The notes under the pieces are model-generated. The model was not told where the DNA came from. It did not search any database and saw nothing but the letters and a program-made list of their open reading frames with translations. Source: Nitrospirota bacterium (lineage in GTDB: Bacteria > Nitrospirota > Thermodesulfovibrionia > UBA6902). Taken from it: DNA of 37,925 nt. Below are positions 1-37,925 of this stretch, piece after piece. The stretch lies in NCBI GenBank assembly GCA_016213945.1, contig JACQZF010000051.1:1-37925 (forward strand), read 5' to 3'. A program made the position numbers and the translations under genes. How positions within the stretch are numbered: the first letter of the stretch is position 1; every line of letters begins with the position of its first letter.

Positions 1-359
1 AACCATGCGTCGATACTTCGTTGGAAAGACAAAATGATACAGCAATACACTGACATTATGGCTCTTATGTATATAGATGCTCACGTCATCTATTATACTC
101 GCCGCAAGCGGCGGGGAATTAGACCCTAAGAGAGATTAATTCGGTTCTGCTAAAAAGCCCGCCCTGGTACATGAATTGCCCCCGCTGTCAGAAGAATCTG
201 GAATTTCTTAAGAGCGTTACTAATTTTACTGCGAGACAAGAATGAAAGCAAGAAAAAAAGAGGATGCAAAAATTTGATTGAGAGTGCTTGCAACCAGTTT
301 AAAAACATATTAAGATTGACATAGGAATTTCAATAATTATCCGGGAGGCAAACACCGAT
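1..359. other. Gene-poor left edge with small hairpin and a doubtful 24-codon ORF
   Basis: No convincing gene lies here. A short perfect inverted repeat (CGCCGC-AA-GCGGCG) sits at 100-113, followed by AT-rich sequence but no U-tract, so it looks more like a dispersed repeat than a terminator. A 24-codon ORF at 171-245 (+) begins MNCPRCQKN and so carries one CxxC pair. It has no visible ribosome binding site and may be the remnant of a zinc-ribbon gene. A TTGACA hexamer at 316-321 lacks a well-placed -10. GGGAGG at 343-348 is the Shine-Dalgarno of the next gene. Confidence 0.4.
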
Positions 360-1508
360 ATGCTTAACGTTCCTGTTCCATATGAGAAGCTGCTCTTGTT
401 TCAGGAGAGCATCGGCCTCGACAGCAGCGAGCTGAAGAAGCTGGGGCCGTTCAAATCCGTCTTTGTCAGCAGGAAACAGGAGTTCGCCGATTATTTCTAC
501 AACGTTTTCCTGGGCATCCCTGAGACTAAACTCATTCTTGAACATGTTCAGATCCCGGGGGTTTTACGCAAGGCATGGGCAGGCTGGTTCGAGATGCTTT
601 TCAGCTCGACATTGGACAATGAATTCATAGCCCGCCTCTGGAAGATAGGCCTGAGGCATGTTGAGGTAAATCTCGATCAGAGATATTCAAACCTCGGCTT
701 TTCCGTGGCAAGGCAGTTTTGCCAGAACATCGTGTTCACGGAGGTCCCGCCTGATCAGGCCGGAGCTGTTTCTCAGCTTGTCAACAAGCTGCTGGACTTT
801 TGCCTGTTGATCGAGACAAGCGCCTATATCGAGGCCACCAGCAGGTGCGATATAGAGATCATCAAGGGCATAGCGGACAAGATCAGAAACCGCGTGATCG
901 TCATCGGCGGATTTATCAGAAGGCTCCATAAGAAAAGCGACGTGAATGACCCGGCGTATGGAATTTACAATTCTTTGATAATGGAGAGTGTCTCATGCGA
1001 GCGCATGGTGTCTGACATCAAGACATACTTTGATATCTATGAAAAAGACCCGAAGATCATGGCGCTCCAGCTTGATAAATTGATAAGGAATGCCCTTGAC
1101 AGATTGCAGGTCAAGGAAAAATTCAGCAATGTCAAAATTGACGTGCGTCTTGATGCCTCCGCGCCGCAGGTCCTTGGCGACCGTGAAGAAATTGAGAACG
1201 TTTTTTTCCATATACTTGAAAACAGCCTTGAGGCTGTTGACCGGAAGGACCCGTTAATTCAGATCTTCTCGATCGTGAATGACGCACTGCCTAACCGCGT
1301 CAGGATCGAGATATTCAACACAGGCATTCCTCCGGGCCCTGAAGATATGGAGAAGATCTTTTCTCCCTTTTACTCAACCAAGCCGCTTGGCACGGGTTTT
1401 GGACTTGCCATCTCTAAATTAGCGTTAAAGAAGAACTACGGTTCAATGACGATTGAGCCTGTGCCGGAAGAAGGGACAAGGGTAATAATGATTTTATCGA
1501 CACCTTAG
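360..1508 (+). CDS. Globin-coupled histidine-kinase-like sensor lacking the usual phosphoacceptor His
   Basis: Residues about 1-150 look like a protoglobin/globin-coupled sensor domain. Its signature is a helical region with IGLRHVEVNLDQRY, where the His is the probable proximal heme ligand. Residues about 165-240 align with a dimerisation/phosphotransfer helix pair, and about 270-382 form an HATPase_c domain with an N-box (HILENSLEAVD), a G1-like NTGIPP and a G2 segment GTGFGLAISK. There is no membrane segment, so this is a cytoplasmic heme gas or redox sensor. The oddity is that the helix normally reading AHEIRNP reads ADKIRNR, with Asp at the His position and Arg at the Pro position. The protein may therefore bind ATP without autophosphorylating, or act through a partner. 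No response regulator is adjacent. The start is supported by GGGAGG about 11 nt upstream. Domain assignment is good; signalling output is unknown. Confidence 0.8.
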   Translation: MLNVPVPYEKLLLFQESIGLDSSELKKLGPFKSVFVSRKQEFADYFYNVFLGIPETKLILEHVQIPGVLRKAWAGWFEMLFSSTLDNEFIARLWKIGLRHVEVNLDQRYSNLGFSVARQFCQNIVFTEVPPDQAGAVSQLVNKLLDFCLLIETSAYIEATSRCDIEIIKGIADKIRNRVIVIGGFIRRLHKKSDVNDPAYGIYNSLIMESVSCERMVSDIKTYFDIYEKDPKIMALQLDKLIRNALDRLQVKEKFSNVKIDVRLDASAPQVLGDREEIENVFFHILENSLEAVDRKDPLIQIFSIVNDALPNRVRIEIFNTGIPPGPEDMEKIFSPFYSTKPLGTGFGLAISKLALKKNYGSMTIEPVPEEGTRVIMILSTP

Positions 1509-1510
1509 CG

Positions 1511-2197
1511 CTACCCCTTTTTCTCCCAGATCAAGGCCTTTGCGTAATGTTTAAACATTCTTTCACGTTCTTTAAATTCCTTTGAATGCACCCTGCCCTT
1601 TCCGGTAGCGCTTTTCGTGTCGGCATGGAGCATCTCATGATAAACAACATACTCAATGTAATAGCGCGGCACCCTTGAGGAATCGAGCACCGGGTTGATC
1701 CTTATTATCCCTTCGTCCCTGCTGAAGCTGCCGAGGACCCTCCTTCTGACAGCGCGCCCGGGGCATTTTGCGCCCCATGTGATCCTTGCGGAGACCTTGC
1801 CGTCAAAATACTCGCTGTTCACAGAATGATATATACCGGTGAGGTCGTAAAACCTGCCGACAGTTTTTAGTTTAACGTTCTTCGGCTTCCTCTTAACATG
1901 CTCCATATTATCGCTGATAAATCTTCTGATGTGCGGGGTCTTTCCCTTTCTGCGCGTCATCATGCCCGTTATCTCGTCAAGGACCTCAGCTCCCGCACTG
2001 AGGAACATCCTGTGGAGCCTGACCGAGATGGAATTGCCCCGCGGCCTCACTGAGATCATGCTTGTGGAATTTTGCGTGAATATAAGCGAGACGGACCTGC
2101 CCGCGGCTTTCTCAAAATGAAACCTGAGTGAACATTCATCATGAAAAAAGGGCAATGCTAATTGACTGACATTGTCTGCGGCAGAACGGTCTGACAT
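1511..2197 (-). CDS. SprT/YgjP-like zinc metallopeptidase
   Basis: A protein of 228 residues with a C-terminal zinc-protease signature. YHEMLHA (HExxH) near residue 186 is followed by a third His in GRVHSKEF and the acidic/aromatic tail typical of SprT-like families. The middle contains YHSVNSEYFDG and ITWG, which resemble the SprT substrate-cleft strands. The first 100 residues (including VRLHRMFLSAGAEVLDEI) are common in this bacterial subgroup. SprT-like enzymes cleave proteins, in eukaryotes DNA-protein crosslinks; the bacterial substrate is not established. The gene is divergent from priA, and the two 5' regions lie only about 50 bp apart. A TATAAT (2211 down to 2206) ends 8 nt before the ATG with no Shine-Dalgarno, which would give a nearly leaderless mRNA. 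No signal peptide is seen. Confidence 0.75.
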   Translation of the reverse strand: MSDRSAADNVSQLALPFFHDECSLRFHFEKAAGRSVSLIFTQNSTSMISVRPRGNSISVRLHRMFLSAGAEVLDEITGMMTRRKGKTPHIRRFISDNMEHVKRKPKNVKLKTVGRFYDLTGIYHSVNSEYFDGKVSARITWGAKCPGRAVRRRVLGSFSRDEGIIRINPVLDSSRVPRYYIEYVVYHEMLHADTKSATGKGRVHSKEFKERERMFKHYAKALIWEKKG

Positions 2198-2249
2198 TAA
2201 TAAATATTATACAGGTTTATCCTTTGAAATTTTAATGTACAATAAGACG

Positions 2250-4343
2250 ATGTCAGATCAGATGAAAGTAAATATTTTATTTCCGATAAATGCCAATGCG
2301 TTTACGTACCTGGTCCCTGAAGAACTCCAGTCAAAGATCAAAATTGGCGCGCGAGTCCTTGCGCCTTTTAAGAGAGGGAAAAAGATTGGGATAGTTCAGA
2401 GGACAGAAGACAGAGGACAGAGGACAGAAGTCAGAAGACAGAGCACAGAGGACAGAAGACAGAAGACAGAGGTCAGGACAGGACATAAGGCAGCAGGTAC
2501 AGGCTTTAAGAAAGAAATAATCCTGAAACCAATTGAAGCGGTGCTTGATGACGAGCCTCTTGTTCCTGAAAGCTTGTTGAAACTGATCGAGTGGACCGGG
2601 CAGTATTATATGTCGACTGCCGGGCTGGCGTTAAAAAATGCGATTCCATCAGGGATATTTGAAGGCAAGAAAGGCGGCAAAGGCAGGATCACTTATGATG
2701 ATGAGATACGGCCCGCGGCCATTTTCAATCTCACCTCTGAACAGGAAAAGGCCCTGTCCGAAATTAACAAGGCACAATCAGGCGCCTTTCTCCTTCACGG
2801 TGTGACCGGGAGCGGCAAGACTGAGATATACCTCCGGGCCATTGAGGCGCTCGGCGATAAAGAGACGATCATGCTTGTGCCGGAAATCGCCCTCACGGCA
2901 CAGATAATTGACAGGTTCCGCAGCCGCTTCAAAGACAAGGTCGCGTTTTTTCACAGCGGGCTTTCTCCGGGTGAAAGGATATCACAGTGGCGCAAGATCA
3001 GAAACGGCGAGGTTAAAATTGCCCTCGGCGTAAGGAGCGCGGTCTTTGCGCCTTTTAATAATCTCGGACTCATCATCATTGATGAAGAACACGAGGCCTC
3101 TTACAAACAGTTTGAGGGCCTGCGGTACAGCGCGAGGGACGTTGCCCTTGCAAGGGCCAAGATAGAGGGAATAAAAATTGTCCTTGGTTCCGCCACTCCT
3201 TCACTTGAGACCTTCTATTATGCAAAGAAAGGTAAGCTCACGTACCTCGAACTGACCCACAGGATCGAGCAAAAACCGATGCCCCGGGTTGAGATCGTAG
3301 ACATGACAAAAGAGGAAAAGGAATCCCTGTCATATTCAAAAAAACTGCTTGGTGTTTTAAAAGAGGCCCTTGCAAACGGCCATCAGTCTCTCATTATGCT
3401 AAACAGACGCGGATACTCCCCCTTTCTCATGTGCGTGGACTGCGGATACACGTATAAATGCCCGGCGTGCAGTATTACACTCACCTATCACAAGGACACA
3501 AAGACCCTGAACTGCCATTACTGTAATTCATTTCTGGAACCGCAGGATGTGTGCCCTCAATGCAAGGGAGTGAAAATAAAATACATAGGGCTCGGCACGC
3601 AAAGGATCGAGGAAGAGCTTCAGGCCCTGATACCTGAGCTTGTCCTGAAAAGGATGGACCGGGACACCACGAGAAAAAAGCTCTCTCATTACAGGATAGT
3701 GAAGGACATGGAGGAAAAAAAGATCGACGTGCTTTTGGGCACACAGATGATAGCAAAGGGGCATGATTTCCCTGACGTAACGGTTGCCGCCGTGGTGTTT
3801 GCGGATGTGGCATTGAACCTGCCTGATTTCAGGTCGTCGGAAAGGACCTTCCAGTTATTCACGCAGCTTGCGGGAAGGGCGGGACGCGGCGATGCCCCGG
3901 GGGAGGTATTTATACAGACCTACGAGCCGCATCATTATGTCTTTAACTATGTTTGCGGTCATAACTACACAGGGTTCTATCAAAACGAAATAGAGTTGAG
4001 AAAGGAGCTTGCCTATCCTCCTTTCAGTAAATTGATAAGGATCGTTTTCAATTTCAAAAGCAAAGATACCGCAAAGAAGATAATGAAAGATGTCTCAGCG
4101 AGAGTAAAAAAGATAACCCCCCCATTCCCCCCCTTGGCAAGGGGGGGCGACGGGGGGGTTGCAATCCTCGGGCCTGCGCCGGCCCCAGTTGAAAAGATCA
4201 GAAATTACTGGCGGTGGCATCTCATCCTGAAAGGTAAGAATTCAAAGTCCCTCCGTCAGGCCGCGTCATCTGTTTTAGAGGCAATGAGAGATATTAAAGA
4301 AATAAAGATCGATGTGGACGTGGACCCGATAAACCTTTTGTGA
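2250..4343 (+). CDS. priA: Primosomal replication restart helicase PriA
   Basis: PriA reloads the replisome at stalled forks. About 697 residues from ATG 2250. An N-terminal 3'-DNA-binding domain (FPINANAFTYLVPEEL) is followed by a DEAH-type helicase core with Walker A GVTGSGKTEIY (about residue 183), DEEH (about 278) and GSATPS. The zinc-binding module has paired cysteines (CVDCGYTYKCPAC, CHYC, CPQC) at nt 3430-3570, and motif VI is QLAGRAGR. Two in-frame repeat insertions are unusual: a 7-bp tandem tract at 2402-2478 in the N-terminal region, and a C/G-tract palindrome at 4115-4160 in the C-terminal domain. The frame stays open across both. The start is uncertain: 2172, 2235, 2250 and 2262 are all possible. 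2250 or 2262 fits the family N-terminus best, and TACAAT ends 6 nt before 2250. Confidence 0.95.
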   Translation: MSDQMKVNILFPINANAFTYLVPEELQSKIKIGARVLAPFKRGKKIGIVQRTEDRGQRTEVRRQSTEDRRQKTEVRTGHKAAGTGFKKEIILKPIEAVLDDEPLVPESLLKLIEWTGQYYMSTAGLALKNAIPSGIFEGKKGGKGRITYDDEIRPAAIFNLTSEQEKALSEINKAQSGAFLLHGVTGSGKTEIYLRAIEALGDKETIMLVPEIALTAQIIDRFRSRFKDKVAFFHSGLSPGERISQWRKIRNGEVKIALGVRSAVFAPFNNLGLIIIDEEHEASYKQFEGLRYSARDVALARAKIEGIKIVLGSATPSLETFYYAKKGKLTYLELTHRIEQKPMPRVEIVDMTKEEKESLSYSKKLLGVLKEALANGHQSLIMLNRRGYSPFLMCVDCGYTYKCPACSITLTYHKDTKTLNCHYCNSFLEPQDVCPQCKGVKIKYIGLGTQRIEEELQALIPELVLKRMDRDTTRKKLSHYRIVKDMEEKKIDVLLGTQMIAKGHDFPDVTVAAVVFADVALNLPDFRSSERTFQLFTQLAGRAGRGDAPGEVFIQTYEPHHYVFNYVCGHNYTGFYQNEIELRKELAYPPFSKLIRIVFNFKSKDTAKKIMKDVSARVKKITPPFPPLARGGDGGVAILGPAPAPVEKIRNYWRWHLILKGKNSKSLRQAASSVLEAMRDIKEIKIDVDVDPINLL
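2402..2478 (+). repeat. 7-bp tandem repeat (GACAGAR) inside priA
   Basis: Eleven imperfect copies of GACAGAA/GACAGAG stand head to tail. Because 7 is not divisible by 3, three units (21 bp) encode one heptapeptide, and the protein carries a degenerate TEDRRQK repeat. The same heptamer occurs at 15228-15283, so it is a dispersed family and not a PriA feature. Confidence 0.9.
4115..4160. repeat. C/G-tract palindromic repeat inside priA
   Basis: An imperfect inverted repeat runs from AACCCCCCC to GGGGGGGTT, with internal CCTTGGCAAGG. It is read in frame as a peptide containing PPFPPLARGGDGG, lying between two conserved C-terminal segments of PriA. It contains four runs of seven identical C or G bases. 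The cspA terminator at 7377-7408 (CCCCCTTGCT...AGCAAGGGGG) is similar in sequence and may be the same family in an intergenic role. Confidence 0.8.
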
Positions 4344-4345
4344 GG

Positions 4346-4744
4346 CTACACTTCTTCGTCGATCAAGTGTCTTTTTTCTTCGAGGTATTCTTCAAGCTTG
4401 TGTAATTTGCCATGCAGGAAATCACGGATCTTTATCAGGTTGCCTTTTCCATCCGGCAAGCTGCCTTCCCTCGGGACCACCCTGCCTTTAAACTCCGATA
4501 AAAGCTTTGTGTCGGGGGGGATATAAAAATGCAGTTCGACCTCAGCGCCTTCAGGCAGAGGATCATCAGTTTCTACAAACACCTTCCCTTTGTTTGTATT
4601 AAGCAGGAAATTCGGACACTCCGCCGGCACAGCATCGCCGTATTTAACTGCCAGACATAGAGGAAAGTGGACCTGTTTTGTCTCCCTGGTGTCACGAAAA
4701 TATTCTTCAGCCTTGCCTTTCTTATCGATGAAATACTTGTCCAT
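4346..4744 (-). CDS. PilZ-like domain protein (degenerate)
   Basis: A cytoplasmic protein of 132 residues. The central pattern (GKVFVETDDPLPEGAEV, then LHFYIPPDTKLL, then FKGRVV) matches the beta-barrel layout of PilZ domains of the type with a glycine/acidic turn and a hydrophobic lipid- or nucleotide-facing strand. The usual c-di-GMP contacts, RxxxR and D/NxSxxG, are not evident, so ligand binding is doubtful. The C-terminus is a charged helix (KLEEYLEEKRHL). It ends 2 bp from the priA stop and is convergent with it. The PilZ assignment rests on pattern only; it could be another small beta-barrel family. Confidence 0.55.
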   Translation of the reverse strand: MDKYFIDKKGKAEEYFRDTRETKQVHFPLCLAVKYGDAVPAECPNFLLNTNKGKVFVETDDPLPEGAEVELHFYIPPDTKLLSEFKGRVVPREGSLPDGKGNLIKIRDFLHGKLHKLEEYLEEKRHLIDEEV

Positions 4745-4808
4745 ACAAGTTATCCTTGCGTAAGAACCTCTTTAACTACTTAGAGTCTTTTTATAACGCA
4801 CCTTTTTC

Positions 4809-4898
4809 TGTCATTCCGGCTTGTCCGGAATCTTTCTCCAGAAGGATTCCAGACGCGCGGAGCCTGTCCCGACTTGTTCGGGGCTTGCGGGAATGACA
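4809..4898. repeat. Intergenic palindromic repeat ending TGTCATTCC / GGAATGACA
   Basis: A 90-bp element is bounded by a 9-bp inverted repeat and contains further pairs (CCGGCTTGTCCGG; CCCGACTTGTTCGGG). It belongs to the widespread class of short dispersed repeats that read as CHSG/AGMT-like peptides when translated. A relative lies at 22802-22880. It fills most of the gap 4745-4922 and no gene was seen there. Confidence 0.6.
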
Positions 4899-4922
4899 AA
4901 TTTCAGGGTTTATAAACGCCCA

Positions 4923-5537
4923 CTATTTAATCTGCTTTCTCTTTTCTTCCAGCTCGACGTCGATGTTTTTTAATTGGTTCAGCTTTTCAGTTATCTTTTT
5001 ATTTTCGCTTTCAAGTTCTTTGTTAGCGCTTTCAAGCTTTTTTATTTCCCTTTCAAGTCTTTTGTGCTCTCTCTGAAGGTCATTGTTCGCGCTCTCAAGT
5101 TCCGGGATTCCTTTCCTTAACCTTTCCACCCTTTCTCTCAACTCTTCATTTCGATCGGAGTACCTTACAATCTCTTCAAGCATGCGGAGCCAGTTTTGAA
5201 TAAAGTCTTTCCTGCCGTATTCAGGACTTAGCGACTCAAATGTCTTAAGCTCCTTTAATGCCCTGCGGTTATCAGGCGCCGGATTTCTGTAATGTGAAAA
5301 GAGAAAGGCAAGCTTAAGGTGCGCATTCACAGCAAAGGTCGCATCCGTCGGTCTTTTTTTTGCTTCCAATAACCATTCAATCTCTTTCTGAAATCCCGCC
5401 GGTTCCAGAGCTGTATACTCTGCGTAAAGGGGATCGGAGGGCATTTCCTTTTGAATGCTTCTCCCGGTACATTGAAACGCAGATGCAACTAACAGGAGCA
5501 AAGCGACTATGCTGATAACTTCAATCAATCTGTTCAT
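4923..5537 (-). CDS. Membrane-anchored coiled-coil protein, possible lipoprotein (QseG/YfhG-like)
   Basis: About 204 residues from the ATG at 5537. An N-terminal hydrophobic segment (IVALLLLVASAF) ends in QC, resembling a weak lipobox, so lipidation at that Cys is possible but not canonical. A helical middle region (TPR-like, about residues 45-110) follows. From about residue 115 to the end there is a strongly charged coiled coil with repeated ELESAN, KLESANKELE and ENKKITEKL, closing with NIDVELEEKRKQ. That ending resembles periplasmic QseG/YfhG-type lipoproteins, although no QseF/QseE partner is present. The frame stays open up to 5726, but that extension lacks a signal and is probably untranslated. 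Confidence 0.6.
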   Translation of the reverse strand: MNRLIEVISIVALLLLVASAFQCTGRSIQKEMPSDPLYAEYTALEPAGFQKEIEWLLEAKKRPTDATFAVNAHLKLAFLFSHYRNPAPDNRRALKELKTFESLSPEYGRKDFIQNWLRMLEEIVRYSDRNEELRERVERLRKGIPELESANNDLQREHKRLEREIKKLESANKELESENKKITEKLNQLKNIDVELEEKRKQIK

Positions 5538-5732
5538 TTCGTAATAATTAGGTATCCGTTCTTTCTCTATATCAGGCCCCCTTGTTAATAATCTCTCCTG
5601 GTTATTATACCCTACTTTCACCCACTTTAATGAAAATTTAGCACAAAATCCTTTTTTGTCAAGCTTGGCGCTTTTGATCAAAATACATTTCCCGGTCTTG
5701 ACACGAAGCGGATTCATTGATAGCATTTATTC

Positions 5733-6308
5733 ATGGAAACACCTTTACAAATTGTTTTGCGGGATGTCGATCTCTACAAAGAGAGCCTCGACGAAGAGAT
5801 CAAAAAATGGTCTGCTAAACTTGAAGAATATCATCCCCAGATCATCAGTTGCCGGGTTGTTGTGGAGCGTCCTCATAAGAGCAGCCACAGCGGAAATTTA
5901 TTTAAGACCACTATAACGTTAAATGTGCCCGACAAGCAGATAGTTGTGAGCCACGAGCACCCTCTTCACCACAGTCACGAAGACATACACGTTGCAGTCC
6001 ATCACGCCTTTGATGATGTCGCGCGCCAGCTTGAAGAGCATTCCTTTATTATGAGCGGCAAGATAAAGAGCCATGACCATCTGCCCTATGGAGTGGTCGC
6101 CAAACTCTTCCCCGATGACGGCTACGGTTTCATAGAGGTGACCGGGGCAAGGGAGATATACTTCCACGAAAACAGCGTGCTCGACGGTTTTGATAAGCTT
6201 AAGATCGGCATGGAAGTCCGCTTTGCTGAAGAGATGGGGGAAAAGGGCCCGCAGGCAAGCACCGTAAAGATCGTCAGGAAAAACCACGCCCGCCACCGGG
6301 AGCATTAG
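5733..6308 (+). CDS. Ribosome hibernation factor HPF/RaiA fused to a cold-shock domain
   Basis: Residues 1-110 resemble the S30EA/HPF ribosome-binding fold, with a beta-alpha-beta start (IVLRDVDLYKESLDEEIKKW) and a basic, His-rich face. Residues about 123-185 form a cold-shock nucleic-acid-binding domain with RNP1 DGYGFIEV and RNP2 EIYFHEN. The family silences ribosomes in stationary phase; the CSD probably adds an RNA contact or temperature response (inference). The architecture is known in several bacterial phyla. It stands as a single gene, divergent from the coiled-coil protein, with no clear Shine-Dalgarno at the ATG. It ends 30 bp from the convergent Slp gene. Confidence 0.85.
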   Translation: METPLQIVLRDVDLYKESLDEEIKKWSAKLEEYHPQIISCRVVVERPHKSSHSGNLFKTTITLNVPDKQIVVSHEHPLHHSHEDIHVAVHHAFDDVARQLEEHSFIMSGKIKSHDHLPYGVVAKLFPDDGYGFIEVTGAREIYFHENSVLDGFDKLKIGMEVRFAEEMGEKGPQASTVKIVRKNHARHREH

Positions 6309-6337
6309 CCGGAAACAGACGTTGCTTAACACCTGTG

Positions 6338-6904
6338 TCACCACCACGGATAATACGGATAATCATAATAGGGGTAATGTCTGTAACGATAGTACGGATG
6401 ATACGGCGGCGGGTAATAGTATGGATAATAGTACGGGTATCTGTAATAGCCGGTATCCTTGTATTCCGACCACAGGTAGATCTCTTTTATCTCAAAGAGA
6501 GGATAAGTGTATTCCATTTCACCTATCATGCCATTGCGCAATCCGATAAACTCCCCTGCGATCGTGACCTCTCTTTTCTCTTTGTAAATGACAGGGTCTA
6601 AAAGCTCCTTGCCCCGGTAAAGCGCGAGAAACCTGCCGTCTTTTGTCCCGAGTGTTCTAAAGTAACCTCTTGTATCAACGGGCACATATATTGACTCCAG
6701 AAGAGAACCTTCCTTTGACATCGTTGTCTTCACAATGATACCGCCGAGGATGAACAGTTTGCCCTCGTTGTAAACGGGATTCTCTTTAATATCAGTAAGC
6801 TGAAAGTTTACGATGCCGCTCCTCATGAGGTCTTCTCTCAGCACCGGCACACATGAGATTACTATCAGGTTTGCAAGAATAATTATGAGCAGTTTTGTTT
6901 TCAT
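6338..6904 (-). CDS. Slp-family outer membrane lipoprotein with Tyr/Pro-rich tail
   Basis: A protein of 188 residues. The signal peptide MKTKLLIIILANLIVISC ends in a lipobox with Cys18. Residues about 20-140 match the Slp family: VNFQLTDIKENP, then KLFILGGIIVKTT, then PVDTRGYFRT, then a beta-rich barrel-like module. The last 40 residues are an extremely Tyr/Pro/His-rich tail (YPYYYPYYYPPPYHPYY and more). Slp proteins are starvation- or acid-induced lipoproteins of unclear function. The tail may be a surface or cell-wall contact region. It is transcribed away from cspA. Confidence 0.85.
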   Translation of the reverse strand: MKTKLLIIILANLIVISCVPVLREDLMRSGIVNFQLTDIKENPVYNEGKLFILGGIIVKTTMSKEGSLLESIYVPVDTRGYFRTLGTKDGRFLALYRGKELLDPVIYKEKREVTIAGEFIGLRNGMIGEMEYTYPLFEIKEIYLWSEYKDTGYYRYPYYYPYYYPPPYHPYYRYRHYPYYDYPYYPWW

Positions 6905-7017
6905 TTTCCATCAGTCTCCTTTTTGTCTCTATATAAAATAGATACTACAAATCTTGAGGGAATGCAAGCGGCGCTGCTTTGCAGTGTGTACTGTTTTGCA
7001 GTGGAAAAATTTTCTCC

Positions 7018-7047
7018 TTGACAAAGCACGCAACATAATGCCATGCT
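7018..7047 (+). promoter_or_regulatory. Candidate promoter of the cspA leader
   Basis: A perfect TTGACA lies at 7018-7023. The only -10 at the right distance is weak (CATGCT 7042-7047, 18-bp spacer; an alternative TAATGC at 7036 is too close). It would start a transcript near 7054, upstream of the hairpin at 7084-7116. The -35 is clear but the promoter as a whole is tentative. Confidence 0.4.
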
Positions 7048-7083
7048 CATAACAGAATTTTAGAAGTTTTTGCTGTTCTTAAG

Positions 7084-7116
7084 GCCACAAAGACTTTTTG
7101 ACTTTGTGGCTTTTTT
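7084..7116 (+). terminator. Intrinsic terminator in the cspA leader
   Basis: A perfect 9-bp stem, GCCACAAAG (7084-7092) with CTTTGTGGC (7102-7110), has a 9-nt loop and is followed by TTTTTT (7111-7116). It lies 50 bp upstream of the cspA start, in a divergent gap with no plus-strand gene before it. It therefore either terminates a short RNA of about 60 nt or attenuates cspA. A T-tract exists only in the plus direction. Confidence 0.8.
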
Positions 7117-7165
7117 GTATGTTAAGACCTCTGAGATTTCAGTTTAAAAAAAGGAGGTAAAAGAA

Positions 7166-7366
7166 ATGGCTAATGGAACAGTAAAATGGTTCAATGATGC
7201 AAAGGGTTTTGGCTTTATTGCATGTGAAGACGGAAGTGAAGCATTTGTTCACCACACATCAATCACAGGCAATGGTTTCAAGTCCCTTGCCGAAGGTGAA
7301 GCAGTAAGCTTTGATACCGAAAAAGGCCCGAAAGGCCCCAAGGCAATCAATGTTGTTAAACTGTAA
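7166..7366 (+). CDS. cspA: Cold-shock protein CspA family
   Basis: A single cold-shock domain of 66 residues, the normal family length. RNP1 is KGFGFIAC and RNP2 is EAFVHHTS, starting with the typical [15 protein letters not shown]. It binds single-stranded RNA and DNA as an RNA chaperone. The Shine-Dalgarno is strong (AAGGAGG about 10 nt before ATG). Upstream is a leader with an intrinsic terminator, and downstream is a strong hairpin terminator, so it is monocistronic. The leader suggests control by read-through (inference). Confidence 0.97.
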
Positions 7367-7376
7367 TTGACACACT

Positions 7377-7409
7377 AAATCCCCCTTGCTCCCAAGCAAG
7401 GGGGATTTT
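7377..7409. terminator. Bidirectional terminator between cspA and tex
   Basis: A perfect 14-bp stem pairs AAATCCCCCTTGCT (7377-7390) with AGCAAGGGGGATTT (7395-7408) around a 4-nt loop. A/T flanks on both sides allow use for cspA (+) and for tex (-). The sequence resembles the dispersed C/G-tract palindrome found inside priA. Confidence 0.85.
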
Positions 7410-7436
7410 CATTTCCTGGTGTGCCTCCTCGACTTT

Positions 7437-9743
7437 TCAGTCTCTCTTCTTTTTAAACGCCTCGTAAAATGGATTACCTGCGTACCGTGAAGGTTTTTCT
7501 TTTTTACCTGCGGCGCTTTCATGCTTCCGGTCTTTCACACTTTCGTGCTTACGGTCTTTCACGCTTTCAGGCTTCCCGTCTTCTGCACTTTTGTGCTTTT
7601 GCTCTTCTTTCTGTCCGCTCTTCATCGACAGGGCAATGCGTTTTCTCTGCAGGTCCACTTCGAGTACGGTGACCGTGACCTTCTGGTGCACCTTCACCAC
7701 GTCTGACGGATTTCTCACGTACCGGTCCGACAGTTCGCTGATGTGGACGAGTCCGTCCTGGTGGACGCCGATGTCCACAAAGGCGCCGAAGGCGGTGATG
7801 TTTGTGACGATGCCGGGCAGTTTCATTCCGGGTTTTACGTCTTCTATTTTTGCCACACCTTCAGCAAAACCGAAGACCTCAAATTGCTCTCTCGGGTCGC
7901 GTCCCGGTTTGGCAAGCTCTGCCATGATGTCGCTTAACGTGGGCATCCCGACGGTGTCGGTGACGTGTCGCGACAGGTCGATCTTTTTTCTGAGCCCCTC
8001 ATCTTTCATAAGGCCGTCTAAAGAGCAGCCGATATCTTTTGCCATGGTATCAACGATGTGATAGGTTTCAGGATGGACCGCGCTCCGGTCGAGCAGGTTT
8101 TCACCATCGCGTATGCGGAGAAACCCTGCCGCCTGCTCAAATGCCTTTGGCCCGAGGCGGGGAACGTTCCTCAGCTCCTCGCGCGATTTGAATGGGCCGT
8201 GCTCGCTTCTGAAATCCACGATGCCCTTTGCAAGCTCAGGCCCTAATCCTGAGACATAGGTCAGGAGCTGTTTGCTCGCGGTGTTTACTTCAACGCCGAC
8301 GCCGTTAACGCAGCTTACGACCACGTCGTCAAGGCTTTTCTTCAACGCGGTCTGGTCCACATCGTGCTGGTACTGCCCTACCCCGATTGACTTGGGATCT
8401 ATTTTTACCAATTCGGCAAGCGGGTCTATAAGCCGCCGACCGATTGAAACAGAACCGCGGACCGTTACATCATAATCCGGGAATTCCTCGCGCGCAACAT
8501 CGGATGCGGAATATATTGAAGCGCCGCTTTCATTCACCATGACAATGATGATCTCTCCGGGAAGGCCAAGCCCTCTGATAAAGGTCTCCGTCTCTCTTCC
8601 CGCGGTGCCGTTTCCAATTGCAATTGCCTCAATGCCGAAACGCTTACACAAGTCCCTGATCTTTTCAGCGGACTCGGAAATCCCTTTTTCAGAAAAGTGG
8701 GGATTAATGACGTCATTGTGGAGCAGTTTTCCCTGACGGTCGAGGCAGACGACCTTGCACCCCGTTCTGAAACCGGGGTCAATGGCGAGGATGTTCTTTC
8801 CGCCAAGCGGCGGCGCAAGCAGAAGCTGCCTCAGGTTCTCGACAAAAACGCGAATGGCCTCAACATCCGCCCGCTTCTTTGCGGCAAGGCGCGTCTCAGC
8901 CTCCATTGAGGAAGAGAGCAGCCGCTTGAAGCTGTCGTGGACAGCGGCCTTCACCTGCTCTGAGGCAGGATTATTTCCATTTAGGAAAAGCACTTCGAGC
9001 AGCGCAAGCGCCTCATCTTCCGGCGGGGTTATGCGCATGATGAGAAAGCCCTCGCTCTCCCCGCGTCTGATGGCAAGTATCCTGTGTGAAGGCGCCTTTG
9101 ATACAGGCTCCTCCCATTCGTAATAGTCTTTGTACTTTATCCCCTCTTCCTCTTTTCCGGTGATAACTTTTGAACGCATAGCGCCCTTGACCGCAAAAAG
9201 TTCGCGCATCTTTTCACGCGCACGCTGGTCTTCGCTCACCCATTCGGCGATTATGTCCCTTGCTCCTGCAAGCGCCTCTTCAACGGTTGCAACTCCCTTT
9301 TCAGCGTCTAAGAATGCGGCGGCTTCTGTCTCCGGGATTATTTCGCCCTGTTCAAAGATCATTAACGCGAGAGGCTCAAGCCCCTTCTCCTTTGCAACAG
9401 TTGCGCGCGTGCGGCGTTTGGGACGGAAGGGAAGATAGATGTCTTCAAGCACGGTAAGCGATTCAGCGCCCTCGATCTTTACCTTTAACTCGTCAGTGAG
9501 CAGTCCCCGTTCTTCCAACGATTTGAAAATGGCCTCACGCCGCTTATCAAGCTCTCTTAGCTGTTCAAGCCTGTCTCGTATCGCGGCAACAGCAACCTCG
9601 TCAAGACTGCCTGTCGCCTCCTTCCTGTACCGTGAGATAAAAGGCACAGTCGACCCTTCATCAAGCAGCGCGGCAGTTGCCTCGACCTGTGACGGCTTAA
9701 TATTTAGTTCTTTCGCGATTATTGAAATATGTAATTCGTTCAT
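7437..9743 (-). CDS. tex: Tex, S1-domain transcription accessory protein
   Basis: About 768 residues. The ATG at 9743 is preceded by GAGGTG and gives the family start MNELHISIIAKELNIKP. The longer frame from 9812 is translated intergenic repeat and was not used. Order: Tex N-terminal helical domain; YqgF/RNase-H-fold domain (ILAIDPGFRTGCKVV); helix-hairpin-helix (YVSGLGPELAKGIVDF); C-terminal S1 RNA-binding domain (GIVTNITAFGAFVDIG and GLVHISELSD). Tex binds nucleic acid and the transcription machinery. Between the S1 domain and the end there is a tandem octapeptide repeat (ESVKDRKH), coded by a 24-bp repeat at 7511-7609 and not part of the family core. Confidence 0.95.
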   Translation of the reverse strand: MNELHISIIAKELNIKPSQVEATAALLDEGSTVPFISRYRKEATGSLDEVAVAAIRDRLEQLRELDKRREAIFKSLEERGLLTDELKVKIEGAESLTVLEDIYLPFRPKRRTRATVAKEKGLEPLALMIFEQGEIIPETEAAAFLDAEKGVATVEEALAGARDIIAEWVSEDQRAREKMRELFAVKGAMRSKVITGKEEEGIKYKDYYEWEEPVSKAPSHRILAIRRGESEGFLIMRITPPEDEALALLEVLFLNGNNPASEQVKAAVHDSFKRLLSSSMEAETRLAAKKRADVEAIRVFVENLRQLLLAPPLGGKNILAIDPGFRTGCKVVCLDRQGKLLHNDVINPHFSEKGISESAEKIRDLCKRFGIEAIAIGNGTAGRETETFIRGLGLPGEIIIVMVNESGASIYSASDVAREEFPDYDVTVRGSVSIGRRLIDPLAELVKIDPKSIGVGQYQHDVDQTALKKSLDDVVVSCVNGVGVEVNTASKQLLTYVSGLGPELAKGIVDFRSEHGPFKSREELRNVPRLGPKAFEQAAGFLRIRDGENLLDRSAVHPETYHIVDTMAKDIGCSLDGLMKDEGLRKKIDLSRHVTDTVGMPTLSDIMAELAKPGRDPREQFEVFGFAEGVAKIEDVKPGMKLPGIVTNITAFGAFVDIGVHQDGLVHISELSDRYVRNPSDVVKVHQKVTVTVLEVDLQRKRIALSMKSGQKEEQKHKSAEDGKPESVKDRKHESVKDRKHESAAGKKEKPSRYAGNPFYEAFKKKRD
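7511..7609 (-). repeat. 24-bp tandem repeat in the 3' end of tex
   Basis: Two to three copies of a 24-bp unit encode ESVKDRKH, flanked by related degenerate sequence (KHKSAEDGK). The intergenic stretch 26339-26396 has a similar TTTTGCTCTTTTGTG-type composition, so this may be a dispersed repeat that entered the gene. Confidence 0.6.
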
Positions 9744-9764
9744 CTTCACCTCAAATATATTTAT

Positions 9765-9924
9765 AAACCACAGAGGCACAGAGACACGGAGAAACAGAAA
9801 GAGAAATTTCATCCGCAGATTTCGCAGATGACAAAGATAGAAAAACCTCTAACAAATCTGTACATGTGAGCAATCTGTGGATTATTTTTTTTATTTTCTC
9901 AGTGTCTCTGTGACTCTGTGGTTT
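9765..9924. repeat. MITE-like inverted-repeat element between uvrD and tex
   Basis: The left end AAACCACAGAGGCACAGAG and the right end (about 9899-9924, ending CTCTGTGGTTT) are inverted copies. An inner imperfect pair is ATCCGCAGATTT with AATCTGTGGAT. It occupies nearly all of the gap 9744-9936. A related element is at 25657-25738. There is no ORF of its own, so any movement would need a transposase elsewhere. Confidence 0.65.
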
Positions 9925-9936
9925 AGATTCTTTCTC

Positions 9937-11955
9937 TCAATCTTCAAGCTTCGCCATAAAGTTATCATACAGCTTCTTCAGATAAGCCTTCTCCTCATCC
10001 GGCTCCATCTCAACGAACCTGTCGAGCTTAGTGCTCGCCTCCCCTGGTATCTCATCTAAAAATCTTGAGGGGACTGAGGGCGTTTCCTTTCCGTACTTTG
10101 TTCTGTGGTCTGTGTATGTAATGTAAAGCTCGTTCATCGCCCTTGTTATTCCCACGTAGAAGAGGCGTCTTTCTTCCTCTATCCCTTCATCACTGTAAGC
10201 GGATTTTTTGTGCGGGAGAATGTCCTCCTCAATGCCCGCTATGAATACCACGGGGAATTCCAACCCCTTTGATGAGTGAAATGAAATGAGGGTCACGCCG
10301 TGCCCGCCTTTTTCCTCCTTCTCCTCAATCATGTCCGTAAGGGCCATTGTCTCAAGGAAACCGTGAAGTGAAGGCGAAGCGTCCGTTGACTCGTAGTGGG
10401 TTATGGACTGGACGAACCCGTCGAGGTTTTCTATCCTGCCGTATGCAGCATCGGGTGTCTTATAGAGTTCGATTAAATAATCCTTATAATTGATCTCTTC
10501 AATGAGCGTCTTGAGCGTCATGCCCATGTCCCTGCCCTTCATGAAAATATCGCGGTAACGGCTTAGCAGTTTAAAAAAATCTTCAGCGGATGCGGCAGCC
10601 TTCGGGCTCAATGCGGGAATCCCGCCTGCCTTGCCAAAGGCTTCAAGAAGTCCAATTGAATTGGAGCGGGCAAAATCAGAAAGCTTGCTGATGGCAGAGG
10701 GACCGAGCCCTCTCTTCGGCACATTTGCCGCCCTCAGCAGGCTCAGGTCGTCGGAAGGGTTCGCGATTATTTTAAGATACGCGGCGAGGTCTTTGATCTC
10801 CGTGCGCTCGAAATAGCTTGTCCCGCCCACAACAGAGTAAGGGACCCTCTTGCTTCTAAGCGCCTCTTCAAAGGGCCTTGAAAATGTATTCGCCCTGTAG
10901 ATGATTGCGATACTCTCGTATGGAATGTTCTTACCGTCCTTCATCATCGATATCCTGTCGGCGGCCCATTCCGCCTCGTCTTCGGTATCAACGGCCTTGA
11001 AGATGTTGACCTTCGCGCCGTCGCCCTTATCCGTCCAGAGGGATTTTTCCATTCTCCTCGTGTTGTTTTTTATCACGCTGTTTGCGGCCTTGAGTATATG
11101 GCTGAAGGAGCGGTAGTTCTGTTCGAGCCGGACGGTCACGGTGCCGGGAAAGTCTTTTTCAAAATCGAGGATGTTGCCGAGGTCCGCCCCCCTCCATCCG
11201 TAAATGGACTGGTCGTCATCGCCGACAACGCAGAGGTTCTTTCTCTCTCCGGCAAGAAGTTTGATGAAATTATATTGGACACGGTTCGTGTCCTGATACT
11301 CGTCTACCATTAAATATTTGAAACGCTCACGATATTTTTCGAGCACTCCGGGATGCTCCCTGAAAAGTTTCAGCGTGAGCAAAAGGAGGTCATCGAAGTC
11401 GAGGGCATTCATTGACTTCAGCGCCTCATGGTACCGGGGATAAATGATCGCCGAGGCCTCTTCCACTGGATCATCGGATGCAGGGGCTTCAGACGGAGTG
11501 AAATCGTTCTTCACCCTGCTGATCTTTTCCAGTACGGATTCGGCCTTGAAACTCTTATCGTAGAACCTGATCTCAGACATGATGTTTCTCAGGAGTGACA
11601 CCTGGTCCGATGTGTCGTAGATGGTGAAGTCCTTTCTGTAACCGATGTGCTCTATCTCGCGTCTTAATATCCTGAGGCACAGGGAATGAAATGTAGAGAT
11701 GACCGGCGAGCCGTTCCCGCCCCTTAACATGGTCTTTACCCTTCCCTTCATCTCCCTCGCGGCCTTGTTGGTAAAGGTGACCGCAAGGACAGACCCCGCG
11801 CTGACACCGGTGTGTATCAGGTACGCGGTCCTCATGGTTATGACCCGCGTCTTTCCAGATCCTGCCCCGGCGAGGATGAGGAGCGGGCCGTCGGTGTGCA
11901 GTACCGCTTCCTTCTGCCTTGGATTAAGGCGCGTAATTTCTCTGTATATATCCAT
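9937..11955 (-). CDS. uvrD: UvrD/PcrA/Rep-family ATP-dependent DNA helicase
   Basis: A superfamily 1A 3'-5' helicase of 672 residues. Motifs in order: NPRQKEAV (Q motif), Walker A GAGSGKTRVI, TFTNKAAREMK (Ia), VDEYQDTN (II), DDQSIYGWRGAD (III), LEQNYRS (IV), HSSKGLEFPVVF (V), YVGITRAMNELYI (VI). It unwinds DNA in repair and replication. It stops soon after the helicase core (ends FMAKLED) and has no C-terminal Tudor-like domain of the PcrA/UvrD type, whereas the upstream co-oriented gene carries a Tudor-like segment. The Shine-Dalgarno GAGAGG supports the start. It could be Rep or PcrA rather than UvrD. Confidence 0.92.
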   Translation of the reverse strand: MDIYREITRLNPRQKEAVLHTDGPLLILAGAGSGKTRVITMRTAYLIHTGVSAGSVLAVTFTNKAAREMKGRVKTMLRGGNGSPVISTFHSLCLRILRREIEHIGYRKDFTIYDTSDQVSLLRNIMSEIRFYDKSFKAESVLEKISRVKNDFTPSEAPASDDPVEEASAIIYPRYHEALKSMNALDFDDLLLLTLKLFREHPGVLEKYRERFKYLMVDEYQDTNRVQYNFIKLLAGERKNLCVVGDDDQSIYGWRGADLGNILDFEKDFPGTVTVRLEQNYRSFSHILKAANSVIKNNTRRMEKSLWTDKGDGAKVNIFKAVDTEDEAEWAADRISMMKDGKNIPYESIAIIYRANTFSRPFEEALRSKRVPYSVVGGTSYFERTEIKDLAAYLKIIANPSDDLSLLRAANVPKRGLGPSAISKLSDFARSNSIGLLEAFGKAGGIPALSPKAAASAEDFFKLLSRYRDIFMKGRDMGMTLKTLIEEINYKDYLIELYKTPDAAYGRIENLDGFVQSITHYESTDASPSLHGFLETMALTDMIEEKEEKGGHGVTLISFHSSKGLEFPVVFIAGIEEDILPHKKSAYSDEGIEEERRLFYVGITRAMNELYITYTDHRTKYGKETPSVPSRFLDEIPGEASTKLDRFVEMEPDEEKAYLKKLYDNFMAKLED

Positions 11956-12067
11956 CGATTTTTTTCCTCTCAGATATTTTCCGTGAAAACAATATGCGCA
12001 CGCCTGTACCTCACAGTCACAGGGGCCTGATCAGCGGAAGGGAAAGCTTAATATTCCCTACGATCTT

Positions 12068-12481
12068 TTATGCTTGATTTCGAATGAGCAGCCTGGGTCC
12101 ATCTTTAAAGAGGATTTCCATTTTGTTGTCATGAATTACAGATGATATTATTCCGATCCCGAATGAAGGATGGCTTACTATTTCATCTTTTTTAAAATTT
12201 TCTTTCATGCTGTATTGCCTGGCGCCGGAAAGGTCCCCGCCCGTTAACCGGGTCAGCAGATCGTTGTAGTTTGCTTCACGGACCTTGATCTTCCGTACAG
12301 GGCTTTTCAGTTTTGTCAGGAGCTTTTCAGACGGTTTAACGCGAAAGTTGTGTTCCCCGTTGCAAGTGTTGCATTTGACCCTGTCAGGGACGTTTTCAAC
12401 CATTGCAATGATCGTATGGCCTAATTCCAATTTGCATTTTGTGCACCATGCTTCAATATATCCGCCTGCTGAATAGTTCAT
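12068..12481 (-). CDS. Conserved zinc-ribbon plus Tudor-like small protein
   Basis: A protein of 137 residues. The N-terminus holds two Cys pairs (WCTKCKLELGHT and VKCNTCNGEHNF), consistent with a zinc ribbon. A basic linker follows, then a C-terminal beta-barrel pattern FKKDEIVSHPSFGIGIISSV...MEILFKDGPRLL. This closely resembles the Tudor/CarD-like module at the end of PcrA/UvrD helicases, which contacts RNA polymerase. It precedes the helicase on the same strand with a 112-bp gap. The Shine-Dalgarno AAGGATG is present. The family recurs in Deltaproteobacteria-like genomes as a hypothetical protein. A role in nucleic-acid or polymerase binding is inference. Confidence 0.7.
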   Translation of the reverse strand: MNYSAGGYIEAWCTKCKLELGHTIIAMVENVPDRVKCNTCNGEHNFRVKPSEKLLTKLKSPVRKIKVREANYNDLLTRLTGGDLSGARQYSMKENFKKDEIVSHPSFGIGIISSVIHDNKMEILFKDGPRLLIRNQA

Positions 12482-12597
12482 TTTATCATCCTTTGAAATT
12501 TGATTTTGTCATTAACCCAAAAAATTAATGTGTACTATATTAACTTAATTTTCTGTAAATCACCTGCCTGTGATATAATTCTGGGAGGCAATTTTCA

Positions 12598-13719
12598 ATG
12601 GACACCATCGAAAAACTCAAAGTGCTCTCCGAAGATTCTCAGTACGACCTTGCCTGCGCGTGCGGCACGCGCAATGACGACCACCGCAAGAGGGGGCAGG
12701 ACGGCAAATGGCTCTACCCCGTAGCGCTTCCGCAGGGAGGCTATTCGGTTTTACTTAAGACCCTGCTCTCAAACGCATGTTCAAATGACTGCAAGTACTG
12801 CCCGCTGCGCTCGGAAACCGATGTCCGCCGCTGTACGCTCCGGCCTGAAGAGGTCGCCGCTTTATTCATGGACTATGTCAGAAGGAAAAAGGTGTCCGGC
12901 CTGTTCCTGAGCTCCGCTGTCATAATGAACGCTGACCACACAATGGACAAAATCAACGCGGTAGCCCGTCTCCTCAGATATAAACATAATTTCAGGGGCT
13001 ATATTCATTTAAAGATAATACCAGGGGCGTCTGACGCGGCGATTGAGGATTCGCTTTCATTAGCAAGCGCCGTGTCGCTCAATATAGAGACACCCGGCAA
13101 AAAACACTTCGATATGCTTTCAAAGAAAAAGGATTACATGAATGATATTATCCGGCCCATTAAATTGATGGGCAAGCTCACTGACAGGGGCAACAGGTTT
13201 TCAAGGGTAAAGTGCACGACCCAGTTCCTTGTCGGCGCCTCTGATGAGACAGACTCGGAGATCATAAATTACACATTCGGTTTTTATGAACGCCTGCATT
13301 TCAAACGTGTTTATTTCTCAGCCTATCAGAAAGGCCTTGGCAATCCTGATATCCCCGGCGAGAAGCAATTGTTGTCTGTACCTGAAAAACCTTTTGTGCG
13401 TGAGCACCGTTTGTATCAGGTTGATTTTCTCATACGCAAATACGGTTTTAATAAGGGCGACATTCTCCTTGATAAGAACGGTAATCTGAGCCTGGACAAA
13501 GATCCAAAACAGGTCTGGGCGGACAACCATCCTGATTTTTTCCCGGTCAATATTAACAAAGCGGACAGAGAAGTGCTTCTGAGGGTGCCCGGCCTGGGGC
13601 CTGATACTGCCGATAAAATACTCGAAATGAGGCGTGAGAGTAAAATCACCTGCCTTGATGATGTGAGTGTAAAAGGGAAAAGACTCAAAAATATAAAAGG
13701 TTACGTAATGTTCGGTTAA
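12598..13719 (+). CDS. Putative DNA modification/repair radical SAM protein
   Basis: A protein of 373 residues. The [4Fe-4S]-binding motif CSNDCKYC (CxxxCxxC, about residue 61) defines radical SAM. The N-terminal DLACACGTRN and the extended core match the family annotated as the radical SAM protein linked to a uracil-DNA-glycosylase (TIGR03916 type). The C-terminus is a helix-hairpin-helix DNA-binding tail (NINKADREVLLRVPGLGP, then ADKILEMR). In many genomes the partner is a UDG-fusion gene next door; none is visible here. Neighbours are UvrD and the Tudor-like protein on the other strand. GGGAGG precedes the ATG. TGATATAAT at 12571-12579 is an extended -10 candidate, although its start point would fall inside the Shine-Dalgarno. 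Confidence 0.88.
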   Translation: MDTIEKLKVLSEDSQYDLACACGTRNDDHRKRGQDGKWLYPVALPQGGYSVLLKTLLSNACSNDCKYCPLRSETDVRRCTLRPEEVAALFMDYVRRKKVSGLFLSSAVIMNADHTMDKINAVARLLRYKHNFRGYIHLKIIPGASDAAIEDSLSLASAVSLNIETPGKKHFDMLSKKKDYMNDIIRPIKLMGKLTDRGNRFSRVKCTTQFLVGASDETDSEIINYTFGFYERLHFKRVYFSAYQKGLGNPDIPGEKQLLSVPEKPFVREHRLYQVDFLIRKYGFNKGDILLDKNGNLSLDKDPKQVWADNHPDFFPVNINKADREVLLRVPGLGPDTADKILEMRRESKITCLDDVSVKGKRLKNIKGYVMFG

Positions 13720-13746
13720 AAAATATTCTTATTATGATTTTACATA

Positions 13747-13775
13747 TTGCCATATCTATACGATTTGTGTATTAT
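13747..13775 (+). promoter_or_regulatory. Sigma-70-type promoter of the candidate structured RNA
   Basis: TTGCCA (13747-13752, 5/6 match), a spacer of exactly 17 bp and TATTAT (13770-13775, 5/6 match). The +1 expected 7 nt downstream is A13782, which is the first base of a 12-bp stem. Confidence 0.65.
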
Positions 13776-13781
13776 AACTAC

Positions 13782-13876
13782 AGGATGCTGACTAAAAGTT
13801 TAGAAGGTTATTCCCTGCCTATGCTAAGAGCCCAACCTTTTAACTTCAGCCATGTCCCCTCATGAGTCAGCATCCT
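13782..13876 (+). ncRNA. Candidate structured small RNA (three-way-junction fold)
   Basis: Outer stem AGGATGCTGACT (13782-13793) pairs perfectly with AGTCAGCATCCT (13865-13876). Inside it, 13796-13809 pairs with 13834-13846 (13 pairs, one bulged T, one G-U) closing a 24-nt loop. CATG-TCCCCT-CATG (13851-13864) can form a small second hairpin. The promoter at 13747 would start transcription at base 1 of the outer stem. Downstream is only a mixed T/C run (13879-13898), so the 3' end is unclear. A 26-codon ORF (13785-13865) also fits inside, and a dispersed palindromic repeat is the main alternative. No known family was recognised. Confidence 0.5.
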
Positions 13877-13983
13877 ACTTTTCCCCTCTCTTCTTTTTGA
13901 TCATCCACATCTAATAATTTTGTCGTTGAAGAATCTTGACCTTGTGATAAAATTTGATTAGCATATCTACCGTTATAATGAAC

Positions 13984-15225
13984 ATGCGAACTTGTCTGAA
14001 CATAAATAAAAGGTCAGTGTTGAACAATTATTTAATAGTGTTCTTCTTTATTGCCTGCCTTTTCCCGGTAAATGCTTCCGCGCTGATAGGCATAAAGGAA
14101 GGGGATGCGCCTAAGGAAATTATCCTCAATGATTTAAACGGACAGCCGGTTGATATTACAGGACGGTTTGGCAATAAACCCGTTATCATTGTTTTCTGGG
14201 AGCTGGTCAGGGACAAGTCCTTTCTTGATTATTCCATGGATGAACTGCGTTTCCTGAATGATTATTATGAAAAATACCGTGACAGGCAGGGGCTTGAGAT
14301 ATTCGGCATTTATACGCCTGTCGAACAGAGCGACATTACGGAAAGCGAGCTTGACGAAGTGCGGAATTTGATAAAGTCGAACAAAATAAATTTCCCCATA
14401 CTGATCGACAACGGCTTTAAAGTGTTCAGGGATTACGGTGTGATCGCCCTCCCGTCAACCATCATGATCGGTAAGAACGGCAAAATTGAATTCATATATC
14501 CGAGCTTCCCTATTTCAGCGCAGGCTGTCTTTTCAGAAAAGATCCCCGAGTTGACCGGCACGCAGGCTGCCCGCAAAAAAGAAGACGTTAAAATAAAGGG
14601 GCCTGATTCTCAGGCAAGCAGGCTCTACCACTATGCGCTTCAGATGTATAAGAGAGGTCTGATGGAGCAGGCGGTCTCGCCGCTGAAGAAGTCCCTGTCC
14701 CTGGATACTGAAAACGCATGGTCTCACAATCTCATGGGGATCGTACTCTGGGCCAGAGGGAATTTCGACGGAGCAGTTGCGGAGTTTAATCACGCCCTTG
14801 AGCTGGACAATAACAACAGCCCGGCACATTTCAATTATGGCATGATGCTTTTTGAGAATGATAAATACGGAGATGCTGAAAAACATTTTAAGACCGCCCT
14901 GGCCCTCAATGATAATTTTGCGGAGGCGCACTATATTTTAGGCATGCTTTACAAGATAACAAACAGGCACAACGATGCGTTGAAGGAACTTCAGACGTCC
15001 CTTGCACTTTTAGAGAAGAAAAAGTCAGCTCCGGTATTGCTTGAATCCTCGGCTTATCAAAGGATATCCACACTATTTGCACTGTCTGAACTTTACGCTC
15101 AAAGCGGAGACCAGAAAGCTTGTCTGGAATTACTTCAGAAAGCGGCCCAGACCGCGCTTGGAATCGACAGCAAAACAGACAAAGAACATCTCTACCGGAG
15201 CAAAGACCTGATGGTTTATGAATAG
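13984..15225 (+). CDS. Secreted thioredoxin-fold/TPR protein without redox cysteines
   Basis: A signal peptide (LIVFFFIACLFPVNASA) leads to the periplasm. Residues about 40-190 form an AhpC/TlpA-like thioredoxin fold (APKEIILNDLNGQPVDI, then VIIVFWE, then a cis-Pro-like LPSTIMIGKNGKI). The CxxC site after FWE is replaced by LVRDKS, so the domain cannot do thiol chemistry. Residues about 210-400 hold TPR-type helical repeats (AWSHNLMGIVLWARGNFDGA; PAHFNYGMMLFENDKYGDA; AEAHYILGMLYKITNRHNDA). It overlaps the next cytochrome gene by 8 bp, which suggests coupled expression and a role in cytochrome binding or assembly (inference). The start is uncertain: TTG 13954, ATG 13978 or 13984, GTG 14017. 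TATAAT at 13974-13979 would favour the later ones. Confidence 0.75.
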   Translation: MRTCLNINKRSVLNNYLIVFFFIACLFPVNASALIGIKEGDAPKEIILNDLNGQPVDITGRFGNKPVIIVFWELVRDKSFLDYSMDELRFLNDYYEKYRDRQGLEIFGIYTPVEQSDITESELDEVRNLIKSNKINFPILIDNGFKVFRDYGVIALPSTIMIGKNGKIEFIYPSFPISAQAVFSEKIPELTGTQAARKKEDVKIKGPDSQASRLYHYALQMYKRGLMEQAVSPLKKSLSLDTENAWSHNLMGIVLWARGNFDGAVAEFNHALELDNNNSPAHFNYGMMLFENDKYGDAEKHFKTALALNDNFAEAHYILGMLYKITNRHNDALKELQTSLALLEKKKSAPVLLESSAYQRISTLFALSELYAQSGDQKACLELLQKAAQTALGIDSKTDKEHLYRSKDLMVYE

Positions 15226-16612
15226 AGGGCAGAAAACAGAAGGCAGAAGACAGAGGACAGAAGACAGAGGACAGAAGACAGAGGTCCGGTATTTAGCTCT
15301 CAGCTTTATTATCATTCTGCTTGTTTTTCTCGCTCACTCCTCAGACGCATACTCCTTCACCACTGCAAATGAATTTCTGGCGCATGTCAAAGGGGAAAAG
15401 GGCTGCGCTACTCAGCAGTGTCATCAGCAATTCATGAAAGGCGTGAAAAAGTTCGAGCATGACCCTGCAAGCTCAGGAGAATGCGGTTCATGCCATAATG
15501 CAGAGGCATATCCGAACCGGTTCGGCCTTGAATTAAACCAGAGCGTCAGTTGCACCGCCTGCCATAAAAAAGTGGAACAGGAGATCCAGACAAATCAGTT
15601 TGTCCATGGGCCCATAAAAAACGGCGACTGCACATCCTGCCATGACCCGCACGGATCAGACACGCCGTTCATACTAAAAAAACCATACAGCCAACTGTGT
15701 TCTACATGCCACAGCCTGAAAGGGCTTTACGCGGGCAGCTTTATTCATAAACCGGTTGAAGATGGCAACTGCGGGATATGCCACGCGCCTCATTCATCAA
15801 ATTATAAATCCAGGCTCAGAGATATCGGCGCCAACCTCTGCCTCTCATGCCACGAAGATATAATGTCCGGCATGACAAAGGAATATGTCCACGCCCCATT
15901 GATAAAGAACGGGTGTATTGATTGCCACGACCCGCATTCGGGAAATGACAAGTCACGCCTGAAAAGCGCCTCAAACCGGATATGCTTTAATTGCCACGAA
16001 GAAAAAAAGACAGAGATGGACCATTACACCAAAAAACATAAACCAGCGTTTGAGGGACAGTGCACTTCCTGTCATTCACCTCATTTTTCGGAAAGGAAAT
16101 ATCTGCTCACCGGCGAGATCGACACCCTCTGCTACACCTGCCACAAAGACAACAGCGTGTGGAAGAAGAGGCAGTTTCAGCACGGCCCCGTAATGCAGGG
16201 CAATTGCGCTGCCTGCCATAACTCCCACGGCTCGGACAACGCATTCATCCTCAGGCTGCCTTTTCCTTACAAATTTTACACTGCTTATGAAAAGGGAAAG
16301 TACAGTCTCTGTTTCCTCTGTCACAAAGAGGCGCTGGTGACAACCGGGAAGACGCTGACCATAACAAACTTCAGAAACGGGGACGTCAATCTCCACTGGC
16401 TTCATGTGAACCAGGAAAAAGGCCGCACCTGCCGCGCGTGTCATGACATACACGCCTCCGACATTGAATACCATTTGCGCGATGAATTTATTTTCGGGAC
16501 TTCAAGCATACCGATCAACTACAGCAAAACTGTAACCGGCGGAAGCTGCGCCCCAGGATGCCATAAAGAGAGAAGATACGACAGGGTAAAAGTGGTGGAA
16601 AATAATAATTAG
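15218..16612 (+). CDS. Periplasmic multiheme c-type cytochrome (13 CxxCH plus two variant sites)
   Basis: A protein of 464 residues. By eye there are 13 CxxCH sites (from CGSCH to CRACH), one CX4CH (CATQQCH) and one CX3CH (CAPGCH), giving up to 15 hemes. Most sites come in doubled-CXXCH repeats of the form CxxCHxPH(G/S)S, which supply distal His ligands. A signal peptide (about residues 26-48, ALSFIIILLVFLAHSSDA) but no later membrane segment suggests a soluble periplasmic electron carrier. The first 25 residues are encoded by the GACAGAR tandem repeat at 15228-15283, giving an unusually long basic n-region. The ATG lies inside the end of the preceding gene. Confidence 0.9.
   Translation: MNRGQKTEGRRQRTEDRGQKTEVRYLALSFIIILLVFLAHSSDAYSFTTANEFLAHVKGEKGCATQQCHQQFMKGVKKFEHDPASSGECGSCHNAEAYPNRFGLELNQSVSCTACHKKVEQEIQTNQFVHGPIKNGDCTSCHDPHGSDTPFILKKPYSQLCSTCHSLKGLYAGSFIHKPVEDGNCGICHAPHSSNYKSRLRDIGANLCLSCHEDIMSGMTKEYVHAPLIKNGCIDCHDPHSGNDKSRLKSASNRICFNCHEEKKTEMDHYTKKHKPAFEGQCTSCHSPHFSERKYLLTGEIDTLCYTCHKDNSVWKKRQFQHGPVMQGNCAACHNSHGSDNAFILRLPFPYKFYTAYEKGKYSLCFLCHKEALVTTGKTLTITNFRNGDVNLHWLHVNQEKGRTCRACHDIHASDIEYHLRDEFIFGTSSIPINYSKTVTGGSCAPGCHKERRYDRVKVVENNN
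15228..15283 (+). repeat. 7-bp tandem repeat (GACAGAR) at the start of the cytochrome gene
   Basis: Eight consecutive heptamers (GGCAGAA, AACAGAA, GGCAGAA, then alternating GACAGAG/GACAGAA) lie between the ATG at 15218 and the signal peptide. It is the same unit as in priA (2402-2478). Gain or loss of one copy shifts the cytochrome frame by +1 or -1. Confidence 0.9.
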
Positions 16613-16643
16613 CAAAATTCTCTCACTATCTTTTTTTAAATTT

Positions 16644-16652
16644 TGTTATAAT
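16644..16652 (+). promoter_or_regulatory. Extended -10 promoter upstream of the PilZ gene
   Basis: TGTTATAAT at 16644-16652 is a consensus TGn-extended -10. No good -35 is visible, as usual for this class. The start point would be near 16659, giving a leader of about 27 nt that includes GAGGG before the ATG at 16686. Confidence 0.5.
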
Positions 16653-16685
16653 TTAAATTAAAATAACTTCGAGGGTGATAGTTCG

Positions 16686-17012
16686 ATGGAAAAAAGACGC
16701 GCCAAAAGACTAACTGATAACCTGGACGCCGAGATCCTCGCGGGGAATACAACCTATTCCGGAATTATCATGAACCTCTCGGAAAGCGGTTTATACATGG
16801 TAACCGCCACCTCAAGTAAAGTTGTGGACATCTCCACTGATTCAACTATCGAGCTTAACTGCAAACTCCCCTCAGGAGAGACGTTGAAAATGAAATGCGA
16901 GGTGAAGTGGTTTCAGACAAAAACTTCTCCCCACGGTGCGTCTTTCAGCATGGGGATGGAAATCCTTGACCCGCCTGCAAATTACAAGAAATTTTTAAAG
17001 TCTCTCCGCTAA
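16686..17012 (+). CDS. PilZ domain protein (c-di-GMP receptor type)
   Basis: A single PilZ domain of 108 residues. The RxxxR box RRAKR lies at residues 3-7, followed about 25 residues later by NLSESGLYM, the N/DxSxxG box; together these clamp cyclic di-GMP. The rest is a beta barrel (ELNCKLPSGETLKMKCEVKW) ending in a short helix (PPANYKKFLKSLR). It has no other domain, so it is probably an adaptor that passes a c-di-GMP signal to a partner. It follows the multiheme cytochrome by 73 bp but has its own promoter candidate. Confidence 0.88.
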   Translation: MEKRRAKRLTDNLDAEILAGNTTYSGIIMNLSESGLYMVTATSSKVVDISTDSTIELNCKLPSGETLKMKCEVKWFQTKTSPHGASFSMGMEILDPPANYKKFLKSLR

Positions 17013-17107
17013 GTAACCTTCCATCCGATTCATGCTTTTAACTCTATGCTCTCTGCTTTCAATCTTGCTTAAAGTTACTCCTGAGCTTTGCCGAATAAGA
17101 ATTAGAA

Positions 17108-17335
17108 ATGCTTACAGATCTCGATAAGATAGTACAAAGCGGGGTGGATTATTCCCGTAATAATCCGGCAACGGCAATAATTATAATTGTAGTGGTCATC
17201 TATCTGATTTTCAGAAGGCCAAAATTTTTCTTTTCTGTCCTGTTCCTGGTTTTTTGCACGTTCGGCTTGCTGAAGTTACTGTCTAAACTTTCAACGCTCG
17301 GATTGGAGCATAATAAAATACCGTTCATTGAATAG
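17108..17335 (+). CDS. Small two-helix membrane protein, unknown function
   Basis: A protein of 75 residues with two hydrophobic helices (ATAIIIIVVVIYLIF and FFFSVLFLVFCTFGLLKLL) separated by the positive loop RRPK. It has a charged N-terminus with no signal-peptidase site and was not recognised as a family. It has no strong Shine-Dalgarno. Its last 11 bp overlap the 3' end of the convergent P-type ATPase. The 95 bp before it hold only AT-rich, repeat-like sequence. It looks like a real gene from its composition and length, but support is modest. Confidence 0.55.
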   Translation: MLTDLDKIVQSGVDYSRNNPATAIIIIVVVIYLIFRRPKFFFSVLFLVFCTFGLLKLLSKLSTLGLEHNKIPFIE

Positions 17336-20060
17336 CTCCACTTCTCCTGTACCGCCACTTCTCTATCTCTACCGTAAAGAAAACCACTGATGACAATAAG
17401 AGCGTAAACGACAGCTCGCTCAGCGTCAAAGGCTCTGTCTTAAATACAGGGTTCAATGCAGGGACATATATGGTTGCCATTTGCAAGGCAAAGGTCAGCA
17501 CAACCGCGCCGAGGAGGTAGCTGTTGGAGAATAAGCCTATCTTAAACAACGACTCTTTTTCCGACCTTATGGCAAGGACATGGCCGAGCTGGGTCAGGCA
17601 GAGCACTGTAAATACCATTGTCTGCCAGTGCGAGTGCCCGGTACTAATAGACCAGGCCTGGACAAACAGGACAACGCCGGCCATCAACAGGCCGACCCAT
17701 ATCGCGTGAATTCCCAGACCGTGAGCGAATATGCTTTCCTTTGGATGCCTTGGATGTCTTGCCATTACATTCCCCTCGGCAGGTTCAACAGAAAGGGCCA
17801 GGGCAGGGAGACTGTCCGTCACAAGATTTACCCATAGAATATGGATCGGAAGAAGGGGGATCGGCAGGCCGACAAGGGGCGCAAGAAAGAGCGTCCATAT
17901 CTCTCCAGAGTTTGTTGTAAGGAGATATTTGATGAATTTCCTGATGTTGTCGTATATCTTTCTCCCTTCACGCACGGCTTTAACGATAGTGGCAAAGTTA
18001 TCATCAAGGAGTATCATGTGGGCCGCCTCTTTTGAGACGTCCGTCCCTGTTATTCCCATAGCAATACCGATGTCGGCCCTCTTTAACGCAGGGGCGTCAT
18101 TGACGCCGTCGCCTGTCATGGCAACGAACTGTCCTTTGTCCTGAAGCGCCTTTACTATCTTCAGTTTCTGTTCAGGAGCTACCCTTGCGTATACCCTGAT
18201 ATGCTCAACTCTTTCCTCAAATTCCTCAAGCGACAATTTCTCAAGTTCCCTTCCCGTAATTATTGTCCTTGCGTCATCTTCAATGATGCCGAGCCTCTTT
18301 GCTATTGTCCTCGCCGTAAGCGGATGGTCGCCTGTTATCATTACAGGTTTAATACCGGCGGTCTTACACAAAGTCACCGCCTCCCTCGCCTCTTCCCTCG
18401 GCGGGTCCATCATGCCTGTCAGCCCTAAAATAGTGAGGCCGGTTTCCACATTCTCAGCATACATATCATCAGGCAGGCTGTCCCACTTTCTCATGGCAAC
18501 ACAAAGGACCCTCAAACCATCAGCAGCCATCCTGTCGCTGACCTTCAGTATCTTTCCCCTGTCAATTTCCTTCAACCCTTCTGAAGTCAGTATGCTGTCC
18601 GCCTTATCGATCAGGACCTCTATCGCGCCTTTGGTAAAGGAGATAAAATTAGAGCAGTAGCCCGGCAGACCTGAAGAGCAGTAGTCAATTGAGGAAGTTT
18701 TTTTATCTTCCATCTGTTGCCCTGCTGCTCTACTGCTCTGCTGTTCTGTTGCTCTATGAAACGTCGTCATACACTTTCTGTCTGAGTCGAAAGGTATCTC
18801 AGCGACTCTCGGAAACTCCTTTTCAAGTTCCTGCTTATTGAATCCATTCTTGTCCGCGATATCAAACAGCGCGGTCTCCGTGGGGTCGCCAATGAGTTTA
18901 CCGTCCTTATCCAGAACAGAATCATTGCTGAGGGCAAGGGCAGTAAAAAATAGGGATTGGGGATTGGGGATTAGGGATTGGCTTTCTTTACTAATCCCTA
19001 ACCCCTGACCCCTAATCCCTATAATTTCATTGTCTGCATACATCTCCTCCACCGTCATCCTGTTCAGCGTCAGCGTGCCGGTTTTGTCCGAGCAGATGTA
19101 TGTGACCGAACCTAACGTCTCTACGGCATGGAGTTTCCTTACAAGGGCATTCTGCCTGACCATCTTTTTAGCGCCGAGGGCCAGCGATATAGTTATTACA
19201 GCAGGCAGCGCCTCGGGGATCGCGGCAACCGCGAGAGAAATAGCCGTCAGGAGCATTAACATCGGCTGTTCCCCTCTTATTATGCCGATGCCGAAGACGA
19301 TCGCGCATATTGCAAGAACTGCGATAGCGAGTTTCCGGCCGAAGACTGCAAGCCTTTTCTGGAGCGGGGTCTTTACCTCTTCCTCCTCCTGAAGCATGGC
19401 AGCGATCCTTCCAAGCTCAGTATTCATTCCTGTTTCGGTGACAACACCGATACCGCGTCCGTAGGTCGCAAAGGTCCCCCTGTATGCCATGTTCTTCCTG
19501 TCGCCGAGTGGAAGAAATTCATCGTGGAGTTCTCCTGAGTTTTTTTCCGCGGGGACGGACTCTCCGGTAAGCGCGGCCTCTTCGATCTTCAGCCGGGCCG
19601 CCTCTATTAGTCTCATGTCGGCAGGCATGACCTTTCCAGCCTCAAGAATTACAACATCGCCGGGGACGAGTTGGGAGGCGGGGATGTTCGCTGGCACGCC
19701 GTTTCTCATTACGGTTGCTGACGGCGCCGCCATCTTTTTAAGGGCAGCCATCGCCTTTTCAGCCCTGTATTCCTGTATGAATCCGATGACCGCATTGAGA
19801 ACGACAATGACAATTATTGCAATTGTATCCGACAACTCGCCGATAAATCCTGAAATGACCGCGGCAGCTATGAGGACAAGGATCATGAAGTCCCTGAACT
19901 GGTCAAGGAACATCATGAAAGGGGTCTTCTTCTTTTTCTCTTTTAATTCATTCGGGCCGTATTCTCCGAGACGCCTGACAGCTTCTTCTGAAGAAAGGCC
20001 CTGTGCGGATGACTTCAGATCTTCGATAACAGAAGTTATATTTTTTTGATGCCAGTGCAT
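17325..20060 (-). CDS. P-type cation-transporting ATPase (P2-type; Ca2+/Mn2+ efflux candidate)
   Basis: A protein of 911 residues. N-terminal cation ATPase domain (SSEEAVRRLGEYGPNEL); actuator loop TGES; TM4 IPEALPAVITIS; phosphorylation site DKTGTLT; P-domain TGDHPLTA and TGDGVNDAP; TM6 WVNLVTDSLPALAL; six C-terminal helices. The PEALP and NLVTD residues fit P2 Ca2+-type pumps, and Mn2+ transport is likewise known in this class. It starts 3 bp after the UPF0182 stop and sits downstream of a probable Mn2+ riboswitch, favouring Mn2+ and/or Ca2+ export (inference). Two repeat insertions sit in the nucleotide-binding domain: GLGISKESQSLIPNPQS (nt 18951-19021) and a Gln/Ser-rich stretch (nt 18657-18761). 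Confidence 0.93.
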   Translation of the reverse strand: MHWHQKNITSVIEDLKSSAQGLSSEEAVRRLGEYGPNELKEKKKKTPFMMFLDQFRDFMILVLIAAAVISGFIGELSDTIAIIVIVVLNAVIGFIQEYRAEKAMAALKKMAAPSATVMRNGVPANIPASQLVPGDVVILEAGKVMPADMRLIEAARLKIEEAALTGESVPAEKNSGELHDEFLPLGDRKNMAYRGTFATYGRGIGVVTETGMNTELGRIAAMLQEEEEVKTPLQKRLAVFGRKLAIAVLAICAIVFGIGIIRGEQPMLMLLTAISLAVAAIPEALPAVITISLALGAKKMVRQNALVRKLHAVETLGSVTYICSDKTGTLTLNRMTVEEMYADNEIIGIRGQGLGISKESQSLIPNPQSLFFTALALSNDSVLDKDGKLIGDPTETALFDIADKNGFNKQELEKEFPRVAEIPFDSDRKCMTTFHRATEQQSSRAAGQQMEDKKTSSIDYCSSGLPGYCSNFISFTKGAIEVLIDKADSILTSEGLKEIDRGKILKVSDRMAADGLRVLCVAMRKWDSLPDDMYAENVETGLTILGLTGMMDPPREEAREAVTLCKTAGIKPVMITGDHPLTARTIAKRLGIIEDDARTIITGRELEKLSLEEFEERVEHIRVYARVAPEQKLKIVKALQDKGQFVAMTGDGVNDAPALKRADIGIAMGITGTDVSKEAAHMILLDDNFATIVKAVREGRKIYDNIRKFIKYLLTTNSGEIWTLFLAPLVGLPIPLLPIHILWVNLVTDSLPALALSVEPAEGNVMARHPRHPKESIFAHGLGIHAIWVGLLMAGVVLFVQAWSISTGHSHWQTMVFTVLCLTQLGHVLAIRSEKESLFKIGLFSNSYLLGAVVLTFALQMATIYVPALNPVFKTEPLTLSELSFTLLLSSVVFFTVEIEKWRYRRSGAIQ
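18657..18761 (-). repeat. In-frame repeat in the P-type ATPase N-domain (AGCAG/CTGCT type)
   Basis: Copies of GAGCAGTAG on one side and CTACTGCTCTGCTG on the other form an imperfect inverted repeat. The encoded peptide reads EQQSSRAAGQQ, followed by SSIDYCSSGLPGYC. Conserved N-domain sequence (RKCMTTFH before, FISFTKGA after) resumes on both sides. Confidence 0.7.
18951..19021 (-). repeat. In-frame palindromic repeat in the P-type ATPase (GGGATTAG type)
   Basis: The left arm (18951-18979, repeating GGGATTGGGGATTAGG) and the right arm (18992-19021, AATCCCTAACCCCT...) are inverted copies around a short spacer. It is read through in frame as a peptide containing LIPNPQS, between EMYADNEI and FFTALALSND of the ATPase. 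Confidence 0.8.
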
Positions 20061-20063
20061 TAT

Positions 20064-22754
20064 TTACTTTGCCATCCTCTTCAAAATCTGCTCCAGTCTT
20101 TTAATTTCCTCTCCATAGCCTGCCCAGTTTCCCTGTCTCTGCAGTTCGACAGCTTTTTCAAATACCTTCATCGCCTCTTTTGCAAGGTCTGTGGTGGTTG
20201 TCTTCATATCCACTGTTACAGTCGTCCCGTCGGCCGGTCCGGTAGTTATTTTCATCGTGCCGAATAATCTCCGGAGGGCGATATCGAGATTTTCTTCCAT
20301 GACCACATTATTCTCATAGGCAACAATAACCCTTCTCAATTCAGGCAAACCGGCCTTATCGGCAGCCGCAAGGTAAAGCGGCTGGACATATAAAAGAGAC
20401 TGCTCTATCGGGATCACGAGGAGGCTGCCCCTTATGACCTCTGAACCGCTTTGCCCCCAGAGAGTAAGCTGCTGGGAGATGTAGGAGTCCTGGTTTATCC
20501 TTGCATCGACCTGTTTCGGGCCAAAGACAAGCCGGTCCCTCGGAAAGGTATAGACAAACAGTTTCCCGTAATTCGGCTCATCGCATCGCGCAGCAAGCCA
20601 GGCGGCGAGGTTATCCCTTTTTGCAGGGCTGTACGGCAGAAGCAGAATATAATCTTCCTTCTTTTCTCCCGGAAGCTTCATTATTGTGTAATAAGGCTCC
20701 ATGTATTTTTCCCCGAAAGCAGGCACCTCCCACAGGTTCTCCTTATTGTAAAAAATCTTCGGGTCTGTCATGTGGTATAAGGCAAACATGGAGGCCTGCA
20801 CCTGAAGAAGCCGGTTCGGATACCGTATATGTCGCCTTATATCCTCGGGCATCTCTTTCAGGGACTTGAACATGTCAGGGAATATCTTTGAATAAACCTT
20901 GATGATAATATCAGTGGGGTCGCTCACATAAAAACCCATAGAGCCGTTATAGGCATCAACCACAACCTTCACCGGGTTCCTTATGTAATTAACATTCCTG
21001 TCTGCTGACTTTGAATAAGGCATCCTGTTTGACACAGTGTATGCATCCACAATCCAGAAAAGTCTCCCATCGCCAGATATAACGATATAGGGGTCCTGAT
21101 CAAAAAGCAGAAAGGGCGCTGTTTTCCTGACCCGTTCCAATACGTTTCTATAATATAAGACCTTGCTTTCCCCTGTGATATCGGAAGAGAGCAGGATCTT
21201 CTCCGTCTTGAATTTCAGGGCAAATAAGGCCCTTTTAAGCAGGGAGTCCAGCCTGATGCCGCCGCTGCCTTCATAAGATGTGTATACATTGCCTTCAGAC
21301 GTTGGATAGCTGAATTCAGGGACCTTTGTCTTCACTATTACATAATCGTTGGAGAGTTCGCCGTAGTATATCTCCGGCCTTGCAACCTTGAGGTCCAGAC
21401 GGCTGACAGGGGGGATGTCCTTTATTATGAACTCGGGAAGGCCTTCTTTGGTGATCCTGCTTACGGGCCCCAGCGTTATGCCATTCCCATGGGTAAATAT
21501 CAGCCTCTCGTTTATCCAGTTCCTGCTCGGAAGGTCGCTGTATGAGAGTTCCCGGGGCGAAAGCATCACCTGCATATATTCGCCGTCTATTGTATATCTG
21601 TCATTATCAACGTCCGCAAACTTATAGTAGGTCCTTATCTGCTGGAGCTGGCTGTAGGTCCTGAGAAGCGGGCTGTGGTCCCATAATCTTATGTTTTTTA
21701 TAGTGGCGTCATTTACTTCTATGTCCGTGACCGTCAGGTTATAGTCAACATCAAAGGGTATTACCTCTATCCTCTCAAGGTCGTAGCCCAGCCTTGTGAA
21801 TTTTATGCTGTGTTCTATAAACGGCGTCTCAAGCGCCAGTTCATTCGGCGCTACCTTGAATTTCTGCAGTAAGGACGGATATGCCACAATCCCGATCAGA
21901 TACACTGCCAGGACCAGGACCGGCGGGACAAATGTCAGTTTGCCTGAGCCTCTCAATATCCCAGCCATAAAGACAATGCCTGCTGCCGGGGTGATGAATA
22001 TCAGTATCCTGTAAAAAAAGAGTTTCGCGTAAATGTCCGTATACCCTGCGCCGGAGACAACGCCATGGTCCGAGAACAGAAGCCTGAATGTATCGAGATA
22101 AAAGCCGAAGCCGGTATTAAGGATGAATAACCCTGCCAGGACCCCGATATGCTTCTTGACTCCCACGTCTATGGAAACGCCTCTCTCAGTTACAAGGATA
22201 CCGCCTCTTAAAAAATAGTTTGCAGCCGTCAATATCATCGTTAATGCCAGAGTGAAACCTGCAAAGCCCTTTACCGTCTCTACAAAGGGAAGCCTGAACA
22301 GATAAAAGCCGATGTCTTTGGCTAATATGGGGTCTGCCGTTCCCATGTCCAGACTGTTCTTAAAGAGCAGGAACTCTTCCCATCTTAACGCGCCCCACTG
22401 CCCTGCAAAGACAGCCATAACAATCCCTGCAATTACAGTAAGGGGTTTGATAAACCTTTCCAAACCGCTCGCTTTTAATATGTGGAGGACCCCGTCACTT
22501 GTAAATATTTCTCTTTGAGGGAAACCAATCCTGTTGGCAATGATTATATTCGCCAGAGCAAACAACAGAAATGCTGTGCCAAAAAATAAACCTGTGCTGA
22601 TCCTGGTAAAGAGCGCCTTGAAAAAGACCGCCGCATACCCGGTTTCCGCAAAAAAGAGCCAGTCAACGTACAGGTTCAGTAAGCCCAGAAGAAGCGGCAT
22701 TACCAGAAAGATAATCCCAAACAGAAGCAAATAAGTTATTTTATTTTTATTCAC
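20064..22754 (-). CDS. UPF0182 family membrane protein
   Basis: A protein of 896 residues, matching COG1615/UPF0182. The N-terminal third has about seven membrane helices (from YLLLFGIIFLVMPLLLGLL to LVLAVYLIGIVAYPSLL). It is followed by a very large extracytoplasmic domain with family-typical stretches such as DVDNDRYTIDGEYMQVMLS, THGNGITLGPVS and YVQPLYLAA, and a C-terminal helical tail resembling MgtE/TPR-type segments (LQRQGNWAGYGEEIKRLE). The function is unknown in the literature I know. GTG start with GGGGGA upstream. It lies 3 bp before the P-type ATPase, so it is almost certainly co-transcribed, under the presumed Mn2+ riboswitch. Confidence 0.93.
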   Translation of the reverse strand: MNKNKITYLLLFGIIFLVMPLLLGLLNLYVDWLFFAETGYAAVFFKALFTRISTGLFFGTAFLLFALANIIIANRIGFPQREIFTSDGVLHILKASGLERFIKPLTVIAGIVMAVFAGQWGALRWEEFLLFKNSLDMGTADPILAKDIGFYLFRLPFVETVKGFAGFTLALTMILTAANYFLRGGILVTERGVSIDVGVKKHIGVLAGLFILNTGFGFYLDTFRLLFSDHGVVSGAGYTDIYAKLFFYRILIFITPAAGIVFMAGILRGSGKLTFVPPVLVLAVYLIGIVAYPSLLQKFKVAPNELALETPFIEHSIKFTRLGYDLERIEVIPFDVDYNLTVTDIEVNDATIKNIRLWDHSPLLRTYSQLQQIRTYYKFADVDNDRYTIDGEYMQVMLSPRELSYSDLPSRNWINERLIFTHGNGITLGPVSRITKEGLPEFIIKDIPPVSRLDLKVARPEIYYGELSNDYVIVKTKVPEFSYPTSEGNVYTSYEGSGGIRLDSLLKRALFALKFKTEKILLSSDITGESKVLYYRNVLERVRKTAPFLLFDQDPYIVISGDGRLFWIVDAYTVSNRMPYSKSADRNVNYIRNPVKVVVDAYNGSMGFYVSDPTDIIIKVYSKIFPDMFKSLKEMPEDIRRHIRYPNRLLQVQASMFALYHMTDPKIFYNKENLWEVPAFGEKYMEPYYTIMKLPGEKKEDYILLLPYSPAKRDNLAAWLAARCDEPNYGKLFVYTFPRDRLVFGPKQVDARINQDSYISQQLTLWGQSGSEVIRGSLLVIPIEQSLLYVQPLYLAAADKAGLPELRRVIVAYENNVVMEENLDIALRRLFGTMKITTGPADGTTVTVDMKTTTTDLAKEAMKVFEKAVELQRQGNWAGYGEEIKRLEQILKRMAK

Positions 22755-22801
22755 AGTATCCCCCGTTCAAACGGTTATTAATACCTAAATTGAGCGATTC
22801 T

Positions 22802-22880
22802 TTTCTGCCATTCCGGCAGTCCTTAAGCCGGCATCCAGTCTTTTCGATAAGTTCCGAATGCCGTATAGACTTCGGGCATG
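22802..22880. repeat. Degenerate CATTCCGG-type palindromic repeat
   Basis: Contains GCCATTCCGGCAG...CCGGCATCC and a second block GAATGCCGTATAGACTTCGGGCATG. It is related to the element at 4809-4898. It fills the 155-bp gap between the zinc-ribbon gene and UPF0182; no U-rich terminator is seen, so read-through is plausible. Confidence 0.5.
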
Positions 22881-22909
22881 AAAAAATACAGTTTATAGAC
22901 AGGCGCTAA

Positions 22910-23215
22910 TTACTTTTTAAAAACACTGAACAATTTATCAAGCCCTATTTTCTCGAGCTTTGATACAGCTTCAAGCTCACCGGCATCAAGCCATATGCCA
23001 TCGCATTCAGAGCACTTGTCCACTTTTATTTTTTTGTAGTCAATCTCTATCAGCTCCATCCCGCACTTGGGGCATCTCATATTATGAAGCTCTTTCAGTT
23101 TTATTTTCTCTTCTTCTTTAAGTTTCTTATGCTTCTCTTCCTCCAATTTCTTTTTTCTCTCAAATTCCCCCCTTACAATAAATTCTGCTTCTCTTTCACT
23201 CGGTTTTTTTGGCAT
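22910..23215 (-). CDS. TFIIB-type zinc-ribbon small protein
   Basis: A protein of 101 residues. Residues 1-47 are a highly charged helix (repeated KKLEEEKHKKLKEEEKIKL). Residues about 48-85 form a zf-TFIIB-like ribbon: MRCPKCGMELIEI, then VDKCSECDGIWLDAGELE. This matches the bacterial zf-TFIIB family (four Cys, WLDxGEL). The Shine-Dalgarno is excellent (AGGAGG). It is the first gene after the riboswitch/terminator at 23240-23384. Zinc-ribbon proteins of this type have no settled function. Its position suggests a part in divalent-metal handling or in the maturation of its membrane neighbours (inference). Confidence 0.85.
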   Translation of the reverse strand: MPKKPSEREAEFIVRGEFERKKKLEEEKHKKLKEEEKIKLKELHNMRCPKCGMELIEIDYKKIKVDKCSECDGIWLDAGELEAVSKLEKIGLDKLFSVFKK

Positions 23216-23240
23216 AAGTACCTCCTGTATTTTGATGTTA

Positions 23241-23293
23241 ATAAAAGACCTTTACCACGAATGCATATTACATGCAACCGTGATAAAGGTCTT
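23241..23293 (-). terminator. Riboswitch expression-platform terminator
   Basis: On the minus strand, AAGACCTTTATCACG (23293-23279) pairs with CGTGGTAAAGGTCTT (23259-23245), 15 bp with one G-U, followed by TTATTA. The 5' arm includes the 3' strand of aptamer stem P1, so aptamer folding and terminator are mutually exclusive. The U-tract is moderate. Confidence 0.75.
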
Positions 23294-23384
23294 GCTTGTT
23301 AGTTTTTACCTAACCAGCGGTACCGGCCTGCCTAAGGCAGACGTGCTGACGACAGCCGCTGATCCAGCTACTCCCCTTTACCCG
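23282..23384 (-). promoter_or_regulatory. yybP-ykoY (Mn2+) riboswitch aptamer
   Basis: The minus-strand RNA contains the hallmark GGGGAGTAGC (23376-23367), a TGTCGTCAGCACG segment, a small hairpin CTGCC-TTA-GGCAG, then ACCGCTGGT, then AAGACCTTTATC. Stem P1 pairs GGTAAAGG (23382-23375) with CCTTTATC (23289-23282). These are the conserved parts of the yybP-ykoY family, which senses Mn2+ and commonly controls P-type ATPases, MntP and TerC proteins. Ligand binding would hold P1 and free the downstream gene from termination (an ON switch). Recognition was by eye; a covariance-model search was not possible. Confidence 0.85.
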
Positions 23385-23388
23385 TGTA

Positions 23389-23417
23389 GTTATAGCTGAA
23401 TATAATGAATATGTCAA
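23389..23417 (-). promoter_or_regulatory. Promoter of the riboswitch operon
   Basis: TTGACA (23417-23412), a spacer of exactly 17 bp and TATAAC (23394-23389). The start point would be near 23382, just at the first base of riboswitch stem P1. Confidence 0.8.
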
Positions 23418-23656
23418 CCCTGCCCCGCCGGTGTTTTTTAACCTTGATGCCGTGATACTATAGTTCAGTAATGCTTTTACCCTAACATGCGTTTCAAGAG
23501 AAAAATCGCTCTCAAGATTAGAAGTTGGACTTCGTCTTACAATTTTTATATATTGAAAATATTTCGTCAAAATGCAAAAAATGATATCATGAACATAACA
23601 GTGCGAGGCATAACTGTAAAATTGAAATCCCGGACTGAATTAATTGTGAGTTTAAC
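23418..23656. other. Divergent intergenic region upstream of the LtaS-like gene
   Basis: 239 bp between the riboswitch promoter (-) and the phosphotransferase gene (+). It is AT-rich on the right, with no clear sigma-70 pair or strong Shine-Dalgarno for the plus-strand gene. Nothing else was recognised. Confidence 0.5.
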
Positions 23657-25618
23657 ATGAGAAGATTATTCATATTCCTGAACAACATTATTTTCCTGCT
23701 CATCGCCCTGTTTTTGTTCCGCCTGACTTTTTTTCTCAAGTACAGTGATATAACAGGGATAAACTTTAAAGACGTGCTTCTTGCTTTTTGTGTGGGGTTG
23801 AGGTTTGATCTCGCAACAGCGGGTTATATTTTGACACCGGTCACGCTCCTGTTTTTTATTCCGTTTATCTCGGAGCGGGAGAAATATCTTAAAATAACGT
23901 CCCTGCTTTCCCTGCTTTGGCTGAATCTTATAATTATTTTCCTCTTTGTAGACCTGAATTATTACCAGTTCTCACAGAGACATTTGACCTTTGAGATCTC
24001 CAACACCATGGGGGACATCCCTTCCATCGTGAAGTCTGGTTTCAGGGAATACTTTCCTGAAATGTTATCTCTGTTCTTTTGTATGGCCGTTTATTCATAT
24101 GGTTATTTATTTGCAATAAAAAAGATATTCATAAGAACACCCGCCGGTCAGCCGCGCTTATTAAAAGACATTTGCGTGTATGGGGCCGTTCTATTGATTA
24201 TCGGATCGTCAACAGTCGTCATGGCGAGGGGCGGCATCCAGAGGCTGCCGCTGAATTTAAGTGACGCATACGTAGGTAATTCTTCCTATCTGGGGAATCT
24301 TGCGCTCAATGGCGCGTATACGTCTTTGAGGACCCTGTACAGTTTACAGTTCAAAGACAAGCTGTGGTGGGATATTCAGTATTATCCTTTTGAAGAGGCG
24401 GTGGAAAAAGGACAAAAGATGATGATATCCCCTGAGAGAGAGGAACTCCTTTCTCCCGGTTACCCCATTTACAGGCATTACAGGTATAACGCCGGAGAAT
24501 TTAAGCCGTTGAACGTAGTAATTTTTATGATGGAGAGCTGGACGGCTAAATATATCAGCGCGTTCGGGGGCAAAGAAGATGCGACCCCGTATTTCAGCAG
24601 CCTGTGCAAGGACGGGGTCATCCTGGAAAATTTATTTGCAAACGGGCAGCGTTCCGCGGAAGGCATCTCCGCGACTTTAGCATCTATTCCCGTATGGGGC
24701 GGAATGATAGTCCCGATCAACCCTTCACTCTCCCAGATGCCCGTTAAGTTTCTCCCGTCCATTCTGCTGGATGAGGGATATAACACAATCTATATTCACG
24801 GAGGGAAAAGGGATTCATTAGGCCTGGCCGGCTTCATTAAACAGGCAGGGTTCACAACGCATATAGCAAAAGAAGATATTGAAAAGGCAGGCGGCAGGGA
24901 CGACGGGTTCTGGGGCATCTATGACGAAGACACATTCCAGTATGCGCAGAAAATATTCGAGGAACAAAAACAACCATTTTTCTCCGTCATATATTCGTTA
25001 AGCAGCCACACGCCTTATAAAGTGCCTGAGGAAAAATTTAAATTTTACGGCAAAGACGTCCCTCACAGAGATTTTCTAAACTCCCTGAGATACTCCGATT
25101 ACGCTCTTTCCAGATTTTTTGAGAAGGCGAAGAATTCAGACTATTTCAAAAACACCATCTTTGTCATAGTGGCGGACCACGTTGAAGGAAATTCCTCGCA
25201 CGATAATCTTTTCGAGTCGTTTCATATCCCGGGCCTGATATACGCCCCGTTTCAGCTCAAGCCCGCCGTCATTAAAAAACCTGTTACCCAGGCCGACCTG
25301 ACTCCCACGATCCTTGATATCCTGCACAACTCAAAACCTCATGCCTCAATCGGTATATCCGCATTTGATGAAAATAAAAGCGGCATGGGGCTTCTTGCTC
25401 TCGGAGATTTAATGGTCTTTGTAAAAGACGACTGGCTGCTGCTTTCTTCGGTTAATGATGCGAAAGGATTATTCAATTACAAAAAAAATCCCTCTGAGGA
25501 CCTGTCAGCAGGCGGTCCGCCCAAATTGAATGAGATGGACCAGGAGCTTCATTATTACCTGCAGTTCGTCCACGATCTGATATTGAAAAACAGATTGTTC
25601 CTTGACGCCCGCAAATAA
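23657..25618 (+). CDS. LTA synthase/MdoB-type phosphoglycerol transferase (alkaline phosphatase superfamily)
   Basis: A protein of 653 residues. Five membrane helices (about residues 1-190) are followed by an extracytoplasmic sulfatase-fold domain. Metal and catalytic features: MMESW (first metal ligand Glu), then NGQRSAEGISATLASIP, where the nucleophile expected as Thr is Ser. Further along are IHGGKRDSLG, WGIYDEDTF, SLSSHTPYKVPE and VADHVEG (metal Asp-His). Relatives transfer phosphoglycerol or phosphoethanolamine to lipids, glucans or LPS; in a Gram-negative host the acceptor is unknown. It is a single gene and the start has little ribosome-binding support. Confidence 0.85.
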   Translation: MRRLFIFLNNIIFLLIALFLFRLTFFLKYSDITGINFKDVLLAFCVGLRFDLATAGYILTPVTLLFFIPFISEREKYLKITSLLSLLWLNLIIIFLFVDLNYYQFSQRHLTFEISNTMGDIPSIVKSGFREYFPEMLSLFFCMAVYSYGYLFAIKKIFIRTPAGQPRLLKDICVYGAVLLIIGSSTVVMARGGIQRLPLNLSDAYVGNSSYLGNLALNGAYTSLRTLYSLQFKDKLWWDIQYYPFEEAVEKGQKMMISPEREELLSPGYPIYRHYRYNAGEFKPLNVVIFMMESWTAKYISAFGGKEDATPYFSSLCKDGVILENLFANGQRSAEGISATLASIPVWGGMIVPINPSLSQMPVKFLPSILLDEGYNTIYIHGGKRDSLGLAGFIKQAGFTTHIAKEDIEKAGGRDDGFWGIYDEDTFQYAQKIFEEQKQPFFSVIYSLSSHTPYKVPEEKFKFYGKDVPHRDFLNSLRYSDYALSRFFEKAKNSDYFKNTIFVIVADHVEGNSSHDNLFESFHIPGLIYAPFQLKPAVIKKPVTQADLTPTILDILHNSKPHASIGISAFDENKSGMGLLALGDLMVFVKDDWLLLSSVNDAKGLFNYKKNPSEDLSAGGPPKLNEMDQELHYYLQFVHDLILKNRLFLDARK

Positions 25619-25656
25619 TTTTTTTCATTCGTATGAAATTGAAACTCAACTAAAAT

Positions 25657-25738
25657 AACCACAGAGACACAGAGAATAACCACAAAAACAAAAGATTATA
25701 TTTTGGTTCTTTCTCCGTGCCTCCGCGTCTCTGTGTTT
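25657..25738. repeat. MITE-like inverted repeat (CCACAGAGACACAGAG type)
   Basis: The left end AACCACAGAGACACAGAG and the right end CTCCGCGTCTCTGTGTTT are inverted copies about 45 bp apart. It is the same family as 9765-9924. It lies in the gap 25619-25861, which otherwise holds only the osmC leader. Confidence 0.65.
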
Positions 25739-25861
25739 ATTTATACCTAAATTCAATTTTTTCGAGTGAACCTAATTTTTTCGCCGCGCCCTCTTGCTTT
25801 TTGCGGTGGTTCCATTAAAATGTGAATTGAACATACAATCATCTCTAAGGGGGAACAGCAC

Positions 25862-26332
25862 ATGGAAGAAAATGAGCTTACCGAATTAAAAGAATCTGTG
25901 ACCGGCTGGAAGGAAAAGGTCCCGGTCGTATCCAAAGGCTTTTTGTCATGGGACAAGGATTTGGTCTTTACGGCAAGGATAAGGGGTTATCAATTTGAAT
26001 ACGACCCTAAGGCCGTGGAAGGATGCTGGCCTACAGACACTCTTTTAATGAGCCTGGCAGGGTGTCTGGCAATAGACGTAGTAATGTTCCTCCAGAAGAT
26101 GAAGGTCGAGATCAAGGATTTCGAGATTGAAACGACCGGGGAGAGAAATCCAACCCCGCCTCAATATTACAAATCAGTTGAGATGGTGGTCCACATATCC
26201 GGTAAAGGCGTTACTCCTAAAAAATTGGACCGGGCCATATCACTTTCACAGGAGAAATACTGTTCAGTCTATCACTCATTGCGCAAGGACCTGCAGGTCA
26301 AAGTAAGCTACGTAATCAAAGAGGCCGCCTGA
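25862..26332 (+). CDS. OsmC/Ohr-family peroxiredoxin-like protein
   Basis: A protein of 156 residues. OsmC fold with the two expected Cys: LAGCLAIDVVMFLQ (peroxidatic, about residue 64) and EKYCSVYHSL (resolving, about 125). The first third contains the beta strands KGFLSWDKDLVFTARI and YEFDP-like YQFEYDPKAVEG, where the Glu/Arg partners normally lie. The family reduces organic hydroperoxides using a lipoyl or thiol donor. The Shine-Dalgarno AAGGGGG is present. It stands alone between repeats. Confidence 0.9.
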   Translation: MEENELTELKESVTGWKEKVPVVSKGFLSWDKDLVFTARIRGYQFEYDPKAVEGCWPTDTLLMSLAGCLAIDVVMFLQKMKVEIKDFEIETTGERNPTPPQYYKSVEMVVHISGKGVTPKKLDRAISLSQEKYCSVYHSLRKDLQVKVSYVIKEAA

Positions 26333-26338
26333 CGCCTG

Positions 26339-26396
26339 CCGTGCTTTTGCTCTTTTGTGTTTCTGACTTCTGCTCTTTTGAACTTTTACTCTATCG
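26339..26396. repeat. Short CTTTTGCTCTTTTG-type repeat
   Basis: Degenerate tandem of (T)GCTCTTTTG/ACTTCTGCTC between osmC and the exonuclease gene. Its composition resembles the repeat at the 3' end of tex (7580-7609). It lies just before the TATAAT of the next gene. Confidence 0.4.
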
Positions 26397-26412
26397 GTTA
26401 TAATGAACAGTG

Positions 26413-26901
26413 ATGAACAACTATTCCGCGTATCTTGATATCGAGACCACAGGGTTAAGCCCTGATTCCGCTGAATTAACAGTAATAGGAATACACATTG
26501 AGAACGGCTGTGAAGACGTTGTCCAGTTAATAGGCGAAGAGATATCAGAGTCAAGCCTGATCGAAGCCATGAGTAACGTCGGTTCCCTCTATACATACAA
26601 CGGGAGCCGCTTTGATCTTCCTTTCATAAAGGAAAAACTGAAAATTGATCTTACCGGGTGCTGTCCGCATGTTGACCTGATGTACGACTGCTGGAAAAAT
26701 AATTTAAAAGGCGGACTGAAAGCCGTGGAGAGGCAATTAGGCATTGCAAGGCAATCGACCGGTGTAGACGGCTGGGTCGCTGTACAGTTGTGGAATAATT
26801 ACAGGTGGAACGGCTGCAAAGATTCATTGAACAAACTGCTTGAATACAACAAAGAGGATGTCCTGAATTTGAAGAAACTGAGAGAGATGCTGAAGGTTTG
26901 A
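26413..26901 (+). CDS. YprB-like RNase H-fold (DEDD) exonuclease
   Basis: A protein of about 162 residues. The DEDD catalytic set is visible: YLDIETTG (Exo I), YNGSRFDLPFI (Exo II), HVDLMYDCW and YNKEDVLNLKKL (Exo III, ExxD/YxxxD type). It fits the RNase_H_2/YprB family of predicted 3'-5' exonucleases; the substrate is unknown. GTG 26410 or ATG 26413 could start it. TATAAT at 26399-26404 ends 8 nt before the ATG with no Shine-Dalgarno between, so the mRNA is probably leaderless. It is convergent with a cytochrome gene 5 bp away. Confidence 0.82.
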   Translation: MNNYSAYLDIETTGLSPDSAELTVIGIHIENGCEDVVQLIGEEISESSLIEAMSNVGSLYTYNGSRFDLPFIKEKLKIDLTGCCPHVDLMYDCWKNNLKGGLKAVERQLGIARQSTGVDGWVAVQLWNNYRWNGCKDSLNKLLEYNKEDVLNLKKLREMLKV

Positions 26902-26906
26902 AGTAT

Positions 26907-27410
26907 TTACTCCTTCATGTGGCAGGACAAACAAAGCGCTTTCTTTTCTTTGCGCAGGAGTTTTACTAAATCACCTTCATGCGGTGCATGGCAGGTTGTA
27001 CAAGTGATGATATTCCCGTCTGCCAACGGAAGGTCTTCCGCGATCTTCAAATCGCTCTTTACCCTTACAGAAATATCGACGGGGTGGGTATTCTGCCTGG
27101 GCTGATGACAGTTATTGTTCATACAGGCAGTCCCCCCGGCCTCGCGATCGCTCTTCAGTTCTCCTTTAAGGTGTCCGTTATTTTCATAAAGGACCTTCCC
27201 CCACTTACTGAAGCCGTTAAGCTGAATATGACACTCTTTACAGTTTTTCATTACAATGTCTGAATGCTGAAAGGGAAAAGAATATATCTGCATATACAGT
27301 TTCTTGTGACATTCCTCGCATCCCGTTTCTTGCGCAAAAGAATTCCGGATTGAAAAAGACAAAAAAGAAAGAAAGATAAAAACAGTAAGTTGAAGAACGA
27401 CCGGGAGCAT
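26907..27410 (-). CDS. Small periplasmic multiheme cytochrome c (4 CxxCH plus CX4CH)
   Basis: About 167 residues from ATG 27410, which gives a clean signal peptide (MLPVVLQLTVFIFLSFLSF...SFAQ). An upstream ATG at 27461 is possible but adds only a charged extension. Heme sites: CEECH, CKECH, CMNNNCH (CX4CH), CTTCH and CLSCH, with the doubled-CXXCH feature CHAPHEGD. It is related in style to the 15.2-16.6 kb cytochrome and could exchange electrons with it or with a membrane quinol oxidase (inference). It is not in an operon with the exchanger downstream on the map. Confidence 0.82.
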   Translation of the reverse strand: MLPVVLQLTVFIFLSFLSFSIRNSFAQETGCEECHKKLYMQIYSFPFQHSDIVMKNCKECHIQLNGFSKWGKVLYENNGHLKGELKSDREAGGTACMNNNCHQPRQNTHPVDISVRVKSDLKIAEDLPLADGNIITCTTCHAPHEGDLVKLLRKEKKALCLSCHMKE

Positions 27411-27600
27411 AACTTTATCCGGAAATATTTGCCGGCGCTTATGACAGGATCTTTGATGCATGGCCTCAGTCCTGGCTTAAAGTATACTACAGATCAGGAC
27501 CCTGAATCATCAAATGCATTTTTTATTTTATTCAGTAACCCATCCCGATGTATTTCGCCACGCCGCAGGCGACCCGGGATCATCCTCCGCAGAGGTTTAG

Positions 27601-28602
27601 TCAACTCCGCATCATATAAAGCAGCACAAGATTTGTAATATACACTGTTGCTATCCCGATGGAATCCCACGCTAACAACAATCTCTTCTTCTCCGCGCGA
27701 TACGTCAGGCCTATAACCGCGATGACCGTCATGGCAATAGCAGACAATGCCGGGACCATGTGATTGTTATTTGTAAAAGAAAGAAGAGGCCCCTTGAAGA
27801 AAAACATATCGTCAATAGCCAGGATTAAGACATTGAAAATATTGCTGCCGAAAAGATTTCCGATCGCGAGGTCTACTGCATTCATCCTTACCGCGGAAAT
27901 GGAAACCACTGCTTCAGGAAGCGATGTTGAGACCGCGATGAATATATTGCCGACAAAGGTCTGTCCGAGCCCGCTTATTTCGGCTATCTTCCCGCCCAGC
28001 TCTGGCAGGAATACGGCTGCGGCAATTACAATCAGCGAGTTGACACAGTAATTAAATACCGCTGTTTTTACTGAAACACCCTCATACTTCAACTCCTCAG
28101 CCATCTCTTCCATGAACACGGCAAGCTGTCTTTTTTCATAAGAATAGATCAACCTCATGGCAATGACATAGATAATTACAAAAAGAGGGGTATAAATGCC
28201 GACCCATCCTATAGTAATAACCCGGTCCCCAAGAAACAGGCTTGCAGCGATAATACTCAAAAGCAATATCCCGAAGCCGGCGGAAAGAATGTGGCCGTGG
28301 TGCGCCTTTGCGGATATGGGGGTAGGTTTATAAATTGCATCAAGCAGTGCGAGGATGAACATATTGAACACACAGCTTCCTATCACGTCACCTGCGGCTA
28401 TATCGGGGACACCCGCATAAGTGACAGAGCTTATCCCGGTCACAAGTTCCGGCAGGGATGTGACAGATGCCATGAGCACGACGCCTATCCAGGTCCTGCC
28501 GAGCCCTGTCTTTTCAGCAATGATATCCCCGTACTTTGAAAGTCTTGTCCCGGCGTAGACTATTGCTGCTGTGCAGAAAGCAAATGCGGTCCAGAGTAAC
28601 AT
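27601..28602 (-). CDS. Calcium/sodium exchanger (CaCA family, YrbG-like)
   Basis: A protein of 333 residues with about ten membrane helices in two inverted halves. The alpha-repeat signatures are both present: ASVTSLPELVTGISSV with GDVIGSCVFNMFIL (first), and AVSTSLPEAVVSISAV with GNLFGSNIFNVLIL (second). Their acidic residues bind Ca2+. It exchanges cytoplasmic Ca2+ (or another divalent ion) for Na+ or H+. Shine-Dalgarno-like TAAGG precedes the ATG. It is 7 bp downstream of the Kef-type pseudogene, with which it may once have formed a cation-transport unit. Confidence 0.9.
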   Translation of the reverse strand: MLLWTAFAFCTAAIVYAGTRLSKYGDIIAEKTGLGRTWIGVVLMASVTSLPELVTGISSVTYAGVPDIAAGDVIGSCVFNMFILALLDAIYKPTPISAKAHHGHILSAGFGILLLSIIAASLFLGDRVITIGWVGIYTPLFVIIYVIAMRLIYSYEKRQLAVFMEEMAEELKYEGVSVKTAVFNYCVNSLIVIAAAVFLPELGGKIAEISGLGQTFVGNIFIAVSTSLPEAVVSISAVRMNAVDLAIGNLFGSNIFNVLILAIDDMFFFKGPLLSFTNNNHMVPALSAIAMTVIAVIGLTYRAEKKRLLLAWDSIGIATVYITNLVLLYMMRS

Positions 28603-28609
28603 ATTCGCC

Positions 28610-29077
28610 TTATCTGTGATATTTCAAGATCTGAATTTTGTCGGATCCAAGATATTCCATGGCCTTATTAATGTCCTTCTTCTTCCCGATTAACAATACA
28701 ATATCCCTGGCCCTCAGCACAAAGCCAGGGGCTGGATTCTGATGGACCTCTTCAGCGCGCTGGACCGCAATGATCGTTGCCCCGGTTTCAGCCCTGAGGG
28801 CCAGCTCCTTAACGGAATGACCGGCTGCCTGCGAGCCTTCTTTGATCAGGAATGTCCCCGTCTCAATACCCTTGAGAAACTCGGGCATCGCCGTAATAGA
28901 TCGGCTCTCCTTTCTTTTTCATCGCCCTCACCGTGTCGCTGTTCATCTCAAGGACTGCATAGGGGATCCCGGCTTTCCTCAGCACCTTTGCAAGATTTTT
29001 TCCGTTCAGGCCGAAACCGACACAACAGAAGAAGCGCCGAAGATAACGACCAGTGATGTTAAAAATTCAGGTTCCAT
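28610..29077 (-). pseudogene. Remnant of a Kef/CPA2-type cation:proton antiporter
   Basis: Three pieces of one family lie in order. At 29077 the frame starts MEPEFLTSLVVIFGASSVV, the usual N-terminus of a Kef-type antiporter, and then stops. A different frame holds the start of the TrkA-N/RCK nucleotide-binding domain (CVGFGLNGKNLAKVLRKAGI, then YAVLEMNSDTV, then GEPIYYGDA). A third frame (28888-28610) is the TrkA-C domain (FLKGIETGTFLIKEGS, then AGATIIAV-like GATIIAVQRAEE, then VLLIG). Nearly the whole membrane domain is missing, as is the second half of TrkA-N. Junctions lie near 29028 and 28887. The 92-codon TrkA-C frame could still be translated, but an intact transporter cannot be made. 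Confidence 0.85.
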
Positions 29078-29471
29078 TATTTTTCTCTCCCTCTCATAAC
29101 GGTCCTCAACATCAGGGGCGCAAACAGATTCGTAAGTCGATGATAAAGCCTATTGCCGTATAAAGCATATCATAAACAATTCCTGCTTATCAGCCTTGAA
29201 CTCAATACAGTCCCGCACTGCTTCTTCCTGCAGTTTCACATTACATTTTTAAATATTCCTATTGCTGTAAAAATTTAGTTTGACAGTACATTATGCTCTA
29301 TGCTAAATTTTTAAACCTCCATAATTCTGTATGCGGGTTCAATACCTCGTACGTATACAGGAAATTGTTAACAATTAGCAATTGAGGTTATGCAAAATAC
29401 CCGACGCTTCAAATAAGTTATCAGAGTTTTTTCTCTGAAAATAATAGAACACATAATAAGGAGGATTTAAA
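29078..29471. other. 394-bp regulatory gap upstream of fhs
   Basis: No gene is seen. It contains an inverted repeat AAAAATTTAG (29269-29278) with CTAAATTTTT (29303-29312) that brackets a TTGACA at 29280-29285. With a weak -10 near 29304 this is a possible fhs promoter. Downstream are a perfect palindrome AATTGTTAACAATT (29363-29376) and a small hairpin TCAGAG-T6-CTCTGA (29421-29438). These may be operator or leader elements for fhs. Confidence 0.45.
29280..29309 (+). promoter_or_regulatory. Candidate fhs promoter within an inverted repeat
   Basis: A perfect TTGACA is followed after 18 bp by TAAATT. Both boxes are embedded at the ends of the 10-bp inverted repeat 29269-29312, which could let a dimeric regulator cover the promoter. 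Confidence 0.4.
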
Positions 29472-31235
29472 ATGCCGCTTGATCCGACGAAACACGCTGA
29501 CTGGGAAATTGCCGAAGCCGCCGAACCCAACATGAAGACTGTTTACCAATTGGGAGAGGAGCTTGGCCTGGAAAAGGAAGAGCTTCTTCCTCACGGCCAT
29601 TATGTTGCTAAACTGGATTTCAACAAGATATTGAAACGCCTTGCCAACAGGCCTGATGGAAAATATGTTGACGTTACCGCAATAACGCCGACACCCCTGG
29701 GAGAAGGTAAATCCACTACCACGATGGGATTGACACAGGGACTCGGCAAACGCAAAAAGAACGTTATAGCCGCCATCCGTCAGCCCTCCGGCGGGCCCAC
29801 AATGAACATCAAAGGCTCGGCCGCAGGCGGTGGATTGTCGCAGTGCATTCCCTTAACGCCGTTTTCGCTGGGACTGACCGGCGACATCAACGCGATCATG
29901 AACGCGCACAACCTTGCGATGGTTGCAGTCACTTCACGCATACAGCACGAGTTCAATTATAATGACGACCAGCTTGCAAAACGTAAATTGAAGAGGCTCA
30001 ACATCGACCCGCGCAACGTCGAGATGAAATGGATAATGGACTTCTGCGCCCAGGCGCTGAGAGAGATAACAATAGGGCTCGGCGGCAAAAACGACGGCTT
30101 CATGATGAACTCCGGCTTTGCGATAGCGGTTTCATCGGAGGTCATGGCTATCCTGGCCGTTGCAAAAGACCTTAAGGACATGAGAGAAAGAATGGGCCGG
30201 ATCGTTGTCGCTTATGACAAGAGCGGTAAGCCCGTTACAACAGAAGACCTTAATGTAGCCGGCGCAATGACCGCTTGGATGGTTGAGGCATTGAATCCTA
30301 ATCTGATGCAGACCATTGAAGGTCAGCCTGTGCTTGTACATGCAGGGCCTTTTGCCAACATCGCCATCGGACAGTCCTCCATCATTGCAGACAGGGTTGG
30401 ACTTAAGCTCGCTGATTATAATGTGACGGAATCCGGCTTCGCCGCTGATATCGGATTTGAAAAATTCTGGAACCTGAAATGCAGATTCTCCGGACTTAAA
30501 CCAAACGCAGCAGTCCTTGTCGCAACAATAAGAGCGCTGAAATGTCACGGCGGAGCGCCGATCCCGGTTCCCGGAAAACCAATCCCTGAAGAATACAAGG
30601 GTGAAAATGTAGGATGGGTAGAGAAGGGCTGTGACAACCTCATTCATCTTCTGAATGTAATAAAGAAAGCTGGCATCAACCCTGTTGTCTGCATAAACGC
30701 CTTCTACACTGATACGGACAATGAGATTAAGGCCGTCAGAAGAATCGCTGAAGCAGCCGGCGCAAGGGTAGCGCTTTCCAAGCACTGGCAGTACGGCGGT
30801 GAAGGCGCGCTTGAACTTGCGGACGCGGTTGTTGACGCATGCAATGAGCCGAACAACTTCAAACTGCTCTATGAACTTTCAACACCATTAAGGAAACGCA
30901 TCGAATTAATCGCAAAAGAAGTCTATGGAGCTGATGGTGTGGAATATACCCCAGACGCGCTGGCAAAGGCAAAGAGGATGGAGGACGACCCGGAAACCGC
31001 AAAACTCGGGACTTGCATGGTCAAGACACACCTCAGCCTTACCGACAACCCGAATTTAAAAGGCGTTCCAAAAGGATGGAAACTCCTGGTCCGTGATATA
31101 CTTACATACAAAGGAGCAGGCTTTGTCGTCCCTGTTGCGGGCGCAATAAAACTGATGCCGGGAACCGCATCCGACCCTGCGTACCGCAGAGTTGATGTGG
31201 ATGTGAACACCGGCAAGGTAAAAGGTTTATTCTAA
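29472..31235 (+). CDS. fhs: Formate-tetrahydrofolate ligase
   Basis: A protein of 587 residues. It makes 10-formyl-THF from formate, ATP and THF in the methyl branch of the Wood-Ljungdahl pathway or in one-carbon supply. P-loop [16 protein letters not shown] (about residue 75), [40 protein letters not shown]-like [14 protein letters not shown] and [14 protein letters not shown] are all family landmarks. The length exceeds the common size of about 555 because of a longer N-terminus before the P-loop. The Shine-Dalgarno AAGGAGG is strong and a terminator follows, so it is likely monocistronic. No other Wood-Ljungdahl gene lies in the window. Confidence 0.97.
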
Positions 31236-31244
31236 AAGTAACGG

Positions 31245-31278
31245 AAAGCCCCTGTTTCCCTAAATGAACAGGGGCTTT
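31245..31278 (+). terminator. Intrinsic terminator after fhs
   Basis: A perfect 12-bp stem pairs AAAGCCCCTGTT (31245-31256) with AACAGGGGCTTT (31267-31278), followed by TATTTTAC. It lies 9 bp after the stop codon. Confidence 0.9.
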
Positions 31279-31347
31279 TATTTTACATTTTCGCAGACTG
31301 AACATTTGGGTAATTTCATATAGAACGTTTGATGGAGCTGTTCCCAT

Positions 31348-31878
31348 ATGATTGGAAATCTCCCCAATATTTTGACTCTTGCAAGGATCCTGCTTTTGCC
31401 GTTCTTTGCAGCTTCGCTCATTTATGAAGAATATACCTTGGCGTTATCCCTTTTTATCGCAGCGTCGATTACTGACCTGCTTGACGGGTTTATCGCAAGG
31501 ATTAAGAAACAAACAACTTACTTTGGAAGTATCCTGGACCCGGTTGCTGATAAATTTTTCCTGATAACTTCTTTTATCCTTATGAGTATATACGGCTCGC
31601 TGCCGGCATGGCTTGCAATAATAGTCATCAGTAAAGATATAATTGTAGTAACGGGTTGTATAATCATATACCTTGTTACTCACAACCTGAAGATCGAACC
31701 GAGTATATGGGGAAAGGCCGCAAGCACCTGCCAGTTTGCACTGATAGGGTTTATCCTGTTGCTAAAAAACATAAACAGCGAAACGCAAATTGATACCATG
31801 TACTTTCTTCTGACTGCGGCGATAACCACAGTAGCCGGAGTGCATTACGTATATAAGGGGTTAAAACAAAATACTTAA
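31348..31878 (+). CDS. pgsA: CDP-diacylglycerol-glycerol-3-phosphate 3-phosphatidyltransferase
   Basis: A protein of 176 residues with about five membrane helices. The CDP-alcohol phosphotransferase signature DGFIARIKKQTTYFGSILD continues into PVADK and gives the DGxxAR...GxxxDxxxD pattern (the aspartates coordinate metal). N-terminal PNILTLARILLLPFF is typical of PgsA. It makes phosphatidylglycerol phosphate. It is followed after 6 bp by the DUF512 gene, so the two are probably co-transcribed with aroE. Another CDP-alcohol transferase cannot be fully excluded. Confidence 0.88.
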   Translation: MIGNLPNILTLARILLLPFFAASLIYEEYTLALSLFIAASITDLLDGFIARIKKQTTYFGSILDPVADKFFLITSFILMSIYGSLPAWLAIIVISKDIIVVTGCIIIYLVTHNLKIEPSIWGKAASTCQFALIGFILLLKNINSETQIDTMYFLLTAAITTVAGVHYVYKGLKQNT

Positions 31879-31884
31879 ATTATT

Positions 31885-33177
31885 ATGCAGGCAATAATAA
31901 GCAACATAATTGAAGGAAGCATTGCACAGAATGCGGGTCTTGAAAAAGGCGATGCCATATTAAGCATAAACGATAACCCTGTCAGAGACGTCATAGATTA
32001 CATGTTCTATTCGCGGGACGACACCGTCAGTCTTAAAATTCAGCGGGCCAATAAAACGCATCTCTTTAAGATCCGGAAAAAAGAAGGTGATTACCTCGGT
32101 ATCGAACTAAAGCCGTCGAGGATAAAACCGTGCAGGAACAAGTGCATGTTCTGCTTCGTAGATCAACTGCCCAAAGGTCTCCGAAAGACCCTTTACCTTA
32201 AGGACGATGATTACCGCATGTCCTTTATACACGGCAATTACATCACCCTTACAAATCTTTCGGATTTGGACAAGAAGCGCATTATTGAACAGAAGCTCAG
32301 CCCTCTCTATATCTCCGTGCATACAACCAATAATGAGCTGCGAAGGAAGATTTTAGGAAATCCGAAAGCGTCCGACATTTTACAGGAGCTGCGCAATTTT
32401 ACCGCGCATAAAATAAGAATTCATGCCCAGATAGTCGTGTGTCCTGGTTTGAACGACGGTGAAGAACTTTTAAAGACCATCAAAGACCTGCAGAAATTCT
32501 ATCCATATGTAGCATCCATTGCGGTCGTCCCTGTCGGACTGACAAAGTTCAAAAAGCCTAATATAAAACCCGTTGAAAAATCCGATGCCGTAAAGGTCAT
32601 CGATACCGTGAAACAGGCAAGAATCAGGTTCAGGAAACGCCACGGCGATCCGGTGGTGTATATTGCCGATGAATTTTATATCAAGGCTGACCTGCCCTTC
32701 CCTCCTCTTAAGGATTACGGGGACCTGCCGCAGATTGAAAACGGCGTCGGACTGGTGCCGCTATTTTTGAACGCTGCCAAAAAAATAAAGCTTCCGAAAA
32801 AGATTGAACCGAGAAGGGTGGCCACTTTCACCGGCGCATCATTTATGCCTTATCTTGAGGAATTCGCTAAAAGGCTGAATACTATCGAAGGGCTGGGCCT
32901 CGAAATATTCAGGGTTGAGAATAAATTTTTCGGCTCTACGGTTACCGTGGCCGGATTAATTACCGGCAAAGATATCGTTAAGACGCTTGCCGGCAAGACA
33001 AAGGCCGACTGTCTGCTCGTGCCGAATGTTATGCTAAGATATGGAACAGACGTGTTTATCGACAACGTCACATTAAAGGATCTCGAAGAATGTCTCGGGA
33101 TGAACGTCCAAGCCGTAGATTCAACGCCTGAAGGACTTTTAAAAGGGATAACAAATGGATGTAAGTGGGAGAACTAA
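31885..33177 (+). CDS. DUF512 radical SAM protein with N-terminal PDZ-like domain
   Basis: A protein of 430 residues. Residues 1-75 form a PDZ-like domain (EGSIAQNAGLEKGDAILSIN). The core contains CRNKCMFCFVDQLPKGLR, a CxxxCxxC motif with the FVDQ signature, then DDDYRMSFIHGNYITLTNL and the DUF512 C-terminal domain (FTGASFMPYLEEF and VTVAGLITGKDI). This is the family once called cyanobacterial-type FeS oxidoreductase (TIGR03279/DUF512), widespread in anaerobes with no settled reaction. There is no Shine-Dalgarno; translation probably depends on the preceding pgsA stop. It overlaps aroE by 23 bp. Confidence 0.92.
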   Translation: MQAIISNIIEGSIAQNAGLEKGDAILSINDNPVRDVIDYMFYSRDDTVSLKIQRANKTHLFKIRKKEGDYLGIELKPSRIKPCRNKCMFCFVDQLPKGLRKTLYLKDDDYRMSFIHGNYITLTNLSDLDKKRIIEQKLSPLYISVHTTNNELRRKILGNPKASDILQELRNFTAHKIRIHAQIVVCPGLNDGEELLKTIKDLQKFYPYVASIAVVPVGLTKFKKPNIKPVEKSDAVKVIDTVKQARIRFRKRHGDPVVYIADEFYIKADLPFPPLKDYGDLPQIENGVGLVPLFLNAAKKIKLPKKIEPRRVATFTGASFMPYLEEFAKRLNTIEGLGLEIFRVENKFFGSTVTVAGLITGKDIVKTLAGKTKADCLLVPNVMLRYGTDVFIDNVTLKDLEECLGMNVQAVDSTPEGLLKGITNGCKWEN

Positions 33178-33979
33178 AATAGTCGCCATCTTCGGCAACC
33201 CGATTGAGCACACACTGTCGCCTGCAATGCATAATGCCGCATTCAAGACGCTTCGACTTGATATGTGTTATGTCCCTTTCAGGGTCTTGCCGGAAAAATT
33301 ATCAGATGCGGTCAGGGCCGTTCGCAGTTTAAATCTCCTCGGTGTCAATGTAACTGTGCCTCATAAGGAAAACGTTATTCCCCTGCTCGATGAGGTTGAC
33401 AGGGAAGCCCTGTTTATCGGCGCCGTTAACACAGTTGTTAACACTGACGGGAATTTGAAGGGATACAACACCGACGGCAGGGGCTTCATGAGCTCCCTGT
33501 CGGAAGAAGGGGTATCAACAGAAGGCAAAGATATCCTCATCATCGGAGCGGGCGGGGCATCAAGGGCGATCAGTTATTATTTAAGTGAAAAGGCTTCAAT
33601 GCTTTATTTATATGATGTCGACAGGCCAAAGGCAGAGAGTCTGGTAAACGACCTCAAAAAAATCCGCAATAATGTCTTTCCCCTTGCCGACCCGAAGAAT
33701 ATCGAAAAGCCGCATATAATAATCAATGCGACGCCTCTTGGACTCAGGCAGGATGATCCTCTGCCGTTGAATTCTGACTTCATCACACCTGATACGGTCG
33801 TATGCGACCTTATATATAAAAAGACAAGATTACTTCAGGACGCTGAAAAGAAAAGGGCAAAGACGATCAACGGGTCGGGAATGCTTTTATGGCAGGGGGT
33901 GCTGGCATTTGAGCTATGGACAGGAGTTAAGCCGCCTGTAGATGTCATGCGTCAGGCATTATTGTCAAGAATTAAATAA
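33155..33979 (+). CDS. aroE: Shikimate dehydrogenase (NADP+)
   Basis: A protein of 274 residues. It reduces 3-dehydroshikimate to shikimate in aromatic amino acid synthesis. N-terminal FGNPIEHTLSPAMHNAAF (substrate Ser and Thr), NVTVPHKENV (catalytic Lys), GAVNTVV, GYNTDGRGF (catalytic Asp), a Rossmann motif GAGGASRAISYYL, INATPLGL and NGSGMLLWQGVLAFELW (product loop, normally GxxMLxxQA). The ATG at 33155 lies inside the DUF512 gene and is preceded by AAAGGGA. The overlap implies coupled expression. Confidence 0.96.
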   Translation: MDVSGRTKIVAIFGNPIEHTLSPAMHNAAFKTLRLDMCYVPFRVLPEKLSDAVRAVRSLNLLGVNVTVPHKENVIPLLDEVDREALFIGAVNTVVNTDGNLKGYNTDGRGFMSSLSEEGVSTEGKDILIIGAGGASRAISYYLSEKASMLYLYDVDRPKAESLVNDLKKIRNNVFPLADPKNIEKPHIIINATPLGLRQDDPLPLNSDFITPDTVVCDLIYKKTRLLQDAEKKRAKTINGSGMLLWQGVLAFELWTGVKPPVDVMRQALLSRIK

Positions 33980-34006
33980 TTATTTTTTGCATTGAAGCAA
34001 AATGGC

Positions 34007-34034
34007 TTGATATTTTCATGAAAATGGATATGAT
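34007..34034 (+). promoter_or_regulatory. Promoter with palindromic operator upstream of the diheme cytochrome
   Basis: TTGATA (34007-34012), a 16-bp spacer and TATGAT (34029-34034). A perfect 14-bp palindrome ATTTTCATGAAAAT (34012-34025) fills the spacer, a typical place for a repressor site. The start point would be near 34041, 24 nt before the ATG, leaving room for AAAGGAA. Confidence 0.6.
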
Positions 34035-34064
34035 AAATAATAACCTGAAACGAAAGGAAATAAA

Positions 34065-34817
34065 ATGAAAAGGACGAATATCCAGTTTTTATTAATCATA
34101 GCATTATTTTTTGTATTATCAATATCCGCATCATCACCGGTAACTGCAGATGATGTGCAAAAACTAACAGGGATGAAATTTGTTCAACTTGCAAGGGGCG
34201 GGATGTTATATGACAACTGGATGGCAGAGCTTGGTGTAAAAATTGATAAAACACATCCTTCATACCCTGCAAACGGGCCTCAAAAAGGCTCTGGTACATG
34301 GCGCTGCAAGGAATGCCACGGATGGGACTACAAAGGAAAAGTCGGCGATTACTCTAAAGGCAGTCATTACTCAGGGTTAACGGGTATACGTTCATATGCG
34401 AACATGGACCCCGTCGAGATAGTTAAAATACTTAAAAACGATACACATGCCTTCGGCGACAGATTGTCTGAAAACGATTATGACGCGCTTGCCCTGTTTG
34501 TCTCTCTGGGACAAATAGACGTAGACCTTTTTATAAATCGTGAAACTAAAAAGAGTTTCGGGGATATAGCCAGCGGCAGCAGGATTTATCTTGCAACGTG
34601 TATTAAATGCCACGGAGTTGACGGGAAAGAAATAGATATGAGTACCGACAAAAATGCAGTGCTGTATATTGGAACAGTAGCAAACAAAAACCCATATGAA
34701 ACTTTGCATAAGATCCGCTGGGGACATCCCGGCACGCCGATGATCTCTTTGCTGTTCCTTGAACTCAAAGAACAACTCGATGTGCTTGCATTCTGCCAGG
34801 CCCTGCCGGAAAGATAG
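34065..34817 (+). CDS. Secreted diheme cytochrome c
   Basis: A protein of 250 residues. Signal peptide MKRTNIQFLLIIALFFVLSI...VTA. Domain 1 carries CKECHGWDYKG, domain 2 carries CIKCHGVDGKE, and GHPGTPM near residue 225 offers a Met ligand to the second heme. The N-terminal GGMLYDNWMAELG and the WRCKECHGWDYKG-GSHYSG pattern recur in a family of anaerobe c-type cytochromes of unknown partner. It resembles cytochrome domains that accept electrons from periplasmic dehydrogenases. The Shine-Dalgarno AAAGGAA is present. It has its own promoter with a palindromic operator, so it is regulated separately from aroE. Confidence 0.85.
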   Translation: MKRTNIQFLLIIALFFVLSISASSPVTADDVQKLTGMKFVQLARGGMLYDNWMAELGVKIDKTHPSYPANGPQKGSGTWRCKECHGWDYKGKVGDYSKGSHYSGLTGIRSYANMDPVEIVKILKNDTHAFGDRLSENDYDALALFVSLGQIDVDLFINRETKKSFGDIASGSRIYLATCIKCHGVDGKEIDMSTDKNAVLYIGTVANKNPYETLHKIRWGHPGTPMISLLFLELKEQLDVLAFCQALPER

Positions 34818-34855
34818 AATTAAAAATTGCGGTTTGGGTAAAACGATCAAAAAAG

Positions 34856-36400
34856 TTACGCCGGCTTCTTATTCGCCCAGTTAAGAATCTCATTCACCAT
34901 TGCTTCAATGGTCGCCTCTTTGGGCATGATGCTGACTTTCAGCCCGGCCTTCTCAACTGCCTTTGCAGTGACAGGGCCGATTACGGCGATTGCAACATCT
35001 TTCAGAAGGCCGTCAGAATCGCCTCCGGTTATTTCCATGAAATTATTAAAAGTGGCCGCGCTTGTAAATGTAGCGATGGTGATCTTCCCCTCTTTCAAAA
35101 ATCTTCTAATCCTTCGTCCGTGGGTTTCAGGCTTCACGGCCCTGTACGCTGTAACAACGTCGATCTCCCCGCCAAGCTCACGAATTTTCTGAGGAAGAAT
35201 TTCCCGTGCCGTCTCAGCGCGGGGCAGAAGGAACTTTGTTCCTTGTAGGGGCGAACGGCCGTTCGCCCCTACGGGTATCTGCCGATTGATCATTTTTATC
35301 AGTCCTTCAGCGTTAAATTCCTCCGGCACAAGATCAACTTTTATTCCGAATTTATTAATTGCCTCCGCGGTCTTTGATCCTACAGCGCATATCTTTATCC
35401 CTTTCAAATCCCTGATGTCCCTGTCTCTCTCGAAAAGCCTTTTGAAAAAATAATTGACGCCGTTTGCGCTTGTAATTATCATCCAGTTGTAAGACTCTAT
35501 TTTATCAATGGCCCTGTCCATCTCTGTCCAGTCCAAGGGTGGGACGATCTTTATGGTGGGGAAATCTATTATTTCAGCGCCTGATTCTTCCAACGCGTCA
35601 AATCCGTAAGAGTGTTCCCTTGTAACAAGTATCCTCTGTCCAAACAGCGGTTTATTCTCGTACCACTTGAGGACCTCTCTGAGTTTTACAACCTCACCCA
35701 CAACCATGACCGCCGGGGGCCTGATGTCGTTTTCCCTGACGAGTTCCGGGATGCTTTTCAGATCTCCAACGAGCGTGGTCTGGTCCGGCCTTGTTCCCCA
35801 GCGCACAACGGCCACCGGAGTTTCAGGTTTTCTGCCGTTATCGATAAGCTGCCGGCAGACGTGTGCGATATTTTTTACGGCCATAAGAAAAACAATCGTT
35901 CCCACGCCGGTTGCAAGCCTTGCCCAGTCTATCGAGCTTTCCTTTTTATTTTCATCTTCATACCCCGGGACAATTGCGAGCGATGAGGAATATAATCTGT
36001 GAGTGAGCGGGATCCCCGCGTAAGCAGGCGCGGCAATCGCCGAGCTGACCCCCGGGACAATCTCAAACTCAATGCCTTCCTTCGCCAGCGTCTCTGCCTC
36101 TTCTCCCCCTCTGCCGAATACAAAAGGGTCGCCGCCTTTTAACCGGCAGATGGTCTTTCCTTCCTTTGACTTTTCAACAAGGGTCCTGTTTATCTCATCC
36201 TGCGTCATCGTGTGATGACCGCCGCGTTTGCCCGCATAAATGAACTCGGCGTCGCGCCTTATGTAATTGAGGACCTGCGCGTTCAGATGGAAGTCATAAA
36301 CCACCACCTCAGCTTTCTGCAGGCACTTGAGCCCCTTCACTGTAAGAAGGCTGATATCACCTGGTCCCGCGCCGACTATGTAGACTTTTCCTTTTTGCAT
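34856..36400 (-). CDS. cobA-hemD: Uroporphyrinogen-III C-methyltransferase/uroporphyrinogen-III synthase fusion
   Basis: A protein of 514 residues. Residues 1-245 are SUMT (CobA): VYIVGAGPGDISLLTVKG, then YAGKRGG, then RLKGGDPFVFGRGGEEAE, then VPGVSSAIAAPAYAGIPLTHR. It methylates uroporphyrinogen III to precorrin-2, toward siroheme, cobalamin and heme d1. Residues about 255-510 are uroporphyrinogen-III synthase (HemD): ILVTREHS, then IITSANGVNYFF, then FTSAATFNNF. The fusion order is common in Firmicutes and Nitrospirota-like genomes. A 28-bp palindrome at 35245-35272 is inserted in frame (VGANGRSPLQG) between two HemD segments. It is convergent with the diheme cytochrome. Confidence 0.95.
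   Translation of the reverse strand: MQKGKVYIVGAGPGDISLLTVKGLKCLQKAEVVVYDFHLNAQVLNYIRRDAEFIYAGKRGGHHTMTQDEINRTLVEKSKEGKTICRLKGGDPFVFGRGGEEAETLAKEGIEFEIVPGVSSAIAAPAYAGIPLTHRLYSSSLAIVPGYEDENKKESSIDWARLATGVGTIVFLMAVKNIAHVCRQLIDNGRKPETPVAVVRWGTRPDQTTLVGDLKSIPELVRENDIRPPAVMVVGEVVKLREVLKWYENKPLFGQRILVTREHSYGFDALEESGAEIIDFPTIKIVPPLDWTEMDRAIDKIESYNWMIITSANGVNYFFKRLFERDRDIRDLKGIKICAVGSKTAEAINKFGIKVDLVPEEFNAEGLIKMINRQIPVGANGRSPLQGTKFLLPRAETAREILPQKIRELGGEIDVVTAYRAVKPETHGRRIRRFLKEGKITIATFTSAATFNNFMEITGGDSDGLLKDVAIAVIGPVTAKAVEKAGLKVSIMPKEATIEAMVNEILNWANKKPA
35245..35272. repeat. Perfect 28-bp palindrome inside hemD
   Basis: A GTAGGGGCGAACGG half and its exact reverse complement, meeting at 35258/35259, give a perfect dyad. 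It is read in frame as GANGRSPLQ. It is a recognisable member of the short palindromic repeats that recur in several bacterial phyla. Confidence 0.9.
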
Positions 36401-36450
36401 GTTTTTGATTTGATTATTATGAATATTACCGGCTTAACTTTGTAAAAAAG

Positions 36451-36495
36451 ATGCCGGAGCCATTACCGAACTCGTGGTCACAAGTCGACCGGCAT
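36451..36495. repeat. Short inverted repeat between HU/IHF and cobA-hemD
   Basis: ATGCCGG (36451-36457) and CCGGCAT (36489-36495) frame a 45-bp element. It may be a reduced copy of the CCGGCAT repeats at 22.8 kb. Not a clear terminator (no T-run on either side). Confidence 0.4.
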
Positions 36496-36546
36496 AATTC
36501 CAGAATCACGAAGAAAATTTGAAATTTGAAATAAAAAATGCGTTCC

Positions 36547-36828
36547 CTAAACCTTATTTACCATTTCACGGAGCTCTTTGCCGACTTTGAAGAACGGTAC
36601 CTTTTTGGGAGGCACTGCGACGGAGGTGCCTGTCTTTGGATTTCTTGCCTGTCTTGCGTTTCTGGCCCTGAGCCTGAAATTGCCGAAACCCCTGATCTCA
36701 ACCTTATCGCCTTTTGCAAGGGCTTCCTTGATGCTTTCAAACATGGTCTCAATTATAACTTCAACCTGCTTCTTTGAGAGTCCTTCTACCTTCCCGGAAA
36801 CTTTTTCAATAAGAACTGATTTAGTCAT
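36547..36828 (-). CDS. HU/IHF-family nucleoid DNA-binding protein
   Basis: A protein of 93 residues. DNABII fold: MTKSVLIEKVSGK and LSKKQVEVIIETMFESIKEAL helices, GDKVEIRGFGNFRLRAR, and the arm RNPKTGTSVAVPPKKVPFF with the conserved Pro that intercalates into bent DNA. The R-N-P-K-T-G core is invariant. HU and IHF subunits cannot be told apart safely by eye; the rpsA-sppA-DNABII order resembles the rpsA-ihfB arrangement. The Shine-Dalgarno GGGAGG is strong. It acts in DNA bending and nucleoid structure. Confidence 0.95.
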   Translation of the reverse strand: MTKSVLIEKVSGKVEGLSKKQVEVIIETMFESIKEALAKGDKVEIRGFGNFRLRARNARQARNPKTGTSVAVPPKKVPFFKVGKELREMVNKV

Positions 36829-36892
36829 ATATACCTCCCTTTAAGAATAATCTGATAACAAAATTCAAGTTAGTTGTATGTTGCCAATCAAA

Positions 36893-36926
36893 AAGCAGAT
36901 AGCTGACTGCTGACAGCCATCAGCTT
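36893..36926. repeat. AGCTGA-type short repeat
   Basis: AGCAGATAGCTGACTGCTGACAG... with an inverted TCAGCT at the right end, in the gap between sppA and HU/IHF. It looks like one more dispersed tandem/palindromic family. No function is claimed. Confidence 0.4.
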
Positions 36927-36930
36927 GTGG

Positions 36931-37779
36931 TTACGGTGTCATTAAATATTTCAAACTGACACCCTGAAAGACGCTGCCGATGAGATTTTTCGGCAGTTCT
37001 CCTTTGAGCATGTCGATAAAGCTGAACTCCTCTTTCTTCTGAACAACCTGAGGCTCGCCTTTTATCCCTGTCAGCTCACCTGCTAACATAATAGCATCCT
37101 GCAGATTGCCTATTTCATCCACAAGCCCTACTTCTTTTGCCATCCTGCCTGTAAATATACGGCCGTCGGCAAGTTTTTTTATTTGTTCAAATTTAATCCC
37201 CCGGCCCTCTGAGACGGCCTGGATAAACTGGTCATGCACGTCGTCAAGGACTGTCTGGAGGATCTCTTTCTCTTCAGGCTTCAGAGATTTGAAAATGGAT
37301 GCGATGTCTTTATGCGCCCCGCTTTTTATCACCTGTGTTTCCACGCCGATCTTTTGCATCAGGCCCGAGATGTTCGGGATCTCCATGATCACCCCGATAG
37401 AGCCTGTCAAAGTCCCGGCGTTTGCAACTATCCTGTCCGCCGGAGCGGATATGTAATAGCCCCCTGAAGCGGCCACTGTCCCCATTGAAACGATGACCTT
37501 CTTCTTTTCTTTTATTTTTTTGATTTCTTCATATATTTCCTGAGACGGCGCCACGGCGCCGCCGGGACTGTCTATCCTGAGGACTATGGCTTTTACGGAA
37601 CTGTCTTTTGAATGCTCCTTTAATTCCTCGATAACATCCGATGAATCAAGGATCACGCCGGTAACGCGCACCAGCGCGACTTTATCTCCCAATGGGCTCT
37701 TGCGCGAAACAGTCATCACAAGGCTCAGGATTAAAATCAGGACAAATATAACAGCGAAAAAAATCAGGACCTTCTTCAA
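36931..37779 (-). CDS. sppA: Signal peptide peptidase SppA (short form)
   Basis: A protein of 282 residues. One N-terminal membrane anchor (VLIFFAVIFVLILILSLVM) is followed by a single ClpP-like protease domain. Landmarks are LRIDSPGGAVAPSQEIYEEI, the nucleophile Ser in GTVAASGGYYIS, TGSIGVIM, and the general-base Lys in SGAHKDIASIF, a Ser/Lys dyad as in archaeal and Bacillus short SppA. It degrades leftover signal peptides in the membrane. TTG start preceded by GGAG 8 nt upstream. It begins 21 bp after the rpsA stop, so the two are probably co-transcribed. Confidence 0.95.
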   Translation of the reverse strand: MKKVLIFFAVIFVLILILSLVMTVSRKSPLGDKVALVRVTGVILDSSDVIEELKEHSKDSSVKAIVLRIDSPGGAVAPSQEIYEEIKKIKEKKKVIVSMGTVAASGGYYISAPADRIVANAGTLTGSIGVIMEIPNISGLMQKIGVETQVIKSGAHKDIASIFKSLKPEEKEILQTVLDDVHDQFIQAVSEGRGIKFEQIKKLADGRIFTGRMAKEVGLVDEIGNLQDAIMLAGELTGIKGEPQVVQKKEEFSFIDMLKGELPKNLIGSVFQGVSLKYLMTP

Positions 37780-37800
37780 CTTAAAAACTCCAACCCCGGT

Positions 37801-37925
37801 TTAGCCAATCATTGTTTTCATCGTAAGGTCTATCTTCCTCTCGGCGGGATTAACGTTAAGGACCCTCGCGGTCAGCTCGGTCCCTTTCTTGAACAGGTCT
37901 TCCATCTTCTCGTCGGGTTTTTTAT
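37801..37925 (-). CDS. rpsA: 30S ribosomal protein S1, C-terminal end (partial)
   Basis: The last 41 codons of a gene that continues beyond the right edge. The frame reads EDLFKKGTELTARVLNVN, then AERKIDLTMKTMIG and stop, which is the second half of an S1 OB-fold domain (VLxVNPxERKIxLS pattern). The position before sppA and a DNABII gene supports rpsA over another S1-domain protein. Only the C-terminal fragment is visible, so domain number cannot be judged. Confidence 0.8.
   Translation of the reverse strand, partial: KKPDEKMEDLFKKGTELTARVLNVNPAERKIDLTMKTMIG

Follow-up and report, generated by a model that had tools for sequence, protein, structure and literature searches.

A predicted manganese riboswitch operon containing the orphan membrane protein UPF0182 in a Nitrospirota bacterium

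Why should a large membrane protein with no assigned function, UPF0182, and a small zinc-ribbon protein be found together with a P-type ATPase behind what appears to be a manganese-sensing RNA switch? The question is raised by a 37,925-nucleotide stretch of DNA (referred to here as the window; contig JACQZF010000051.1 of assembly GCA_016213945.1) from a Nitrospirota bacterium, in which a promoter, a predicted Mn2+ (yybP-ykoY) riboswitch with an overlapping terminator and three genes lie in succession on the minus strand and form one apparent transcription unit. A preliminary description of the locus, made from the sequence alone, proposed that the unassigned proteins function in Mn2+ (or Mn2+/Ca2+) tolerance, for example as an accessory membrane complex, and its observations are confirmed here. 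The features of the locus are as follows.

23389..23417, minus strand: sigma-70-type promoter, TTGACA-17-TATAAC, unchanged in a sister genome (G004)
23280..23384, minus strand: yybP-ykoY (Mn2+) riboswitch aptamer, with conserved GGGGAGUAGC loop, UCGUCAnnACG loop and GCAAGACC; helix P1.1 is formed by 23375-23381 with 23283-23289
23245..23293, minus strand: intrinsic terminator hairpin whose 5' arm overlaps the 3' strand of P1.1
22910..23215, minus strand: small zinc-ribbon protein (Zn_ribbon_TFIIB) of 101 aa, with two CxxC motifs and a K/E-rich N-terminal segment
22755..22909, minus strand: intergenic region between the zinc-ribbon and UPF0182 genes, with no terminator or promoter detected
20064..22754, minus strand: UPF0182 (PF03699) membrane protein of 896 aa, with seven predicted TM helices followed by an extracytoplasmic region of ~500 residues
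17325..20060, minus strand: type IIA P-type ATPase (PMR1/SPCA/LMCA1-like) of 911 aa, separated from UPF0182 by 3 bp

The assignment of the leader as a yybP-ykoY riboswitch rests on covariation and on homology to proven members of the class. The Rfam model RF00080 gives the leader only 12 bits against a gathering score of 45. However, a covariance model (R1) built from 35 related leaders, including this one, gives 100.4 bits, and the R1 alignment covaries far beyond shuffled alignments, with 89 two-sided compensatory cells against 29.9 +/- 5.0 (0 of 500 shuffles); in alignment A1, 14 pairs show two-sided changes and 95.4% of cells are paired. An extended model (R2), built only from Nitrospirota and Geobacter-type leaders, has two significant hits in 9 kb of Escherichia coli K-12, namely the mntP and alx leaders (E about 1e-10 each; next best E 0.67), which are the two reported Mn2+-sensing riboswitches of E. 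coli (PMC9603457). Since RF00080 itself gives mntP 41.6 bits, below its own cut-off, and does not list alx, the low Rfam score of the window leader probably reflects the model, in which case a sensitivity gap in the current RF00080 model may hide many such regulons. Most of the aptamers studied here have a short joining segment where E. coli mntP carries an extra insert. In the predicted fold, the terminator has a 16-pair outer stem followed by a U-rich stretch, and blocking its 3' arm lets P1.1 form; its overlap with P1.1 is as in the yoaB-type riboswitch of Lactococcus lactis, where the 3' segment of P1.1 partitions to the terminator in the absence of ligand (PMC11087558).

The UPF0182 protein matches PF03699 at 939 bits against a cut-off of 27, over positions 3-770 of the 770-position profile, and the zinc-ribbon protein matches PF13453 at 57.7 bits against 22, with C48, C51, C68 and C71 invariant in an alignment of 23 relatives. 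The ATPase has the N, A, P and C domains (PF00690, PF00122, PF00702 and PF00689) and the phosphorylation motif DKTGT, within CSDKTGTLT; its best NCBIfam match is the PMR1-type equivalog TIGR01522, but at 728 bits against a curated cut-off of 798, so that we call it PMR1-like and not PMR1, and its best PDB matches are LMCA1 and ATP2C1/SPCA1. No terminator- or promoter-like site was found on the operon strand in 22755-22909, although the scanner used misses the operon promoter, the last base of which is C rather than T, and folding of this region is unremarkable (z -1.5). Co-transcription of the three genes is inferred.

Is the arrangement a peculiarity of one genome? It is not. The exact order switch-zinc ribbon-UPF0182-ATPase is present in another Nitrospirota genome (L214; L and G numbers are our designations), with proteins 76-84% identical, and rearranged versions are present in G004, G083, G304 and G106. 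The window genome has exactly one match to R1 and one UPF0182, and the two share this operon. Elsewhere UPF0182 sits behind the switch with GDT1 and TerC, as in the order UPF0182-GDT1-TerC-zinc ribbon in L128, or with HtpX and TerC. In Geobacterales, UPF0182 lies within 3.8 kb downstream of such a switch in 47 of 86 genomes (orientation controls 0 and 0; 0.07 expected by chance). The presence of UPF0182 and/or the zinc ribbon beside accepted Mn2+ export families (TerC, GDT1) in other loci fits a Mn2+ role. The interpretation in the preliminary description is supported, the accessory membrane complex remaining conjectural, with three corrections. Firstly, the zinc ribbon is common (18 of 69 Nitrospirota switches have a zinc ribbon plus ATPase within 4 kb) but dispensable, since G004 has switch-UPF0182-ATPase without it. 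Secondly, the Mn link belongs to one UPF0182 subclade and not to the whole family. Thirdly, the regulon is wider than was described, the same switch also preceding HtpX, FtsH, a band-7 protein, TerC and GDT1.

With regard to the second of these, nearly all switch-linked UPF0182s, together with those adjacent to an ATPase, TerC or an exchanger, fall in one 38-row clade (support 100), and R1 and R2 found no switch near the UPF0182 loci scanned outside this clade apart from L140. The window copy belongs to the switch-associated clade and shares only about 60% identity with most of its genus's other UPF0182s. Most UPF0182 genes outside the clade have no detectable switch or exporter next to them, so the general function of the family need not be Mn2+, and in the close relative G007 a 90%-identical UPF0182 has no switch or ATPase beside it.

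Seven membrane helices and a large outer domain are predicted for UPF0182 (AlphaFold2 pLDDT 86, pTM 0.82), but no confident solved-fold match supports a metal-handling domain. A phmmer search found only a chance-level poxvirus match, Foldseek returned nothing at E <= 0.001 for the whole protein or the outer domain, and the best VIA-align scores (Z 6.6 for the membrane helices against MSL10 and 5.5 for the outer domain against YpeB PepSY domains) are within the usual noise. Weak resemblances of parts of the outer domain to copper amine oxidase N-domains, PsbP and SnoaL-like folds were not used.

Our current working hypothesis is that this is a Mn2+-induced tolerance operon concerned with export and envelope handling. 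By analogy with characterized homologues, when cytosolic Mn2+ is high the nascent leader RNA would bind it and helix P1.1 would form, and because the 3' strand of P1.1 is also the 5' arm of the terminator, termination would be prevented and the zinc ribbon, UPF0182 and ATPase made together. The ATPase is inferred to pump Mn2+ (possibly also Ca2+) out of the cytoplasm. We are reasonably confident that UPF0182 is a working part of a Mn2+ response. More tentatively, and without direct evidence, we suggest that it works on the envelope side of export, receiving or buffering exported Mn2+ or helping to load it into, or protect, envelope proteins. UPF0182 is not bound to one exporter, its partner in different genomes being the ATPase, TerC plus GDT1, or a Na/Ca-exchanger-type protein. 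The zinc ribbon is, we infer, likewise without direct evidence, an optional small cytosolic accessory.

Mn2+ riboswitches in front of Mn2+/Ca2+ P-type ATPase genes are already known from L. lactis (YoaB) and Streptococcus; in the window, two further conserved genes lie in the same operon, and the lineage version of the aptamer scores under the Rfam cut-off. A second point of comparison is the TerC (Mee) system of Bacillus subtilis, in which TerC proteins co-purify with HtpX, FtsH and flotillins and metalate Mn-dependent exoenzymes (PMC10550928). TerC, HtpX, FtsH and band-7 proteins occur behind the same switch in related genomes, and an LtaS/MdoB-type sulfatase-fold gene lies next to the window operon; however, the window operon has no TerC, although TerC is present beside UPF0182 in L128 and in Geobacter-type loci, and UPF0182 is not part of the described system. 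It is interesting to speculate that a distinct UPF0182 subfamily is a new class of membrane-anchored, extracytoplasmic Mn2+ acceptor or chaperone, coupling interchangeable Mn2+ exporters (ATPase, TerC, GDT1, exchanger) to envelope metalation and membrane quality control (HtpX, FtsH, band-7) under one Mn2+ riboswitch regulon in Nitrospirota and Geobacterales, although at present this is more likely to be wrong than right.

Alternatively, UPF0182 may be a client, that is, a Mn2+-requiring exoenzyme induced when Mn2+ is plentiful, rather than part of Mn2+ handling. The large conserved outer domain, with its many near-invariant D/E/H residues, and co-regulation with TerC and HtpX, which in B. subtilis belong to or co-purify with the exoenzyme metalation system, are in keeping with this, but no enzyme fold was recognized and the switch otherwise precedes mostly exporters and proteases, and we consider it unlikely. 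Somewhat more doubtful is the possibility that UPF0182 is itself a transporter or channel, its seven-helix region moving Mn2+ or another cation and the outer domain gating or filtering it. UPF0182 can be the first gene behind the switch with no other labelled exporter downstream in the sequence examined (L140, and L167, which is cut by the contig end), and other members of the regulon are transporters; however, the strongest conservation is in the outer domain (mean column identity 69% for residues 335-832 against 57% for the whole protein), and UPF0182 mostly accompanies a known exporter type. It is less likely still that the operon serves Ca2+ (or mixed Ca2+/Mn2+) homeostasis and that the switch only reports divalent load. 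The ATPase resembles Ca2+ pumps, IIA ATPases and Na/Ca exchangers may move Ca2+, and Na/Ca-exchanger relatives adjoin UPF0182 in L167, L170, L173 and L180, but the aptamer class is Mn2+-selective over Mg2+ (PMC6754395), GDT1 and TerC are among the partners, and a Mn2+ riboswitch driving a Mn2+/Ca2+ ATPase is reported in Streptococcus (cited in PMC10550928). That UPF0182 and the zinc ribbon are mere hitchhikers, as the absence of the zinc ribbon from G004 and the many unlinked UPF0182 copies might suggest, is very unlikely given that linkage persists over two phyla with changing partners and orders, is found in the 47 Geobacterales genomes and repeatedly places UPF0182 as the first gene behind the switch.

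UPF0182 is a family of ~900-residue membrane proteins present in cyanobacteria, actinobacteria, Nitrospirota and delta-proteobacterial groups. In the papers found that mention it we saw no function assigned, and literature searches for UPF0182 with manganese, for COG1615 or for HtpX with the switch gave no prior report in the open-access literature searched. A recurrent physical link to a metal-specific RNA sensor and to known Mn2+ exporters gives one of its subfamilies a specific and testable hypothesis, a role in handling manganese. The findings also show that the Mn2+ riboswitch regulon reaches beyond exporters to membrane proteases (HtpX, FtsH), which fits the idea that Mn2+ export serves envelope enzyme metalation.

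The minus-strand unit put forward in the preliminary description, in which one promoter and riboswitch precede a zinc-ribbon protein gene, UPF0182 and a P-type ATPase gene, is real. The features of the unit and its surroundings are as follows.

23417-23389, minus strand: near-consensus promoter TTGACA-17-TATAAC
23293-23245, minus strand: strong terminator
23283-23289, minus strand: 3' strand of riboswitch helix P1.1, inside the 5' arm of the terminator
22910-23215, minus strand: zinc-ribbon protein gene
20064-22754, minus strand: UPF0182 gene
17325-20060, minus strand: P-type ATPase gene, 3 bp from the UPF0182 gene
about 18690-18760 and 18950-18990, inside the ATPase gene: short repetitive stretches (ctgctctactgctctgctg..., ggattggggattgggg...)
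23657-25618, plus strand: divergent neighbour, a membrane protein with a sulfatase-type domain
27607-28602, minus strand: Na/Ca-exchanger-type gene

Comparison with Pfam assigns UPF0182 over its full length (939 bits), Zn_ribbon_TFIIB, and the IIA-type domain set of a cation ATPase. The promoter is unchanged in the sister genome G004. No terminator- or promoter-like site was detected on this strand between the zinc ribbon and UPF0182 genes, and the intervening stretch folds no better than expected (z -1.5, 12 of 200 shuffles at least as stable). The Na/Ca-exchanger-type gene, which lies about 5 kb upstream on the same strand, is 54% identical to the one in locus L121.

The Rfam model RF00080 does not reach its threshold on the leader of this unit and finds nothing in the whole genome at E <= 0.001, yet the leader carries GGGGAGUAGC, UCGUCAnnACG and GCAAGACC. 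A pattern built on the first and last of these occurs in 36 of 296 genomes of the phylum, with few matches to the reversed control, and is found repeatedly just upstream of orthologues of this ATPase. An alignment of 35 such leaders has 29 pairs, 14 of them with compensatory changes; no shuffle of 500 reaches the observed values, and sliding the partners destroys pairing. A covariance model built from these leaders (R1) finds the window at 100 bits and 69 leaders in 54 of 296 genomes. A second model (R2), rebuilt with 75 leaders and no E. coli sequence, has two significant hits in 9 kb of E. coli K-12, namely the mntP and alx leaders, the two reported Mn2+-sensing riboswitches of E. coli (PMC9603457). 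In contrast, the current RF00080 model gives the proven mntP riboswitch 41.6 bits, under its own cut-off, does not list alx, and finds none of the Nitrospirota or Geobacter-type switches tested here. We conclude that the window leader is a yybP-ykoY riboswitch and that the failure of Rfam to detect it probably reflects a weakness of the model. The predicted minimum-energy structure has the terminator; if the 3' arm of the terminator is made unavailable, P1.1 (GGUAAAGG with CCUUUAUC) forms, as it does in the aptamer alone. This is the arrangement of the L. lactis switch, in which Mn2+ stabilizes P1.1 and prevents the terminator (PMC11087558), and an ON switch by Mn2+ is therefore expected.

The gene cluster recurs in other genomes, although contig ends limit several of the loci. 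In G004, which belongs to the same genus, the order is switch-UPF0182 (93%)-ATPase (79%), without the zinc ribbon, whereas locus L214 from another Nitrospirota genome has the order of the window, switch-zinc ribbon (84%)-UPF0182 (76%)-ATPase (78%), with a second switch before HtpX upstream. In genome G083 (locus L128) carbonic anhydrase lies behind one switch and is followed by a second switch-UPF0182-GDT1-TerC-zinc ribbon, and in genome G304 (locus L167) a Na/Ca-exchanger-type gene is followed by switch and UPF0182. In genome G106 (locus L140, 5264-5380 and downstream), from a different class, the switch is followed by UPF0182 split into two overlapping frames, the result of either an assembly error or a frameshift. 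In Geobacterales and relatives, another phylum, the arrangement is switch-(HtpX)-TerC-UPF0182 or switch-HtpX-UPF0182, often with GDT1, at loci L220, L224, L227, L228, L229, L233, L234, L237 and L253, while L219 has TerC-unknown-UPF0182-TerC-zinc ribbon-GDT1. UPF0182 and a IIA-type ATPase are neighbours in L218 and L255, and are one gene apart in L248.

Of the 141 genomes of the order Geobacterales (the order of genome G332), 116 have the switch and about 87 have UPF0182. In 47 of the 86 genomes whose UPF0182 positions were parsed, UPF0182 lies 128-3763 bases downstream of a switch on the same strand, and this linked count is a lower bound. The two controls, a switch on the other strand within 6 kb and a switch downstream of UPF0182, both give 0, and about 0.07 is expected by chance. 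These are not 47 independent events, since the operon was probably inherited, but they show maintained linkage. Behind the 69 Nitrospirota switches with downstream sequence (those of the sample plus three in further genomes of the window's family, minus those at contig ends), the first gene is HtpX in 18, ATPase in 12, zinc ribbon in 10, unlabelled in 8, GDT1 in 6, carbonic anhydrase in 6, UPF0182 in 4, TerC in 2, FtsH in 2 and band-7 in 1, and zinc ribbon plus ATPase lie within 4 kb in 18. The labels derive from BLAST to a small reference set on greedy ORF calls, which missed GDT1 and TerC in L128, and are thus approximate. The six cases in which a switch directly precedes a beta-carbonic anhydrase gene include L128 5689-5769, L100 8521-8619, L103 8023-8121 and L109 8095-8206. 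The window genome has one match to R1 and one UPF0182, and these are in the same operon.

In a tree of 136 UPF0182 proteins (FastTree, rooted at the midpoint only), 14 of the 15 switch-linked proteins, together with the ATPase-, TerC- and exchanger-adjacent ones that we labelled, lie in one 38-row clade (support 100), while the usual UPF0182s of the window's genus lie in other clades. The fifteenth, L140, is placed elsewhere as a fragment. The Mn link therefore concerns a subfamily, and the window copy probably came with its operon rather than from the usual gene of the genus. Upstream of stand-alone UPF0182 in loci L021, L022, L026, L027, L029, L031, L032 and L034 there is a conserved ATGTTATCCTAC-like stretch, in some preceded by TTGACA, which is perhaps a shared promoter or operator and which is absent from the window copy.

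The ATPase is IIA-type, with best matches to PMR1-type (below the curated cut-off), LMCA1 and ATP2C1; family membership allows both Ca2+ and Mn2+, and the sequence does not settle the specificity. The short repetitive stretches inside its gene look like small repeat-derived insertions in the nucleotide-binding region. The zinc ribbon has four invariant cysteines and, in the ATPase-associated group, a conserved charged N-terminal segment. UPF0182 is predicted with good confidence (pLDDT 86, pTM 0.82) to contain seven long hydrophobic helices followed by a large mixed region, and positive residues in the loops between helices 2-3, 4-5 and 6-7 put the C-terminal region outside, on our reading of the sequence rather than by computation. 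Neither the whole protein nor residues 335-832 alone (pLDDT 85.8) has a confident match among solved structures. The outer domain is the most conserved part, with many near-invariant D, E and H residues.

The preliminary description had proposed, from the position of UPF0182 and the zinc ribbon in this operon, that the two families function in Mn2+ (or Mn2+/Ca2+) tolerance. Our data support that interpretation as to association but correct it as to scope. No prior report of UPF0182 or this zinc ribbon in the Mn2+ riboswitch regulon was found among the open-access papers searched, subscription literature not having been searched. One earlier paper describes UPF0182 of Leptospirillum beside spermidine genes, function unknown (PMC7231039), which again suggests that other subfamilies have other contexts. 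Mn2+ sensing, ON logic and Mn2+ and/or Ca2+ export are transferred from characterized homologues, and we infer that UPF0182 acts on the envelope side of Mn2+ export, given its topology, its persistence while exporters change, and its company, although these data do not discriminate between a metal acceptor, a transporter and a client enzyme. In B. subtilis, TerC proteins co-purify with HtpX, FtsH and flotillins, need FtsH, and load Mn2+ into exoenzymes such as LtaS (PMC10550928), and the same families are in the regulon seen here. The divergent neighbour of the window operon has, by our reading, an LtaS/MdoB-like architecture; LtaS is a Mn2+-dependent exoenzyme, so this protein could be a client of exported Mn2+. 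That HtpX, an M48 membrane protease, is the commonest first gene behind the Mn2+ switch in Nitrospirota (loci L100, L101, L102, L103, L107, L109, L116, L125, L142, L144 and others), with FtsH and an SPFH/band-7 protein also occurring there, ties Mn2+ sensing to membrane protein quality control.
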